Origin: Fretibacter rubidus
GTDB taxonomy: Bacteria > Pseudomonadota > Alphaproteobacteria > Caulobacterales > Maricaulaceae
Direction of reading: 5' to 3'
Assembly (NCBI RefSeq): GCF_041429785.1
Contig: NZ_CP163423.1
Span: 186,001 to 250,000 of the forward strand
Length of the DNA: 64,000 bases
Shown piece by piece: positions 1-64,000 of the stretch. The notes beneath the pieces are model-generated. The model was not told the DNA's origin and searched no databases. It saw only the letters and a program-made list of their open reading frames with translations. The position numbers and the translations under genes were made by a program. Position 1 is the stretch's first letter. Every line of letters starts with the position of its first letter.

Positions 1-192
1 AGGGGTCTCAACAGGGATGCCCATAATCTCTGCAAATTGATGCACGGGCGATTTTGTGAGTGATTTTCCCCGACCCGCTGGGCGCGGCGGTTGGGTGTAA
101 ACCCGCACCACATCATAACCATTGGCAATTAATTCTGACAAAGACGGCACGGCGAAATCGGGCGTACCCATAAAAACGACGCGGAGGTTCAT
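1..192 (-). CDS. fmt: Methionyl-tRNA formyltransferase, N-terminal part (cut by window edge)
   Basis: Formylates Met-tRNA for translation initiation. The 64 visible residues begin [13 protein letters not shown] and continue with a [13 protein letters not shown] stretch; both are hallmarks of the Fmt Rossmann-like N-terminal domain (nucleotide/formyl-THF binding part). The ATG at 190-192 lies only 2 nt after the def stop codon, the usual def-fmt arrangement in which the formyl group is added by Fmt and removed by deformylase. The rest of the gene lies to the left of the window. Confidence 0.93.
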
Positions 193-194
193 GG

Positions 195-713
195 CTATCC
201 CGTCGCCTTTAGTCTCTCTTGCTTTTGGACTTTTTTGACGGCGCGATCACGTTTCATACGCGAGAGGTAATCGATAAAGACGACGCCTTTTAAGTGGTCC
301 ATTTCGTGCTGGATACAGACGGCATAAAGGCCTTCGGCCCATTCTGTTACGCGCTCTCCGTTGTAATCCAGATAAGTCAATTTCACGCGTTTCGGGCGGT
401 CAATAACATCAAATACATCCGGGATAGACAAGCAGCCTTCTTCATAGGGCGTTAAGTCGTCAACGACTTCTAAAATTTCTGGATTGACGAAATATTGCGG
501 GGCGGGGTCTTCACCCTCACGGGCTAAATCCATCACGATGACATTAATCGGCTCGCCCACTTGCACAGCCGCTAGGCCAATACCGGGCGCGGCATACATC
601 GTCTCTAGCATATCATCCATGAGAGTTCGGATGTCATCTGTCACCGCATCAACGGGTTTTGATACCTGCTTTAGGATCGGATTAGGGACAGTTAATATGG
701 GTCGTATGGTCAT
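195..713 (-). CDS. def: Peptide deformylase
   Basis: Metal-dependent hydrolase that removes the N-formyl group from nascent proteins. All three family motifs are present in order: [10 protein letters not shown] (motif 1), EGCLSIP (motif 2, metal-binding Cys) and QHEMDHLKG (motif 3, the two metal-binding His and catalytic Glu). Its 172 residues are the normal length for a type I enzyme. It is followed at once by fmt on the same strand, so the two are probably co-transcribed. Confidence 0.97.
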
Positions 714-767
714 GGGGAGTAAGTAGGGAGAAGAGCCGCATTGGTCAAGGTTAGGCTGCGCCAGACT

Positions 768-1454
768 TTAGGTCATATCACCCAAAAAGGCGGTGATATC
801 ATTGGTGACGAAATCCACCCAATCGGCGCGGGTTGTACTGCCTGCGGGGCGGGTTATCTCTGGTTCGTCAGAAAAATCTGCTTCGGTCGTAACGAGGACT
901 GTGACCATGCCCATGGCTTTGGGGACTTCGAGGTTACGCACGCTGTCTTCAAAAAATACCGCTTTTGTCGGATCAATATCATAAACGTCATTAAAAATAT
1001 CATAGCCAGGCTGTTTTGGCTTGGGTTGATAATTGGCATCTTCGACCCCGAAACTACCGTCAAATAAATCAAACAGATTTAAGTGACTGGCGACATTGCG
1101 CGCATGCCCTTTGGAACCATTGGTGTAAATAAATTTGCGGCCAGGCAGCGCGCCGATACGCTCACGCAGCACAGGGTCGGGCTTTAGCATGTCCAAATCA
1201 ACGTCATGCACGTAATCAAGAAACTCTGCTGGGTCCATGCCGTGCACCGCCATCATACCCGATAAGGACGTTCCGTATTCGGCCAGATATTCTTTTTGTA
1301 AATGCCGCGCGGCTTGCGGTTGCAGGGTCAGGTAGCGCGAAATATAGGCCGTGATTTTCTTGTCAATTTGCGAGAAAAAGGCTGCATCGCCACGGTATAG
1401 CGTATTATCCAGATCAAAAATCCAGTTGGTAATATGGGAAAGCTCGGGCGACAT
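768..1454 (-). CDS. HAD-family pyrimidine 5'-nucleotidase
   Basis: Haloacid dehalogenase superfamily phosphatase of 228 residues. The nucleophile motif DLDNTLY is near residue 15, motif II is FIYTNGSKGHA, and the acidic motif IV is FFEDSVRNL. This pattern matches the SDT1/pyrimidine 5'-nucleotidase group that sits beside argB in many alphaproteobacteria. The ATG (1452-1454) shares one base with the stop of the upstream DUF1036 gene, implying translational coupling. Substrate is inferred from the family; other phosphomonoesters are possible. Confidence 0.85.
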   Translation of the reverse strand: MSPELSHITNWIFDLDNTLYRGDAAFFSQIDKKITAYISRYLTLQPQAARHLQKEYLAEYGTSLSGMMAVHGMDPAEFLDYVHDVDLDMLKPDPVLRERIGALPGRKFIYTNGSKGHARNVASHLNLFDLFDGSFGVEDANYQPKPKQPGYDIFNDVYDIDPTKAVFFEDSVRNLEVPKAMGMVTVLVTTEADFSDEPEITRPAGSTTRADWVDFVTNDITAFLGDMT

Positions 1455-2521
1455 TAGCGGCGAAGTCCTATGGCGTTAGGTGTTGTGAAATCGGCATCAG
1501 TGAGTGTGATGGTCGTGCCGTCAATATCAGTTGGCATAGGCCGAAAGCTGACAGCACGGTAGCCCCGGTCTTCGCAAAATTCATTGCCCATGGCCGAAAA
1601 GACGCCTTCGCCGACACAAAACTGCACAGGCTTGGCTGTGACTATTCGAAGCTGTTTATCGGGTGGGGGGAGTGTGTCAGGCTCTGGCGCGACTTGTTCT
1701 TGGGCGGCGTATAAGTGGGCGTCTTGGCCTGATAGACTATCGGTGATAGGGCGGGCGCAATCATTGACTTCGATGGGCCACCATCCGCGTGATTGCCATT
1801 CCGTTGCGTCGCGCGCCGCTGTTGCGACCCAAATACGGTTGGTGGAGTTATTACAAATTTTTAGCCCGATGCTCTCTTGGCGTTCTTGCGCTGCCGTGAT
1901 GAGCGCGTCAAAGGTCTCCCCATCACTCATGGTTTTAGGCAAGTCTTTGTCTTTGATAAATTGAGATAATGTACGGCTTGTGCGTCGTCCAGGAATGCCG
2001 TCAATGCGTGAGATTTTATAGCCATTATCTCGCAGCAAGCGTTGCAGACCTGCTGTGTCGGCGTTCTCGCCAAAATTATCCGCTTCAATAAAGGTTGTGT
2101 TCCGCTCTGTTGGATTGACGTGCAAAAACTCACGCGTTTCCAGATCTTGTAGGGCGCAGCTGCGTGTAGCGTCGGCTGTGAAGTCATCACGGCTGGCGCA
2201 TAATTTAACTTTGCCTGTCCATTCCCGGATACGCCCCAAATGGACAGGAGCGCTTTCCGCAAAGACATAACGGGGCGAATTAGGCGGCGGCGTTTCGGAA
2301 ATGCAGGCGCCAGAGCGCAATTGTTGCCAGCCGCGAGGCGTCATTCTGCCGTCCATCATAGTGCCCACAGCTATGCGCAACACATAGGATGTCTCGTTAC
2401 AAATATTCCAAACATTAGGATCAGAATTGACAGACGCTAGCGGGTCATTGTCCTGCGCGGTCGCTGGCGATACAGATAAAATTCCGATGACAAGGCTTGT
2501 GATAAAACGCTGAGTTTTCAT
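1454..2521 (-). CDS. Exported DUF1036 protein with peptidoglycan-binding-like segment
   Basis: 355 residues, starting with a Sec signal peptide that ends near SPATAQ. Two regions resemble DUF1036: roughly residues 35-150 ([15 protein letters not shown]) and 220-330 ([15 protein letters not shown]). Each has the Cys-Asn start and conserved Trp/Cys residues expected of the domain. Between them, around residues 155-195, a stretch with [20 protein letters not shown] resembles the peptidoglycan-binding repeat fold. The role is unknown; a periplasmic, wall-associated location is inferred. It overlaps argB by 4 nt. Confidence 0.8.
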
Positions 2522-3375
2522 CGCAGCAGCGTTCCTGCACCGTCATCAGTAAACAGTTCTACCAGCAAGCCGTGAGCGCGGCGACCATCAAGAATGACCA
2601 CAGCGCGCACACCCGCCTCGACCGCATTAATTGCGGTTTCAATTTTGGGAATCATGCCGCCCGACGCGGTGCCGTCTTTAATAAGGCCGCGCGCATCACC
2701 AACAGACAGATTGGTCAAAAGGTTGCCAGACTTATCTTTGACGCCTTCAATATCGGTCAACAGCATCAGCCGCGACGCACCCAGCGCCCCCGCAATGACG
2801 CCTGCGGCTGTGTCGGCATTGACGTTATATGAGCCGCCTGTCTCGCCCGCACTAATAGGGGAGACGACGGGGATGAAGCCGTCGGCTGATAAGGTGTTCA
2901 GCACTGATATATCAGTTTCTACGGGTTCACCCGCAAAGCCCAGATCTTCGCGCAGCTGGCGGGCTTTTATAAGGTTTGCGTCTTTGCCTGACAAACCAAC
3001 CGCGCGGCCGCCGGCCTCATTTATGGCCTGGACAAGGGCTTTGTTAATTGCGCCAGAGAGCACCATTTCGGCAACGTCTACGGTTTCAATATCAGAGACG
3101 CGCAGGCCATCAACAAATTCACTTTTGATATTGAGGCGACCAAGCATATCGCCAATCTGGGGTCCGCCGCCATGCACAATGACCGGGCGAATGCCAAATT
3201 GGCGCAGCAGCACAACATCATTGGCAAATTGACGGGTCAGCTCTTCTGACCCCATGGCATTGCCGCCAAATTTAATGACAATCGTTTGATCCGCATAGCG
3301 TTGGATAAAGGGCAGGGCCTCTGACAAAGTCTGGGCGCTTGTCCATCCATTTTCATTTTTGCGGCGCGTTAACAT
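2518..3375 (-). CDS. argB: Acetylglutamate kinase
   Basis: Second step of arginine biosynthesis, phosphorylating N-acetyl-L-glutamate. Amino acid kinase fold motifs are clear: KFGGNAMG near the N-terminus, VHGGGPQI for substrate and phosphate binding, and a C-terminal SGGMIPK motif that contacts ATP. The length of 285 residues is slightly short for ArgB but covers the whole domain. It overlaps the DUF1036 gene by 4 nt and follows engB by 23 nt in what looks like one long minus-strand operon. Confidence 0.96.
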
Positions 3376-3398
3376 GGCTATCCCCGTAATTTTCTCGA

Positions 3399-4070
3399 CT
3401 ATACGCGGTGGTCTGGCAAAGCCAAGCTGGCAATTTCACCTTGCAGAATATCAAGCCCCGTTTTCTTCACCGATGATGTCGGAATAATGACGGGAAAGGC
3501 GGCAGGGCGTTTCTTTATCTGACTTTGCGCTTTCGCGACAGCTTTGACGACGGCTGGCGGTTTGATCTTATCGGCCTTGGTCATGACAAGCTGATAGGTG
3601 ACTGCGGCCTCATCCAGCATATCCATCAACTCAAAATCAGACTCTTTTAATCCGTGCCGACTGTCAATCAGAACAAAGACGCGGCGAAGCTGCGCACGAC
3701 CCCGAAGGAACGCCCGCGTTAGCTCTGTCCATTTGGCGATATCGACTTTGGACGCGCGCGCATAACCATAGCCGGGCAAATCAACCAGCCAGATACGGTC
3801 ATCCATATTAAAATAATTCAGCTCTCTTGTGCGGCCTGGTGTATTGGATGCGCGCGCCAGTCCGTTCACATTGGTCAGCGCGTTAATCAGGCTGGATTTA
3901 CCAACGTTTGAGCGTCCTGCAAAACAAATTTCCGGCGGGCCGGGGTCAGGGAGGGTGGCCAAGCTGACGGCGGAGCGCATGAAGGTGACGTCGCGCGCAA
4001 ATAAAAGACGCCCTTGTTCCACATAGGGGTGTGGGGCGTCTTCATTATTACTTTGCGTAGACGTGTCCAT
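3399..4070 (-). CDS. engB: Ribosome biogenesis GTPase EngB (YsxC/YihA)
   Basis: GTPase that helps assemble the large ribosomal subunit. The G motifs are present: [12 protein letters not shown] (G1), DLPGYGYA (G3) and TKADK (G4). Its 223 residues fit the single-domain family, with a slightly extended N-terminus. The ATG follows the yidC stop codon by 2 nt, so translation is probably coupled. The yidC-engB-argB order is common in alphaproteobacteria. Confidence 0.96.
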
Positions 4071-4072
4071 CC

Positions 4073-5851
4073 CTAGCTGCCGTCTTCTACGGGATCAGGC
4101 TTGCCTGTGATTTTACGGAAGAAGGCATCAATCGGTGTATCGACCTTAAATTTCCGCGTGATGATATATTGCTGGAGGAAGGACAGGATATTGTTCCACA
4201 CCCAGTAAATCAAAAGACCCGCCGCAAATGGTGCGAGGATGAACATGAAAATCCACGGCATGAATTTCATCATCTTGGCCATCATTTCGGCTTGCTCGCC
4301 GCCGCCTGCATTTTGTGGGGTCAGTGAATACATCATCGCCATAGTGATACCGTAAAGCAGCGCCAGCGGGCCAATCGCAAAGAACGATAAAAACTCAAGC
4401 GGCACAGCGGGCCAAGGCAGCGCGCCAAATCCGTTAAGAATGGACAAGGGGTCTTTGGCAGACAGGTCACGGATCCAACCAAAGAACGGTTCGTGGCGTA
4501 AGTCGACGTTGATAAACACAGTTTTATAAAGCGCAAAGAAGACAAAGATCGTTGGGATAATCGGCAGGCAGCCGCTCATCGGATTAACGCCTTCTTTTTT
4601 ATACAGCGCCATAATCTCTTGCTGCAATTTCATGCGGTCGTCTTTGTAAAGCTCTTGCAGTTTCTTCTGCTTAGGCTGCACTTTTTTCATTTTCGCTTGG
4701 CTGGCATATTGCTTGTTAAATAGCGGGAACATCAACAACTTAATGACAAAAGTCATGATGAGGATGGCAACGCCGTAATTGCCGACCTGCTTGCCCAGCC
4801 ATGACAGCACCGATGACATGGGCCGCACGAGGATACGCATGGCACCCCAATCAATCGCGCGCTCAAATTGGGCAATGCCTAACTCTTGCTCATAATCGAC
4901 CAAGACAGCGCGGTCTTTCGCGCCGACAAACACACGTCCGATACTTTCAACTGAACTACCTGGTGTGATGGTAACAGGTGTGGTCACATAGGCGGCCTCG
5001 TAAACCTCCTCGCCGTTGATTTCGCGGTAGCCAAATTTGGCTGTCATGTTTTTGCCCTGGGGGGCAATGGCAGCCGACAGCCAATATTTATCCGTCAGGC
5101 CAACCCAACCGCCTTCGCCAGTTTCTAAAAGCTCGCGCTTTTTAGATAGCTTTTTATACTTCATTTTAACCAATTCATTATCGACAATGGCAACAGGGCC
5201 TTCTTGAATAATAAAGAAATTGGTCAAATCATCGGGCAGGCCGTGCTGGCGCGAAATACCTTTGCGGACCAAGTTAATCTCGGCCCCTGATGTATTGGTC
5301 ACAACATCAGAAAAGGTAATCAAATAACGCTCATCAACCGTAACTGTGCGGGTGACAGAGTAACCATTACCGTTAAATTCCATGACAATTGGTGTGGTCG
5401 GCGTCAGCATATCGCCAGACACCACAGCCCAAGGCGTATTAATGCCAGAGCCTGCGTCGGTCGTTGTCCAATTATCAAAAATATAGGCAGCATGTTCTGC
5501 GCCGCGCGGGGTCAACATGATGACGGTGTCGCTGTCGGCCTCTAATGTGCGATTATATTGTTTCAGACGGACATCATCAATCATGGATCCTGTGACAGAA
5601 AACGATCCAGACAGGGACGGTGTATCGATCTTAATACGACCGCCTGTATTGGCATTGCTGCTGATGGCGGCGTCGCGGGTGACAAGTGGTTTAGGCTCTG
5701 GTGCCGTGATTTGTTGCTCGACGGCCGCGCGTTCTAAAGCCACATTTTTGCGGGCTTCTTCGGCCAAAGGTTTTCCAAAGAAAAACCAATAGCCCAGCAT
5801 AACAATACTAGAGAGCACAATGGCGAGAATGAAGTTCTTTTGATCTTCCAT
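4073..5851 (-). CDS. yidC: Membrane protein insertase YidC
   Basis: Inserts and folds inner-membrane proteins, alone or with SecYEG. The 592-residue protein has an N-terminal membrane anchor (ILAIVLSSIVMLGYWFFF), a large periplasmic domain typical of Gram-negative YidC, and the C-terminal 60KD_IMP/Oxa1 domain with several hydrophobic segments (for example NYGVAILIMTFVIKLLMFPL). Full length for the family. It starts 14 nt after rnpA ends, as in the conserved rpmH-rnpA-yidC cluster. Confidence 0.97.
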   Translation of the reverse strand: MEDQKNFILAIVLSSIVMLGYWFFFGKPLAEEARKNVALERAAVEQQITAPEPKPLVTRDAAISSNANTGGRIKIDTPSLSGSFSVTGSMIDDVRLKQYNRTLEADSDTVIMLTPRGAEHAAYIFDNWTTTDAGSGINTPWAVVSGDMLTPTTPIVMEFNGNGYSVTRTVTVDERYLITFSDVVTNTSGAEINLVRKGISRQHGLPDDLTNFFIIQEGPVAIVDNELVKMKYKKLSKKRELLETGEGGWVGLTDKYWLSAAIAPQGKNMTAKFGYREINGEEVYEAAYVTTPVTITPGSSVESIGRVFVGAKDRAVLVDYEQELGIAQFERAIDWGAMRILVRPMSSVLSWLGKQVGNYGVAILIMTFVIKLLMFPLFNKQYASQAKMKKVQPKQKKLQELYKDDRMKLQQEIMALYKKEGVNPMSGCLPIIPTIFVFFALYKTVFINVDLRHEPFFGWIRDLSAKDPLSILNGFGALPWPAVPLEFLSFFAIGPLALLYGITMAMMYSLTPQNAGGGEQAEMMAKMMKFMPWIFMFILAPFAAGLLIYWVWNNILSFLQQYIITRKFKVDTPIDAFFRKITGKPDPVEDGS

Positions 5852-5865
5852 GAGAATTCCTGATA

Positions 5866-6297
5866 TTACGGCGTCTTGTTGCGTGTCGTCTTTATGTCTG
5901 TCTTTTGCGCATAGTCACGGAGGCTTAACAGGGCTTTGGAACAATCGTCAAGCAGGGCGTCATAGGCGCGTGTATGAGTATTATTGCGGGCAATAAACAC
6001 ATAGTCGTAACCGGGCAAGCCGTATTGCGGTAAAACGCAGCGGGCAAGGGCGCGAAGACGCCGTTTTGCGCGGTTTCGAACCACTGCATTACCAATACGC
6101 TTGGTCGCGGTGAAGCCCACGCGAATCAGAGGTTCACCGCTGACCGTGCCGCTTGCTTGATGCGTTTCAGGGGGCGTTTCGGGGGGCGTTTCGCGCATTT
6201 GCACCACAACGCCGCCTTGGGCTTTGTAACGGCCATCGCGCACATACAAAAACTCGGACCGCTTTTTTAGCGACCCGAGTTTGTTATTCTTATCCAT
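5866..6297 (-). CDS. rnpA: Ribonuclease P protein component
   Basis: Protein subunit of RNase P, which trims the 5' ends of tRNA precursors. The family signature VRNRAKRRLRALAR is clear. I prefer the ATG at 6295-6297 (MDKNNKLGSLKKRSEF, 143 aa) over an in-frame GTG at 6310-6312, because it gives the usual short N-terminus. An odd feature is a Pro/Glu/Thr-rich insertion (RETPPETPPETHQAS) before the RVGFTATK core strand. It is encoded by short GGGCGTTTC-type DNA repeats and is probably a surface loop. Confidence 0.93.
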   Translation of the reverse strand: MDKNNKLGSLKKRSEFLYVRDGRYKAQGGVVVQMRETPPETPPETHQASGTVSGEPLIRVGFTATKRIGNAVVRNRAKRRLRALARCVLPQYGLPGYDYVFIARNNTHTRAYDALLDDCSKALLSLRDYAQKTDIKTTRNKTP

Positions 6298-6327
6298 AAT
6301 AACCGCTATCACAGCGGATATGTCTAC

Positions 6328-6462
6328 TTACGCAGACAAGACCTTACGGCCTTTGGCGCGGCGACGGGCTAGAACCTGACGACCTGCTTTTGTGGCCATA
6401 CGTGACCGGAAACCGTGGCGACGCTTGCGAACAAGGACGGATGGTTGAAAAGTACGTTTCAT
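6328..6462 (-). CDS. rpmH: 50S ribosomal protein L34
   Basis: A 44-residue, highly basic protein beginning [18 protein letters not shown] and ending KGRKVLSA, the classic L34 sequence. The ATG at 6460-6462 is preceded by a GGAGAG ribosome-binding site. It is the first gene of the rpmH-rnpA-yidC cluster, with rnpA starting about 30 nt downstream. Confidence 0.97.
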
Positions 6463-6507
6463 TTCGCTCTCCAAACCCAATAATGGGGCTTTTAATTCAA
6501 GATGGGT

Positions 6508-6536
6508 CGTTTAAGCGGACGTCATAGCCAAGTCAA
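6508..6536 (-). promoter_or_regulatory. Candidate sigma-70-type promoter for the rpmH operon
   Basis: On the minus strand, a perfect-looking -35 TTGACT (6531-6536) is followed after exactly 17 nt by TAAACG (6508-6513) as a weak -10. The start of transcription would fall near 6501, giving a leader of about 40 nt before rpmH. The -35 match and spacing are seen directly; promoter activity is inferred. Confidence 0.5.
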
Positions 6537-6701
6537 GCGGTGCATGCGTGAAAACTGACATATATATCGCGTGATTGTGCTCAAACCCCACCGTATCACA
6601 TATCAGCGCACAGACTCACACTATTTCGTGACAGAGCGTGAGTTCATAATGCTTTAATCTATGCTATCAGGGCGGTGAAATAGGATTATGAAGGATAAAA
6701 G

Positions 6702-7556
6702 ATGACTTTTGCGACCATGGCGACAAAACTCGCTGTTACAAGCCTTATGGGGGCCGCTTTGATGGCATCTACAGTTGTGCCAGCCTTCGCGCAAACTCAG
6801 CCAACAGACGGGACTGCAGCTATGACGACAACTCAGGCGAGATTGGACGCTCCCGCGGCACGGTGGAACACAGTGCTAGGAACTTACGTTAAACCGCTTA
6901 ATACTGACGGCGTGGCGTTGTTTGATTATGCCGGGTTAAAAGCCAGCCCAGAGGACCGCGCGGCGCTTACCGCTTATATTGACTATCTTGCGGGCCAGAC
7001 GCCGTCGACAATGGACGCACCGCAGGCAACAGCATATTGGGCGAACCTTTATAATGCGCTGACTGTGGATGTGGTGATCGACAATTATCCTGTAAAATCG
7101 ATTAAGGATATTAAATCAGGACTTTTCACGCCGGGACCGTGGAAGAAAAAACTGGTGACTGTTGAAGGCAAAAAATTGACGCTAGATGATATTGAACACG
7201 GCATATTGCGCGTAAAATATCCTTCGCCGCTTATTCATTACATGGTCAATTGCGCCTCTATCGGATGTCCGAATTTAAAAGACGGCCTTTGGACGGCTGA
7301 CACGTTGGAGGCTGACCGCGAGGCGGCGGCGCGTGATTTTATCAATGCGCCCAACGGCGTCACGATTAAGGGTGATAAATTGACTGTGTCGTCCATTTAT
7401 AATTGGTTCAAAGAAGATTTTGGCACGACCGACGACAATATCCTCGCGCATTTAAGTGATTATGCAGGGAATGAACTCAAAGCCGCAATTGAGGGCGGAG
7501 CCAGCATTGCGCGTGATGATTATAATTGGTCGCTTAATGATGCGCGCAACAAATAA
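6702..7556 (+). CDS. Exported DUF547 protein
   Basis: 284 residues with an N-terminal signal peptide (cleavage near PAFAQ, about residue 31). The DUF547 domain follows: YWANLYNALTVDVVIDNYP, a PWKKK segment, LDDIEHGILR and HYMVNCASIGCPNL, with its two conserved Cys. The biochemical role of the family is unknown. An AAGGA ribosome-binding site lies about 8 nt upstream of the chosen ATG; an in-frame ATG at 6717 is possible. It precedes a TVP38 membrane protein by 9 nt, so the two are probably one transcript. Confidence 0.87.
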   Translation: MTFATMATKLAVTSLMGAALMASTVVPAFAQTQPTDGTAAMTTTQARLDAPAARWNTVLGTYVKPLNTDGVALFDYAGLKASPEDRAALTAYIDYLAGQTPSTMDAPQATAYWANLYNALTVDVVIDNYPVKSIKDIKSGLFTPGPWKKKLVTVEGKKLTLDDIEHGILRVKYPSPLIHYMVNCASIGCPNLKDGLWTADTLEADREAAARDFINAPNGVTIKGDKLTVSSIYNWFKEDFGTTDDNILAHLSDYAGNELKAAIEGGASIARDDYNWSLNDARNK

Positions 7557-7565
7557 GAGATAAAC

Positions 7566-8312
7566 ATGTCAGATTTAAACCTTCCCGAGGCTGGTGAAGT
7601 CGCCACGCCAAAATCAGCCGTGAAACGCTTTGCACCGCTTGCGATAATCCTGATTGCGCTGGCCGCCTTTTTCGCTTTGGGCGGGCCGAAATATGTTAAT
7701 ATCGATACGTTGCGCGATAATAGAGACGCCCTAGCCGCCTTTGTTGACGGGAATTTTGTCATGGCGATTGCAGGGTTTATCGCGCTTTACGCGGTGTTAG
7801 TGGGCATATCTTTTCCAGGGGCCAGCATATTATCAGTCTTTGGCGGGTTTTTATTTGGCACGTTATCGGGCGGGCTTGCTATTGTTGTCGGGGCCACGAT
7901 TGGTGCGACGCTGATATTCCTCGCCGCGCGATATGCCATTGGTGACGCGCTGACGAAAAAAGCGGGTCCTTATATGCAAAAGTTTGAGGCAGGGCTGAAA
8001 GAAAACGAATTTTCTTATATGTTTATCCTGCGCCTTATCCCGCTCTTCCCGTTTTTCATTGTTAACATCGTGCCCGCTTTGTTTGATGTGAAATTGCGCA
8101 ATTACGTCATCACGACGTTTTTTGGGATTATGCCGGGCAGCCTCGTTTACGCCTCTGTCGGGGCCGGTGTTGGCGCAGTGTTTGATGCGGGTGAGGACGT
8201 AAAATTATCGGGTCTGATGACGCAGCCCAAAATCCTGCTGCCGATTGTTGGGTTGATTGTCCTGTCGCTCATCCCGATTGCTTATAAAAAATTTAAAGCC
8301 AAAGCGGCTTAA
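7566..8312 (+). CDS. TVP38/TMEM64 (VTT domain) membrane protein
   Basis: 248 residues with several hydrophobic segments: about 22-40, 60-85, 88-125 and a C-terminal helix near 225-240. The central VTT signature includes FPGASILSVFGGFLFG and the conserved RLIPLFPFFIVN stretch. Family members are DedA-superfamily inner-membrane proteins, some of which act in lipid transport. It lies between a DUF547 gene and a disulfide reductase gene. TVP38-type genes often neighbour such reductases, suggesting a shared but unproven function. Confidence 0.88.
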   Translation: MSDLNLPEAGEVATPKSAVKRFAPLAIILIALAAFFALGGPKYVNIDTLRDNRDALAAFVDGNFVMAIAGFIALYAVLVGISFPGASILSVFGGFLFGTLSGGLAIVVGATIGATLIFLAARYAIGDALTKKAGPYMQKFEAGLKENEFSYMFILRLIPLFPFFIVNIVPALFDVKLRNYVITTFFGIMPGSLVYASVGAGVGAVFDAGEDVKLSGLMTQPKILLPIVGLIVLSLIPIAYKKFKAKAA

Positions 8313-8337
8313 CTTTCCCCGTATTTAAGAGAGACCT

Positions 8338-9774
8338 ATGACCAAACAATATGACGTTGATTTATGCATTATTGGCGCGGGCTCTGCCGGGCTGTCTATG
8401 GCGGCGGGCGCGGCCCAACTTGGTCGGTCTGTTGTCCTTTATGAGGGCGAGAAAATGGGCGGCGACTGCCTTAATTACGGTTGTGTGCCGTCAAAGGCCC
8501 TGATTGCGGCGGGCAAGCACGCCCATGCGCTGGGTGCGGGCGCTGAATTTGGCGTGAAACCTGCCAAAGCCACAGTGAATTTTAACACGGTTAAAGCGCA
8601 TATCCAGGGCGTGATTAATCATATCGCCCCTGTCGATAGCCAAGAACGCTTTGAAGGCTTAGGCTGTATCGTTATTCGCGAACATGCGCGGTTTAAGGAT
8701 AAAAACACGGTGGTCTCTGATACCACCGAAGTGCGCGCGAAACGCTTTGTTATCGCAACAGGTAGCCGCGCTTCGGCCCCGCCCATCCCGGGTCTGTCTG
8801 ATACGCCCTATTTAACCAATGAAGACATTTTCTCGGTGAAAACCCAGCCTAAGCATTTGCTAATTATTGGGGCTGGCCCGATTGGTCTGGAATTGGGGCA
8901 ATCATTTTTACGGCTTGGGTCCAAAGTCGAGATTATCGACATCGCAGCCCCACTGGGCCGCTCTGAACCTGAACACGCCGATATCCTCGTTAAAGCCCTC
9001 ACTGAGGAAGGCCTTATATTCCACACGCCCGCCAAGACTAAACTCATCCGGAAAACCGACACAGGTGTGGCCATCGATTTAGAAGACGGCCGCACATTAG
9101 AGGGCACGCATCTGCTCGTCGCGGCAGGACGTTCGCCAAGTATTTCTGGACTGGATTTGGATGCGGGCGGCATTAAACATAGCCGTGCAGGCATTGAGAC
9201 CGATGATTGCCTGCGTACGTCAAACCCCAAAGTCTTTGCGGCGGGTGATGTGGCGGCGGGCAAGGGCGGTCTGACCCACGCCGCTGGCTTTCACGCAGGC
9301 ATTCTAATTAAATCCTTTTACTTCTTGCCGCCTGGACTTAACCGCATCATGGGCAAGGCGACAACGGACCGCATGCCCGCCGCAATTTATACGCAGCCAG
9401 AGCTTGCTAGCATTGGCATGACTGAAGCCCAGGCCAAAGAGGCGGGACATAGCGTCAAAGCCTTGCATTTTGAATTTGATGAAAATGATCGTGCCATTGC
9501 CGAGCGTTCAGACGTTGGCGGGGTTAAAATCATCGCGACAAAACGCGGCAAAATCCTTGGTGCGTCAATCGTCGGCGAAGGGGCCGGTGACCTTATTCAA
9601 ATGATATCGGTGGCGATGACCAATAATGTCAAAGTCATGGGGCTCGTGTCGATTATCGCGCCTTATCCGACACGCGGAGAGGCCGTGAAGCGCGCCGCAA
9701 GTTCTATGTATAAAGAGGCGTTTGGTAGCTCTAAGACCCAAAAGCTTGCGGGTTTTATGAGCAAGTTTCACTAG
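8338..9774 (+). CDS. FAD-dependent pyridine nucleotide-disulfide oxidoreductase (mercuric reductase/LpdA-like)
   Basis: 478 residues in the order FAD domain (GAGSAG at about 13-18), redox-active pair C44-LNYG-C49, NAD(P) domain (IIGAGPIGLELGQ), second FAD contact (VFAAGDVA) and a C-terminal dimerisation domain. The usual His-Glu catalytic segment of lipoamide dehydrogenases (HxHPTxxE) is replaced by PYPTRGE, so a standard lipoyl substrate is unlikely. No N-terminal HMA domain or C-terminal vicinal Cys pair of true MerA is seen. Its partner is probably the upstream TVP38 protein. Confidence 0.88.
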   Translation: MTKQYDVDLCIIGAGSAGLSMAAGAAQLGRSVVLYEGEKMGGDCLNYGCVPSKALIAAGKHAHALGAGAEFGVKPAKATVNFNTVKAHIQGVINHIAPVDSQERFEGLGCIVIREHARFKDKNTVVSDTTEVRAKRFVIATGSRASAPPIPGLSDTPYLTNEDIFSVKTQPKHLLIIGAGPIGLELGQSFLRLGSKVEIIDIAAPLGRSEPEHADILVKALTEEGLIFHTPAKTKLIRKTDTGVAIDLEDGRTLEGTHLLVAAGRSPSISGLDLDAGGIKHSRAGIETDDCLRTSNPKVFAAGDVAAGKGGLTHAAGFHAGILIKSFYFLPPGLNRIMGKATTDRMPAAIYTQPELASIGMTEAQAKEAGHSVKALHFEFDENDRAIAERSDVGGVKIIATKRGKILGASIVGEGAGDLIQMISVAMTNNVKVMGLVSIIAPYPTRGEAVKRAASSMYKEAFGSSKTQKLAGFMSKFH

Positions 9775-9851
9775 CCCTAAATAAAGTGACAGACGCCTGT
9801 TCGCTTGGTAGAACCCGCCCATGACTAGTCGTGACCACTTTAGGCCCGTGA

Positions 9852-11273
9852 ATGATTGACCGGTTAATTACGCGCGGGCTTTCAGGCAAATTGCTTTTCA
9901 TGACAATTGGTTTTGTCATGCTGGCCGAGCTTGTTTTGTTTATTCCCTCGGCCACTTTGTTTCGTCAAGATTATTTGCAAGAACGCGCCGAACGTGCGGG
10001 GCATCTGGCGCTCGCCCTAACGGGTGTGCCTGATTATGACGGTAGCGAAATACTGTCGCAAAAGTTCATGGAAGACACAGATGTTGTCATGGTCGCGGCC
10101 AAACATGACGGCATGACAGAATTAGTGTTGGGCGCGCCGCCAGCCTCGTCAGAGTTTGAGCTGGTTGATTTGCGCGATGCACGTCGGTTACCGCTTTTTC
10201 GAAATGCCTTCTCGACATTTTTTGGCCCTGATGCGGGTTACTTGCGCGTGATTTCAGAGCCCGTAATCGACAGCCACGAATCGATTGAAATTATATTGCC
10301 GCGGGCTTCTGTGAAGGCCGCTATGCGAGATTTCTTTGAACGTATTTTTTGGCTCTCACTTGCCATTGCGCTGATTACGGGTGGCCTGATTTACCTCGCG
10401 CTTAGCGCTATGATAGTGCGGCCCATTCAAAAGCTCGCCAAAGGCCTTGGTGATTTTCGAGAAGACCCGAACAAGCGCCGTAATGTCCTAAAACCCAGCA
10501 ACCGCCGTGACGAAATTGGGCAATTGCAACGCGAATTTTACGATATGAAACAAAGTGTGCGTACGTCATTTCGCCAACGCGAACGGCTGGCGTCACTCGG
10601 AATGGCCGTGGCAAAAATTAATCATGATCTGCGTAATGTACTGACCTCTGCACAGCTTGTGTCAGACCGCATCGCGATGGACAAAGACGAACGCGTTGCC
10701 GTCATGGGCGAACGCCTTGTGCGCGCCGTTGACCGCGGGATACGGCTTTGTACGGATGTGCTGAATTTTTCCAAGGCCCAAGACGAGGTGCTGGAGGTGG
10801 AACCGATTCGTTTGGCTCTGTTGGTCGGCGAAGTGGCGGGCGATACGCTCGGTCAATTTGGGCGCGGGCCAACGGCGATTGATTTTGTCAATCATATCCC
10901 TAGTGAATTGACGGTCTATGCGGATGCGGACCACAGCTACCGCATTGTGCATAATCTATTTCGCAACGCGGGGCAGGCTACGGCCAGTATGACGGGTATT
11001 GATATCGACCGTACCATCACAGTCACAACACGGGCAGAGGGGGATAATATTTTACTCTCTATCCGCGACACAGGTGGAGGGCTTCCCAAACGCGCAAAAG
11101 AAAACTTGTTTGAAGCCTTTGCCAGTTCAAGCGGTCACGGCAGCACGGGTTTAGGCCTAACCATTTCAAGGGAGCTCGCGCGCGACCAAGGCGGGGATTT
11201 GACGCTGGCGGAAACGGGCGAAACGGGCACAGAATTTGTCCTGAGCTTACCGGCTAAAGCGCCTGCGTCCTAA
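9852..11273 (+). CDS. Membrane sensor histidine kinase with HAMP domain
   Basis: 473 residues: transmembrane helix 1 (about 13-37), a periplasmic sensor region of about 125 residues without a recognised fold, transmembrane helix 2 (about 165-188), HAMP (about 188-245), and the kinase core. The phospho-acceptor is H258 in KINHDLRNVL. The ATP lid shows HNLFRNAGQA (N box), IRDTGGGLP (G1) and GSTGLGLTISREL (G2). No response regulator gene is adjacent, so it is an orphan kinase whose partner lies elsewhere. Confidence 0.93.
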   Translation: MIDRLITRGLSGKLLFMTIGFVMLAELVLFIPSATLFRQDYLQERAERAGHLALALTGVPDYDGSEILSQKFMEDTDVVMVAAKHDGMTELVLGAPPASSEFELVDLRDARRLPLFRNAFSTFFGPDAGYLRVISEPVIDSHESIEIILPRASVKAAMRDFFERIFWLSLAIALITGGLIYLALSAMIVRPIQKLAKGLGDFREDPNKRRNVLKPSNRRDEIGQLQREFYDMKQSVRTSFRQRERLASLGMAVAKINHDLRNVLTSAQLVSDRIAMDKDERVAVMGERLVRAVDRGIRLCTDVLNFSKAQDEVLEVEPIRLALLVGEVAGDTLGQFGRGPTAIDFVNHIPSELTVYADADHSYRIVHNLFRNAGQATASMTGIDIDRTITVTTRAEGDNILLSIRDTGGGLPKRAKENLFEAFASSSGHGSTGLGLTISRELARDQGGDLTLAETGETGTEFVLSLPAKAPAS

Positions 11274-11303
11274 CTAAGAGCAGGCCTTTATTAGCTGTAA
11301 TCC

Positions 11304-12620
11304 TTAGTCCTTATGCTTATGGACAACGCCGCCCTTCATCACGAAATCCACATCGAGTAGCTCTTCGATGTCTTGCAGCGGATTGCCGTTTACCGCAATC
11401 ATATCAGCCAGTTTGCCGGTCTCTAGCGTGCCGATTTTATCATCAAGCCCAATGTGCTTGGACGCAACAACTGTGGCGGCTTTAATCGCGTCTTGCTCGC
11501 TCATGCCTGCTTTGATCATATAGATAAATTCCTGCGCATTATCACCGTGTTTGCTGACGCCTGTGTCTGTGCCAAAGGCAATATTGACGCCGTTTTTCCA
11601 CGCGATTGATAGCATGTCTTGCATCTGCGGCCCTACTTCTAGCGCCTTTTTGGCGGAGGCTGGCGGCAAAAAGCTTTCATTAGTTGCCCAATCGACGACG
11701 GTCATACCAGCCAACACTGTGGGCACTAATGTCGCGTCATATTTTTTAAAAAGCCGCGCTGTATCTGTATCCAGATATGTACCGTGTTCAATGGATTTTA
11801 CGCCTGCTTTTAATGCGCTTTCAATGCCGCCTTTGCCGTGCGCATGGGCGGTGACTTTGCGGCCCATTGTGGCGGCGGTGTCAACAATGGCTTCTAGCTC
11901 ATCATCAAAAAACTGCTGCGCTGTGCCTGCATTGGTATTGGATAGCACCCCACCTGTCGCGGTGATTTTAATCACGTCAGCGCCCGCCTTGATTGCGGCG
12001 CGTGTGGCGCGGCGACAATCGGCGGGGCCGTCACAAATTGTCTTTGATTTATTCAAATCTAATATGTCTTCAATATAGCCGTGGCTATCGCCGTGCCCGC
12101 CTGTCACAGACACCGCCCGACCCGAAGCCATGATATGTGGCCCTGGCACTTTGCCCGCGTTAATGGCGCGTTTAAGGGCGAAAACCTCTTTTGGCCCGCC
12201 GACATCTTGCACGGCGGTAAAGCCCGCCATAAGCGTTTTGCGCGCATTATCAGCAGCGTCAAAAGCCACATCGCCCGCCTCTTTCGTGACGCCATCAAGA
12301 CGAATATTGGGGCTCCATTCCATCGCCAAATGCACATGGCTATCGATCATACCGGGCAGCACAAATTTGTCTTTCAGATCAATAATGGTCGCCTCGTCAC
12401 TGCCGATATAGCCGTCCGCAATAGCAATGATTTTGCCCGCATTGACGATTATTGTCTGCTCGGCCATTGCGGGCTTTCCGGGAACGGGCAAGACTGTGCC
12501 CGCGTGAATCAGCGTATAGTCTTCAAAACTATCAGGAAGGACTTGTGCGTTTGCAGTACTCGTCAGGCTAAGGGCCATCACGGATAGGGCTGCGCCTAAA
12601 AATTTCGACTTTTTTGTCAT
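11304..12620 (-). CDS. Exported metal-dependent amidohydrolase
   Basis: 438 residues with a signal peptide ending near STANAQ. The amidohydrolase-superfamily metal site is intact: DSHVHL (HxH), DVIKITATGG (likely carboxylated Lys), TAHAHG, SIEHGTYLD and AFGTDTG (Asp). The pattern fits the imidazolonepropionase-like/Xaa-Pro dipeptidase group, which often cleaves dipeptides or cyclic amides in the periplasm. The exact substrate cannot be told from sequence. It follows purD on the same strand, with an imperfect 17-nt tandem repeat in the gap. Confidence 0.88.
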   Translation of the reverse strand: MTKKSKFLGAALSVMALSLTSTANAQVLPDSFEDYTLIHAGTVLPVPGKPAMAEQTIIVNAGKIIAIADGYIGSDEATIIDLKDKFVLPGMIDSHVHLAMEWSPNIRLDGVTKEAGDVAFDAADNARKTLMAGFTAVQDVGGPKEVFALKRAINAGKVPGPHIMASGRAVSVTGGHGDSHGYIEDILDLNKSKTICDGPADCRRATRAAIKAGADVIKITATGGVLSNTNAGTAQQFFDDELEAIVDTAATMGRKVTAHAHGKGGIESALKAGVKSIEHGTYLDTDTARLFKKYDATLVPTVLAGMTVVDWATNESFLPPASAKKALEVGPQMQDMLSIAWKNGVNIAFGTDTGVSKHGDNAQEFIYMIKAGMSEQDAIKAATVVASKHIGLDDKIGTLETGKLADMIAVNGNPLQDIEELLDVDFVMKGGVVHKHKD

Positions 12621-12652
12621 GACCGTCTCTCCGTTTTCTTTATTATGCTTTG

Positions 12653-12686
12653 TTACGTTTTTTTCAGGGTTACGTCTTTTTCAGGG
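12653..12686. repeat. 17-nt imperfect tandem repeat covering the purD 3' end
   Basis: TTACGTTTTTTTCAGGG (12653-12669) is followed directly by TTACGTCTTTTTCAGGG (12670-12686). The right copy contains the last codons and stop of purD; the left copy is a duplicate just beyond the stop. Probably a small slippage or duplication event of little consequence. Confidence 0.85.
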
Positions 12687-13950
12687 CGTGATGGGCTATG
12701 TCTCGACGGACGAAGCCGTCGGGCCAATCAATCGCCTCGTCAACCGCCTTATAGCCTTGCGCGACAGCCGCTTCTAATGTTTTCGCCTGTGAGGTGATGT
12801 TCAGCACTCGCCCGCCAGCCGATAACAACGTGCCGTCATCCCCGCGCGACGTGCCCGCATGAAACACGGTCACGCCGTCCATGGCGTTGGCCGTCTCTAC
12901 ACCTTTAATCACAGTGCCTTTGTCATAAGATCCTGGATAGCCTTTGGCGGCCATGACGATATTGACTGTTGGTTCTGAAAACCAGGCGGGCGCAGGGCAG
13001 GCGGCAAGTGTGCCAGCTTCTGCATGCAGCAAAATATCCATCAGATCAGACTGTAACAGTCGCATGATCACTTGGCATTCCGGGTCACCAAAGCGCGCAT
13101 TATATTCAATCAGCTTTGGCCCGTCAGGCGTCATCATCAGTCCCGCGAACAGAACGCCGACAAAGGGATTGCTGTCTTTGTGCATCCCAAAAACCGTCGG
13201 CAGAATGATATCATTCATCACAGTTTCCATGGCCTTTTGGGTAAATACAGGCGTCGGGGAATAGGCCCCCATCCCGCCTGTGTTGGGGCCATTGTCCCCA
13301 TCAAAAGCGCGCTTATGGTCTTGCGCCCCAATAAGCGGCATGGCGGTTTTTCCGTCTGATATAGCAAAGAAGCTGACCTCTTGCCCGGTCATGAATTCCT
13401 CAATCACAACCTTGGTCGACGCATCGCCAAATTTACCAGAGAAAAACTCTTCTAGCTCGGACTCAGCCTCGGAGAGGGTTTCTGGGATGACAACGCCCTT
13501 ACCGGCCGCCAAACCGTCAGCTTTTAGAACATAAGGCGCAGACATAGTTTTAAGATAGGCTTTCGCCTCGGTCAGCTCTGTAAACACGCCGTAAGCCGCC
13601 GTGGGGATATTGTAACGCGTACAAAAATCCTTGGTAAATGACTTGCTGCTCTCAAGCTGCGCTGCCGCTTCTGTTGGGCCAAAGACCCGCACGCCGCGCT
13701 CTTGTAATGCGTCGACCAATCCCAGCGCCAAGGGCTGCTCTGGCCCAACCACAACAAAGTCATAGGCTTCGCGCTCAATTAAACCCAAGAGGCTGATAAT
13801 ATCATCCGCTTTAATGGGCACACAGGCGGCGACTTCGGCTATGCCCGCATTGCCTGGCGCGCAGTGAAGCTCGCTCACTTGTTCGCTCTGGTCGATTTTC
13901 CAGGCCAGCGCATGTTCACGCCCGCCTGATCCGATAAGTAAGACTTTCAT
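12670..13950 (-). CDS. purD: Phosphoribosylamine-glycine ligase (GAR synthetase)
   Basis: Second step of de novo purine synthesis: joins glycine to phosphoribosylamine using ATP. The N-terminus MKVLLIGSGGREHALAWK, the GPEQPLALGLVD segment, the ATP-grasp region with LKADGLAAGKGV, and GGMGAYSP and NARFGDPECQ are all diagnostic. Full length at 426 residues. It is transcribed divergently from xseA, with about 70 nt between the two starts. Confidence 0.98.
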   Translation of the reverse strand: MKVLLIGSGGREHALAWKIDQSEQVSELHCAPGNAGIAEVAACVPIKADDIISLLGLIEREAYDFVVVGPEQPLALGLVDALQERGVRVFGPTEAAAQLESSKSFTKDFCTRYNIPTAAYGVFTELTEAKAYLKTMSAPYVLKADGLAAGKGVVIPETLSEAESELEEFFSGKFGDASTKVVIEEFMTGQEVSFFAISDGKTAMPLIGAQDHKRAFDGDNGPNTGGMGAYSPTPVFTQKAMETVMNDIILPTVFGMHKDSNPFVGVLFAGLMMTPDGPKLIEYNARFGDPECQVIMRLLQSDLMDILLHAEAGTLAACPAPAWFSEPTVNIVMAAKGYPGSYDKGTVIKGVETANAMDGVTVFHAGTSRGDDGTLLSAGGRVLNITSQAKTLEAAVAQGYKAVDEAIDWPDGFVRRDIAHHALKKT

Positions 13951-14023
13951 ATTTGGCCCAATAACTGATTCCGTTTTGCGGTCTTTAGGCTATAACGAAG
14001 CCGAATCCAAGGAAACCATATTT

Positions 14024-15565
14024 GTGTCTGATACCCTCTCTGATAACGCGGCCTCTAATGTGCATGAATATTCCGTCTCTGAACTGGCGGGCACGTTAAA
14101 ACGCACAATTGAGGATACCTTTGGCTATGTCCGTGTGCGCGGGGAATTGGGTCGCGTGACCATTGCCAAATCAGGTCACTGTTATCTGGATATCAAAGAC
14201 GACCGTGCGGTGATTAATTCTATCATCTGGAAAGGGCAGATGAACGGCCTGACCATGCGCCCCGAAGAAGGCATGGAGGTTATTTGCGAAGGCAAAATGA
14301 CGACCTATCCTGGGCGTTCAAACTACCAGCTGGTCATTAGCAAGATGGAACTGGCGGGCGCTGGCGCGTTAATGGCGCTGTTTGAAAAGCGCAAAAAAAT
14401 GCTGGCGGGTGAGGGATTGTTCAGCGAGGACAGCAAGCGCGCGCTACCCTTTATGCCCAAAGTCATCGGTGTGGTGACATCGCCCACAGGGGCGGTCATT
14501 CGCGATATCCTGCACCGCATAGAGGACCGCTTTCCCGTCAATGTTATCCTTTGGCCTGTGGTTGTCCAAGGCGACCGCGCGGCGGGCGAAATTGCGGCGG
14601 CCATCACGGGGTTTAATCACGCAGACGGATTCCCGCGGCCCGATGTTTTGATCGTGGGTCGCGGTGGGGGTTCGCTGGAAGACCTCTGGTGCTTTAACGA
14701 AGAAAATGTCGTGCGCGCCATTGCAGGCTCTAAAATCCCTGTGATTTCTGCGGTGGGCCATGAAACGGATTGGACACTGTCGGACTACGCGGCCGATCAC
14801 CGCGCGCCGACACCCACGGGCGCGGCCGAAGCCGCTGTGCCCGTGCGCGCCGATTGGCTCGTGACGATTGCGGATTACGGGGTGCGCTTAACGCGCGGGT
14901 TAAAACGTAATGTTAGCGAACGCCAAAGCCGTTTGTCTGCGGCGCGCCTCCCGCGTCTTGACGCTGTGCTGGCATCGCCGCAACAAAGGCTCGACTTAGC
15001 GACCGCGCGCTTGCCTAATGCCGCGCAGCTCTTTGCCCCGCAATCCCAACGCTTGGCGCTTGCGCGTATGCCCGCCTTAAAACAGCTAACAGATCCATTG
15101 CGGGCACGGCTAAGCCGTTGGGCGGACCGATTGCCGTCTGCGCTTAATGTCAATCTCGCGCGGTCTCAATCCCGGCTTGAACGGGCTGTGCCGCGTTTGC
15201 GCGTAAAACCGCTAGAAGCTGATTTAACCCGCAAGTCTGAGCGTTTGGACACGCTGGGCGGCACAGCGTCGCGCGCCATGACCCGCCACATAGACATACA
15301 ATCAGCAAGGCTTGAACGGGCGGGAAAACTACTCGAAGCGCTCTCTTATCAATCGGTACTGTCGCGCGGCTTTGCGGTTGTTACTGACGATGCTGGCCAT
15401 GTCGTGAAACAGGGTAAGGGCCTAAAAGCGGGGGAGGCTGTCTCTTTACGTTTTGCCGATGTTGAGCGGGCCGCGGTTATTGCGGGCAAGGCGACACTAA
15501 AGGGCAAAAAACCGACTAAGCCCGCTGTAAAACCATCTGATAAAAAACAGGCTGACCTCTTTTGA
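14024..15565 (+). CDS. xseA: Exodeoxyribonuclease VII large subunit
   Basis: Large subunit of the single-strand exonuclease ExoVII. The N-terminal OB-fold (YSVSELAGTLKRTIEDTFG) and the nuclease domain with VVTSPTGAVIRDI, GRGGGSLEDLWCFN and SAVGHETDWTLSDYAADHRAPTP are typical. A long helical C-terminal part contains repeated (S/Q)xRL segments. I choose the GTG at 14024 because AAGGA lies about 10 nt upstream; an in-frame TTG at 13976 has less support. The product is about 513 residues. The small subunit xseB is not in this window. Confidence 0.94.
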   Translation: MSDTLSDNAASNVHEYSVSELAGTLKRTIEDTFGYVRVRGELGRVTIAKSGHCYLDIKDDRAVINSIIWKGQMNGLTMRPEEGMEVICEGKMTTYPGRSNYQLVISKMELAGAGALMALFEKRKKMLAGEGLFSEDSKRALPFMPKVIGVVTSPTGAVIRDILHRIEDRFPVNVILWPVVVQGDRAAGEIAAAITGFNHADGFPRPDVLIVGRGGGSLEDLWCFNEENVVRAIAGSKIPVISAVGHETDWTLSDYAADHRAPTPTGAAEAAVPVRADWLVTIADYGVRLTRGLKRNVSERQSRLSAARLPRLDAVLASPQQRLDLATARLPNAAQLFAPQSQRLALARMPALKQLTDPLRARLSRWADRLPSALNVNLARSQSRLERAVPRLRVKPLEADLTRKSERLDTLGGTASRAMTRHIDIQSARLERAGKLLEALSYQSVLSRGFAVVTDDAGHVVKQGKGLKAGEAVSLRFADVERAAVIAGKATLKGKKPTKPAVKPSDKKQADLF

Positions 15566-15622
15566 TTTCGCTACGCTTGCGCTAAGTCACCCCTTAAAGG
15601 GGCCACCCCTAAAGGAGCCACA

Positions 15623-15826
15623 ATGGATTCATATTTTGAAGGCGAAGCACAGCTGGATTACAAAGCATCCGATTTCGAGATGATTTTGCCAGGTAGCTAT
15701 GTGATTTGCGCGGTCACAGGCGAGCGTATCCAGTTGGAGCGCCTACGTTATTGGAGTGCCGCGCGCCAAGAAGCCTATGTCGATGCGCAAGCAAGCTTAG
15801 ACGCATGGAAGAAGGCGAACGCTTAA
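15623..15826 (+). CDS. DUF2093 small protein
   Basis: 67 residues. The SYVICAVTGERIQLERLRYWSA motif is characteristic of DUF2093, a short alphaproteobacterial family of unknown function commonly found after xseA. A strong AAGGAG ribosome-binding site precedes the ATG. Upstream, 15587-15620 contains two near copies of CCACCCCTTAAAGGGGC-like sequence, suggesting a duplicated ribosome-binding region. Its stop overlaps the start of the next gene (TAATG). Confidence 0.85.
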   Translation: MDSYFEGEAQLDYKASDFEMILPGSYVICAVTGERIQLERLRYWSAARQEAYVDAQASLDAWKKANA

Positions 15827-16761
15827 TGCTGCGTTTTGGGCTTTTTTTGCTCCTGCTCATTGGACTGGCGGGTTGTGCAGAGGCGCAGACCCCCGCGACT
15901 GCGCCAGAAACACTGACCGCCCCAACCCCTATCGCGAGCCAGCCTGCACCGCCGCGCAACATGCCGTTGGAATGTGAGGGCATTTTTGAACAAGGGGGCC
16001 TTGCGTCCTGCCGCACTTTGCCGAACACAACGGTGAAAATCGGGCGCAGCGATGATGATTATTATACAGAGACATCCAATGATGACGGTATCATCATTAT
16101 TGGCTTTGACCGTGACGAAAGCCGCGCTTTTGTCCAAGCCGTGCCGCCAAAGGATGCGGAGTTTGCGCCGTCTGACAAGCTGTCGTTTGACTTTACCCCG
16201 CGCGATTGGGATACCTCGCGCATTGACGGCTTACCGCCCAGCCAAGTCTCAACTTTTACTGAGGCTCAATTAAAACGCATTCGCGCGTCATCTGCCAAGA
16301 AAAAGACCGGCTTTGCCAGCCGCGCAGAAACCATGGGATTTCTCGACGGCTTCACCTTGCCCATAAATGAGTTTCGCAAGACGACAAATTTTGGCGCGCA
16401 GCGCATTTTAAACGGGGAGCCGAAGAAGCCGCATTACGGTGTTGATCTCGCCGCCCCCATCGGCACGCCCATCATGGCCCCCGCTGACGGTATCGTAAGC
16501 CTTGCTGATAATGATTTATATTTTGAAGGGGCTATGGTGCTGCTTGATCACGGCCAAGGGCTAATTTCCATGTATCTTCATGTGAACGATATTTTGGTGG
16601 AAGACGGCCAAGCGGTCAAACGCGGCGAGACGATTGCCACGGTTGGGTCAAAAGGCCGCTCGACAGGGCCGCATTTATGCTGGCGTCTCAAATGGCGCAA
16701 CCGTAACCTCGACCCTGAACTGATAACGAAGTGGACAGAGCGTGCCCAAACTGCCCGATAA
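15826..16761 (+). CDS. M23 (LytM) family peptidase lipoprotein
   Basis: 311 residues. It begins with a lipoprotein signal peptide (lipobox LAGC, Cys17), then a Pro/Thr-rich linker and a C-terminal LytM domain. Zinc-site residues H203 and D207 (HYGVD) and H252 are present. The final HxH motif reads GPHLCW, so H283 is kept but the metal-binding His is replaced by C285. A zinc-binding Cys is possible, so activity is not excluded. Likely a murein endopeptidase or an amidase activator. The start overlaps the DUF2093 stop by one base. Confidence 0.88.
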   Translation: MLRFGLFLLLLIGLAGCAEAQTPATAPETLTAPTPIASQPAPPRNMPLECEGIFEQGGLASCRTLPNTTVKIGRSDDDYYTETSNDDGIIIIGFDRDESRAFVQAVPPKDAEFAPSDKLSFDFTPRDWDTSRIDGLPPSQVSTFTEAQLKRIRASSAKKKTGFASRAETMGFLDGFTLPINEFRKTTNFGAQRILNGEPKKPHYGVDLAAPIGTPIMAPADGIVSLADNDLYFEGAMVLLDHGQGLISMYLHVNDILVEDGQAVKRGETIATVGSKGRSTGPHLCWRLKWRNRNLDPELITKWTERAQTAR

Positions 16762-17062
16762 TATTATCTTGCCTGATGACTGTCAGACCATGACTGACGT
16801 GCGGGCCGGGGTCGATGCGCTTGACCGCGAGCTGGTGCGGCTTTTGGTCGTGCGCCAAGGTTATATGGCAGCAGCCGCGCGGATTAAACCAAGCCGCGAC
16901 GCCGTTTATGATGAACCCCGTATCGAGGATGTGGTCGCAAAAGTCTTAAAGACGGCCAAGGCCGAGGGTCTATCCCCCGATATCGCTGAGCCCGTTTGGC
17001 GTAAACTGATAGAGCGCTGTATTGCGCATGAATTTGATGTCTGGGACGACACGCGCGACTAG
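16742..17062 (+). CDS. Chorismate mutase, AroQ type
   Basis: 106 residues with the all-helical AroQ fold. The pattern VRAGVDALDRELVRLLVVRQGYMAAAARIK carries the conserved Arg/Asp/Lys/Arg residues of chorismate mutases, and the closely related isochorismate-pyruvate lyases are an alternative. The GTG start at 16742 overlaps the M23 gene by 20 nt and gives the usual N-terminus; ATG at 16790 would remove conserved residues. It converges with lpxL, the two 3' ends overlapping by 4 nt. Confidence 0.86.
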   Translation: MPKLPDNIILPDDCQTMTDVRAGVDALDRELVRLLVVRQGYMAAAARIKPSRDAVYDEPRIEDVVAKVLKTAKAEGLSPDIAEPVWRKLIERCIAHEFDVWDDTRD

Positions 17063-17970
17063 GTTTTTTTATAGAGGTCTTTTGGCCAACGCCTATGCAT
17101 CCAAAACCATTGTGCGGGGCTTTTGCGAATATGATCTTCGGTCCACGCCACAATTTTCCTTAAGCCCGCCTCAGTGTCCAATTCGCGCTCGCCAGTATCA
17201 TCAATCTGAAAGGGCGGTTCAATCGTGACCGTGAAATGGGCTTTGTCACGAATGACCGAAATGGGCAGCACAGATGCGCCCGTTTTTAAGGCCAGACGCG
17301 TTGGCCCCGTGGCGGTCATGGCGTGTTCTCCAAAAAACGGTACTGCGAGGCCTTCGTTGAATTTTTGATCGTTGAGGATCGCAATGCTTTCGCCCTTATC
17401 AATCGCCCCCAGCAATTGCCGCGCGCCAGCATGGGTCGATTTGGGCACCAGGAATTTGGTGCCATAAGCCCGGCGTTGTTCGCGCACGCGCTTGTCCAAA
17501 TGCGGGTTGTTAATCTTGCGGTAGGTGATGCGAACAGGCAGGCCAGATTGGGTGAGGGCCGCGGCCATCACTTCCCAATTGGCAAAATGCCCCGTGATAA
17601 TAATTGCGCCGCGACCCGATTTGCGCACAGCCTCCAGATGCTCTTTGCCTATCACAGTCACGCGGCTGTCTTTTTGGTAAACGCGCACACGGCTCATGAT
17701 TGGAAATTCTGCAAAGGTGCGTCCGATATTATCCCACGCCTCACGGCTTAGGTCTTGGCGCGCCTTGTCATCCAAATCAGGAAAGGCAATATCAAAACCT
17801 GTCTGCATAATCTTGTGCTTAGACGTGAGCGGGCCAATTTTACGCAAAAGCCAACCGCCAAAGCGCGAGATTTGATCAAATGAAAACGGCTTTAATAGCA
17901 GGCAAATAAAATCATAAGCCAGCACTTCCATGCGCCAAATAATCCGTTGTCCTAAGCCTGCTTTTTTCAC
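17059..17970 (-). CDS. lpxL: Lipid A biosynthesis late acyltransferase (LpxL/HtrB family)
   Basis: Transfers a secondary acyl chain to the lipid A precursor at the inner membrane. 303 residues with a membrane-associated N-terminus and the HX4E catalytic motif H128-FANW-E133 in IITGHFANWE. The start overlaps lpxK by 4 nt (ATGA). Whether it is LpxL or LpxM in specificity cannot be told from the sequence; the operon position supports a lipid A role. Confidence 0.9.
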   Translation of the reverse strand: MKKAGLGQRIIWRMEVLAYDFICLLLKPFSFDQISRFGGWLLRKIGPLTSKHKIMQTGFDIAFPDLDDKARQDLSREAWDNIGRTFAEFPIMSRVRVYQKDSRVTVIGKEHLEAVRKSGRGAIIITGHFANWEVMAAALTQSGLPVRITYRKINNPHLDKRVREQRRAYGTKFLVPKSTHAGARQLLGAIDKGESIAILNDQKFNEGLAVPFFGEHAMTATGPTRLALKTGASVLPISVIRDKAHFTVTIEPPFQIDDTGERELDTEAGLRKIVAWTEDHIRKSPAQWFWMHRRWPKDLYKKT

Positions 17971-18968
17971 TTCGGTGTCGTCCGTTGCACAATGGGATGG
18001 AGCAATCGGCGTAGGGTGAGCTCGTCCTCAAACACAACCGACACAGGCCAGGGCGTCACGCCTTGGCAGTAACCCGCAGGCAAACGGACATAATCTTTTT
18101 CCGTTGTAATTAATCCTGCGCCATATTCAGAGGCGAGCATAAACAGGTTTTCAATATCGCCGTCCTTATATTTATAATGATCGGCAAAGGATATGCCCTC
18201 GACCAATTCTCCGCCGTGACGGCGCAGCGCATCAAAAAATTTATTTGGTCGCCCGATACCAGCAAAAGCAAAGAGCTTACCTTTTGGTGCGGGGTCTTTA
18301 GGCGCGAGATAGGCGGGGATGACGATTTGCCCTTTTAGATCTTCGGCTAAATCATCATTAATTTCATAAGCGGGTTCGGGCTTCATCAAAATAACTGCAT
18401 CAGCGCGGGATAGCGACGCTTTTAGGTTTTCCCGCAACGGCCCTGCCGGGAACACACATCCATTGCCAAAGCCAATTTCTGCGTCCACGACAAGAAACGA
18501 TAGCGTCTTTTCGACCTGCGGATTTTGGTGACCATCATCCATGATAATCATATCTGCCCCGTGGGATTTGGCGGCGCGCGCGCCCTCGTCACGGGCCTCT
18601 GATACCCATATCGGCGCGTGACGCGCAAGCAGTAATGGCTCGTCCCCGACATCACCCGCACTGTGTTTATCCGACACAACAATCGGACCTTTTAACTGCC
18701 CGCCGTAGCCGCGCGTAAGCCCCACAGCATTGACGCCAAGACGGCGAAAGCTTTTAAGCAAATAAATCGCGACAGGGGTTTTGCCCGTTCCGCCCATGGT
18801 GGCATTGCCCACACAAATCACGGGAATTTTGGGGTCATAGCTCTGTGTCTCTGAAATACGTTTGGCAACCGCGCGCGCATAGAGCCATGAAAAGGGTTTT
18901 AAAAAGGTGCGAATAAACGGCGCGCCGTTGCGGCCTTCTCGGTAGTTCCAAAATTCCGGCGGTCTCAT
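17967..18968 (-). CDS. lpxK: Tetraacyldisaccharide 4'-kinase
   Basis: Phosphorylates the 4' position of the lipid A disaccharide at the inner membrane. 333 residues, with the P-loop GNATMGGTGKTPVA at about 54-67, the RGYGG motif after it, and DDGHQN as the catalytic acidic site. Overlaps both neighbours by 4 nt (waaA upstream, lpxL downstream), implying tight translational coupling in one lipid A operon. Confidence 0.96.
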   Translation of the reverse strand: MRPPEFWNYREGRNGAPFIRTFLKPFSWLYARAVAKRISETQSYDPKIPVICVGNATMGGTGKTPVAIYLLKSFRRLGVNAVGLTRGYGGQLKGPIVVSDKHSAGDVGDEPLLLARHAPIWVSEARDEGARAAKSHGADMIIMDDGHQNPQVEKTLSFLVVDAEIGFGNGCVFPAGPLRENLKASLSRADAVILMKPEPAYEINDDLAEDLKGQIVIPAYLAPKDPAPKGKLFAFAGIGRPNKFFDALRRHGGELVEGISFADHYKYKDGDIENLFMLASEYGAGLITTEKDYVRLPAGYCQGVTPWPVSVVFEDELTLRRLLHPIVQRTTPK

Positions 18969-20251
18969 GTTATGCGTTCCGGCAATAGCGGGCCAAGCTG
19001 ATCCCAGACATAGGCTAGAACATCATCGCGCCCTGTCGCGAAATGCTGCCCTTGTTTTTGCAAAGCGGTCAGCGCAGCCCTGTCCATCATGATATCAACG
19101 ATTTCTCGCGCAATGGCGTCTGGCGACATGACGCGTTTGGCCGCGCTATATTTAAACATGGACATATAGCTTTCCGCAAAGCTTGCGATATGCGCGCCTG
19201 TCATGACCGCAGAACCAAGCCGCGCGGGTTCCAGTGGATTATGCCCTGACAGTCCCGCAATCGTCGAGCCGCAAACAAATGTCATCTTCGCTAGACGGTA
19301 AGCCAGCCCCATATCCCCAATGGTATCAAGCAGATAGACTTGCGTATCCGCTGTCGGCATTTCGGCCTTGGAGCGTTGCGCAAAGGATAGCCCGTGGTCT
19401 CTGATTAGGGTGATAATATCATCTGCACGTTCAGGGTGGCGTGGGGCCAGGATAAGCACCGCGCTAGGGCTACGGGCGAGTAAGGTTTTATGCGCGCGCA
19501 GCATAATGTCGTCTTCGCCGTCATGAGTGCTGGCCGCGCACCAGACTTTGCGGCGTGGCAGCGCTTTTTTAAAGGCCGCCAATTCAGCCTTGTCGACAGG
19601 CAGGACAGGGGCGGCGTCTTTTAAATTACCCGATGTCTCGACGTCTTTATCCAAAATCCAAGACAGGCTATTGCCTGTCATTTCATCAGCAGCAAGGATA
19701 AGGTCAAATTGAGCAAAAATTGCCGCTGCGCTGGCTTTGCGTTTCGTCCAGCCTTCAATGGACTTCTCGCTCATCCGCGCGTTAAGTAGCGCCAGTTTCG
19801 CGCCGCTGTCTTTCGTGGCCTTTATCAGGTTGGGCCATATTTCTGATTCTGCCCAAATCGCGACATCGGGTTTCCAATGGGCGATGAACCGCGCAACATA
19901 TTTGGGATGATCCAGCGGCACATATTGATGCACGGCATTTGCGGGGAGGCGCGTCTCCAGCAGTTTCGCCGCCGTCATCGTGCCGCTGGTGATCAGCATA
20001 TTTATATCGGGACGTTCCGCCGTTAGTTTCGCAATCAGCGGCAGTAACATCGTGCATTCACCGACACTGGCCCCATGCATCCAGACGAGTGAACCATTGG
20101 GCCTAGGGTGTGAGGCAATACCTTCGCGCTCAGCCGTGCGGCTGGGGTCTTCTTTGCCGTGTTTACCGCGCCGTTTAATCCACAGCGGCAAGACAGGGCC
20201 AAGCGCGCGCGAGGCCCCGCGGTAAGCTTTTAGGAGCGCCGTATCGCTCAT
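18965..20251 (-). CDS. waaA: 3-deoxy-D-manno-octulosonic acid (Kdo) transferase
   Basis: Adds Kdo to lipid A. 428 residues, two Rossmann-like GT-B domains: the N-terminal part includes WMHGASVGE, a family hallmark with the catalytic Glu; the C-terminal part has a nucleotide-sugar site with GGSxxGxGHNP-like sequence (here VCGSTIAGLSGHNPLEPARL). Located between a DUF374 acyltransferase gene and lpxK, each overlapping by 4 nt. Confidence 0.95.
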   Translation of the reverse strand: MSDTALLKAYRGASRALGPVLPLWIKRRGKHGKEDPSRTAEREGIASHPRPNGSLVWMHGASVGECTMLLPLIAKLTAERPDINMLITSGTMTAAKLLETRLPANAVHQYVPLDHPKYVARFIAHWKPDVAIWAESEIWPNLIKATKDSGAKLALLNARMSEKSIEGWTKRKASAAAIFAQFDLILAADEMTGNSLSWILDKDVETSGNLKDAAPVLPVDKAELAAFKKALPRRKVWCAASTHDGEDDIMLRAHKTLLARSPSAVLILAPRHPERADDIITLIRDHGLSFAQRSKAEMPTADTQVYLLDTIGDMGLAYRLAKMTFVCGSTIAGLSGHNPLEPARLGSAVMTGAHIASFAESYMSMFKYSAAKRVMSPDAIAREIVDIMMDRAALTALQKQGQHFATGRDDVLAYVWDQLGPLLPERIT

Positions 20252-20970
20252 GACTTAGGGTCCGCTGGCGGCATTGGGCTATGTCCCATGTCCTGATCGG
20301 CCTGTGATAATAGCGTGTTCATTTGGGTCTCTAGCCTCTCGCGGATAGCCTCTAATTGGGTATCATCCGCGCCCGGGTCAAGGGTGATTGGCAGTCCCCA
20401 AATAATACGCCCCCGCCCAAAGGGCAGCGGCAAAACAAAGCGGTCCCAAGAGTTAAAAACTTTGCGATTTTTGACAGCAAATAAGCACGGCACAATGGGG
20501 GCCCCCGTGGCCCGGGCCAGACGAAGCGCGCCCAGGCTCATGCGTTGACGCGGGCCGCGCGGGCCGTCAGGGGTGATGACAATACAGCCCCCCGATTTAA
20601 GCGCGCGCGTAATCTCTCGCCCCGCTGTCTCGCCGCCTTTGGCTTTTTGTTTTACCGCTGCTTTGGCCGAACCGCGTATGGTTTTAAGACCTAAAAAACG
20701 GCTCGTATGGGCCACAACCTGACCGTCGCGAGAGCGCGATATGAGCACATGCGGCAGCTGATAGCGGCGTTTCCACGCGGCATTTAACATCAGAAATCGC
20801 GAATGCCAGGTGAGCGCGATAAGGCCTTGGTCTGTGCCGATTAAGGCGCGCGTGGCGTCCGGTAAGGTGACGTCCCACCGCGTGGTATATTTCACGATCA
20901 CCATATAGGCTGCGATCAACCAGCCCGCACATAGGGCGATAAGATTTGACCGCATGAAGCGTTTGAACAA
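20248..20970 (-). CDS. DUF374 lysophospholipid acyltransferase-like protein
   Basis: 240 residues with a membrane-anchoring N-terminus and the LPLAT pattern LTWHSRFLM followed by TPDGPRGPRQRM, typical of DUF374. It probably acts in envelope lipid or lipid A acylation, being first in the waaA-lpxK-lpxL operon. I choose a TTG start at 20968-20970: AGGAGA lies 7 nt upstream, whereas the nearby ATG at 20955 is too far from it. A longer reading starting at 21213 runs through the divergent phosphatase gene and is rejected. Confidence 0.83.
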   Translation of the reverse strand: MFKRFMRSNLIALCAGWLIAAYMVIVKYTTRWDVTLPDATRALIGTDQGLIALTWHSRFLMLNAAWKRRYQLPHVLISRSRDGQVVAHTSRFLGLKTIRGSAKAAVKQKAKGGETAGREITRALKSGGCIVITPDGPRGPRQRMSLGALRLARATGAPIVPCLFAVKNRKVFNSWDRFVLPLPFGRGRIIWGLPITLDPGADDTQLEAIRERLETQMNTLLSQADQDMGHSPMPPADPKS

Positions 20971-21036
20971 AGCGGTCTCTCCTGTTAAGCGGTGATGCCC
21001 CGCGTTGGGGGCGGTAATATGATAGGCATAGTCCGA

Positions 21037-21714
21037 ATGGCGTCTGACCTCAATAATCCATTTAATCTGGATGACCCCAAAGACCGTGCGCGCGCATATC
21101 GCGATCTGACATGGGGGGATCACGGATTTCTTCGCGCGCGCTTTGCGAACCATCATGATATTGGCGGCGGGATGAGCCGTGAAAACCAACCCTCGCCAAA
21201 ACGTATCGCGCAACTCGCGAAAGACGGTATAAAGACAATTATTAACCTACGCGGCGAAAGCCCAAAGGGGTTTTACTGGCTTGAAAAACAGGCCTGTAGA
21301 GACCACGGCATCACCTTAATTAATTACCGTATGTTCTCGCGTGACACTCACACGGTCGAGGCGATTAAAGGCGCGCGCGATTTATTTAACGCCATTGAAT
21401 ACCCTGCCATGATGCACTGTAAATCTGGCGCAGACCGCACGGGGATGATGGGTGTGCTTTACCGCCATTTTAAAATGGGCGACCCGATCGAAGTAGCGGT
21501 CGAGCAGCTATCGCTAAAATACCTCCATGTCCGCCAAGGCAAAACGGGTATGCTCGATTTCTTTTTCAATGACTATTTGAACTACGCAAAAGACAAAGAC
21601 ATCAGCTTCATCGACTGGGTCGAAACCGTCTACGACCCCGCCGAAGTCAAAGCGCGGTTTCTAGAGCAGTGGTCAGGCAACCCGATTACGGAATTGGTGC
21701 TAAGGCGGGAGTAG
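21037..21714 (+). CDS. Protein tyrosine/dual-specificity phosphatase-like protein
   Basis: 225 residues with the signature HCKSGADRTG (Cx5R: Cys, then Arg in the phosphate loop) and an upstream TIINLRGE strand, typical of cyanobacterial/proteobacterial DSP-like phosphatases. The start is uncertain: GTG 20992, ATG 20995 and ATG 21019 are also in frame, and the first two would leave almost no room for both divergent promoters. It is transcribed away from the lipid A operon; substrate unknown (protein, inositol or lipid phosphate). Confidence 0.83.
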   Translation: MASDLNNPFNLDDPKDRARAYRDLTWGDHGFLRARFANHHDIGGGMSRENQPSPKRIAQLAKDGIKTIINLRGESPKGFYWLEKQACRDHGITLINYRMFSRDTHTVEAIKGARDLFNAIEYPAMMHCKSGADRTGMMGVLYRHFKMGDPIEVAVEQLSLKYLHVRQGKTGMLDFFFNDYLNYAKDKDISFIDWVETVYDPAEVKARFLEQWSGNPITELVLRRE

Positions 21715-21759
21715 TGATCTTGATTTTGGACCAAATTTTGTCCCGCTACACCGCAAAGT

Positions 21760-21787
21760 TTACAAAATTGTCGTGATAGTTTTGTAA
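21760..21787. promoter_or_regulatory. Inverted repeat upstream of YHYH gene
   Basis: Perfect 8-bp arms TTACAAAA (21760-21767) and TTTTGTAA (21780-21787) are separated by 12 nt, in the gap before the YHYH lipoprotein gene. The size and symmetry suit a dimeric regulator's operator; a weak hairpin is the alternative. No regulator is identified. Confidence 0.4.
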
Positions 21788-21847
21788 TTTGTTATCGGTA
21801 TAAGAAAACCCTAGTTATCCATGAAAAGGTAAGTGGGTGAATTCTTA

Positions 21848-22942
21848 ATGAAACAGAGTCTATTTTTGGTTTTTGCTGCGGCAACTTGTCTGGTGAAGGG
21901 CTGTCATAATAACGCATCTCATGACCATTCACACCACTCTCAAGAACAGAAAACGGACACGTCAACCGTTCTGCCAGATTGGGTTGATTATATTGACAAA
22001 GAGACATTTATTGGCTCGCCTAGCATTGTAAATTGTACGCTATCGGGTGGCGCGCAAACCCAATGCTTGTCTGTTACGCTACAACCGCAGCCTGCCTCTA
22101 TGACAATTGGCCCGTGGTGCCCACGGAGTATTGATGACGGCGCAGATATGGCGGGACTGTGGTTGGATGAAGGCAAGGTCTACGATGTTGATGGTGAATT
22201 TATTCAAAATTTATCAACATTCTATAGTGATGATAAGTGGCAGTTATTTGACCCGAAGACAGGTAAGGTAAATGTAACTGATACGAAGCTCTCCTGCGAA
22301 GCTGCGGCCCGCCCCGATGTTGATCCGGCTTATCAAAATCATTGCGTCGAATGCCAGATGTCATATTTGCCAGATAATAAAAACATAACTTATGTCATTC
22401 CGATTAAGCCTCAGTTTTCAGACTCTGTCGCACCGCGCGTTGATCACAGCGGTGTCGGCCTTGCCTATAGTGGGGCGCGATTAGATGCTTCGGCGCCACT
22501 AGACGCTATTCTGGCAGCCTACACAATTGCAGCATTTGATGATTGCGGCGGACACGTCAATCCTGCTGTCGGTTATCATATCCATGCAGTAACAGAGAAG
22601 TGCCTTGTCAAAGCTAATCAAACCCGTAATCACGCCGCCGAAATTGGTGTGGCAATGGACGGGTATAGGATACACGAGCGACTAAACCCTAATGGCGAGG
22701 AGCCATTAGATTTGGATATGTGTCGAGGCCATATAACGGAAGTAGGCTATCATTATCATGTTGATACAGCTGGCTCAAACGCCATATTGCCCTGCCATAG
22801 CGGACAGACAGGATGCGCGTTAGAGGACGGCGGCTCTTGCGACGCATCACAGCTTAGGTCTCGACCGCCACGGGGGCAGAGGCCACGGCCAATTGGTAAA
22901 GCGCCCCCAGGCGACCGACCACCGCATTTGGATAAAAAATAA
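21848..22942 (+). CDS. YHYH domain lipoprotein
   Basis: 364 residues from the ATG at 21848, preceded by GGTGA 7 nt upstream. A lipoprotein-like signal peptide ends at CLVKGC. A His-rich segment (SHDHSHH) follows, and the C-terminal half carries the YHYH family pattern: GYHIHA and GHITEVGYHYHVD, with several Cys pairs. The tail is Pro/Arg-rich. Function unknown; metal binding is plausible from the His clusters. Base composition is more AT-rich than the neighbours. It is followed by an EF-hand lipoprotein on the same strand. Confidence 0.82.
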   Translation: MKQSLFLVFAAATCLVKGCHNNASHDHSHHSQEQKTDTSTVLPDWVDYIDKETFIGSPSIVNCTLSGGAQTQCLSVTLQPQPASMTIGPWCPRSIDDGADMAGLWLDEGKVYDVDGEFIQNLSTFYSDDKWQLFDPKTGKVNVTDTKLSCEAAARPDVDPAYQNHCVECQMSYLPDNKNITYVIPIKPQFSDSVAPRVDHSGVGLAYSGARLDASAPLDAILAAYTIAAFDDCGGHVNPAVGYHIHAVTEKCLVKANQTRNHAAEIGVAMDGYRIHERLNPNGEEPLDLDMCRGHITEVGYHYHVDTAGSNAILPCHSGQTGCALEDGGSCDASQLRSRPPRGQRPRPIGKAPPGDRPPHLDKK

Positions 22943-23001
22943 ACGTCTATTTGCTGCAACAAGATTACAGATTTTCACACTTAATGGATACGGATTTCAC
23001 T

Positions 23002-23562
23002 ATGACACATTCAATCTATCAACCTGCGCGTTTTATATTTGTTGCAGGGCTCTTAACGGCGATGACGTTGTCAGCATGCGCGACGAAACCTGACCGGAGA
23101 GGTCCTCCGCCAGAGGACATCAGATCAGGGCAAAAACCTAAAACATCTGGGACATTTCTGCATCCTATTGCCGCTTTATTTGTCAGCATGGACACTAACA
23201 ATGACAGGATGACTTCGCGCGCAGAACTCGAGAGCGGCACTGAGCAAGAATGGGCAGGTTTTGATCGTCCGCCAAGCGCGGTTTACTTCGCCCCTTGGGT
23301 TCGCCAAAATCTGGGCTCCGTCGATGCGTCGCCAAACTTCATGAGCTTTGATCGCGATTTTAACGGGGTTGTTACGGAGCAAGAATTTACAGAGGGTTTA
23401 AGTCAGGAATTTGATAAACTTGATAAAAATAGAGATGGTCAACTAACACGGTCAGAAATGATTGTCGCTTTTGCGGCACCCCAAGGACAACGTTCTCGTG
23501 GTCGGGGTCAAGAAGGACGCCCTGAAAAAGGCAGCCGCGGCGGAGGGCGCCCATCTCGGTAG
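23002..23562 (+). CDS. EF-hand lipoprotein
   Basis: 186 residues from ATG 23002, chosen because it gives a clean lipoprotein signal peptide (MTHSIYQPARF... ending LSAC). Three EF-hand loops are visible: DTNNDRMTSRAE, DRDFNGVVTEQE and DKNRDGQLTRSE, each with Asp at position 1 and Glu at 12. The C-terminus is Arg/Gly-rich. It probably binds calcium in the periplasm or at the outer membrane. It lies about 60 nt after the YHYH gene and the two likely act together. Confidence 0.83.
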   Translation: MTHSIYQPARFIFVAGLLTAMTLSACATKPDRRGPPPEDIRSGQKPKTSGTFLHPIAALFVSMDTNNDRMTSRAELESGTEQEWAGFDRPPSAVYFAPWVRQNLGSVDASPNFMSFDRDFNGVVTEQEFTEGLSQEFDKLDKNRDGQLTRSEMIVAFAAPQGQRSRGRGQEGRPEKGSRGGGRPSR

Positions 23563-23596
23563 CCCTTCGCCCATATACAAAGGCGCAGAGGTTCCC

Positions 23597-23914
23597 CTAC
23601 TGACTTTCAGGCGTACTCACCACAATCCCGTCTAACTCGTCACTCATGAGTATCTGGCAACAGAGGCGGGAGTTGGGTTCGACGTCGTCAGCAAAGTCGA
23701 GCATGCTGTCTTCCATGTCGTCTTTGTCTTTGAGCTTTGCAAGCCATTCGTCTTTGACATAGACGTGGCACGTGGCGCAGGCGCAGGCCCCGCCGCAATC
23801 GGCGTCAATGCCGGGAATCATATTTTGGACGGCGGCTTCCATGATGGATGTTCCGGGTTTTGCGTCTACATCGCGCGATGTGCCAGCGGCGTCAATGAAT
23901 GTGATTTTTGGCAT
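23597..23914 (-). CDS. 2Fe-2S ferredoxin, adrenodoxin type
   Basis: 105 residues with cluster ligands C40-x5-C46-x2-C49 and a fourth Cys at 85/86 (SRLCCQ), the vertebrate-type (adrenodoxin/FdxE-like) pattern. In alphaproteobacteria such ferredoxins feed electrons to cytochrome P450s or assist Fe-S or haem biosynthesis. No redox partner gene lies next to it. It is transcribed divergently from tsaE. Confidence 0.93.
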
Positions 23915-23986
23915 GATGGCTCCTTAAATATCGTCAATAACATGTAAGGCGTTGCAAAGATTTTTCAAGCGCTTATCACGGTTCTC

Positions 23987-24448
23987 ATGTCGCATGCGCC
24001 TGCCATTTCAAATCAAACGATTACCTTGCCCGATACGGGGGCGAGCTTGGCGCTGGGCGGACGTCTGGCTGCGCATTTAAAGCCGGGGGATGTGGTCGCG
24101 CTGCACGGTGATTTGGGCGCGGGTAAAACCACGCTGGTGCGCGGGCTATTACAAGCGCTGTTGGGGGCCGCGGTCGAGGTGCCGTCCCCGACCTACACGC
24201 TGGTTCAAATTTACGACACTGATATTGGCGAGGTTTGGCACGGCGATATGTACCGATTAGAGCAGCCAAAGGACGGCGAGGAGCTTGGCCTTTGGGACGC
24301 GTTTGAAGACGCAATATGCCTGATTGAATGGCCGGATAAGCTTGGCGGATTTTGGCCGCGTGACGCGCTGTCTATCACGCTGGGTTTTGACGGCGAGGGA
24401 CGGGTGGCGACCCTCACGGGCCAGAGAGACTGGATTAAACATGTCTGA
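23987..24448 (+). CDS. tsaE: tRNA threonylcarbamoyladenosine biosynthesis ATPase
   Basis: ATPase required with TsaB/TsaD for the t6A modification of ANN-reading tRNAs. P-loop GDLGAGKTTLVRG at 41-53, and the PSPTYTLVQIY and HGDMYRL motifs are diagnostic. 153 residues, normal length. It overlaps the next gene (amgK) by 8 nt. The tsaE-amgK-murU order is a conserved alphaproteobacterial arrangement. Confidence 0.95.
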   Translation: MSHAPAISNQTITLPDTGASLALGGRLAAHLKPGDVVALHGDLGAGKTTLVRGLLQALLGAAVEVPSPTYTLVQIYDTDIGEVWHGDMYRLEQPKDGEELGLWDAFEDAICLIEWPDKLGGFWPRDALSITLGFDGEGRVATLTGQRDWIKHV

Positions 24449-25523
24449 GCGTGAGCGCATTATAAAAGCCTTTATCGGTGGTGCTGGATGGGGCGATGCC
24501 TTGCGGGCCGCTGTGCCAGGTGATGCCTCTGCGCGCCGTTATGAACGGCTAACATTAGGGGACAGACGCGCGGTTTTAATGGACGCTCCGTTAAGCTCTG
24601 ATCTGCCGCCTGAACCAGACGGGGCGACAGCGGAGGCGCGCGCCGCACTCGGCTATGTCGCACAGGCCCGTTTGGCGGGCGCTGACCCCGCCGCATTTTT
24701 ATGTATCGCGAGCGAGCTATCCCAGCGCGGGTTCTCCGCACCGAGGATTTTGGCGGCCGATGTAGACGAAGGCTTAATCCTGCTGGAGGATTTAGGTGCG
24801 GATTTATTCGCCCCGATTGTGACGGGTGAGCGCACGATGGAGCGCCCGCTCTATACAGCGGCGGTTGACTGCCTTGCCTCGATTTACCGGTCCAGCTTTC
24901 CGCAAGATTTCGCCTATGGCGATACGCGTTGGCGGGTGAAAGATTATGACGAAACCGCACTTCTCGCGGAAATGAGTTTGATGACCGATTGGTACGCACC
25001 TGATACGGGGGTGGTGTTATCGGATACGGCCATGGATGAATGGACGCAGTTGTGGTCACAGGCGTTTACGCAAATCTCAAACCACGCGCCGGGTCTTGCC
25101 CTGCGTGATTTCCATGCGGAAAATATCTTCTGGATGCCAGAGCGCGCGGGCACGGCCAATGTCGGGTTGATTGATTTCCAAGACGCCCTCATGACCCACC
25201 CGTCCTATGATCTGGCGTCCTTGATCGAGGATATTCGCCGCGATGTCAGTGCCAATTTAACTGATGACTTAATCGCGCGTTTCTGTGGGCAAGCGGGCCT
25301 AAAATATGATGACGATTTTCGCGCGGCCTATGCGGTGATGGGCGCCCAACGCTCGACAAAGCTTTTGGGTTTTCCTGTGCGGGCCGATAAAGCTTACGGC
25401 AAACCGCAATACCGTGCGCTTCTCCCGCGCGTGAAACGCCATTTGAACAATAGCCTCGCTCATGACGTTATGGGCGATATTCGGGATTGGTATGGCCGCT
25501 ACGTGCCAGAGGTGTTGTCGTGA
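24441..25523 (+). CDS. amgK: N-acetylmuramate/N-acetylglucosamine anomeric kinase (APH-like)
   Basis: Aminoglycoside-phosphotransferase-like kinase that, with MurU, recycles cell-wall sugars straight to UDP-MurNAc. The kinase motifs are LALRDFHAEN (catalytic D223 in the 360-residue product) and LIDFQDAL (metal-binding D245). I start it at ATG 24441 because this overlaps the tsaE stop and gives the normal N-terminus. The assignment rests on family resemblance plus the adjacent murU. A bypass that avoids MurA matters because it gives natural fosfomycin tolerance in other bacteria. Confidence 0.9.
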   Translation: MSERERIIKAFIGGAGWGDALRAAVPGDASARRYERLTLGDRRAVLMDAPLSSDLPPEPDGATAEARAALGYVAQARLAGADPAAFLCIASELSQRGFSAPRILAADVDEGLILLEDLGADLFAPIVTGERTMERPLYTAAVDCLASIYRSSFPQDFAYGDTRWRVKDYDETALLAEMSLMTDWYAPDTGVVLSDTAMDEWTQLWSQAFTQISNHAPGLALRDFHAENIFWMPERAGTANVGLIDFQDALMTHPSYDLASLIEDIRRDVSANLTDDLIARFCGQAGLKYDDDFRAAYAVMGAQRSTKLLGFPVRADKAYGKPQYRALLPRVKRHLNNSLAHDVMGDIRDWYGRYVPEVLS

Positions 25524-26239
25524 TTAAAACAGCGATGATCATGGCGGCGGGGCACGGGACACGGATGCGGCCGCTAACCCATGACCGCTCAAAAGCGATG
25601 GTGGAGCTAGCCGGACGCCCTCTCATTGATCACATGATTGACCGCTTGCTGGCGGTGGGTGTCACGCGCATTATTGTTAACGTCCATGCCTTCGCTGATC
25701 ATTTGGAGGCACATCTTAAAACACGACAGACCGATTTTGAATTAATTATCTCGGATGAGCGGAATGAACTTCTTGAGACGGGCGGCGGCGTCGTTAAAGC
25801 TTTGCCACTGCTGGGGGATGGTCCCATATTTATTTGCAACATTGACGCGGTTTGGCTGGAAAAAACAGAGACGCTGGCAGCTATGATAAAGGCATGGGAC
25901 GCAGATGTGATGGACGATTTGCTCCTGCTCGCGCCGATTGGTGACACCATGGGCTATAACGGCAAGGGCGATTTTTCTATGGATGCTGACCGCAGTATTG
26001 CTTGGCGCGATGGTGACAGTGCGCCTTATGTCTATGCAGGCGTTCAAATCGCGCGGCTAGAGCCGTTACGCGGTTATAAGGTCGAGCCATTTTCGCGCAC
26101 GAAAGTCTGGCGTCAATCTGTGCCTAATAATCGGGCTTTCGGCCACATCCTCAACGGCTTTTGGATGCATGTCGGCGACCCGCAAGCTCGCAATGTGGCC
26201 GAAGGTATTCTGGCGGATGAATGGGAAAATTGGGCGTGA
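25520..26239 (+). CDS. murU: N-acetylmuramate-1-phosphate uridylyltransferase
   Basis: 239 residues with the sugar nucleotidyltransferase signature MAAGHGTRMRPLT, a KAMVELAGRPL substrate strand and the metal-binding ICNIDAVW. Converts MurNAc-1-phosphate (the AmgK product) to UDP-MurNAc. The GTG start at 25520 overlaps the amgK stop (GTGA) and has AGAGG about 7 nt upstream; a longer start at 25487 would overlap amgK by more. GlmU-like enzymes are the alternative, but context favours MurU. Confidence 0.88.
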   Translation: MIKTAMIMAAGHGTRMRPLTHDRSKAMVELAGRPLIDHMIDRLLAVGVTRIIVNVHAFADHLEAHLKTRQTDFELIISDERNELLETGGGVVKALPLLGDGPIFICNIDAVWLEKTETLAAMIKAWDADVMDDLLLLAPIGDTMGYNGKGDFSMDADRSIAWRDGDSAPYVYAGVQIARLEPLRGYKVEPFSRTKVWRQSVPNNRAFGHILNGFWMHVGDPQARNVAEGILADEWENWA

Positions 26240-29200
26240 GCGATTACGACCCAGCGGATAAATTACCTGTTTTTACGATGCCGTCTGGCGTGGACTTCCT
26301 TGGCTCTCTCGCGGCGGGACTGCGGGCGCAATACGGCGAGGGTTTATCAGACGCGCTGATACTATTGCCGACGCGTCGTGCTGTGCGGGCCTTGGGCGAT
26401 GCCTTTGTTGATCTCGCGCGCGAAGACGGAAAAGGCGTGACACTGCTGCCGCGCATGCGTCCGCTGGCCGATATTGACCCGGACGAGCCACCCTTTGAAA
26501 TCGGTGATTTGGCCGCCCGTGTGCCGCGCGAAATATCAGGTATGCAGCGCCGTTTTGATATGGCCAAGATTGTTACGGCCTATCATCATAAAATATCATC
26601 TTTGCCGATCACACCTGCGGGTACGTTGGCGATGGCCGATCAACTTCTGATGATTTTAGATGACGCAGATATGGAAGAGGTTGACCTCTCCAAAACGGGC
26701 GCGCTGACAGACATTGCAAAAATGGCAACAGAGCATTACCAAAATGCCGCTGAATTATTTAAAATCATATCGGACTATTGGCCAAAATATCTAGCCGAGC
26801 AAAACGCTATTGGCCCTATGGCGCGCAGGGTGGCGCTACTGAATGCTTTGACAGAATTATGGTCTGAAACTCCGCCTGATTATCCTGTGATTATCGCAGG
26901 CTCCACGGGTACACTCGGCGCAACAGCGCGATTGATGGGGTGTGTCGCGCGACTGGCGGACAGCCAAATTATTTTGCCCGGTCTGGACGTCAATTTGCGT
27001 ACGGCAGCGTGGGACGCGATTGGCGCCGAGCATCCGCAAAATGCGTTGAAAAATTTGTTGTCTGTGATTGGGATAGACCGCGCGGATGTGCGTGACTTCA
27101 CGCCGCTGATTGGCCTCACGGGCTCGCTATCGGGTCGTCGCCGCGTCATATCCGAAGCTCTCGTTCCCGTGCCGGAAACCAATGACTGGCCGACGCAAAT
27201 CAATATCGTCCGGCATGAAAAAGAGGGTTACGACCCGTTCGAGGTTGCGTTTAAAGGCCTGTCACTCATAGAGGCTGAAACCGATGATGAAGAAGCGATG
27301 AGCATTGCGCTTATCATGCGCGAAACATTGGAGGCGCCTGACGCCACCGCAGCCCTTGTGACCCCTGACCCTGCGCTTGCGCGGCGCGTAAAAGCCAAGC
27401 TGCGGCGGTGGGATGTCAATGTCGATTATTCCCAAGGCGAACCGCTGGAAGAAACCCAAATGGGGGCCTATTTGGCGGGCCTCATGCGGGTGATTATTGA
27501 CCCAGAGAACCCCGTGCACTTGGCGTTTATTGCCAAACATCCGCTGAGCGCGATGGGATGGGATGGGGGGCGGCTGTCGCAGGCTTGGCGACGGATAGAG
27601 CGCAAAGCGCTACGCGGCCCGCGTCGCTCTATCAAAAATATTGACGCGATGCGCTTTGATAAAAACCATTATGGGCGTGATATATTTGATGATGACGACC
27701 GCGCGGCCATTGATGATTTAATTGCCTTTGATAACGTCATTAAACAGACAATTGACGCTCTATCGGGGCCCTGTCACGCCGATGTCTGGGCACGCAATTT
27801 AACGACCCTTGCCGAAACACTGGCAACCACTGATGACACCCCTGGTATGGCTCGATTATGGCTGGGCGAGGCGGGTGAAAAAGCGGCCTTATTGCTGACC
27901 CAGCTGATTGAACACGGCGGATTATTACCCGCCATGGACGCAGGCCATTTCGCCGATGTGTTTGGGAATCTCATGCGCGGCCAAGTCGTGCGCCCGCGCT
28001 ACGGCACCCATCCACGACTACAAATTCTAGGCCCGTTAGAGGCGCGGATGCTCTGGGCGGATACGGTTGTTCTGGGCGGCCTAAACGAAGGCATCTGGCC
28101 CGTAGCTCCGACTGTGGAGCCGTTTTTATCCCGCTCTATGCGGCGCGCTTTGGGGTTGTCCTTGCCTGAACGCCGCTACGGATTATCGGCGCATGATTTT
28201 GCCGAGCTTGCCAGTAACCCCAAAGTTATTTTAACGCGGTCAAAACGCACTGATAGCGGGCCAGCAGTGGCCTCGCGCTGGCTCTGGCGGCTGCAAACGC
28301 TGGCGCGCGGGGCGCATATGAACGCTGACGGCATGGATATGTCCCGTGACATGTTTAAGCCTGATCAAGATTACCTTGGCTGGGCGCGCGCCGTTGATGC
28401 GGTGGACGCGCAAGCGGTGAGCGCGATAGAGCGTCCTGAACCCGCCCCGCCGCTGGATGCGCGGTGGCCCAAAGGGCGGCAGATTTCTGTCACCCGCCTG
28501 ACCACCCTTATCCGTGATCCTTACGCCCATTATGCCCGCACGATTTTGGGGCTGGAACCGCTGGATAATCTTGACTCGGGTCTTGATGCGCGGGTCTTGG
28601 GTACCTCTATTCATGGCGTGCTGGAAGATTTCTCTAAGCGCTTTGGCGATACCGTGCCGGATGACGCGCGCGAGATTTTGGCGGGTGATTTGGCGGCCTC
28701 GCTCAGCGCGCTTAATGTGCCTGACGCCACTGTCTATGCAGAGCGGCCAAGGCTTGAACGCATTGCGGGGAAATATCTGGATTGGTTTTCCAAATCTCGT
28801 GCGGACGGCTGGCACACGGCAGGGCTTGAAGTCTCTGGCAAAATGAGCGTCTCTGCCAAGGGTGGTGAGTTTCAAGCCACCGCCATCGCCGACCGTATTG
28901 ATTATCGCAGCGGGCAATACCGCTTGGTTGATTATAAAACCGGAAAACCGCCATCGACTAATGTCATTAAGGCGGGCTTTGACGCACAACTCCCGCTACA
29001 AGTCGTGATGATTGACCAAGACGGGTTTAAAGATATGCACGGCACCGTTGGCGATATGAGTTATCTATCGCTGCAAGGCTTTAACGACGACCCGCCGTTT
29101 CATTCGCTGCAAACGGGACGCAGTGTTTGGTCACCCGAAGACTACGCGCAAGCGGCTGAGGAGGCCTTGCAAAAATTAATTGATTATTTCGATACTGACG

Positions 29201-29325
29201 GGTCAATTTATCACGCGCAGCCGCGCATCCAATATGAAAATATTTACGGCGATTATGACCATCTGTCGCGCCGCGCAGAATGGGCCAAGGCGGGTGACAA
29301 TGACACTAACGGAGGCGAGGGATGA
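26221..29325 (+). CDS. addB: Double-strand break repair protein AddB, alphaproteobacterial type
   Basis: Large subunit of the AddAB helicase-nuclease, which processes DNA ends for RecA. 1034 residues. The centre includes IIAGSTGTLGATARLM and the LGPLEARML and GGLNEGIWP motifs of the alphaproteobacterial AddB family, with a C-terminal RecB-type nuclease domain (VDYKTGKPP). Start may be ATG 26221 or GTG 26236, the latter making a GTGA overlap with murU. addA follows with a 4-nt overlap. Confidence 0.95.
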   Translation: MGKLGVSDYDPADKLPVFTMPSGVDFLGSLAAGLRAQYGEGLSDALILLPTRRAVRALGDAFVDLAREDGKGVTLLPRMRPLADIDPDEPPFEIGDLAARVPREISGMQRRFDMAKIVTAYHHKISSLPITPAGTLAMADQLLMILDDADMEEVDLSKTGALTDIAKMATEHYQNAAELFKIISDYWPKYLAEQNAIGPMARRVALLNALTELWSETPPDYPVIIAGSTGTLGATARLMGCVARLADSQIILPGLDVNLRTAAWDAIGAEHPQNALKNLLSVIGIDRADVRDFTPLIGLTGSLSGRRRVISEALVPVPETNDWPTQINIVRHEKEGYDPFEVAFKGLSLIEAETDDEEAMSIALIMRETLEAPDATAALVTPDPALARRVKAKLRRWDVNVDYSQGEPLEETQMGAYLAGLMRVIIDPENPVHLAFIAKHPLSAMGWDGGRLSQAWRRIERKALRGPRRSIKNIDAMRFDKNHYGRDIFDDDDRAAIDDLIAFDNVIKQTIDALSGPCHADVWARNLTTLAETLATTDDTPGMARLWLGEAGEKAALLLTQLIEHGGLLPAMDAGHFADVFGNLMRGQVVRPRYGTHPRLQILGPLEARMLWADTVVLGGLNEGIWPVAPTVEPFLSRSMRRALGLSLPERRYGLSAHDFAELASNPKVILTRSKRTDSGPAVASRWLWRLQTLARGAHMNADGMDMSRDMFKPDQDYLGWARAVDAVDAQAVSAIERPEPAPPLDARWPKGRQISVTRLTTLIRDPYAHYARTILGLEPLDNLDSGLDARVLGTSIHGVLEDFSKRFGDTVPDDAREILAGDLAASLSALNVPDATVYAERPRLERIAGKYLDWFSKSRADGWHTAGLEVSGKMSVSAKGGEFQATAIADRIDYRSGQYRLVDYKTGKPPSTNVIKAGFDAQLPLQVVMIDQDGFKDMHGTVGDMSYLSLQGFNDDPPFHSLQTGRSVWSPEDYAQAAEEALQKLIDYFDTDGSIYHAQPRIQYENIYGDYDHLSRRAEWAKAGDNDTNGGEG

Positions 29326-32300
29326 GCGCCGTAAAACCTCCGCAACCCGATTATGACCGCGCCGTGCATTACCAAACGCTGGCTGCGGATCCGTCGCGCA
29401 GTGTCTTTGTCTCGGCCAATGCGGGGTCTGGTAAAACCCATGTCCTGGTCAATCGCGTGTCGCGTATATTACTGTCCAATAGTGATGTCACACCGCAAGA
29501 TATCCTGTGTCTGACCTATACAAAGGCGGCGGCGTCAGAAATGCAAACGCGGCTATTTCAAACACTGGGTGAATGGTCTGTTATGCCAGAGGCGGCTCTG
29601 CGTGAAAAATTAAACACGCTTTATAACCGCCCTGTTGATATCGATTTGGGTGAAGCGCGGCAATTATTTGCTAAAGCGCTAGAGACGCCCGAAGGCCTAA
29701 AGGTGCAAACCATTCACGCTTTTTGCGAACGTGTTTTGTCGCGTTTCCCAGTTGAGGCGGGAATCCTACCAGGGTTTGAGCCGCTGGATGATAGCGAGGC
29801 CAGCGCGTTATTTGGCCAAGTTTGGCAGGGATTAATTGAACGCGCATATGCCAATCCGCATTCTGATTTGGCGCTGGCGTTAAACGATCTGGTTGCCAAT
29901 GACGCCCCCTCCACGGTCGAAGCGCTGCGCAATTGGATGGCCTATAATGTGCCCAAAATAGAGGATTGGGTTAGCGCGGGCGGCGTGGAGCCATTGCGCG
30001 CACGGTTAGGGATTGCTGCTAGCGAGACCGAAGACAGCTTGAAAGCCAAAGTCTGGGCGGCGGTGGATAAGACCTTGTTAAAACCTGCCGCGACAGCACT
30101 GGTAGCTTCCGGTAAAAAGCAAGCGGAAAAAGGTCAACTGTGTCTTGATGCGCTGGCTGAAACTGACCCTATAAAAGCCTTTGATCTATATGCCCGCGCG
30201 ATTTTTAAAAAATCTGAACGCACGCCGACAGGTCAAATTGGCGGCAAGACAATGCCAGACGCTGTCACAGAATTTTTCGGTGATTATAACAGCGTCGACA
30301 GCGCGGAAATGCAGGGCATGGCGCGGGCGGGACAAGACCTCTCGGCACTGACAATTTTGCGGCGCACGGAAACGGTGTTCATCATCGCCAAAGATTTTGC
30401 GGCCACTTACAAAGTCGCCAAAGCTAGCGCACGTGTTCTCGACTTCTCTGATCAAATCTTGCTCGTGCGTAATCTTCTGACCCGCTCAGAGGTATCAGAG
30501 TGGGTGCGCTATAAAATGGATATGGGGATTAAACATATCCTTGTGGACGAAGCCCAAGACACAGCCCCAGAACAATGGGATATTATTGACGCGCTGGCGG
30601 ACGCCTTTGAGCATGACGAAAAAGACCGTCACTTGCCCCGCACACTTTTTGCGGTGGGTGATGAAAAGCAATCGATTTATTCTTTCCAAGGCGCAGACCC
30701 CACTGTCTTTATTGGCAAGTCGCAGTTTGAGACAGAGCCTGATAATGCCATTCGGATGCGCATGTCGTTTCGCTCTGCGCCGGCCGTGCTAGAGGCTGTT
30801 GATGCAGTCTTTGTCGGGCAAGGCGGCTTGCAACAGATGTTTGGCGCAGATTATGTCCCGCCCGCCTCTGACCTGATTACCCATACGGCTAAACGCGAAA
30901 TTCCAGGGTTGGTCGAATTATGGCCGCTGTCCCCGCCGCCTGTGACCACAGAGGATGAAGTTCCTTATGACCCGCGCCCTGTTGATACCGAAGGCCAAGA
31001 CGGCGCGAGGGAGAAACTAGCGCGCGCCATTGCGACCCAAGTCAAAGACTGGATTGATAAAGGCGAGCTAATTACCAAATTTGATAAATCAGCCGTGGGC
31101 GGTGCGCGCGAAGTGGTGCGCCCCATGCAAGCGGGTGATGTTTTGATATTGGTGCGCAAACGCTCAGGCGCGTTTTTCAACGCTGTCATCCGAAATTTAA
31201 AACGTGCTGGTGTTCCTGTCGCGGGGGCTGACCGGTTGATATTATCAGACAGCATCGCGGTGCAGGACCTTATGTCGCTCGCGCGATTTGTTTGCTTACC
31301 CGAAGATGATCTCGCCTTGGCTGAAGCGTTAAAAAGCCCGTTGTTTAATATTTCAGAGACGCAATTGTTTGAGGTGGCGGCGGGACGAAAAGGACGTTTA
31401 TGGCCTGCGCTTAAACACAGCGATCAGCCTTGGGCAAAAGATGTGGTCACTGCGCTGACATCCATTTTATCAGCGTCACGACGGCTTGCGCCTTATGAGT
31501 TTTTTGAAACTGTTCTTAACCGCCTCTTGCCTGACGGTACATCGACAGTGCGCCAGTTTTACGCGCGGCTATCTATGGAGGTCGAAGACCCGATTGCGGC
31601 GTTTCTGGCCAAGGCGCTGGCCCATCAACGCCAAAGCGCGCCGTCGCTTCAGCATTTTGTGCATAGCTTTGGCGGTGATACGGGCGAGCTAAAACGGGAA
31701 ATGGACGGCAGCCATAACCAGGTCCGCGTCATGACGGTCTACGGCGCAAAGGGCCTAGAAGCCCCCGTCGTCATCCTGCCCGATACAACGCAAATACCCG
31801 GCGCGCGTGACGCCACAGATAATGGCCTACTTAATCTGGATGATAACACATTTGCGCGCCTTGGCGGCGGGGCCGATACGCCAGAGGTGCTAGAGACGAT
31901 AAAAGAGGCGCGCGTCAAAAGTGCGACCGAAGAATATTTGCGGCTTTTATATGTGGCCATGACCCGCGCGGAAAGTCGGCTTCTAATCTGCGGTTATAAA
32001 TCAGGGCGCGTCCCAAAAGACGACCTCTACCCGAAAGCGCCAGAGGGGAGTTGGCATGATTGGGCGGCGCGTGCGCTGATGTCGCTAGACGGATGTTACC
32101 GGGTAAAGACGCCGTTTGACGTCGAGGGTGAGGGCGGCATTGCGGGGCTGGCTTATGGCGCGCGACCCGTTTTAGGCGGGACAGATGAAACCGTCGATAA
32201 TGTGAGTGTTACTGCGGATTTGCCGTCTTGGATTACCACGCCCTGCGAGGCTCCACGCCTGCGTGAACGCCGCGTAACGCCGTCCCATCTGCTTGCGCCG

Positions 32301-32864
32301 CCGCCGGGTCTGGACGCGCCGCTACGCTCGCCCTTGGAAACGCCTGTGCCTGTTTATCGCCGCGGTATGCTTATCCATAAACTACTTGAACTGCTGCCCG
32401 ATGTTACGCCTGATGCGCGGCGTAATGCTGCTGCGCGGTTCTTGGACAGTCACGGGGACCTGCCGCAATCGTTGCGGGATGACATAGAAACCGTCGTGTT
32501 TTCTGTGCTGGACAACCCCGCGTTTGAGGCAATTTTCGCGCCGGGCACACGGGCAGAAATATCGCTTGCGGGCCGCGCCGATAGCTTGCCTGCCTCTGTT
32601 TATCTCAACGCGCAAATCGACCGCCTGTCAGTCAGTGAGGCGGAGGTGTTTATTGTGGATTATAAATCCAACCGACCGCCGCCGACCGACCCGCATGATG
32701 TTTCGCCAAGCTATCTTGGCCAAATGGCGGCCTACCGCGAAATGGCGCGCACGCTTTACCCGACTAGAACGGTCACTTGCGGTCTGTTGTGGACGGACGG
32801 CCCGCATATGATGATTTTGCCAGACGCACTTTTAGATGCGGCTTTGGAGCAGATTCCAAAATAG
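29322..32864 (+). CDS. addA: AddA helicase-nuclease subunit
   Basis: 1180 residues. UvrD-type helicase with Walker A SANAGSGKTHVLVN near residue 33, Walker B VDEAQDT and GDEKQSIYSFQGADP, and the late helicase motifs TVYGAKGLEAPVV and LLYVAMTRAE. The C-terminal nuclease domain shows IVDYKSNRPPP. It works with AddB in end resection. Overlaps addB by ATGA, completing a coupled run that starts at tsaE. Confidence 0.96.
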   Translation: MSAVKPPQPDYDRAVHYQTLAADPSRSVFVSANAGSGKTHVLVNRVSRILLSNSDVTPQDILCLTYTKAAASEMQTRLFQTLGEWSVMPEAALREKLNTLYNRPVDIDLGEARQLFAKALETPEGLKVQTIHAFCERVLSRFPVEAGILPGFEPLDDSEASALFGQVWQGLIERAYANPHSDLALALNDLVANDAPSTVEALRNWMAYNVPKIEDWVSAGGVEPLRARLGIAASETEDSLKAKVWAAVDKTLLKPAATALVASGKKQAEKGQLCLDALAETDPIKAFDLYARAIFKKSERTPTGQIGGKTMPDAVTEFFGDYNSVDSAEMQGMARAGQDLSALTILRRTETVFIIAKDFAATYKVAKASARVLDFSDQILLVRNLLTRSEVSEWVRYKMDMGIKHILVDEAQDTAPEQWDIIDALADAFEHDEKDRHLPRTLFAVGDEKQSIYSFQGADPTVFIGKSQFETEPDNAIRMRMSFRSAPAVLEAVDAVFVGQGGLQQMFGADYVPPASDLITHTAKREIPGLVELWPLSPPPVTTEDEVPYDPRPVDTEGQDGAREKLARAIATQVKDWIDKGELITKFDKSAVGGAREVVRPMQAGDVLILVRKRSGAFFNAVIRNLKRAGVPVAGADRLILSDSIAVQDLMSLARFVCLPEDDLALAEALKSPLFNISETQLFEVAAGRKGRLWPALKHSDQPWAKDVVTALTSILSASRRLAPYEFFETVLNRLLPDGTSTVRQFYARLSMEVEDPIAAFLAKALAHQRQSAPSLQHFVHSFGGDTGELKREMDGSHNQVRVMTVYGAKGLEAPVVILPDTTQIPGARDATDNGLLNLDDNTFARLGGGADTPEVLETIKEARVKSATEEYLRLLYVAMTRAESRLLICGYKSGRVPKDDLYPKAPEGSWHDWAARALMSLDGCYRVKTPFDVEGEGGIAGLAYGARPVLGGTDETVDNVSVTADLPSWITTPCEAPRLRERRVTPSHLLAPPPGLDAPLRSPLETPVPVYRRGMLIHKLLELLPDVTPDARRNAAARFLDSHGDLPQSLRDDIETVVFSVLDNPAFEAIFAPGTRAEISLAGRADSLPASVYLNAQIDRLSVSEAEVFIVDYKSNRPPPTDPHDVSPSYLGQMAAYREMARTLYPTRTVTCGLLWTDGPHMMILPDALLDAALEQIPK

Positions 32865-32894
32865 AATACTGAATAGATTCCCAACGTGCTGTCC

Positions 32895-32923
32895 TTGACG
32901 GGGTCGGGCGCGCTTCCTACCTA
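32895..32923 (+). promoter_or_regulatory. Candidate promoter of trxA
   Basis: TTGACG (32895-32900) as -35 is followed after exactly 17 nt by TACCTA (32918-32923) as a weak -10. It sits in the short gap between addA and trxA, so trxA can be transcribed alone as well as by read-through. Promoter activity is inferred. Confidence 0.5.
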
Positions 32924-32950
32924 CAGTAAAAGTTAATCTAAGGAGTTCCC

Positions 32951-33271
32951 ATGGCCACCGTAAAAGTCACAGATAGCAGTTTTAAAGACGATGTTTTGGG
33001 CAGTTCTTCGCCCGTCCTTGTAGATTTTTGGGCGGAATGGTGTGGTCCCTGTAAACAAATCGGCCCAGCGCTGGAACAAATTTCTGACGAAATGGGTGAC
33101 CGCATTAAAGTTGCTAAGGTCAATATTGATGACGACCCTGAAACACCCGCGAAATTTCATGTGCGAGGTATTCCGACGCTCATGATTTTCAAAGACGGTC
33201 AGGTCGTGGCAACGAAGGTCGGTGCCATGACCAAAACCAAGCTAGAAGAATGGGTATCAGAGCACGCCTAG
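32951..33271 (+). CDS. trxA: Thioredoxin
   Basis: 106-residue disulfide reductant with the active site WCGPCK and the conserved cis-Pro in GIPTLMIF. Reduces cytosolic targets such as ribonucleotide reductase. A strong AAGGAG ribosome-binding site precedes the ATG. The addAB-trxA neighbourhood is common in alphaproteobacteria. A clear terminator follows. Confidence 0.97.
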   Translation: MATVKVTDSSFKDDVLGSSSPVLVDFWAEWCGPCKQIGPALEQISDEMGDRIKVAKVNIDDDPETPAKFHVRGIPTLMIFKDGQVVATKVGAMTKTKLEEWVSEHA

Positions 33272-33290
33272 TCGCGCTGATATGTGTTTT

Positions 33291-33321
33291 TAAAGCCCCT
33301 CCATCGTGAGGGGCTTTTTTT
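33291..33321 (+). terminator. Rho-independent terminator after trxA
   Basis: The stem AAGCCCCTC / GAGGGGCTT with a short CATCGT-type loop is followed by a run of T residues, directly after trxA. It also protects trxA from the convergent lipoprotein gene. Confidence 0.9.
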
Positions 33322-33325
33322 ATGG

Positions 33326-34057
33326 TCAGTCAGCGCTGACGTCTGCCTTATTCTTCCTATTCCAATCCGCGCAATAGCTGCGTTGGTTTGGCGTATTATA
33401 ACCGGGGGCTCTGGCGCATATTTCTTTGGCGGTTTTCGGTGTTGTTTGCTTTCGCGCCCGACTATCGCGAAGTTTTTGCACCTCTGGGTCGGGCACGACC
33501 TCTGTGCCTTTGGGGACCATGGTAATGACAAGCGGATTAGGCGACAACTGCATGGCTGCGCCAGACGCGGCATCGACCAACATAAAAGACCCGCCGACAC
33601 CAACGGCCACAATCGCGGCAGGCCCCGCCACTGCGGCAAAACCAAGACTGGTCGCGCCGAGCGAGGCCCCAACACCTGCGCCAACCCCTGCCAAGGATAG
33701 TCCAGTGACGGCACCCCCCGTCGCGGACGGTGCAAGGTTGCGACGGCTGAGGCCGGACGTTATCGCAAATTCCAAAGGTTCCATTCCGGGATAGGTCAAT
33801 GTCGCAATTGTATTCGTTCGGCGGCTGAGTTTTATTTCGCAAGGTGTGGGGGAACAGCTAAAATACTCTGGCTCCAGTGATTTATCTTTGCGGCGCGCAG
33901 CTTTGCTCGCCGTTGTCTCAATATCTGTGGTTACGGTAACCCCGGGCGGTACAGTTTCAAAACGCACACGCTCTGTTGTGCCTTTGGAAATCGTTGCGCA
34001 AGCTGGCAAGGACAGCATGCAAAATAAGATTAATAGGGGCCGCAAAATCGATGTCAT
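33326..34057 (-). CDS. Lipoprotein with PEGA-like domain, paralogue 1
   Basis: 243 residues. Lipoprotein signal peptide ending LPAC (MTSILRPLLILFCMLSLPAC). The mature N-terminus ATISKGTTERVRFETVPPGV resembles PEGA-type domains with CSPTPCEIKLSRR. A Gly/Ala-rich hydrophobic stretch follows (ATGGAVTGLSLAGVGAGVG), perhaps membrane-associated. Clearly paralogous with the next gene upstream, which it overlaps by 4 nt. Function unknown. Confidence 0.78.
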   Translation of the reverse strand: MTSILRPLLILFCMLSLPACATISKGTTERVRFETVPPGVTVTTDIETTASKAARRKDKSLEPEYFSCSPTPCEIKLSRRTNTIATLTYPGMEPLEFAITSGLSRRNLAPSATGGAVTGLSLAGVGAGVGASLGATSLGFAAVAGPAAIVAVGVGGSFMLVDAASGAAMQLSPNPLVITMVPKGTEVVPDPEVQKLRDSRARKQTTPKTAKEICARAPGYNTPNQRSYCADWNRKNKADVSAD

Positions 34058-34863
34058 GGATTGCTCTCACTGTTTGGCAACTCTGCCAGTGGCGTCTTTA
34101 GTGATGGTTTGCGCCGTCTTTGCCGCACACCGTCAACATTGGGGTCAAGGGTGTATTGCGCTCTGTCTTTGGCAAGGCGAACAAAAAGGGGATTGGGATA
34201 AATTGAATGATCGGCGCCTGTCACGGCGTCGGTTGTATCGGCGGCTAGCGTATAGGACGCCGCCCCAAATAAAATCATCCCGCCCCCGATTAAAGCTCCT
34301 CCCGCGAGCGGCGCGACAAGCACTGTGCCTGATTCAAGCACAGCGGTTCCAGCAATAAGCCCCGTGCTGGCGGCAGTACCAAGAGCCACATTGCCTCGGA
34401 TCAGGGGGTCTTTGATATCCGCAGGGTCTGCGAGTGAGACGGCTGTGCCGCTTTTGACGGGCGCATCGGTCGTGGCCGCTATGGGCGAGCGGCTATCGCG
34501 CTGTCGTGCGGCGGCTTGTTTTTTTAGCCGCGTTTTCTCGCGGTATCGCCGTTCGCTACGGTGATCTGAAAATACAGCAGCTTCATAGGGCGCGTAATCC
34601 TTATGCTCGATTAAAACAACGGCTTCCGTGCGGCGCGGCAATTTGAAAGAACAGGGCGTTGGCTCGCAGCCAATATAGGCTGTCTGAGTATCGCGGGGCA
34701 TTTTTACTATATCGGTATAGGCCCGCGCGCCGGGGGGCTCGGTAATGACCTTTATAGTTTCATGCGTGCCTTTGGTCACCGTCGCGCAGGCGCTCAGCAA
34801 TATTAGAGGCAATCCCACTAAAATATTAAAGCGCGCCCTCTGATATGCCTTGGTTTTAGCCAT
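34054..34863 (-). CDS. Lipoprotein with PEGA-like domain, paralogue 2
   Basis: 269 residues. Signal peptide with lipobox LLSAC, then CATVTKGTHETIKVITEPPG, and GCEPTPCSFKLPRR, matching paralogue 1 position by position. A Gly/Ala-rich region is again present in the middle (GTAASTGLIAGTAVLESGTVL), after which the sequences diverge. Overlaps paralogue 1 by ATGA, so the pair is one operon born by tandem duplication. Function unknown. Confidence 0.78.
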   Translation of the reverse strand: MAKTKAYQRARFNILVGLPLILLSACATVTKGTHETIKVITEPPGARAYTDIVKMPRDTQTAYIGCEPTPCSFKLPRRTEAVVLIEHKDYAPYEAAVFSDHRSERRYREKTRLKKQAAARQRDSRSPIAATTDAPVKSGTAVSLADPADIKDPLIRGNVALGTAASTGLIAGTAVLESGTVLVAPLAGGALIGGGMILFGAASYTLAADTTDAVTGADHSIYPNPLFVRLAKDRAQYTLDPNVDGVRQRRRKPSLKTPLAELPNSESNP

Positions 34864-35063
34864 GAAAAAACCGTGCAGAATGCCCGCGTCAAAGACAAAA
34901 CATCAAAGGTTTCACTCTATTTCATATCATTTCAGCATGTTTCAAAGGGCATTTGGTGCACTATTTTGATTTGTTAGGCCACATTGCCGTTGTGTTACAA
35001 AGATGAACGCACTGTTAACATGACTTTCAGCTTGGCCTCAGTCTTGCTATGGTAATAGGGCTT

Positions 35064-36782
35064 ATGACACATCTTATACGAACGCCTGTAAAAACTTTGA
35101 TCACCGCGCTTTGCTTATCAGCCGCCTTTAGCCTGCCAGCCCTAGCTCAATATAACCCAGAGACGGGTTATTACGAAACAAATGAGCGGGTCACGACAAA
35201 TCCGCAGGCCTTGGGCGCGACAACCGAAATTCGCGGGGCGTTGTCCCTACCAGAGATGAGCCCAGAGCAAATCGCGGCGGACATTGTGCGTGAATTTGAC
35301 CCGCAAACAGGCCTTCGGGTCAGTATCGCGCCGACATTTGATCCCTTTGAAGCCGACCCTAATTTGGCGGGGACAGCCAATCTGCGGACGGGTGCCTCTT
35401 CTGTTACGCTTGACGGGCAGCGGGTCATCGGCGGGGCTTATCTTGATTTATCGATGATTTATTCAACGGCCACTGACGATCCGTTTGATGTTCGCGGTTA
35501 TGACCGTGCGGTTTATGTGTCGGGACAGCCTGTGTCGCGCATATTGCAAGACGCGCAGACATTGGATTGTTCAACGAATACGACCGAAGTCGTTTATGAC
35601 GAAGGCTATAACCGGGGGTCATCATATGGCTATCTCGGCGGACTTTATGTGCTTTTCCCGCGCTACCGTGGGCACCGCGGTTATGGTCGGGGTTACGGCC
35701 ATCACCGGGGTTATGGCTCATATGGTTACGGACGTGGCCGGGGTCGCGACTATGGTCGTGGCGGTCGGGGTCATGGCGACGGATTTGGTCGCGGTGGTCG
35801 TGGTGGACATGGATCTGATGGCGGGCGTGGCCGGGGATCTGACGGTGGCCGTGGTGGTCGCGGATCTGATGGAGGTCGCGGCGGCCGGGGATCTGGCGGT
35901 GATAAGGGCTACAAAAAACACAACGGCAAGGTAACACCTGTTACGGATTTACCGAGCAATCCAGACCGTGTGCGCCGTATTCGCGACGCCACTGGAACGC
36001 CGACGCGTCGGACCGGCAATGGTACAAGAGGTCGGTCGAGTGATCGTCCCGTTACGCGTCCCAGAGTTGAGCGTCCCGGAACCGAGCGTTCAAGAGGAAG
36101 CCGCGGCACATCGCGCGATCGCATGAATGCCAAAAAAAGCAATCAACGCTCTGTGCCTGTGTCAAAGCGCATAAGCACTAGCGGCACGAACAGTCCTGTT
36201 TCGCGTCCAAGCTCTCGGCCAGCGACGCGTCCTTCTGTGTCGCGTCCTGTGTCCCAGCCCAGAGCTGTATCAAAGCCGCGTCCACAGTCGCGCCCGGTCT
36301 CCAAACCAAAGCCGCAGTCCCGTCCAGTGTCAAAACCGCGCAAGGTTGACCGCTCAACGGATCGCGAGTTTAGAAATCATAAATCATCCAAGTCGCGCAA
36401 GCATATGAACTTCTTTGCCAGTCCCGCGATTGTTGCCCCCGTGATGAGCGCCAGCGGTTACGCCCGTACAGATGTCTATCAAGACACACGCTGTATCCGT
36501 GAAGAAAAAGTCACGCTTCACATCCCGCAAGAACGCTTGGATGCGGCACGGTTTGATGGGCTGACGATAATTTTGCTTGATAGCGCAGGGGCTGAAGTGC
36601 CTGTTTATCTGCCCCCTAATTATATCGAAGGGTTCCGCCAAGCAGTCTCTGGCTATAGCGGTACGGTTACGCACTCTGGTGGCTATGCATCGCAGCCGCG
36701 CGTTATCCAACCCGCGCTTGACAGACCCGGCTATCCGCTGCGTGACCGCGCACCAACGCAGGGTGGGTATCCGCAGCAATAG
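35064..36782 (+). CDS. Exported Arg/Gly- and Arg/Ser/Pro-rich repeat protein
   Basis: 572 residues from ATG 35064 (AGGG upstream); an ATG at 35049 is also in frame. A signal peptide ends near PALAQ. After a folded-looking region of about 150 residues comes a Gly/Arg/Tyr/His-rich block (RGYGRGYGHHRGYG, then GGRGSDGGRGGRG repeats), then a basic Arg/Ser/Pro block with repeated SRPVSKPRPQ units. A C-terminal domain of about 150 residues (IREEKVTLHIPQERLDAARFDG) follows. No family recognised; likely a surface or periplasmic protein whose basic repeats bind an acidic polymer. Confidence 0.75.
   Translation: MTHLIRTPVKTLITALCLSAAFSLPALAQYNPETGYYETNERVTTNPQALGATTEIRGALSLPEMSPEQIAADIVREFDPQTGLRVSIAPTFDPFEADPNLAGTANLRTGASSVTLDGQRVIGGAYLDLSMIYSTATDDPFDVRGYDRAVYVSGQPVSRILQDAQTLDCSTNTTEVVYDEGYNRGSSYGYLGGLYVLFPRYRGHRGYGRGYGHHRGYGSYGYGRGRGRDYGRGGRGHGDGFGRGGRGGHGSDGGRGRGSDGGRGGRGSDGGRGGRGSGGDKGYKKHNGKVTPVTDLPSNPDRVRRIRDATGTPTRRTGNGTRGRSSDRPVTRPRVERPGTERSRGSRGTSRDRMNAKKSNQRSVPVSKRISTSGTNSPVSRPSSRPATRPSVSRPVSQPRAVSKPRPQSRPVSKPKPQSRPVSKPRKVDRSTDREFRNHKSSKSRKHMNFFASPAIVAPVMSASGYARTDVYQDTRCIREEKVTLHIPQERLDAARFDGLTIILLDSAGAEVPVYLPPNYIEGFRQAVSGYSGTVTHSGGYASQPRVIQPALDRPGYPLRDRAPTQGGYPQQ
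35640..36345 (+). repeat. Coding low-complexity repeats (RG-rich and RPVSKP-rich)
   Basis: Roughly 35640-35910 codes for GRG/GYG/GGRGSD units; roughly 36200-36345 codes for SRPVSKP-type units of about ten residues. The DNA has imperfect repeats of similar length, so copy number may vary between strains. Confidence 0.75.
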
Positions 36783-36891
36783 CGTTCTCCCTGATGTGCC
36801 GTATTGAGACATATTTGTATCAAAACGGCACAGTGTCCGTGCGGGGGGCCCATAAACCCGTCATAATCTCGCCATTTTGGGGAATTATGAC

Positions 36892-36908
36892 TTGGCATAA
36901 CGCTTGCA
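36892..36908 (+). promoter_or_regulatory. Sigma-54 (-24/-12) promoter candidate
   Basis: TTGGCATAACGCTTGCA matches the TTGGCAC-N5-TTGCW consensus with the GG and GC elements exactly 10 nt apart. Predicted start of transcription is about 36919. Such sites need an enhancer-binding activator; none is seen nearby. The match is direct; function is inferred. Confidence 0.6.
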
Positions 36909-36918
36909 ACGATAATGT

Positions 36919-37031
36919 TGAACAGATGGTGTCATCACTTTTCTGATCCCGACCTCGCCACTCCCACATCCGGCGCGGTCAACTTTTAGTCAAAACCACC
37001 TTCTCCCCGTCTTTATGGCGGGGATTTTTTT
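36919..37031 (+). ncRNA. Candidate sigma-54-dependent small RNA of about 113 nt
   Basis: Bounded by the -24/-12 promoter candidate and a strong terminator, with no open reading frame of note inside. It contains C-rich single-stranded-looking segments (CACTCCCACATCC, TTCTCCCCG) that could pair with ribosome-binding sites, as in several alphaproteobacterial small RNAs. Entirely inferred; no homologue recognised. The alternative is a long murI leader with an attenuator. Confidence 0.4.
37004..37031 (+). terminator. Rho-independent terminator upstream of murI
   Basis: Stem CCCCG (37005-37009) / CGGGG (37019-37023) with loop TCTTTATGG, followed by A and seven T residues. Confidence 0.82.
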
Positions 37032-37110
37032 GACTTGATTTTGCCCTATCGCCGTCATCTTTTTATGGTTTTAAACCCTTTGGTAAGGGGGCTTGCGGCA
37101 AAGCTGATCT

Positions 37111-37911
37111 ATGGCACATGCACTTATATTTGATTCCGGCGTTGGCGGGCTTTCCGTTTCACGCGAAATCCGTGACCTGCTACCCGCTCTGCGCCAAAGC
37201 TATGTCGCTGATGATATCTTTCGCCCTTACGGCGAGAAGACACCTGCGCAATTACAAGCCCGCTTGCCAGAATTACTTGCGACACTCGAATTAATGCTGT
37301 CGCCTGACGTCATTGTCATTGCGTGTAACACGGCCTCGACCACCGCGCTTGACGCTATTCGTGCTGCGGTGCGTGCGCCCGTGATTGGCGTCGTGCCGGC
37401 GATAAAACCCGCCGCGCAGATGACGCGCACAGGCACGATTGCGGTGCTAGGAACACCCGGCACGGTCAAGCGCCGCTATGTTGACGGTCTTATCCGCGAC
37501 CATGCCTCTGACTGTCACGTTATCTTGCAAGGCTCTGTCAACTTGGTCGATATAGCCGAAGCGAAATTAGCTGGCGGCGCCGTCGACCTTGCCCGGATTA
37601 AAGCCGAACTGGCCCCGTTGTTTTCAGGCAAACACGGCGCTGATATTGACGCGGTCGTTTTGGCTTGTACCCATTTCCCACTCTTAAAGGACGAGTTAAA
37701 AGCCTCGCTTACCCAGTCTGTAAGGTGGATTGATAGCGGGGCCGCCATTGCGCGGCGGGTGAAATCTGTTCTTGATGACAAAGCTGTGGATATCGCCAAG
37801 GGGTTTAACAGCGCTGATAATGCGTTTTTGATCGGCCCTGATACGGGGGCCGCGCGGGCGGCGACGTTTCAAGATTTTGGTTTTGCCCGCGTTATCGGGC
37901 TGCTCTCTTAA
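37111..37911 (+). CDS. murI: Glutamate racemase
   Basis: Makes D-glutamate for peptidoglycan. 266 residues with FDSGVGGLSV, the first catalytic Cys in ACNTAS (C72) and the second in ACTHFPLL. The length fits the family. It converges with the yqaA-like gene 10 nt away. Together with amgK/murU it adds to the cell-wall supply functions in the window. Confidence 0.96.
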   Translation: MAHALIFDSGVGGLSVSREIRDLLPALRQSYVADDIFRPYGEKTPAQLQARLPELLATLELMLSPDVIVIACNTASTTALDAIRAAVRAPVIGVVPAIKPAAQMTRTGTIAVLGTPGTVKRRYVDGLIRDHASDCHVILQGSVNLVDIAEAKLAGGAVDLARIKAELAPLFSGKHGADIDAVVLACTHFPLLKDELKASLTQSVRWIDSGAAIARRVKSVLDDKAVDIAKGFNSADNAFLIGPDTGAARAATFQDFGFARVIGLLS

Positions 37912-37921
37912 GGGTACAGGC

Positions 37922-38524
37922 TTAGTGCATGAAATGCATATAAGCCCAATACATCCCCGCGAGTAAGACAAATAGGCCGATTGAAAAGAGGCCAAAATGC
38001 TTTTTCATAATCTCTTCGGCTTTGGGTCCCGCAAGGCGAATAATGCCTGCGACCAGGAAAAACCGCAACGAGCGCGCCATAACACTAGCAGCGATAAAAA
38101 CCGCAAAGTTAATCTTAAGCGCCCCGCTCATGATGGTGATGACCTTATAAGGAAACGGCGTCAGTCCCGCGCCAAAGACGGCGAGGCCGCCGTACTGCGC
38201 AATACGCGCTGAAAACTCGGCCATTTTATCTGTTTTGCCCAAAGCCTCCAAGACAGGTACGGCCAAAGCGTCAAAGAAGAACAGGCCAAGGAAATATCCC
38301 GCAATACCGCCCAAGACAGAGGCGACAGTGGCAACCAAAGCAATTTTCCACCAGTTTTTAAGATTAGCCTGTACCATCGGAATGATCATCAAATCAGGCG
38401 GGATCGGGAAAAAAGAGCTTTCAATAAAGCTGATAAATGCCAGCCACCGATAGGCCAAACGGTGCCGCGCGAGGGCTTTGGTATCTTCATACCACTTATC
38501 TAGAAATGCGAGTTTTCCTTGCAT
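37922..38524 (-). CDS. YqaA/DedA-family membrane protein (VTT domain)
   Basis: 200 residues with four to five hydrophobic segments and the family pattern FIESSFFPIPPDLMIIPM near residue 35, then GGIAGYFLGLFFFDAL and GAGLTPFPYKVITIMSGAL. DedA-superfamily proteins support membrane lipid or proton homeostasis and help recycle undecaprenyl phosphate carriers in some members. Transport substrate not determinable here. Confidence 0.9.
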   Translation of the reverse strand: MQGKLAFLDKWYEDTKALARHRLAYRWLAFISFIESSFFPIPPDLMIIPMVQANLKNWWKIALVATVASVLGGIAGYFLGLFFFDALAVPVLEALGKTDKMAEFSARIAQYGGLAVFGAGLTPFPYKVITIMSGALKINFAVFIAASVMARSLRFFLVAGIIRLAGPKAEEIMKKHFGLFSIGLFVLLAGMYWAYMHFMH

Positions 38525-38680
38525 GGACGCGGCTTTAGCAGAGATTGTCTTAAAGTCACCTTTAAATGCAGATGAAAAGCGGAAAGCTTCCCTACATTAT
38601 TGCTGCACAAATTTCAAAAATCGAAAAATGCATATGGATTTTTAAAAAGGGCTCCTCTATATCACCCCTCTACTTGGTAT

Positions 38681-38764
38681 GCGGCTGTGGCGGAATTGGT
38701 AGACGCGCGGGATTCAAAATCCCGTTCCTTTGGAGTGTCGGTTCGATTCCGACCAGCCGTACCA
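38681..38764 (+). tRNA. tRNA-Leu (anticodon CAA)
   Basis: 84 nt including an encoded CCA. The acceptor stem GCGGCTG pairs with CAGCCGT (G1-U72 wobble, as in several Leu tRNAs). The D arm is GGCGGAATTGGTAGACG, the anticodon stem CGGGA/TCCCG holds loop TTCAAAA (anticodon CAA, reads UUG), a long class II variable arm follows, and the T arm is GTCGGTTCGATTCCGAC. Confidence 0.95.
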
Positions 38765-38778
38765 AGAGGCGCAAGTTC

Positions 38779-38806
38779 AGAGGCGTCGGTTAAGAGGCGT
38801 CCGTTA
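38779..38806. repeat. Imperfect 14-nt tandem repeat after tRNA-Leu
   Basis: AGAGGCGTCGGTTA (38779-38792) and AGAGGCGTCCGTTA (38793-38806) differ at one base. They lie between the tRNA 3' end and the CIA30 gene. No known function. Confidence 0.7.
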
Positions 38807-38817
38807 ATCGCCTTATG

Positions 38818-39441
38818 TTACGCCGTTTTCCCGCATCCTTCCATCCAATCGACCTTTAGCTCGAAAGGGCCGTCTTGTCCGTCGGATAGGATGATGCCGA
38901 TGGTGTTGACCTTGGACGGGTCAAATGTTGCGCCGCGTAAGGGGCGGCCAAAAATAGAGGCTTGTAAATCATCAAAGGGGACAAAGACGGTTTCCCATTC
39001 GCCGGGCTGAGTAGCGGCAATGGGTGCTTGGAAGGCAATAGAGCGGCGGCGGAAATAGGCATCGGTACGTAGCGATAATTTATAGCCGCGCCCGTCGGAT
39101 TTCACGCGCAGATTTATACCGTCCGCACCGCCCAATACGCCAGGCTCGACAAAGCGGCGCACGGATGAAAACCCGCCGCCATTGGTATTGATGACGCCGC
39201 TAAAGACCATATGCGCGTCATTAAATGACGGGCCGCCTGATGACCGCCCGCCCATGACACCGTCATTGACTGCGCCCCATTTTTGCTGCTCGCTAGGGGT
39301 CTTAAAACTTAGTTTCATAGGGCAACTCATGGAAAGTGTGGTACGTGATTGTGCGGTCTCTGCGCGGCTTTGAATAGCCGTCGCGAGTAGTAAAAGCGTA
39401 GCAACAGCGAGCGCTGCCAAGGTAAATTTAAACTTTTTCAT
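38818..39441 (-). CDS. Exported CIA30-family protein
   Basis: 207 residues with a signal peptide (KFKFTLAALAVATLLLLATA). The domain matches the complex I intermediate-associated protein 30 (CIA30)/galactose-binding-like fold: WGAVNDGVMGGRSSG, GGGFSSVRRF and KVNTIGIILSDGQDGPFELKVDWM. In mitochondria CIA30 assists complex I assembly. The bacterial exported versions are of unknown function and probably bind a carbohydrate or another protein. Confidence 0.87.
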   Translation of the reverse strand: MKKFKFTLAALAVATLLLLATAIQSRAETAQSRTTLSMSCPMKLSFKTPSEQQKWGAVNDGVMGGRSSGGPSFNDAHMVFSGVINTNGGGFSSVRRFVEPGVLGGADGINLRVKSDGRGYKLSLRTDAYFRRRSIAFQAPIAATQPGEWETVFVPFDDLQASIFGRPLRGATFDPSKVNTIGIILSDGQDGPFELKVDWMEGCGKTA

Positions 39442-39504
39442 ATTATTATTACGGGCTAGACCGCGATCGGGTTGCTACCCAACACACATGTCAAAAAATG
39501 ACGA

Positions 39505-39522
39505 AGAATTTAGCAAAATTCT
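39505..39522. promoter_or_regulatory. Palindrome upstream of glutamate dehydrogenase gene
   Basis: AGAATTT (39505-39511) and AAATTCT (39516-39522) form a perfect inverted repeat with a 4-nt spacer, about 105 nt before the gdh start. A possible operator; regulator unknown. Confidence 0.3.
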
Positions 39523-39627
39523 CTCTTAAACTGCGAAATATAGACTATTCTTTATCGTTTGACGGGCATAGAGAGGAACAAAGCACCGCGACGCGGTTGG
39601 TTAATTTAGTTTGAGGGAAGTCTCATC

Positions 39628-41028
39628 ATGTCAGAACTTAATTTCTCCCAAAGTGTGGATGTCATGTTCAACCGCGCGGGTAGCTATATGGATATATCGC
39701 CCAAATTGCTTGAGAAAATCCGCGTGTGTAATGCGACTTATACGGTCCGCTTTGGCGTGAAATTACGCGGCGAAGTGCATAGCTTTACAGGATACCGCGC
39801 CGTCCATTCGGAACATAAAGAACCTGTTAAAGGCGGTATTCGCTACGCCATGAGCGTTAACCAGGACGAAGTCGAAGCGCTGGCCGCATTGATGACGTAT
39901 AAAACCGCGCTGGTGGATTTACCCTTTGGTGGGTCGAAAGGCGGGCTGTGTATTGACCCGAACCAATGGGACGCGACAGAGCTAGAGCGTATCACGCGCC
40001 GCTTTACATTTGAGCTATCAAAGCGCGACCTCATCCACCCGTCACAAAATGTACCCGCGCCAGATATGGGCACGGGCGAGCGCGAGATGGCGTGGATGAT
40101 GGATGAATACCGCCGCTTAAACCGTACCAATATTGACGCGGCCGCCTGTGTTACGGGTAAACCTGTTCACCTCGGCGGGATTAATGGCCGTACAGAAGCC
40201 ACAGGCCGGGGCGTTCAATATGTCACGCAAGAGTTTTTCCGACACCCAGAGGATAAAAAACAAGCGGGCATGCGCGGTGATCTGGACGGTAAGAAAATCG
40301 TCGTCCAAGGCCTTGGTAATGTGGGCTATCATGCGGCAAAATTCCTGTCCGAGGAAGACGGCGCGAAAATCATCACCGTGATTGAACGTGACGGTGTTAT
40401 CCGCAATGAAAAGGGCATCAATATCCAAGCCTTAAAAGATCATATGAATGCGGGTAAGCCGTTATCAGAGTTTGACGGCGGCAGCTTTAGCGAAGATTTG
40501 GACGCGCTCTGTGATAAATGCGACATCTTAATCCCCGCCGCAATGGAAGGGGTGATTAACAAAAACAACGCCCATAATATTAAAACTAAATTAATTGTCG
40601 AAGCCGCCAACGGCCCGGTCACCGCTATGGCTGACAAAGTGCTTCGCGATAAAGGCGTAATTATCATTCCTGATATGCTCGCCAATGCGGGTGGTGTGGT
40701 CGTGTCCTATTTTGAATGGGTGAAAAACGTCAACCATATTCGTTTTGGCCGTTTGCAACGCCGCCGCGAAGAGAGCAAAGCGTCGCTGCTGCTCGAACAG
40801 CTAAAGAAATCAGGCGTCAAATTTGGCACGAATTTCAAAAAAGAATATATCGAAGGCGCAGACGAAATTGATTTGGTTCGTGCAGGTCTAGATGACACAA
40901 TGCGTCTGGCTTACGCCAATATCCGCGAGCAACTCAATGAAAAACCAGAACTTGAAGACATCCGCACGGCAGCGTTTTATGTCGCCATTTCCGATATTGC
41001 CCTGCATTATCAGTCTTTAGGATTGTAG
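39628..41028 (+). CDS. gdhA: Glu/Leu/Phe/Val dehydrogenase (glutamate dehydrogenase)
   Basis: 466 residues. The N-terminal catalytic domain has KGGIRYAMSV and the signature ALVDLPFGGSKGG with the catalytic Lys; the C-terminal NAD(P) domain starts at VQGLGNVGYHAAKFL. Interconverts glutamate with 2-oxoglutarate and ammonia. Coenzyme choice (NAD or NADP) cannot be settled. gltB at the end of the window offers the alternative, high-affinity ammonia route. Confidence 0.92.
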   Translation: MSELNFSQSVDVMFNRAGSYMDISPKLLEKIRVCNATYTVRFGVKLRGEVHSFTGYRAVHSEHKEPVKGGIRYAMSVNQDEVEALAALMTYKTALVDLPFGGSKGGLCIDPNQWDATELERITRRFTFELSKRDLIHPSQNVPAPDMGTGEREMAWMMDEYRRLNRTNIDAAACVTGKPVHLGGINGRTEATGRGVQYVTQEFFRHPEDKKQAGMRGDLDGKKIVVQGLGNVGYHAAKFLSEEDGAKIITVIERDGVIRNEKGINIQALKDHMNAGKPLSEFDGGSFSEDLDALCDKCDILIPAAMEGVINKNNAHNIKTKLIVEAANGPVTAMADKVLRDKGVIIIPDMLANAGGVVVSYFEWVKNVNHIRFGRLQRRREESKASLLLEQLKKSGVKFGTNFKKEYIEGADEIDLVRAGLDDTMRLAYANIREQLNEKPELEDIRTAAFYVAISDIALHYQSLGL

Positions 41029-41158
41029 GGAGCGGCAGGCTTTGGCTTAGGCGGCCTTTTCCTAATACAAACCACGCATATGCTTGTCATTCCGCCGTGG
41101 ACACAGCCCACCCGAAATCTATGGCCTTGTGGTCGTTTCAAACTCCGAGATTGCATTG

Positions 41159-43132
41159 TCATGCATCACCTTCGATTTCCATAATCAAATCATCTGCTGC
41201 GATTTGGCTTCCCGCTTTGGCGGCGATCTCTACGACCTCTCCGTCAATTTCGGCGAGGATTTCGTGTTGCATTTTCATGGCTTCTAATATGGCAAGTCTT
41301 TGCCCTGTTTTGACGGTGTCGCCCATTTTGACAAAGACTTCCAGCAACTGCCCGTGCATCGGGGCGCGTACCGTGCCGCCGCCGCCCGCGTCCTCAAGGC
41401 TCGCTGTGCCGCCGGCGATGTTTTGAACTGTAAAGCTGCGCGCAGGTGTAATGACGTGAAGGCCTTGGGCGGACTTTACGGCTGTCACTTTTGTTTTTTC
41501 GCCGTCCATAATCAGGGTGAAATGCGGGGCATCGCGGCTTGGTACAGATACCGCAGTTGTGCTGTCGCCGATGTGGACAATCAGGGTGTCATCTGCGCCG
41601 CTTTCCACACGAACGGTGACGTCGTTATAGACAAACACACTTTCAACCCCGCGTGCATTTGACCACCCCATTAATTCACATGGCACACCCAGCGACGCGT
41701 TCAGCGCCGTGTCTTGGGCGATGAGAAAATCAATGACGGCGGCAACTGTATAGTCTTGGTCGGATAATTCTGGGCGCGCGTAACCGTCATCGCCATAGGT
41801 CTCTGCGATAAAGGCGGTCGTTGCTTCGCCCTTAATAAAGGCCTCTTGTCCCAGCGCGTCGATCAGGAAATCACGGTTGTTTTCAACGCCAACCAGTGCG
41901 GTCTGCTGAAGCGCTTTTATCAGCTTTATGCGCGCAACCTCGCGCGTGTCGCCGTGGGTGATAATTTTCGCGACCATGCTGTCATAAAACGGACTGACCA
42001 TGCCGCCGCTCTCAATACCGCTATCGACCCTGGCGAGATCTGTCGGTGCAGACCAAAGTGTAATCGGCCCTGTGCTGGGCAGGAAATCATTCGCGGGATC
42101 TTCGGCGTAAAGGCGCACTTCCATGGCATGCCCCGACAGCGTGACGTCGTCTTGGGACAAGCCAAGGGCCTCCCCTTGCGCGACACGCAGTTGCAGCGCG
42201 ACCAGATCAAGGCCGGTAATCATTTCTGTGACGGGATGCTCCACCTGCAAGCGTGTGTTCATCTCTAGGAAGTAAAACTCACCCGACGCATCAAGCAAAA
42301 ATTCCACGGTGCCCGCGCCGACATACTCTACGGCTTTGGCGGCATTGACGGCGGCGTCGCCCATGGCGGCGCGCAGTTTTTCTGTCATGACGGGGCAGGG
42401 GGCTTCCTCGATCACCTTTTGGTGGCGGCGCTGCACGGAACAATCGCGCTCACCCAGGTGGACGGTGTTGCCGTGTTTATCAGCAAAGACTTGCAACTCC
42501 ACATGACGGGGTTTCTGCACGGCTTTTTCGATAATAAGCTCGCCGTTACCAAAGGCGTTGACGGCTTCAGAGCGGGCGTCCTTAATGGCGTTTTCAATGT
42601 CAGCCGCCTTATGGACAAGGCGCATACCGCGCCCGCCGCCGCCCGCCGCCGCTTTGACCATCACGGGAAAGCCGATGGATTTGGCGGCCGTCGTCAAGGC
42701 CTTGTCAGATTGGTCTTCGTCTTGATAGCCGGGCACGCAGGGCACGCCCGCCGCTATCATCGCGCGTTTTGACCGCGCTTTGTCGCCCATGACATTAATC
42801 GCCCCAACGGGGGGGCCGACAAAGATAATGTCGTTCGCTTCGCACGCACGGGCAAAATCGGCATTCTCCGAGAGGAAACCATATCCAGGATGAATGGCGT
42901 CCGCGCCCGTTTTCTTGGCCGCGTCAATAATCGTGTCGATCAGCAGATAGCTTTCACCAACCGGAGAACCGCCAATATGAACCCCCGCGTCAGCAAATTT
43001 TGTATGCGGCGCATTGGCATCTGCGTCGGAATAAACGGCAACGGTTTTGATGCCCATCTCTTTCGCGCTGCGCATGACGCGCAAGGCAATTTCGCCGCGA
43101 TTAGCGATCAACAGAGTTTTAATCATCTTCAT
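41159..43132 (-). CDS. Biotin-dependent acyl-CoA carboxylase, biotin carboxylase/carrier subunit
   Basis: 657 residues: biotin carboxylase (MIKTLLIANRGEIALRV, ATP-grasp AAGGGGRGMRLV, MNTRLQVEHPVTE), a middle BT-like region, and a C-terminal biotinyl domain with the attachment site LEAMKMQHE. Subunit of a 3-methylcrotonyl-, geranyl- or propionyl-CoA carboxylase. Its beta subunit is encoded just upstream on the same strand (9-nt gap). The next step enzymes are not in the window, so substrate stays open. The second Met, two codons on, is an equally good start. Confidence 0.9.
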   Translation of the reverse strand: MKMIKTLLIANRGEIALRVMRSAKEMGIKTVAVYSDADANAPHTKFADAGVHIGGSPVGESYLLIDTIIDAAKKTGADAIHPGYGFLSENADFARACEANDIIFVGPPVGAINVMGDKARSKRAMIAAGVPCVPGYQDEDQSDKALTTAAKSIGFPVMVKAAAGGGGRGMRLVHKAADIENAIKDARSEAVNAFGNGELIIEKAVQKPRHVELQVFADKHGNTVHLGERDCSVQRRHQKVIEEAPCPVMTEKLRAAMGDAAVNAAKAVEYVGAGTVEFLLDASGEFYFLEMNTRLQVEHPVTEMITGLDLVALQLRVAQGEALGLSQDDVTLSGHAMEVRLYAEDPANDFLPSTGPITLWSAPTDLARVDSGIESGGMVSPFYDSMVAKIITHGDTREVARIKLIKALQQTALVGVENNRDFLIDALGQEAFIKGEATTAFIAETYGDDGYARPELSDQDYTVAAVIDFLIAQDTALNASLGVPCELMGWSNARGVESVFVYNDVTVRVESGADDTLIVHIGDSTTAVSVPSRDAPHFTLIMDGEKTKVTAVKSAQGLHVITPARSFTVQNIAGGTASLEDAGGGGTVRAPMHGQLLEVFVKMGDTVKTGQRLAILEAMKMQHEILAEIDGEVVEIAAKAGSQIAADDLIMEIEGDA

Positions 43133-43141
43133 ATCCGCCTC

Positions 43142-44764
43142 CTATGCCCGGGCCACGGCAAAGCTATTGGGCGCAACTTTGCGCGCACGACCTTCGGCGA
43201 TTGTGTCTAGCACAAAGCCCAGAACTTTGCGTGTATCACGCGGGTCAATCACGCCGTGATCCAGGCACCGCCCTGACGTGTAAAGCGCACTTTCTTGGCG
43301 CGTGAATAGGGCTGTGATTTTATCTTCTTGCGCTTGGGCGCTCGCCTCATCAACCGTTTCGCCTTTTCGGGCGGCGCGCACCTCGGCGACCATGCGCATA
43401 GTTTTGGCTGCACTGGCCCCGCTCATCACGCCTGTGCGCGCATTGACCCAGCTAAAGAGGAACTCCGGGTCATAGGCATAACCTGCCATGCCGTAATTGC
43501 CCGCGCCAAAGCTCGCCCCAATATGAAAGCTGATTTTGGGCACAGTGATGGTGGACACGGCCTGGATCATTTTTGATCCGTGCTTAATCATGCCCGCCTG
43601 TTCATATTGTGTGCCGACCATATAGCCTGTGGTATTATGCAGAAATACGACGGGGGTTTGGGACTGCTCGCAGAGCTGGAGGAAGTGGCTGACTTTATTG
43701 GCGCCGTTGGGGTCAATCGGACCGTTATTGCCAATCATCGCGACGGGGTGCCCCATAACGCTGGCTTGGATACAAACCGTGGACACACCAAAGCGCGGTT
43801 TGAAATCTTCAAAATCTGACCCGTCAACGATACGCGCCATCACTTCGCGCACATCATAGGGCGTGGTATAATCCTTTGGCACCACACCCGCGAGTTCGTC
43901 CTCGCTATAGGCTGGCATGGCGTAGGGTTTGGGCTCTTTTAAGGGCGCGTGTTTATTCCACCCCAAACGCCCCATCACGTCACGTGCCAGCGCAATACCG
44001 TGGGCGTCATCATCGGCCAGATATTCAATCAACCCCGTTGTCGTGCTGTGCATTTCTGTGCCGCCAAGCTCGCGGTCATTGGCAATTTCGCCCGTAGCCG
44101 CTTTGACCAGCGCAGCCCCCGCTAGCGCCGCCATGCCGTTATCTTTCACGCCAATCACGTAATCGGACATACCGGGCATATAGGCCCCGCCCGCTGTTGA
44201 GGCGCCGTGCAGCACAACCATGGTCGGCAGGCCTTTGGACGACATGCGGGCCAAGTTACGAAACAGCTTCCCGCCGTTCGCCCAAAGCTCGACCTCATAA
44301 TCGACAAGATTGGCGCCTGCGCTCTCGACCAAATGGACCAGCGGCAATTTTTGGCGCATGCACATCTCTTGCATAATCTCTAGGCTTCGCCAGCCGCCTG
44401 TCGTGGCTGCGCCCGCGCGAATACCGCTATCATCGGACCAAACCATACAGCGCACACCCGATACAAAACCAATGCCGATAATGTTTGACCCGCCCGGAAC
44501 GGATGTATCGGGGTTCTCATCATCCAGCATATAATTGGCCATATTAAACAGCGACAAAAACGGCATGCCAGGGTCGAGCAAGCGTTTGATACGTTCGCGC
44601 GGTGAAAGCTGCCCCCGTTTTTCAAACACAGGCAAGCGTTTGTTAGATGTGTCCACGGCCCGCTGTTCAAGAGCTCGTAGTTCGTCGACCATCGTCAGCA
44701 TCTCGCTGCGGTTCTTTTGAAAGCTATCAGAGCCAGGGGCGATTTTGGATTTAAAAATAGGCAT
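43142..44764 (-). CDS. Acyl-CoA carboxylase carboxyltransferase (beta) subunit
   Basis: 540 residues with the crotonase-like carboxyltransferase fold. The early KRGQLSPRERIKRLLD segment, VESAGANLVDYEVELW (acyl-CoA site), GGAYMPGMSDY and ASFGAGNYGMAGYAYDP are typical of methylcrotonoyl/geranoyl-CoA-type subunits rather than the two-subunit AccA/AccD form. Co-transcribed with the alpha subunit. Likely used for branched-chain amino acid or isoprenoid breakdown. Confidence 0.9.
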   Translation of the reverse strand: MPIFKSKIAPGSDSFQKNRSEMLTMVDELRALEQRAVDTSNKRLPVFEKRGQLSPRERIKRLLDPGMPFLSLFNMANYMLDDENPDTSVPGGSNIIGIGFVSGVRCMVWSDDSGIRAGAATTGGWRSLEIMQEMCMRQKLPLVHLVESAGANLVDYEVELWANGGKLFRNLARMSSKGLPTMVVLHGASTAGGAYMPGMSDYVIGVKDNGMAALAGAALVKAATGEIANDRELGGTEMHSTTTGLIEYLADDDAHGIALARDVMGRLGWNKHAPLKEPKPYAMPAYSEDELAGVVPKDYTTPYDVREVMARIVDGSDFEDFKPRFGVSTVCIQASVMGHPVAMIGNNGPIDPNGANKVSHFLQLCEQSQTPVVFLHNTTGYMVGTQYEQAGMIKHGSKMIQAVSTITVPKISFHIGASFGAGNYGMAGYAYDPEFLFSWVNARTGVMSGASAAKTMRMVAEVRAARKGETVDEASAQAQEDKITALFTRQESALYTSGRCLDHGVIDPRDTRKVLGFVLDTIAEGRARKVAPNSFAVARA

Positions 44765-44947
44765 TTTATGTCCCGTGCGTATGTTATTAGCGTTTATTAT
44801 GCTGTGTTTTATCCCTTATGTGACATTTCACTATTGCCTGTCCAATATAAAGCGTGAAATTCATCCCCACAGCGTGTGTCGTCTTGAAAGGCCGCGCTCA
44901 ATCTGTCATGTGAAGACAGCCATAAGCACTAGGAAAGGGAGGACGCC

Positions 44948-46333
44948 ATGAGCCAAAAATCACCAGTTGATAACCCTCCCTTTGCAGGCGAACGCATGTC
45001 GGACACTGGTCTTGATGCTGATTATAATTTGCTAGTTGATTTGCTTGATGGGGCTATCGGGCTTGATGATATTACAGATATTCACCCTGCTGATTTTTCA
45101 GACCAATTTGAGCAGTTAACACCCGAGCAGCGCGAGCGCCTGATTACGGGCGCGCCGCAGATTATCTCGCCCGATATTTTGTCCTATCTTGAGGACGAGG
45201 TGGTGGAAGATATTTTGCCGCTGCTGCCATCTGATCAACTCGCCCAAGCCATCTCAGAGCTTGATAATGATGACGCCACGCAAATTATCGAGGAGATGGA
45301 AGACGAGCAGCGCGAAGAAATTTTGGGTGCGCTGCCCAGTGCGGACCGAGCCCAGCTTGAAGCGTCCTTAAAGTTTGAAGACGAGACCATTGGGCGTTTG
45401 ATGCAGCGCGAATTTGTCGCCTCGCCAGAGTTCTGGACGGTTGGCAGCACGATTGATCATATGCGCGCCACAGGCGAAGATTTGCCCGAAATCTTCTTTA
45501 ACGTCTATGTTGTTGATCCGACGTTCAAACCGCTGGGTTATGTCAATCTCTCGCGGCTGATGCGGGCCCCTCGCGCGATGTTGCTCTCAGAGTTAATGGA
45601 GCCGCTGCTAGCGAAAATTCCGCAAGAAATGGACCAAGAAGAAGCGGCTTATTTGTTTCAAAAATACAGCCTGATTTCAGCCCCTGTTGTGGATGCCTCT
45701 GGCCGTCTTGTCGGTATGATGACCGTTGATGATATCATCGAGATTATCCAGACTGAAAACACGGAAGATATCCTCGCTTTGGCGGGTGTTTCAGATGCGG
45801 GCCTGACCGATACGGCGGCCACAGTGTTCAAAGCGCGCGCGCCGTGGTTATTTGTGAACCTCCTGACCGCGATTTTGGCGTCTATCGTGATTGCACAATT
45901 TGATTATGCAATTAACCAGATTGTTGCGCTGGCTGTACTGATGCCAATTGTTGCCTCTATGGGCGGTAATGCGGGCACGCAAGCCCTGACTGTGGCGGTG
46001 CGCGCCCTATCGGAGCGGGATTTGACGCCGCAAAATGCGTGGAGAGCCGTGCGGCGTGAAGCTGTGGCGGCGTTGTTAATCGGGATTGTGTTCGCGGTGG
46101 CCTTGGCCATTATTGCCTATGTCTGGTTTGGGGATACGCGCCTTGCGGGTGTGGCCTTTGTGGCGATGATTATTAATCATGTCTTTGCGGGGCTGGCGGG
46201 CATATTAGTGCCGCTTGGCCTCAAACGCTTTGGTGCCGACCCGGCTGTGTCTTCATCGGTCTTTGTGACAACTGTGACTGACGTTATCGGGTTTTTCTCC
46301 TTCCTCGGCTTCGCGGCGATGGTTCTTTTGTAA
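44948..46333 (+). CDS. mgtE: Magnesium transporter MgtE
   Basis: 461 residues: N-terminal regulatory helical domain, two CBS domains (around YVNLSRLMRAPR and SAPVVDASGRLVGMMTVDDI), a plug helix and five C-terminal transmembrane helices. The pore motif is MPIVASMGGNAGTQALTV. Channel-like Mg2+ import gated by the cytosolic domains. A GGAGG site lies 6 nt before the ATG. It diverges from the carboxylase operon, and no Mg2+ riboswitch was recognised in the 183-nt gap. Confidence 0.95.
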   Translation: MSQKSPVDNPPFAGERMSDTGLDADYNLLVDLLDGAIGLDDITDIHPADFSDQFEQLTPEQRERLITGAPQIISPDILSYLEDEVVEDILPLLPSDQLAQAISELDNDDATQIIEEMEDEQREEILGALPSADRAQLEASLKFEDETIGRLMQREFVASPEFWTVGSTIDHMRATGEDLPEIFFNVYVVDPTFKPLGYVNLSRLMRAPRAMLLSELMEPLLAKIPQEMDQEEAAYLFQKYSLISAPVVDASGRLVGMMTVDDIIEIIQTENTEDILALAGVSDAGLTDTAATVFKARAPWLFVNLLTAILASIVIAQFDYAINQIVALAVLMPIVASMGGNAGTQALTVAVRALSERDLTPQNAWRAVRREAVAALLIGIVFAVALAIIAYVWFGDTRLAGVAFVAMIINHVFAGLAGILVPLGLKRFGADPAVSSSVFVTTVTDVIGFFSFLGFAAMVLL

Positions 46334-46432
46334 AACGCCCAATGGTGTAGAAATTTCCCTTTAGGCGCGTAATCGGCCCAATCTTTGCAAGTTCAAGCAA
46401 GAGAATTTCTTTTGTCCTGGTTTGGAACGATT

Positions 46433-47848
46433 ATGCGTCACCAATTTCATATATCTGATGTCGGCCTAAAGCTGATTAAATCTTATGAGGGTTACCGTCC
46501 TGATGCGCGACAGCTTGATACGGGCCGCCGTGTCGCAGGCTATGGTCATGCGGTTGCCAAAGGTGAAAGCCTATCTGTGTCCCGCGAAGAGGCGGAGAGC
46601 CTGCTGCGGGATGATTTGGCTCCTTATGAGGCGCTTGTGAATGACCATATTTTTGCGCCGCTGACCCAAGGGCAGTTTGACGCGCTTGTCTCGCTCGCCT
46701 TTAACATTGGCACAGACGCGTTTCTCGCTTCTGACGTTGTGGCGGCCACGAATAATGGCCGTATATTGGACGCAGCTAACGGCTTTGACATATGGCGCAA
46801 CAGCGAGATTAACGGACAGATTTACACAATCGACGCGCTTGTGCGACGCCGGACCGCTGAAAAGATTTTGTTTCTGCGACCAGAGAAAGCTTTGGCCCTC
46901 GCGCCGCGCCTCGACCTGCCGCCGCGCGCGGATGAAGATCTGATTGGGGCTAGCACTTACGGTCCGCTTGGTGATCATGGCAACACGGACAGCGGGGTTG
47001 TTGCAGGCGCAGCTGACGTCACCGTTTACCGCGATTTCACGCCGTCGCGCCGCCGCGAAGACGGCCCTGCGGGTGTGCTGACATTATCAGAAGTCTATGA
47101 CGAGGATTTTGATGCCACTGATTTTGACAACGGTGATTTTGACAACGGTGACTTTGATGACAGTGACTATGAGCGTGATATTGAACCTCTCATCACGCCG
47201 CACTCTGATAAACCATCACCCATCGCAGAGGCCGCCGCAGAAGTCAGTGACCGTCTGGACGCCTTAATCGCGCGCCCACGCCGCAATGCAGGCCAAGATT
47301 TGCCCAAGCAACTTATTGATGCACCCGAGATAACAGAGCAACCGTCTAAAGTGGTGCCCTTCACAGGGCGTAAGGGGGCAATTAGACCTGTGAGCGCGCA
47401 AAATGATAGCCCGTTATCGCGACTGGATTATATGAAGGCTCAAGACAGTGCTAAGTCAGATGGCTTGGGCTCAGAGACTGAAGCGCAGAGCACAACGTCA
47501 CAAAGCCTCGATGCCAATCCAGGATATAATGACGCAACGATTGATAACGCGGAGGCCAAAGACAGTGCAGAGCGTTTCATCAAAGCGGGTGGCAAGACGG
47601 GAACACTCAAGCGTCGCCGCAATCCCAATACAGGGCCCTTCATCGTGATGTGCCTGCTGGGTATGACCCTTATTGGGGCCAGCCTTGGCGCGATGTTCAG
47701 CGGTTTTGACAGCCAGTGGGGACTGCGCGGCGAAATGGCAACGAACCTTGGCCTTCTGATTGGTGGCTTGTTTCTTTTAGGATCTGTTTACTATGTTCTT
47801 AAAATTATCTTTCGTCGGCCCCATCACAGGCGCGCCGCCAATATTTAA
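46433..47848 (+). CDS. Membrane-anchored GH24 lysozyme-like protein
   Basis: 471 residues from ATG 46433. The first 155 residues follow the GH24 (T4-type lysozyme) fold: IKSYEGYRPD with E19, then D29 and GYGHAV. The position where Thr is expected carries Ala (A35), and the E-to-D spacing is one residue longer than in T4 lysozyme. A long disordered, acidic linker includes a DFDNGDFDNGDFDD repeat. Two C-terminal hydrophobic segments (near 420-445 and 447-468) form a tail anchor. Possibly a wall-binding or remodelling protein rather than a phage endolysin. Confidence 0.82.
   Translation: MRHQFHISDVGLKLIKSYEGYRPDARQLDTGRRVAGYGHAVAKGESLSVSREEAESLLRDDLAPYEALVNDHIFAPLTQGQFDALVSLAFNIGTDAFLASDVVAATNNGRILDAANGFDIWRNSEINGQIYTIDALVRRRTAEKILFLRPEKALALAPRLDLPPRADEDLIGASTYGPLGDHGNTDSGVVAGAADVTVYRDFTPSRRREDGPAGVLTLSEVYDEDFDATDFDNGDFDNGDFDDSDYERDIEPLITPHSDKPSPIAEAAAEVSDRLDALIARPRRNAGQDLPKQLIDAPEITEQPSKVVPFTGRKGAIRPVSAQNDSPLSRLDYMKAQDSAKSDGLGSETEAQSTTSQSLDANPGYNDATIDNAEAKDSAERFIKAGGKTGTLKRRRNPNTGPFIVMCLLGMTLIGASLGAMFSGFDSQWGLRGEMATNLGLLIGGLFLLGSVYYVLKIIFRRPHHRRAANI
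47120..47164 (+). repeat. 15-nt in-frame tandem repeat (acidic DFDNG units)
   Basis: GATTTTGACAACGGT at 47120-47134 is repeated at 47135-47149 and, with substitutions, at 47150-47164, encoding DFDNGDFDNGDFDDS in the GH24 protein linker. A likely site of length variation between strains. Confidence 0.85.
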
Positions 47849-47891
47849 GTAATCAATTTTTGCTATGCCCAACCCCTAAACGGAGCTGGAA

Positions 47892-48827
47892 ATGACACTA
47901 TTAACGAACTGGACAGAGAGCCATACGCAGAGCTTTCAAAAAGATATCATGAGCTTTGGCCATGATTTAAACAGCACAGGCCTGTTCACAGATGACGCGT
48001 TGATTGCTCTGCTGGATAAGCATCCGTCCCATATGCTTGATGTTTGCACCATGGGGGACCCCAATCACGCGCTCTATCCGAATAAATTTCGCACGGGTGA
48101 TTTTCGTGATGCGGGCGGTAAAGTTATTTTAGACGCCGCCAAAGCGGGCAAAGTCTGGGTGAATGTCCGTCGGGCCATGAACGTTCATCCTGAATATAAA
48201 GAGGTGCTGGACGCGATGTATGCCGGCATATCAGAGCGCACGGGCAACAAAGCCTTTAACGCCAATGGCGGTATTTTAATCTCTAGCCCCGTTGCCAAAG
48301 TGCCCTATCATTTTGATAAGACGGAAACCATCCTGTGGCATATCCGCGGGCAGAAAACGATGTATCTTTATCCGCTGACGCCTGACTTTATTCCTGACAG
48401 GGCTTATGAGGCGGCTGTGTCCAATGCGCTTGAAGACGATTTGCCCTATACGCCGGAATTTGACGCCTCTGCAACAGTAATCGACCTAGAGCCGGGCACC
48501 GCGCTGACATGGCCGATGAACCAACCGCACCGCGTGAACAATAAGACCTTTTGCGTATCAGTCACCACGGAATATTCGACAGTTGCATCGGGTCGTCGCA
48601 ATGCCGCCATGATTGCCAATGCGACTTTGCGCGCAAAATTTGGCGCCAACCCCAGCTATTGGGAGGCCAGCCCGCGCGAGCGTTATGTCAAAGCGGTTCT
48701 GGGTCGCGTGATTAAAAAAGTCGGTATCGCGCATAAGGTAACTGTACCTGACTTGGTGACGTTTAAGCTCGACCCAAGCGCGCCAGATTACCTTGTGGAC
48801 ACTGACCCTTATCGGCGCGATTTTTAA
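47892..48827 (+). CDS. Cupin-like (JmjC/Cupin_8) dioxygenase-like protein
   Basis: 311 residues. The metal-binding facial triad of Fe(II)/2-oxoglutarate enzymes is suggested by YHFDKTE (HxD) and a distal PHRV His about 165 residues in the C-terminal direction. A double-stranded beta-helix fold fits the Cupin_8/JmjC-like group. The substrate (protein hydroxylation or a small molecule) is unknown. GGAG lies just upstream of the ATG. It follows the GH24 gene by 43 nt and may share its transcript. Confidence 0.83.
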   Translation: MTLLTNWTESHTQSFQKDIMSFGHDLNSTGLFTDDALIALLDKHPSHMLDVCTMGDPNHALYPNKFRTGDFRDAGGKVILDAAKAGKVWVNVRRAMNVHPEYKEVLDAMYAGISERTGNKAFNANGGILISSPVAKVPYHFDKTETILWHIRGQKTMYLYPLTPDFIPDRAYEAAVSNALEDDLPYTPEFDASATVIDLEPGTALTWPMNQPHRVNNKTFCVSVTTEYSTVASGRRNAAMIANATLRAKFGANPSYWEASPRERYVKAVLGRVIKKVGIAHKVTVPDLVTFKLDPSAPDYLVDTDPYRRDF

Positions 48828-48893
48828 ACTTTCACCAAGAAATTTATCACTGCGTTAAGTTGTCCCGGACAGTCTTGTTCCGAACCGATATTT

Positions 48894-50354
48894 ATGCTTT
48901 ACAAAATCATGAAAACGTATTTTGCTCTATTGCCCGCAGCATGGCTTTTTTTGACATCGTGCAGTCCGCAAAGCGCGCCCCCTGATCCAGTTGAAATAAT
49001 AACAGTGTCTATCGCCGATCAAGTTGCCTCGGTTTTAGATGACGAGAAGGGTACGGTTATTGGTTTATATGTCAAACCTGAGCGCAGTACATCATGCGAA
49101 CAAATGTACGTTGAATTGTCTGTTTTTGATAATCAGGCTTTGACTTGGTCTCCGGTTATTGATTTTGAAATTAAGCGTAATTCTGACAGTGCAGTGGGCG
49201 GCCCCGATATTGAAGACCAGCTTTATCTTGCCCGCATTACGCGGCGTGATGAAATGGCAATCTCCGCCATTGGATGCAAACCTTATCAAAAAGAGATGAG
49301 CCTTAACTACCAGACTTTTGCGACCTTTAAGCCTGAATATGGCAAAATAAATATTATTGGCGTAATTGAACAATACACGATCGCGGATGGTGTGAACATT
49401 TACGATTTCACCCCACGCGATACAGAAGCCCGTATTTTGTTATCCAATGACAATCCTGCGTTAGAAGATTATGTTGTCCCCGTTGATTTAGGGGTCACGC
49501 TTTGGGAGCAGTTTTTGGGTTATCAACTGACGCCGGCTGACATTGTGGCCAATAAACACGGCGCGAAAGACTATATTCTTTATCAAATTGCTCTGCGTGA
49601 GCGCACAAATCTTTTAATTGAGCAGAGTGAACTGATGCTGGACTCGTTAAAGCATGGAATTGTGAGTGCAGAGGAGATGAGCGGACTTCGGCGGGTAGCA
49701 ATAAAGTTTCAGGATGAATCAGAAGAAGATATCTATCGTTTTTACGATATGCTTGACGGTAGTACGACGATTGAAAATGCTATGTTATATACAGCGGTCT
49801 TAAGCGAAATTCGCATTATTGATATGAAAAGAGCGCTATTGAAACCGATATCTAGAACCGAGAGGAGAAAGGTTATCGACCTTGAGAACCTCAAAGAAGA
49901 TTTAGAGGCATCAGGCCAGTTAAAGAGTGCAAATTTAAATAGCCGCATGGCAGCAGAGAAAAACCGTCAGGCGCTACGACTTGCAATCTTTGAAGCGGAG
50001 GTCCCATATCTGGAAGAGATGTTTCCCTATCGTAAATTCCACAAAGAGAGTGATAGGGAAAAACGTATTAGCATAGGTCAAAACTATGCTGATGCACTCA
50101 AAGCGCTTGATCAATTCGATGCTAATCGTCATATTACCCGTACGGGTATGGCAGGCGATATCGCAGCGTTATATCTAGATTTATATGTTGCGAAAAGCGA
50201 TGCTAGAACGGCCTTCTTGCTGGATTTCGCCGAGCGGGTCACAGAAGACGGTTATATGGCATCAAGTCAGCGTCAATCCCTGCTCGTGGCACAGGATAAA
50301 GCCTCGCAAAATATTGAAGATTTTAAACTAATATTGGTTTCAAATTTTCAGTAA
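48894..50354 (+). CDS. Unknown lipoprotein, helix-rich
   Basis: 486 residues. A lipoprotein signal peptide ends in LTSC. Alternative start at ATG 48909 would also keep it. The mature protein is largely helical, with Glu/Lys/Arg-rich segments (for example REKRISIGQNYADALKALDQF) and no family I recognise. The base composition is more AT-rich than the flanking genes, which hints at foreign origin. No operon partner is apparent; groESL follows after about 200 nt. Confidence 0.72.
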   Translation: MLYKIMKTYFALLPAAWLFLTSCSPQSAPPDPVEIITVSIADQVASVLDDEKGTVIGLYVKPERSTSCEQMYVELSVFDNQALTWSPVIDFEIKRNSDSAVGGPDIEDQLYLARITRRDEMAISAIGCKPYQKEMSLNYQTFATFKPEYGKINIIGVIEQYTIADGVNIYDFTPRDTEARILLSNDNPALEDYVVPVDLGVTLWEQFLGYQLTPADIVANKHGAKDYILYQIALRERTNLLIEQSELMLDSLKHGIVSAEEMSGLRRVAIKFQDESEEDIYRFYDMLDGSTTIENAMLYTAVLSEIRIIDMKRALLKPISRTERRKVIDLENLKEDLEASGQLKSANLNSRMAAEKNRQALRLAIFEAEVPYLEEMFPYRKFHKESDREKRISIGQNYADALKALDQFDANRHITRTGMAGDIAALYLDLYVAKSDARTAFLLDFAERVTEDGYMASSQRQSLLVAQDKASQNIEDFKLILVSNFQ

Positions 50355-50452
50355 CGCCACGGGTACTCGGCGCTGAATGCGCGCAATTTTCAAGCTAATT
50401 TGTGCGTGTTGCCATAATTTTCCATATGCTAGAAATTTTTTCTCATTGCCCC

Positions 50453-50481
50453 CTTGCGTGGTTGCGCCCGTCCGCCCATAT
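50453..50481 (+). promoter_or_regulatory. Candidate sigma-32 heat-shock promoter of groESL
   Basis: CTTGCGT (50453-50459) and GCCCATAT (50474-50481), 14 nt apart, resemble the CTTGAAA and CCCCATNT elements of sigma-32 promoters. Transcription would begin close to the CIRCE element. The resemblance is partial. Confidence 0.5.
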
Positions 50482-50489
50482 GCCAGCTA

Positions 50490-50516
50490 TTAGCACTCGG
50501 GTACTCTGAGTGCTAA
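50490..50516. promoter_or_regulatory. CIRCE element (HrcA operator)
   Basis: TTAGCACTC-N9-GAGTGCTAA, a perfect inverted repeat identical to the conserved CIRCE core, 37 nt before the groES start. HrcA binds it to repress groESL until heat shock. Confidence 0.97.
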
Positions 50517-50552
50517 GCGTTATTATAACCCTTATTATATGAGAGAAGACCT

Positions 50553-50840
50553 ATGAAATTTCGTCCTCTACATGACCGTGTGCTTGTGCAGCGCGTCAAA
50601 GAAGAAAGCAAAACGGCCGGCGGGATTATCATTCCTGATACTGCCAAAGAAAAGCCGTCTGAAGGCAAAGTCGTATCTGTCGGCCCCGGCACACGCGACG
50701 AGAGCGGCAAGTTGGTCGCGCTAGACGTGAAAAAAGGCGACCGTGTCCTATTTGGTAAATGGGGCGGCACCGAAGTCACCATCGACGGCAAAGAACTGCT
50801 GATCATGAAGGAATCGGATATTATGGGCGTGCTCGGATAA
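50553..50840 (+). CDS. groES: Co-chaperonin GroES
   Basis: 95 residues, beginning [15 protein letters not shown] and containing the mobile loop [10 protein letters not shown]. Forms the lid of the GroEL folding chamber. Under CIRCE/HrcA control; groEL follows after a 147-nt spacer that contains a stable stem-loop. Confidence 0.98.
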
Positions 50841-50863
50841 TTTTCGCCTTGCGAAAAATATCC
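50835..50863 (+). promoter_or_regulatory. groES-groEL intercistronic stem-loop
   Basis: GGATAATTTTCGC (50835-50847) pairs with GCGAAAAATATCC (50851-50863) around a CTT loop, 12 of 13 positions complementary, spanning the groES stop codon. Alphaproteobacterial groESL messages are known to be cleaved at such an intercistronic hairpin (described in Agrobacterium), allowing different GroES and GroEL amounts. Cleavage here is inferred. Confidence 0.75.
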
Positions 50864-50969
50864 AAAGCAGGCGCAGAGAAAAGCGTTTGTAGCGTTTCGA
50901 AGAAACGCCGACATAACGCGGCTCGAGCACCGGCTTCCAAGTCTCAATAAAACATCACACATAAACTAA

Positions 50970-52631
<1,662 letters not shown>

Positions 52632-52726
52632 TTTGTGAGAATTGGTCCGCAGGATCAATTCGCCAAACGACCGCGAGCGAGGGTTCAAGCCCTCGCGAAG
52701 CGGCTCCAAGCCAAGCCGAATAAAGA

Positions 52727-52757
52727 AGGGCCATCCGAAAGGGTGGCCCTTTTTTTG
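52727..52757 (+). terminator. Rho-independent terminator after groEL
   Basis: AGGGCCATCC (52727-52736) and GGGTGGCCCT (52741-52750), with a GAAA tetraloop and a run of T residues. Also marks the left edge of the AT-rich insertion. Confidence 0.93.
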
Positions 52758-52828
52758 TTGGGTAGTCGCTTTAGTATTGCAATGCAGCACAACTAAAGGT
52801 TAATGTGGAGAAAATAGTGGGGAATATT

Positions 52829-53692
52829 ATGAGCAAACCATTTTTGAGGTGGGCAGGTGGAAAGCGTTGGCTGGTAAATAGCCACTTTGAATTTTACCCT
52901 CAAAACTATGAAAGGTATATTGAACCCTTCATAGGTGGGGGAGCTGTTTTCTTTAATATGAAGCCTCACAATTTTATTATTTCAGATATTAATCCCGATT
53001 TGATCGATTGTTATGACTCAATTAAAACCGAAGCTAGTAAGTTTTTCGATAGATTGAAGATACACCACAGAAATCATTCAAAAGAATATTATTATAAAAT
53101 GAGAGATTCTCTGCCCCGTACTAAGCACGGTAGGGCAGCAAAGTTCCTATATCTAAATAGAGCGTGTTTCAATGGATTGTACAGAGTAAATTCAAAGGGA
53201 CAATTTAACGTCCCAATTGGCACGTCACAGAACATTATTCTGGCTTCAGATAACTTTTGTGAAATATCAGAATTATTATGTCGCGGTCAGATTGTTTGCC
53301 AAGATTTTGAAAAAACGATTGATTTAGCCGAGAGTGGTGATTTCATATTCATAGACCCTCCCTATACGGTAAAACACAACTTGAATGGTTTTGTGCAATA
53401 TAATGAGAAGATTTTTAGTTGGGAAGACCAAATTAGATTGCGGGATGCCGCAGTTCGAGCAGTAGGTCGGGGTGCCATGATCACGATTACTAATGCAAAC
53501 CACCCTTCAATACATTCGATATATCAAGAATTGCCTAATACAAAAATTAACATTGTGTCTAGGAATAGTCTGATTGCAGGGCAGTTGATTGATAGGGGCA
53601 AAACAACCGAAGTAGTTATTCGAATGGGATGGGAGGCCGCATTTAATGATTTAGGTTTGTTTGACGAAGGAAGTTTGAATGTCTTATCTTGA
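52829..53692 (+). CDS. D12-class (Dam-like) DNA adenine N6-methyltransferase
   Basis: 287 residues from ATG 52829 (GGGGA upstream; an in-frame GTG lies at 52805). The alpha-class motif order is clear: FLRWAGGKRWL (AdoMet-binding motif X), EPFIGGGAVFF (motif I) and IFIDPPYTV (catalytic DPPY motif IV). A region of about 110 residues between motifs would hold the target recognition part; the recognition sequence (GATC or other) cannot be read from it. Overlaps the next gene by 14 nt, which points to a joint function such as self-DNA marking. Confidence 0.93.
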   Translation: MSKPFLRWAGGKRWLVNSHFEFYPQNYERYIEPFIGGGAVFFNMKPHNFIISDINPDLIDCYDSIKTEASKFFDRLKIHHRNHSKEYYYKMRDSLPRTKHGRAAKFLYLNRACFNGLYRVNSKGQFNVPIGTSQNIILASDNFCEISELLCRGQIVCQDFEKTIDLAESGDFIFIDPPYTVKHNLNGFVQYNEKIFSWEDQIRLRDAAVRAVGRGAMITITNANHPSIHSIYQELPNTKINIVSRNSLIAGQLIDRGKTTEVVIRMGWEAAFNDLGLFDEGSLNVLS

Positions 53693-56021
53693 TGGTGGGA
53701 AATTATCAGAGTTGCGCAGCAAATTAACTAGTGATGAAAAAAAACTTAAACGAATTTATAGAGCTAAGTCTGACCGATATCATAAACAATCTGTCGTCCA
53801 TAGTATGGTTGATGACCTTCTAGAGGATGATTGGGAACAGGATGGTGATCCACTTAAGTACAAGACCAAACTCAAAAAGCCGAAGTCTCACAGTAGATTT
53901 TTTGAAGATCAAATTTGGTGTCAAATGTACGATCTTGGGTTTCGTACGCTTAATGTTGATGAAAACTTTCATCTGCCATTTGGTAAGGGGGCAGGGCAAT
54001 CTCAACAAATCGATGTAATAGCGGTTAGCTCCGAAACCATTTTAATCATTGAATGTAAATCCAAAAGAAATCGAGCTAAATCTACTACGATAAAGAGTGA
54101 GTCCGAAGGGTTGAGGCAAAAGATAGACGGCTTTAGAAAGTCAACAACTTCTCTTTTAGGAGGTAATCGAAAACTTAAGTATATCTACGCTACTCGAAAC
54201 ATAAAAATTGATCCTGAAGGGACGGATGCACAAAGATTATATGAAGCAGGGGCGTTTTTGTACACCGACAGCACATACGATTACGTCCAAGGGTTAATAA
54301 AATCATATAAAAGTGCAGCGGAATATCAATTTCACGCTTTGATTTTTTCGGGGACATCTATCAGTAAAGAGAAAATAGAAGTGCCAGCTTTACAGGGAAA
54401 TATGGGTGGCGAAACCTATTATATGTTTTCTATCGAACCTAGCACTCTTCTAAAATTGTCATTTGTGCTACATAGAACTCGTGCAAATGAGGCTGAACTT
54501 CCAACATATCAAAGATTGTTAGTCCCTAGTCGACTGAATGGAATCTCTAAGTTCATAAACGGGGGAGGCTATTTCCCAAATTCGTTAATTGTTAATTTCA
54601 ATGAAAAAAAACATAAGTTAGAATTTCAGAGTAGTGAAAAATCAAAATCATCGAAATCAAAGCATGGAATTCTTAAAATACCCAATGCTTATGCAATTGC
54701 ATATCTTATCGATGGCCAGCACAGATTATATGGTTATTCGCAATCGGATTATAAAGAAACAAATACAATTCCTGTTGTTGCATTTAAAAACTTAGACCCA
54801 ACAATTCAATTGAAATTGTTTATGGACATCAACGAAAACCAAAAAGCGGTAAGTCCAACATTGAGGATTACGTTGGAGGAGGATCTATTTTGGCAAGCCG
54901 AGCGATTAGACTCGCGAATGAAAGCCCTCAGGTCTTCTGTAATAAGATTATTAGCAACTTCCGAAGGTTCGCCACTTTACCGGCTCCTATCTATTGGCGA
55001 GGATAAGGCAGAACTTTCGTCTAAGCCTTTCGCGAACGCCCTTTCTAAGTCCTCATTAATTCCAAAAGCTACCCAGAGTAAATTTGCGGAAGGTGCCGCG
55101 AAAGTGTCATTGTATAACTCCGATGACACAAACCACGACAGAGAAATGAAAAGAGCCCGTAAACGAATATACTCTTTCATCGCTCTTGCATACGATTTTG
55201 TAATTGAACAATTAAGTGTAAGGAATACTAACACTTATATTCTTTCGAACCGTGGAACTTTCGGATTTATTTCACTTATAGCTAATCTTAATAAATTTAT
55301 GTCTGAAAAAGGTCTGTTATCCCCAACAAGTTCACCAGAGGAACGCATAGATGCGCAGAGAAAATACTTGAAAGCACTGTGTGAGAAATTGGATAACTTG
55401 GACGAAGAAGAGGAAAGTGAATTGACTGAAAAGCTTGGCCAAGGAGCAGATACGCTGTGGCTGAGAAAATTTCAAAGCTTCGTGAGTCAAGAGTTTCCAG
55501 ATTATAACCCCAGCGAATTGACTGACTGGCGTGAAAGACAAGATGAGGTGTTGCAGGAAGAAGCCAGAAAACTAGGAACTCAAATCGAGAGAGCGCTAAA
55601 ACAAAGAGTTCTTTCTAAACTTCAATGCCTTTATGGGAGTAACTGGGAACTAGAAATTGCTTCTATAAAAAGGGAGTGTGATCGCCGCGTATCAGAACAA
55701 CAGGAAAAGAGCTACAAAGAAGGTCTACCAGTAAAAGACATGGATTGGACTGAACAGTTTTTTATTACCGACTATAAAAAAATTATAGAAGCGCACTGGA
55801 CAAAGACTCACCCTGAAAGGCGAGAAGGATTTAAGACTTTCCAGGAAGAATTTGCAATTGATCTAGGGTTGGGAGCTTTTAATAGTAAATCGGAAAAAAC
55901 AAAGTGGTTGTCACTGTTCAATTCTTGGAGAAACAGTTGGGCCCATGAGGGCACGAAAGATAAGGGGCTAAATAGCGATGAGGTCAGTATGGTAAGAAAA
56001 ATTCATCGTGAAATTGTTTAG
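53679..56021 (+). CDS. PD-(D/E)XK nuclease - DGQHR domain - HEPN-like fusion protein
   Basis: 780 residues, AAGGAAG ribosome-binding site about 7 nt upstream. An N-terminal helical region (1-65) precedes a restriction-endonuclease-like domain (about 70-200) with E76, D112 (QQIDVIAV) and E125-C-K127 (IIECKSK). The DGQHR domain follows (about 240-545): YLIDGQHRLYGY at 342-353 and MDINENQKAVSP at 382-393, the diagnostic DndB-type signature. A long charged coiled region (about 555-640) leads to a C-terminal HEPN-like domain with R751-NSWA-H756 (Rx4H). Probably a restriction or regulatory effector paired with the upstream methyltransferase; exact function unknown. Confidence 0.9.
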   Translation: MSYLDGGKLSELRSKLTSDEKKLKRIYRAKSDRYHKQSVVHSMVDDLLEDDWEQDGDPLKYKTKLKKPKSHSRFFEDQIWCQMYDLGFRTLNVDENFHLPFGKGAGQSQQIDVIAVSSETILIIECKSKRNRAKSTTIKSESEGLRQKIDGFRKSTTSLLGGNRKLKYIYATRNIKIDPEGTDAQRLYEAGAFLYTDSTYDYVQGLIKSYKSAAEYQFHALIFSGTSISKEKIEVPALQGNMGGETYYMFSIEPSTLLKLSFVLHRTRANEAELPTYQRLLVPSRLNGISKFINGGGYFPNSLIVNFNEKKHKLEFQSSEKSKSSKSKHGILKIPNAYAIAYLIDGQHRLYGYSQSDYKETNTIPVVAFKNLDPTIQLKLFMDINENQKAVSPTLRITLEEDLFWQAERLDSRMKALRSSVIRLLATSEGSPLYRLLSIGEDKAELSSKPFANALSKSSLIPKATQSKFAEGAAKVSLYNSDDTNHDREMKRARKRIYSFIALAYDFVIEQLSVRNTNTYILSNRGTFGFISLIANLNKFMSEKGLLSPTSSPEERIDAQRKYLKALCEKLDNLDEEEESELTEKLGQGADTLWLRKFQSFVSQEFPDYNPSELTDWRERQDEVLQEEARKLGTQIERALKQRVLSKLQCLYGSNWELEIASIKRECDRRVSEQQEKSYKEGLPVKDMDWTEQFFITDYKKIIEAHWTKTHPERREGFKTFQEEFAIDLGLGAFNSKSEKTKWLSLFNSWRNSWAHEGTKDKGLNSDEVSMVRKIHREIV

Positions 56022-56057
56022 TGTAAAGGTACGTAAAAATTTACACAAAAATACCTT
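56021..56057 (+). terminator. Overlapping hairpins at the 3' end of the module
   Basis: GTGTAAA (56021-56027) pairs with TTTACAC (56040-56046); alternatively AAGGTA (56026-56031) pairs with TACCTT (56052-56057). The two pairings exclude each other. No long T run follows, so this may be a weak terminator, a message-stabilising hairpin or an insertion scar. Confidence 0.35.
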
Positions 56058-56097
56058 CGCACAATTCTCTCCCCGTCATATCGCTCGCGGCTAATGT

Positions 56098-56520
56098 GTG
56101 ACTATGACATCCGCAAGCCCATCGCTGTCCCAATCCTTTTGCCTGATGCGTGCGCGTCTGGCGCGGGCGCTTTTCGCGCGTATGGCGCTTTGGGTGCGTT
56201 TGCTCTGCGGTGGGGTGGGTGTTGAGCCTAACACTGTTTACCCGCTGCGCCGATATGTGCCTTCGGGCCGGGCGGCGCTGCGGGTGTCCCGGCGCACTTT
56301 GCCGCCTGCGCGGCGGGGCTCTGAACTCAACGCTATTATTTACCGCGTCAAAGGGCGCGCGTCTTATCTGCGCCATATCTATGACTACGGCCTAACGGGG
56401 CGGGTGCGCTGGTGCTTTACTCCCTGGAACTGGAAATGGGCCTCGCGATTTTATTTTATGCACTGCGTAGAAACAGCGGACATAACGCGCGTTTGTCAGG
56501 CCCCTTTGCATCCGGATTAG
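56098..56520 (+). CDS. Uncertain hypothetical protein
   Basis: 140 codons from a GTG start, very Arg/Leu-rich in the first half, then YRVKGRASYLRHIYDYGLTG and a Trp-rich stretch. No family recognised, no clear ribosome-binding site. Codon usage is GC-rich like the chromosome. It could be a real small gene or a chance open frame in GC-rich DNA. It lies between the acquired module and the mscS control region. Confidence 0.3.
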   Translation: MTMTSASPSLSQSFCLMRARLARALFARMALWVRLLCGGVGVEPNTVYPLRRYVPSGRAALRVSRRTLPPARRGSELNAIIYRVKGRASYLRHIYDYGLTGRVRWCFTPWNWKWASRFYFMHCVETADITRVCQAPLHPD

Positions 56521-56563
56521 AAAAAAATAAAAACGCGTATAAGGGCCGCAAAAAACGCGCATT

Positions 56564-56594
56564 ATGCACATTTCACCTTTGGTGAAAAATGCAT
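56564..56594. repeat. Near-palindrome with 14-nt arms
   Basis: ATGCACATTTCACC (56564-56577) and GGTGAAAAATGCAT (56581-56594) are complementary at 12 of 14 positions with a TTT loop. Could be an operator or a stem-loop; no T run, so not a standard terminator. Otherwise 56521-56720 holds only a 26-codon reading with no supporting signal. Confidence 0.5.
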
Positions 56595-56720
56595 GACTAA
56601 GCGCGTTCTTTTGTGCACCGTCCTATGCACCGCCCTGCGCAACATGCCAAACACTCATGGGCGTGACCAATGACGCATGTCCGCCATAAATTTGCCTCCA
56701 AAACTTACAAAAAATCATAG

Positions 56721-56736
56721 TTAACAGCGGGTTAAC
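56721..56736 (+). promoter_or_regulatory. CtrA binding site candidate upstream of mscS
   Basis: TTAACAGCGGGTTAAC contains TTAA-N7-TTAAC exactly, the full consensus of the cell-cycle regulator CtrA, about 70 nt before the mscS start. The position fits activation or repression of the mscS promoter. Binding is inferred. Confidence 0.7.
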
Positions 56737-56804
56737 GGCGTTCAACTCGCGTTCATGGACAATTCCCTACCAAGCATCAACATTCAATATGCTGGGAGGC
56801 CAAT

Positions 56805-57677
56805 ATGTTATCAGTTCTAAGACAGGTGTCAGACGTCACCGATACCGTGAGTGACGTCACAAAATTTTTAAACCCCGAAAGACTCGACTCTTATATGAGC
56901 ACAGGTATCGCGATGGGAACCAAGGTTCTTATTGCGCTTGTTATCTTTATCATTGGTTCTTGGATTGCCAAGAAAGTCAAAAACGGCATTGTGAAGCTGG
57001 CTAAAAAAAGCCCGCAGCTTGACGAGACGCTGTTTAATTTCCTCGGCTCGATTGCGCGCTGGGTCATTATGGCCTTTGTGTTTATCGCGATCCTCGGACA
57101 ATTCGGTGTTGAAACAACGTCTATTGTGGCGCTTTTGGGTGCGGCGGGTCTTGCGGTCGGTCTTGCGCTTCAAGGGGCAATGTCAAATCTGGCGGCTGGC
57201 GTGATGCTGATGATTTTCCGTCCCTATAAAATTGGCGATTTTGTCGATGCTGGTGGTCACTTTGGTAATGTCGAGGACATCACATTGTTCACAACCGATA
57301 TGCAGACATTTGATAACCAAAAAATCATTATCCCCAATGGAAAAATTTGGGGCGAGAAAATCATCAACCACAGCCATCACCCTGTGCGCGGTGTGGAGAT
57401 GAAATTCAACGTTGCCTATGATGATGATATCGAAAAAGCGAAAAAGGTTATCCATAAAGTCTTGGCTGACCACCCGCATATCGTGTCTGAGCCTGCTCCT
57501 TTTGTGGAGGTCGAAACCCTCTCTGAGCGCTCTGCGGAATTGGTCGTGCGTCCGTTTACAAATGGCGAGAATTATTTCGACGTCCGTTACTCCGTGCCAG
57601 AGCAAATCATGAAAGCGCTCGGCAAAGCGGGTATGACAACGCCTTATCCGGCCACGCGCGTTTTGATGCAAAAATAA
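56805..57677 (+). CDS. mscS: Small-conductance mechanosensitive channel, MscS family
   Basis: 290 residues. N-terminal helices (about 35-55, 75-100), then the pore-lining TM3 pattern with AAGLAVGLALQGAMSNLAAGV, then the beta-domain with YKIGDFVDAGGHFGNVEDI and the C-terminal domain. Opens to release solutes on osmotic downshock. The GGGAGG sequence is upstream of the ATG. A CtrA site lies in its control region. Confidence 0.94.
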   Translation: MLSVLRQVSDVTDTVSDVTKFLNPERLDSYMSTGIAMGTKVLIALVIFIIGSWIAKKVKNGIVKLAKKSPQLDETLFNFLGSIARWVIMAFVFIAILGQFGVETTSIVALLGAAGLAVGLALQGAMSNLAAGVMLMIFRPYKIGDFVDAGGHFGNVEDITLFTTDMQTFDNQKIIIPNGKIWGEKIINHSHHPVRGVEMKFNVAYDDDIEKAKKVIHKVLADHPHIVSEPAPFVEVETLSERSAELVVRPFTNGENYFDVRYSVPEQIMKALGKAGMTTPYPATRVLMQK

Positions 57678-57710
57678 ATTCTTGGGACAGACCCATTGAT
57701 TGAAAAAGCG

Positions 57711-57737
57711 AAAGCCGCCTCTTGGGGCGGCTTTTGT
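57711..57737. terminator. Bidirectional terminator between mscS and the convergent gene
   Basis: AAAGCCGCC (57711-57719) pairs with GGCGGCTTT (57726-57734). T residues follow on the plus strand, and the minus-strand reading also ends in a T-rich tract (CTTTTTC), so it may serve both convergent genes. Confidence 0.75.
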
Positions 57738-57742
57738 GTGGG

Positions 57743-58588
57743 CTAGGGCGCGTAGATTGTGTAGATAACGTCCGCGGATAAATTGCCGACACCCATAGAA
57801 AAGTCGTAATTATTGCCATTGATCGACGCGCCGCGCAGGTTATAGACGCTGGCAAATCCCACCGCCTGTTGCGCGATGGTGCCGGGGATGCGGGCGGTTT
57901 TGCGACCACCGTCAAAGACTTTCACCGGCCCACCCGACAAGTCGTCCAGCGTGTCATTAAAGCTATTGCCCAGCACAATGCCGGCCCCGCCGGGTATAGG
58001 GTTTTGCGAGGCTTGACCAATGGACGCGCTAGCGGGCGACCGCACGATGAGGCGGTAACGGATGTTATCATAATCAAGCCCGCTAAAATCGCCCGTTGCG
58101 ACCAGATTGTTGCTTTGGGCGAAAATATCAAAGGCGGCATTGCTCGCGACGAAAAACCAGGCAAAGCGCTGTTGGTTCCCCAAAAGGTCAATGTCGGTGT
58201 CATCATCAAGGCCAAAGGCGCTATAGCTGTCATTCTCGTCCAGCACTTGGAAGGACGGGTTGGATGTATAGGTCCCGCCGAATGTCTGGCCGGTAATCTC
58301 GAACGGCCAGCCCGCCTCGCTGCCGTGGATGGGATCAAACGGAAAGTTCACGGCGTAAACATCGCCAGTAATAATGTCGTTTGCTGCTGTGCCGCTGCTG
58401 ACATTATCAAGCAGGAGGAAATCGCCCACAATCGGGGCTTCGAAATCTTGTTCTTGAAAATCACTGCCGCCAAACACAATCACAACAGGCCCTGCGCGAA
58501 AATAGGGATGGTCGACGGTGGCCGCAAACGCCGTACCCGCACAGAGCGCAAGCGCTGCGGCGGCTTTGATTAAATGCGTGAACTTCAT
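57743..58588 (-). CDS. Exported protein of unknown function
   Basis: 281 residues from ATG 58588 (the reading frame extends upstream to 58624). Signal peptide ends at FAA (MKFTHLIKAAAALALCAGTAFAA). The mature part is rich in Asp, Gly, Asn and aromatic residues (LDDDTDIDLLGNQQRFAWFF), suggesting a beta-rich secreted or surface protein. No family recognised and no C-terminal anchor is evident. It ends next to a bidirectional terminator and faces mscS. Confidence 0.68.
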   Translation of the reverse strand: MKFTHLIKAAAALALCAGTAFAATVDHPYFRAGPVVIVFGGSDFQEQDFEAPIVGDFLLLDNVSSGTAANDIITGDVYAVNFPFDPIHGSEAGWPFEITGQTFGGTYTSNPSFQVLDENDSYSAFGLDDDTDIDLLGNQQRFAWFFVASNAAFDIFAQSNNLVATGDFSGLDYDNIRYRLIVRSPASASIGQASQNPIPGGAGIVLGNSFNDTLDDLSGGPVKVFDGGRKTARIPGTIAQQAVGFASVYNLRGASINGNNYDFSMGVGNLSADVIYTIYAP

Positions 58589-58729
58589 AATATGCCTATC
58601 CCCAATTGGCACGACTCTATCCAAACAGCGTTAAAATATTCTTATCTGCCCCTGTCTGGCCTGCGATGTAATCTGCTGTAAATTGAGGGCTTTCACTTTG
58701 CAAAATTGGGATGCCTGCGCTAAGCGGCA

Positions 58730-59857
58730 ATGGTGAAAGATGCACCACATATCATCATAATCGGCGGGGGCCTTATTGGGCTCTCCACCGCTGACGCGCT
58801 GTCCTTGGCTGGGGCGAAAGTGACTGTGATAGAGGCAGGACATCAGGTCATGGGCGGGGCGAGTTTTTCCAATTCGGGTATGGTGCATTTATCCCAAGCC
58901 CGCCCGTGGGTGTCGGTCATCGGGTCTGATTATCTGGCGGATGATGCGGCGCAATCGGTCTTGGCATTGGCGAAATTTTCCGCGCCGTTGATTGCGGCAA
59001 AGTCCAAATCCATGGGTTTGCCGAGCAATGTTTCTGTGAACGCGCGCACGTCAGGATGCCTGCAATTATTTGCCGATGTGCAAAGCTGGAATGCCGCCCA
59101 AGCGCGCTATGATAGCTTGGGTATTGATTACCGCCGCCAACCTGCGGGCGGTGTGCTGGGTGACCGCCCTGCGCTGCTGTTCCCTGATGATAGCTCGGGT
59201 GATGCCTGTGATTACGGGCTTGCCCTGTCCAAGCAATTGACCAAGGCGGGGGTTGATATCATCACGGGTCACGCAGCCAAAATTCGCCGTCATCAAGGGC
59301 GGGTGATCGGCGTATCGGTCGCGGGGCGCGACATAGGCGCAGATCACGTCGTGCTGGCCGCAGGGGCGCAGAGTGTGTCAGTCGCGGCGCAAGTCGGGCT
59401 TGATTTGCCGATTAAGGCGGTGGGCGGCTACGCGCTGACGTTTTTAAAACCGGACACTCTGTCTTTGCCAGATATTCCCGTGATGGATTTTGCCACGCGG
59501 TCTTGTTTGACGGTGTTCGGAAATCAAGTGCGATTATCTGGCACTGTCGGCCAAGAGAGTGCCGATTGCCTGATTGAGATTTGGGATGATTTAATCCCTG
59601 GTTTGCGGGCGGCCTTGGGGGCGCCCATCACGCCGCCGTGGCGCGGCGAACGGCCTGCGTCCTTGACGGGAAAACCGCTCATCGGGCGCACAGGCTTGCC
59701 GGGGCTTTGGGTCAATGCAGGTCACGCTCATATGGGTTGGACGCTGTGCGCGGGTGCGGGCGCGGTGATGGCAGATATGATTTTAGATGGCTCAGAGGCT
59801 TTCGCTGGCGCGGGCTCGATGTTTTCTGTGCCAGCGCTGCCAGCGCAAAAACACTAA
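58730..59857 (+). CDS. FAD-dependent oxidoreductase, D-amino acid dehydrogenase/DAO family
   Basis: 375 residues. The dinucleotide-binding GGGLIGLSTADALSLAGAKVTVIEAG is at the N-terminus; a second FAD contact near VNAGHAHMGWTLCAGAGAVMADMI matches the C-terminal DAO motif. It likely oxidises an amine or D-amino acid at the membrane and passes electrons onward (DadA-like); the substrate is not determinable. It starts about 140 nt from the divergent exported-protein gene, and its 3' end overlaps the convergent DCC-family reading. Confidence 0.86.
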   Translation: MVKDAPHIIIIGGGLIGLSTADALSLAGAKVTVIEAGHQVMGGASFSNSGMVHLSQARPWVSVIGSDYLADDAAQSVLALAKFSAPLIAAKSKSMGLPSNVSVNARTSGCLQLFADVQSWNAAQARYDSLGIDYRRQPAGGVLGDRPALLFPDDSSGDACDYGLALSKQLTKAGVDIITGHAAKIRRHQGRVIGVSVAGRDIGADHVVLAAGAQSVSVAAQVGLDLPIKAVGGYALTFLKPDTLSLPDIPVMDFATRSCLTVFGNQVRLSGTVGQESADCLIEIWDDLIPGLRAALGAPITPPWRGERPASLTGKPLIGRTGLPGLWVNAGHAHMGWTLCAGAGAVMADMILDGSEAFAGAGSMFSVPALPAQKH

Positions 59858-60172
59858 ATACAGTCCCATCGCCATTTGGCGTAAAATTGGGACACGGAAC
59901 AAAAATGCAAAATGACGAAAGCCGGGCAGGGCGCGCCAGATGCGGGCAAAGGCATCAACACCAATATGCCAGTTTTCGTCATCTCGAACATGAAACTTAC
60001 CCAGCAACTCTTCGCGTGTTTTCCCATCTGGCAGCGCGCTATCAGAAAGCGGCGTGATGTTAATCCAACTGATCACATCCGCTTTGTCGATGCGCTCATA
60101 AAAGCGCACCTCGATACGACATATCGGGCAATCACCGTCGTAATAGACGCATAAAGGGGCGGGTTTGTTCAT
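59792..60172 (-). CDS. Thiol-disulfide oxidoreductase DCC family (DUF393) protein
   Basis: 126 residues from ATG 60172 (reading frame extends to 60241). The family signature DGDCPICR (DxDCPxC) sits near residue 13, with a hydrophobic C-terminal part (FRVPILRQMAMGLYLVF). DCC proteins are presumed redox-active; function otherwise unknown. Its last 66 nt overlap the 3' end of the convergent DAO-type gene. Confidence 0.82.
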   Translation of the reverse strand: MNKPAPLCVYYDGDCPICRIEVRFYERIDKADVISWINITPLSDSALPDGKTREELLGKFHVRDDENWHIGVDAFARIWRALPGFRHFAFLFRVPILRQMAMGLYLVFLRWQRWHRKHRARASESL

Positions 60173-60319
60173 GGCTATCACATAACAATAGATGCCAAAA
60201 ATACAATGCGACCGAATTGCGACTGTTTTGTCAGGACGCAAAAGGCGTCCGTCATGACAGGGTTTTGTTTGCCCCCTGTGTCGCTTTGCGATTAGCTTTC
60301 AAATCAGGAGGCCAGAGCC

Positions 60320-60511
60320 ATGAAGAAGTCTGAGAAAATCGAAGTCCGTGTTTCGCTGGATGAAAAACAAAAACTAAGCGACATAGCCGAGAGCGAAGGG
60401 CGAAGCGTTAGCGAATTAATTCGCGGGCTTATCGAGCGCTATATGGCGCTGAGCAATCCAATAGGCGCGCGGATGCCTCTGTCGAGATCGCGACAGAGGA
60501 TAGTAATTTAA
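60320..60511 (+). CDS. Small ribbon-helix-helix (CopG/Arc-like) protein
   Basis: 63 residues with a strong AGGAGG site 8 nt upstream. KIEVRVSLDEKQKLSDIAESEGRS-like sequence fits the ribbon-helix-helix DNA-binding fold (beta strand then two helices), usually a dimeric repressor, often autoregulatory. No toxin partner is adjacent, so it is either a lone regulator or an orphan antitoxin-like protein. Confidence 0.78.
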   Translation: MKKSEKIEVRVSLDEKQKLSDIAESEGRSVSELIRGLIERYMALSNPIGARMPLSRSRQRIVI

Positions 60512-60584
60512 TTGCTATCGGACTGTCTTGGACAGCAAATCGTGCGCCGTTAAATGTTGCAAAACAACAAGCGCGGATGCAGCC

Positions 60585-63500
60585 TTAGGCCGCATCCTCC
60601 AAAGGCACCGCAAGGCGTGTCAGCATTTCTTTGGGCACGACTTGCCAGAACTTGCCGCGCTCTAACTCCCATTCGGCGAGAAGATTGGCGGAGAACTCTG
60701 ACCCTGTCGCTTCAAAATGCTGGCGTATTAAATCTTTGCACTGCGCCTCATAATGGGCTGCGCCGAACCGCCGCCAGACGACACTATCGGGATTGACCGC
60801 TTTTTCAAATTGGTCGTCTTTATCATAAATATAGGCCATGCCGCCGGTCATACCCGCGCCGAAATTATCGCCAACTGACCCTGTAACGACGACTGTGCCG
60901 CCTGTCATATATTCGCAGCCATTGGTGCCCAGTCCTTCGACGACCGATACAGCGCCAGAGTTACGCACCGCAAACCGTTCGCCCGCGCGGCCCGCCGCCA
61001 TGAGGCTACCTGCCGTTGCGCCGTAAAGACAGGTGTTGCCGATAATGGCCGATTGATGGGCGTCGATTTTTGTGCGCCCTTGTGGGGAGACCCAAATCTC
61101 GGCCCCTGACAGGCCTTTGCCGACATAATCATTGCTGTCACCGTCAACGACGATGCGCAATCCGTACATGCCAAAAGCGCCCAGCGATTGCCCCGCCGAG
61201 CCGCGAAGCCGCACGGTGAGCTGCCCAGCCGGCAACCCCTCTGCGCCAAAGGCTTTGTAGATATGACTTGAGGTACGCGTGCCCACAGCGCGGTGTGTAT
61301 TTTGCACCGCATAGGTGAGTTGCGTTTTCTCGCCACGTTCAAATAATTGCTGCGCGTCAGCGATGATGGATGTGTCCAGCGTATCAGGCACAGCGACGCG
61401 GTGCTCGCGCGTGTCTTTCACGGGGCGGTTATCAACGCGGGCGAGGACTGGATTTAGATCCAGATCGTCCAGATGTTCAGACCCGCGGCTAACCTGGGCC
61501 AAAAGATCTGTGCGGCCAATAATATCGTCCAGCGTTTCCGCGCCAAGTGAGGCGAGGATTTCGCGCACGTCTTCGGCGATAAAGGAGATTAGATTAATGA
61601 CTTTTTCCGGTGTGCCCGTGAACTTCTCACGCAGCGCCGGGTTCTGGACACAGACCCCAACAGGGCATGTATTGCTGTGGCATTGCCGCACCATGATACA
61701 GCCCATAGCAACCAGCGCCAGCGTGCCAATGCCGTATTCTTCGGCGCCCAGCATGGCCGCGATCACAATATCGCGCCCTGTTTTCAGACCACCATCCGTG
61801 CGCAATGTCACGTCATCACGCAGGTTGTTCAGCGTCAAAACTTGATGCGCCTCGGACAGGCCAAGCTCCCACGGGATACCTGCATATTTTAGCGAGGTGT
61901 TGGGCGAGGCCCCTGTGCCGCCGTTATGACCCGCAATCAGGATGATATCGGCTTTGGCTTTGGCGACGCCAGCCGCGATTGTGCCTACGCCTGAACTGGC
62001 GACGAGCTTAACGGCGACGCGCGCAATCGGATTGATTTGTTTGAGGTCATAAATTAATTGCGCCAAATCTTCGATGGAATAAATATCGTGATGTGGCGGC
62101 GGTGAAATCAGCGTAACACCCGGTGTGGCGTTACGGAATTTGGCGATCATTTCCGTGACTTTAAAGCCAGGCAGCTGCCCGCCTTCGCCCGGCTTTGCGC
62201 CTTGGGCGACTTTAATTTCAATCTCGCGACATTGGTTGAGATATTCAGCGTTGACGCCAAACCGACCCGAGGCCACTTGCTTGACGGCGGAGTTTGGATT
62301 GTCACCATTGGGCAGGGGCTTGTAACGCGCGCGGTCCTCACCGCCTTCGCCAGACACTGACTTTGCGCCAATGCGGTTCATCGCAATGTTCAATGTGCCG
62401 TGCGCTTCGGGTGATAACGCGCCCAGCGACATGCCGGGTGTACAGAAACGGCGGCGAATTTCATTGACCGATTGTACGCGGTCCAGCGGCACAGCTTTGC
62501 CAAGCGGTTGCACATCCAGAAGGTCGCGAATTTGAATCGGCTTTTGTCCGTTCACGACAGCGGCGTATTTTTTATAAAGCTCATAATCCTCTCGCCCCAC
62601 AGCCTCTTGGAGCATATGAATCATATCGGCTTGATAAGCGTGACGTTCACCCGATGCGCGCACACGGTAAAGACCGCCCACGGGCAGGGTCACAACCCCG
62701 GGGGCATAGGCGGTTTCATGCGCCTTTAATAAGGTGCGTTCGATTCCTTTCAGGCCAATGCCGGAAATGCGCGATGTCATGCCCGGGAAATAGTTCCCGA
62801 CCAAAGTGCGCGATAATCCTAGGGCTTCGAAATTATTACCGCCGCGATAGGACGAGATAACCGAAATGCCCATTTTGGAAATAATCTTTAAAAGCCCGCC
62901 TTCGATGGCCTTTTTATAATTGGCGACCGCCTCATCAACACTGCCATCAATCAGGCCGCGTTTGACGCGGTTCACAATACCGTCTTGGGCGAGGTAAGCA
63001 TTGACCGCTGTTGCCCCCGCGCCAATCAAGACGGCGAAATAATGCGTATCAAGACACTCGGCTGAGCGCACAAGAATGGAACACGAACTGCGAAGTCCTT
63101 TGGTTACCAGATGCGTTTGCAGTGCACCAACCGCCAAAATCATCGGCACGCCAGCGTTATCTGCATCGACGGCTTTGTCACAGAGAATAATATTTTCAAT
63201 CCCGTCCTTCACAGCTTGTTCAGCCTCTAGACGGATACGATCGAGCGCGGCTTGTAAACCTGCACCGGGACGGGCGGTGATGTCCGGCACGGGGAACGTA
63301 CAATTAATGACGCGGGCTTTGGTGTTCACCAATCCCAAAAACCGGTCCATCATACCATTGGTCATGACGGGACTATCCAGCACTAACATTTCTTTTGTCT
63401 GGACTTCACCCTCGGCGAGGATATTCCGTAGATTACGGAACCTCGTTTTCAGACCCATCACCCGTGTTTCGCGCAAGGGATCAATCGGCGGGTTGGTGAC

Positions 63501-64000
63501 TTGGGAAAAGTTCTGGCGGAAATGATGCGACAGGGGCCTATAAATATCAGACAAGACAGCCAGGGGCGTGTCATCGCCCATAGAGCCAATGCTTTCTTTG
63601 CCGTCCTCGGCCATGGGGGCTAGAATTAATTCAACATCTTCTAGGGTCTGTCCGCATGAACGCTGCCGGCGCGCCAAGGCGTCACCGTCAAAACTAGCGT
63701 CAGGTTCAGAGCCGCCCAGCGCCTCGTCAAGATTAACGACCTTTTCAAGATATTTGGCATAGGGGCGACCTTCCGCCAGCTTATCCAAAATCTCATTGGT
63801 GTCGTAAAATTTGCCTTCATCAAGATCGACCGCAATCAAACGCCCAGGTTTCAATGCACCTTTTTTGATGATGTCTTCTTCGTTCATCGGGCACATGCCG
63901 GTTTCAGAGCCGACCGCCAAAATGCCGTCATTGGAAATGGCGTAACGCAGAGGGCGCAGGCCGTTTCGATCTAGCCCCGCCATGCACCAGCGCCCGTCAT
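60585..64000 (-). CDS. gltB: Glutamate synthase large subunit, C-terminal three quarters (cut by window edge)
   Basis: Visible part of about 1138 residues. Upstream of the first in-frame Met at 63981-63983 the frame continues to the window edge (DGRWCMAGLDRNGLRPLRY), so the N-terminal amidotransferase domain is cut. Then come the central domain, the FMN-binding synthase domain with GGTGASPNTSLKYAG and the 3Fe-4S ligands CIMVRQCHSNTCPVGVC, and the C-terminal GXGXG beta-helix. With GltD it makes glutamate from 2-oxoglutarate and glutamine. gltD is not in the window. Confidence 0.97.
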   Translation of the reverse strand, partial: DGRWCMAGLDRNGLRPLRYAISNDGILAVGSETGMCPMNEEDIIKKGALKPGRLIAVDLDEGKFYDTNEILDKLAEGRPYAKYLEKVVNLDEALGGSEPDASFDGDALARRQRSCGQTLEDVELILAPMAEDGKESIGSMGDDTPLAVLSDIYRPLSHHFRQNFSQVTNPPIDPLRETRVMGLKTRFRNLRNILAEGEVQTKEMLVLDSPVMTNGMMDRFLGLVNTKARVINCTFPVPDITARPGAGLQAALDRIRLEAEQAVKDGIENIILCDKAVDADNAGVPMILAVGALQTHLVTKGLRSSCSILVRSAECLDTHYFAVLIGAGATAVNAYLAQDGIVNRVKRGLIDGSVDEAVANYKKAIEGGLLKIISKMGISVISSYRGGNNFEALGLSRTLVGNYFPGMTSRISGIGLKGIERTLLKAHETAYAPGVVTLPVGGLYRVRASGERHAYQADMIHMLQEAVGREDYELYKKYAAVVNGQKPIQIRDLLDVQPLGKAVPLDRVQSVNEIRRRFCTPGMSLGALSPEAHGTLNIAMNRIGAKSVSGEGGEDRARYKPLPNGDNPNSAVKQVASGRFGVNAEYLNQCREIEIKVAQGAKPGEGGQLPGFKVTEMIAKFRNATPGVTLISPPPHHDIYSIEDLAQLIYDLKQINPIARVAVKLVASSGVGTIAAGVAKAKADIILIAGHNGGTGASPNTSLKYAGIPWELGLSEAHQVLTLNNLRDDVTLRTDGGLKTGRDIVIAAMLGAEEYGIGTLALVAMGCIMVRQCHSNTCPVGVCVQNPALREKFTGTPEKVINLISFIAEDVREILASLGAETLDDIIGRTDLLAQVSRGSEHLDDLDLNPVLARVDNRPVKDTREHRVAVPDTLDTSIIADAQQLFERGEKTQLTYAVQNTHRAVGTRTSSHIYKAFGAEGLPAGQLTVRLRGSAGQSLGAFGMYGLRIVVDGDSNDYVGKGLSGAEIWVSPQGRTKIDAHQSAIIGNTCLYGATAGSLMAAGRAGERFAVRNSGAVSVVEGLGTNGCEYMTGGTVVVTGSVGDNFGAGMTGGMAYIYDKDDQFEKAVNPDSVVWRRFGAAHYEAQCKDLIRQHFEATGSEFSANLLAEWELERGKFWQVVPKEMLTRLAVPLEDAA

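Follow-up and report, generated by a model that had tools for sequence, protein, structure and literature searches.

A -24/-12 promoter of the sigma-54 type paired with an intrinsic terminator in a gap without a gene raises the question of whether a small RNA is made at this place in Fretibacter rubidus and, if so, which protein would switch it on and what the RNA would act upon. The window, that is, the whole 64,000-nt stretch of DNA analysed here, spans 186001-250000 on a single contig of 3.45 Mb, and positions are counted from its first base. The gap (36783-37110, 328 nt) holds both promoter and RNA; it is bordered on its left by a plus-strand gene to which no function was assigned (35049-36782) and which lies outside the RNA, and on its right side by murI (37111-37911). 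Within the gap, the sequence TTGGCATAACGCTTGCA (36892-36908, plus strand) has the exact GG-N10-GC spacing of -24/-12 promoters, and its letters, its coordinates and the extent of the gap are as the original prediction gave them. The reading that we favour as a whole, and regard as likely, is that of a trans-acting small RNA controlled by a TacA-like activator and sigma-54, whose C-rich loops would pair with G-rich ribosome-binding regions.

With 11 of 13 consensus positions, TTGGCATAACGCTTGCA has the best -24/-12 score of the window. The chance of such a match had been thought low, but 83% of simulated windows (first-order, n=60) hold at least one site as good, the mean being 1.7. Since 64 kb of sequence will often hold one such match, proof of the promoter has to come from its conservation in relatives. 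In the whole genome, in which rpoN is present, TTGGCAN6TTGC occurs 29 times versus 5 for the reversed control. A crude calling of ORFs puts 24 of these 29 sites inside ORFs, and a closer reading of the remaining five (L060 being judged by eye) leaves that of the window as the only clearly intergenic one; the notion that the other sites form a regulon was rejected because nearly all of them are inside ORFs.

It could be argued that the RNA is driven by a sigma-70 promoter (ATGACT-N18-GATAAT, 36887-36916, a match at 9 of 12 positions) and that the -24/-12 match is incidental. Such sites, however, number 2 in 2 kb versus 1.2 expected, and in another genome of the same genus (G001) GATAAT is not conserved whereas the -24 and -12 boxes are both kept; we regard this explanation as highly improbable.

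If the C of the GC is taken as -12, transcription from the sigma-54 promoter would start at 36919-36920, where a near-invariant GA stands in an alignment of 22 members. The predicted RNA (36919-37031, plus strand) would thus measure about 112-113 nt, in agreement with the length of about 113 nt first proposed, and the strong terminator said to end at 37031 was found there. In the predicted fold of this strand, hairpin 1 (36920-36948) precedes hairpin 2 (36951-36980), whose apical loop (36960-36971) exposes CUCCCAC (36961-36967), a putative seed. An unpaired linker, TTAGTCAAAACCACCTT (36986-37002), then leads to the intrinsic terminator (37004-37031), with an 8-bp stem at 37004-37024 and a T7 tract reaching 37031. 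The folding z of the RNA, terminator included, is -4.4, and an Rfam scan of the window returned tRNA only, with no family matching the RNA.

The transcript might also be read as a short mRNA for a small protein, inasmuch as the window's own genome (G000) and G001 display, by eye, short frames that end at the same TAG and start at or just before the predicted +1. Yet the longest frames within the transcripts range from none to 32 codons, and at 11 of the 36 loci assembled below there is no start-to-stop frame; this possibility appears extremely remote.

In G001, the RNA again stands before murI, behind a promoter that has all 13 consensus positions; GACTTGGCA-N6-TTGCAA, the linker and the terminator are kept, and much in between has diverged. 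A plain nucleotide search was set aside as a way to relatives: it gave matches in 4 of 61 genomes, own included, and those outside the genus were read as a terminator (L005) and a chance in-gene match (L004). A model running from promoter to terminator was searched in 137 family genomes; with E values of up to 0.5 accepted, it gave matches in 37 genomes, many of them terminator only, and 21 loci, window's included and other genera represented, with promoter, hairpins and terminator. To these, an enhancer search added one locus (G009) and a promoter-blind model four; a further ten came from 398 genomes of the order, searched with a sequence profile that 22 members had supplied. The resulting set comprises 36 loci from 33 genomes: 35 belong to the window's family and one, in G276, to another family of the order. 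Tandem copies of the RNA were seen at L131 (G099:C27), L199/L203 (G096:C81) and G276:C98:2090-3185. In G099 and in G096, each of the two copies has a -24/-12 site of its own; for G276, one copy was counted and the second was left out, unread.

Hits of the promoter-to-terminator model were dropped if they lacked a -24/-12 site or were terminator only (L103, L109, L111-L113, L125, L132, L134-L136, L138-L146 and L148 were inspected); L115-L117, L119, L122, L124, L126-L128 and hits without a locus also stand outside the counts, unread. The weak profile hits L225 and L227-L233 were not counted: L225, L228, L230 and L233 show a -24/-12-like site, L229 looks unrelated, and L227, L231, L232 and weaker hits without a locus were left unread. 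A collection scan returned 32 stretches, of which three from this group (L235, L252 and L253) are members; the remaining 29 come from unrelated groups and, left unread, were attributed to chance. The named records with the RNA are one Caulobacterales metagenome bin and two Hellea bins (copies read like G071 and G078), and the NCBI taxonomy places Hellea in Robiginitomaculaceae, order Maricaulales.

Because entry into the 36 loci required a -24/-12-like site, the promoter-blind loci are the only independent test of the promoter. The promoter-blind model was built on seven transcripts of one genus, with their promoters omitted, and was run on 137 genomes at E up to 0.01; its 12 matches consist of its 7 own sequences and 5 new ones. 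Four of the new loci (G036, two tandem G096 copies and G093), all in the model's own genus, carry a -24/-12 site with 12 or 13 of 13 positions, placed exactly 26 nt before the model start, the same distance as in the model's own G097. At G079, the weakest match (E 0.0046, another genus), no -24/-12 site was found at the expected place. It is such conservation in relatives that, judging from sequence, raises the promoter and the RNA above chance. Promoter and terminator, whose conservation the original prediction had singled out for examination, are both conserved, and the predicted sigma-54 promoter at 36892-36908, ahead of a terminator-ended RNA of about 113 nt, is confirmed as far as sequence comparison goes.

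A script finds a terminator at every one of the 36 loci, the majority of them recovered by models that include the terminator; the transcripts delimited by script are 94-134 nt long. With the terminator removed, the bodies have a mean z of -2.8 against dinucleotide shuffles, and z falls below -1 in 19 of 22. Consensus folding of the 22 aligned transcripts gave no pairs; that of 7 transcripts from one genus recovered hairpin 1 and the terminator. In predicted folds, [ACU]UCCC is exposed outside the terminator at 33 of 36 loci versus 22% of shuffled bodies, in the form CUCCCAC at 21 loci; it is exposed at least twice at 9 loci, versus 2% of shuffled bodies. No exposed UCCC was seen in the predicted folds of G099a and G096b, and G072 has it only in the terminator loop. 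The terminator loop itself holds the motif at five loci (G090, G100, G072, G086 and G276). At L107, L123, L129, L223 and L220 this loop contains UUCCCA or CUCCCAC, as if the terminator had turned into an extra pairing loop.

The gene next to the RNA changes from locus to locus. With each tandem pair (G099 and G096) counted as a single locus, the right neighbour in 34 loci is a gene that we name acyl-CoA-synthetase-like in 23 and a convergent one that we name ApaG-like in 8; it is murI in 2 and none of these in 1. Conversely, among 19 murI loci (G000's own included), inspected over 700 bp upstream (372 bp for L026), the RNA is found only in G000 and G001. murI is an incidental neighbour, and the pairing of RNA and murI in the original prediction does not extend to the family. 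A cis-acting leader or attenuator, whose terminator would set read-through into the next gene, could find a footing in the same-strand acyl-CoA-synthetase-like gene of those 23 loci. Nevertheless, the RNA is kept beside the convergent ApaG-like gene or murI, occurs in tandem in G099 and G096, and has its own terminator at every locus. Such persistence, whatever gene follows, argues against its being the leader of any gene, murI included, and we hold this alternative to be very unlikely.

On the left side, a homologue of the 35049-36782 gene lies upstream in 27 of 34 loci. Its 577-aa protein has, by eye, a signal-like start and a glycine/arginine-rich middle, and it has no match in Pfam or NCBIfam. 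Farther left, on the minus strand, 33326-34057 and 34054-34863 are adjacent, overlapping genes with similar lipoprotein-like starts by eye (CATISKGT and CATVTKGT).

A sigma-54 promoter calls for an activator, and the upstream DNA offers candidate sites for one. Enhancer-like site 1, TGTGCCGTATTGAGACA (36795-36811), differs by one mismatch from the palindrome TGTYYCNWWWYGRRACA and starts 97 bp before the -24/-12 site; enhancer-like site 2, TGTATCAAAACGGCACA (36816-36832), has two mismatches and lies 21 bp downstream of site 1, and the two together make up one 38-bp near-palindrome. With up to two mismatches, TGTYYCNWWWYGRRACA occurs about 50-120 bp before the -24/-12 site in 31 of 36 loci, versus a mean of 0.71 and a highest value of 23 for 300 permuted palindromes, a count that is not independent because the pattern was drawn from some of the same loci. 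At the tandem copies, the sites have at most one mismatch in both G099 copies, and at most two and at most three in those of G096. Distances from site to promoter cluster near 53, 64, 75, 85, 96, 106 and 118 bp, the best period being 10.62 bp (R 0.84) for the 31 best sites and 10.44 bp (R 0.79) for all 50 sites within three mismatches. None of 5000 jittered sets reached the observed phasing, a figure that is not a strict probability because the loci are related. As judged from sequence only, the spacing of the palindromes follows the helical repeat of about 10.5 bp, as expected of sigma-54 enhancers.

A search with the palindrome pattern only, in 12 genomes and with 20 chosen places read, led to two sigma-54 sites, namely the new RNA member in G009 and the promoter of an HTH gene. 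In a majority of the genomes so searched, the TGTYYCNWWWYGRRACA pattern does not clearly outnumber its reversed control, and therefore the site alone defines no regulon; the 20-base core of the palindrome was likewise rejected in the own genome, with 31 matches at up to three mismatches versus 26 for the control.

The HTH gene has a TGTYYCNWWWYGRRACA-type site and a -24/-12 promoter in front, as the RNA does. From its HTH domain and promoter, and from the general description of Caulobacter StaR, it is presumably StaR-like. Its relatives, searched at E up to 1e-25, occur in 94 of 99 family genomes; a gene start was obtained for 44 of 47 loci (L288, L292 and L302 failed), L309 and L310 being omitted as more distant paralogues. 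A -24/-12 site lies near the start codon in 39 of these 44 upstream regions, and the palindrome, with up to two mismatches, precedes 27 of the 44, versus a mean of 1.44 and a highest value of 20 for 300 permuted patterns, which is an independent test. Phasing at StaR-like promoters is weaker (R 0.48). In the own genome, the site before the StaR-like gene (L296) has 16 of the 17 bases of window site 2 and three mismatches to the general pattern. We also note a StaR-like HTH gene at G009:C2:908916-909535 (L181) that has both the enhancer site and a -24/-12 promoter; its relatives in L304-L307 and L311 show no such promoter, and the wiring may have changed inside a single family.

Which activator would act at these sites? 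Four proteins of the own genome have a strong sigma-54 activator domain, and we label them NtrC-, NtrX- and PspF-like, from neighbourhood and sequence, and TacA-like. A GAFTGA-type loop is absent from the NtrC-, NtrX- and PspF-like proteins and from four weak domain matches; one protein only, the TacA-like response regulator with receiver, sigma-54-interacting AAA+ and Fis-type HTH domains, has such a loop, as GSFTGA. It scores 342.6 bits against the FlbD model, whose cut-off is 750, and lies below the cut-off of all of the best 25 NCBIfam models listed, among which there is no TacA model. As excerpts of the literature describe Caulobacter, TacA and FlbD have GAFTGA, NtrC and NtrX lack it, and TacA drives sigma-54 genes including staR (PMC10274813); ShkA, a kinase stimulated by c-di-GMP, is the route by which TacA becomes active at G1/S (PMC7010744). 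On account of the GSFTGA loop and of these published facts on TacA, FlbD, NtrC, NtrX, ShkA and staR, we infer the TacA-like label and the developmental link. It is quite likely that the activator of the RNA is this TacA-like response regulator. The flagellar or nitrogen link originally suggested for the sigma-54 promoter was thus probably wrong as to the pathway, with NtrC- and NtrX-like proteins devoid of the loop and the GSFTGA protein below the FlbD cut-off. At an E-value threshold of 1e-60 and with paralogues counted in, relatives of the TacA-like protein turn up in 135 of the 136 genomes of the family; in genera where the RNA was not found the protein has 62-68% identity, and in G017, where the RNA was likewise not found, 79%.

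The same small RNA and promoter could instead answer to a PspF-, NtrC- or NtrX-like activator, all of which are present in the genome. Against this, besides their lack of the loop, stands the enhancer site that the RNA has in common with the StaR-like gene, together with the pspF-pspA interval, where the palindrome is approached no closer than 4 mismatches and the -24/-12 consensus at no more than 7 of 13 positions; moreover, Caulobacter NtrC, also without the loop, is reported at sigma-70 promoters in the excerpted source (PMC10274813). We consider another activator unlikely. At G000:C1:2977819-2981295 (L064), the PspF-like protein lies beside a PspA-like gene and, as it has no GAFTGA-type loop, this phage-shock-type regulator may not use sigma-54.

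Taking the TacA-like activator as the preferred reading, the RNA may be compared with known systems. CrcZ/CrcY, Qrr and GlmY are small RNAs with an enhancer-activated sigma-54 promoter; they differ in that their host groups and activators are unrelated, sequences having been compared through Rfam only. By its predicted loops, the RNA looks like the C-rich-loop small RNAs such as sX13 and GsrN, and we file it under neither. sX13 of Xanthomonas, as excerpts portray it, has three stems with apical C-rich loops and represses mRNAs with G-rich motifs near the start (PMC3771888). The likeness extends to a weak Rfam match (RF02232, 23.3 bits) to two G099 copies; however, the RNA stays below the 50-bit cut-off in the five loci searched, where weak matches including sX13 (23 bits) and anti-hemB (24) were both under half the cut-off, the locus is different, and the excerpts of the sX13 source do not mention sigma-54 control. 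GsrN, a Caulobacter small RNA and thus of the same wider group, pairs through a C-rich 5' loop with a G-rich leader, depends on the general stress sigma factor and raises katG expression, according to the excerpted paper (PMC5869019). It differs, on the same partial account, in its six-cytosine loop and its locus near stress regulators, here replaced by CUCCCAC, a sigma-54 site and other neighbours. ChvR of Caulobacter, in the excerpts of its description, is likewise a small RNA under two-component control that pairs through stem-loops, but its control is by ChvI-ChvG and it is said to be specific to C. crescentus (PMC6237742). As for the pathway, excerpts on Caulobacter ShkA-ShpA-TacA-StaR describe a similar arrangement, in which an enhancer-binding protein of the response-regulator class has sigma-54 targets, staR among them (PMC7010744, PMC10274813). 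Within open-licence PubMed Central, we found no small RNA target of that pathway in print and no paper on a TacA- or sigma-54-controlled small RNA of this group; RpoN and TacA are absent from the main text of a Caulobacter Hfq paper (PMC11005374), and a paper on cell-cycle ncRNAs names TacA once, as a predicted target (PMC5988900).

The comparison of genomes points to the predicted promoter and terminator, the RNA family, the phased enhancer sites and the site common with the StaR-like gene, and suggests the following model. Sigma-54 RNA polymerase would bind 36892-36908 and become active once the TacA-like response regulator, phosphorylated, occupies the two palindromes (36795-36832), so that the RNA would be made in step with the StaR-like regulator gene. 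The RNA, of about 113 nt, would present CUCCCAC in the hairpin 2 loop together with a linker that contains CCACCUU, and would most likely pair with the G-rich ribosome-binding regions of several mRNAs and repress them. That the RNA pairs with G-rich mRNAs is, in our judgement, somewhat probable; a small set of leaders, from 30 TacA-like, 44 StaR-like and 44 window genes, contained no GTGGGA. For a timing tied to the cell cycle or the stalk we see an even chance.

In Caulobacter, as partial sources have it, the TacA phosphorelay sets the timing for a portion of the G1/S program, with protein genes such as spmX and staR as its described outputs, and staR mutants have short stalks (PMC5590869). 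Since the promoter and enhancer sites of the RNA match those of the StaR-like gene, the RNA, which is conserved among a group of Caulobacter relatives, may add an RNA layer to the stalk-development program. We put forward tentatively, at slightly less than even confidence, that this fast-diverging, lineage-wide and locally duplicated family would be the RNA arm of a TacA-like/sigma-54 developmental regulon, made together with the StaR-like regulator at every firing of the phosphorelay in the swarmer-to-stalked transition, silencing mRNAs through their ribosome-binding sites and joining c-di-GMP signalling to post-transcriptional control. If true, a small RNA under a TacA enhancer would permit a fast lowering of protein synthesis at multiple targets and illustrate a way in which an activator also turns genes off, and the palindrome common to the RNA and the StaR-like gene provides a concrete candidate binding site for TacA-like proteins.
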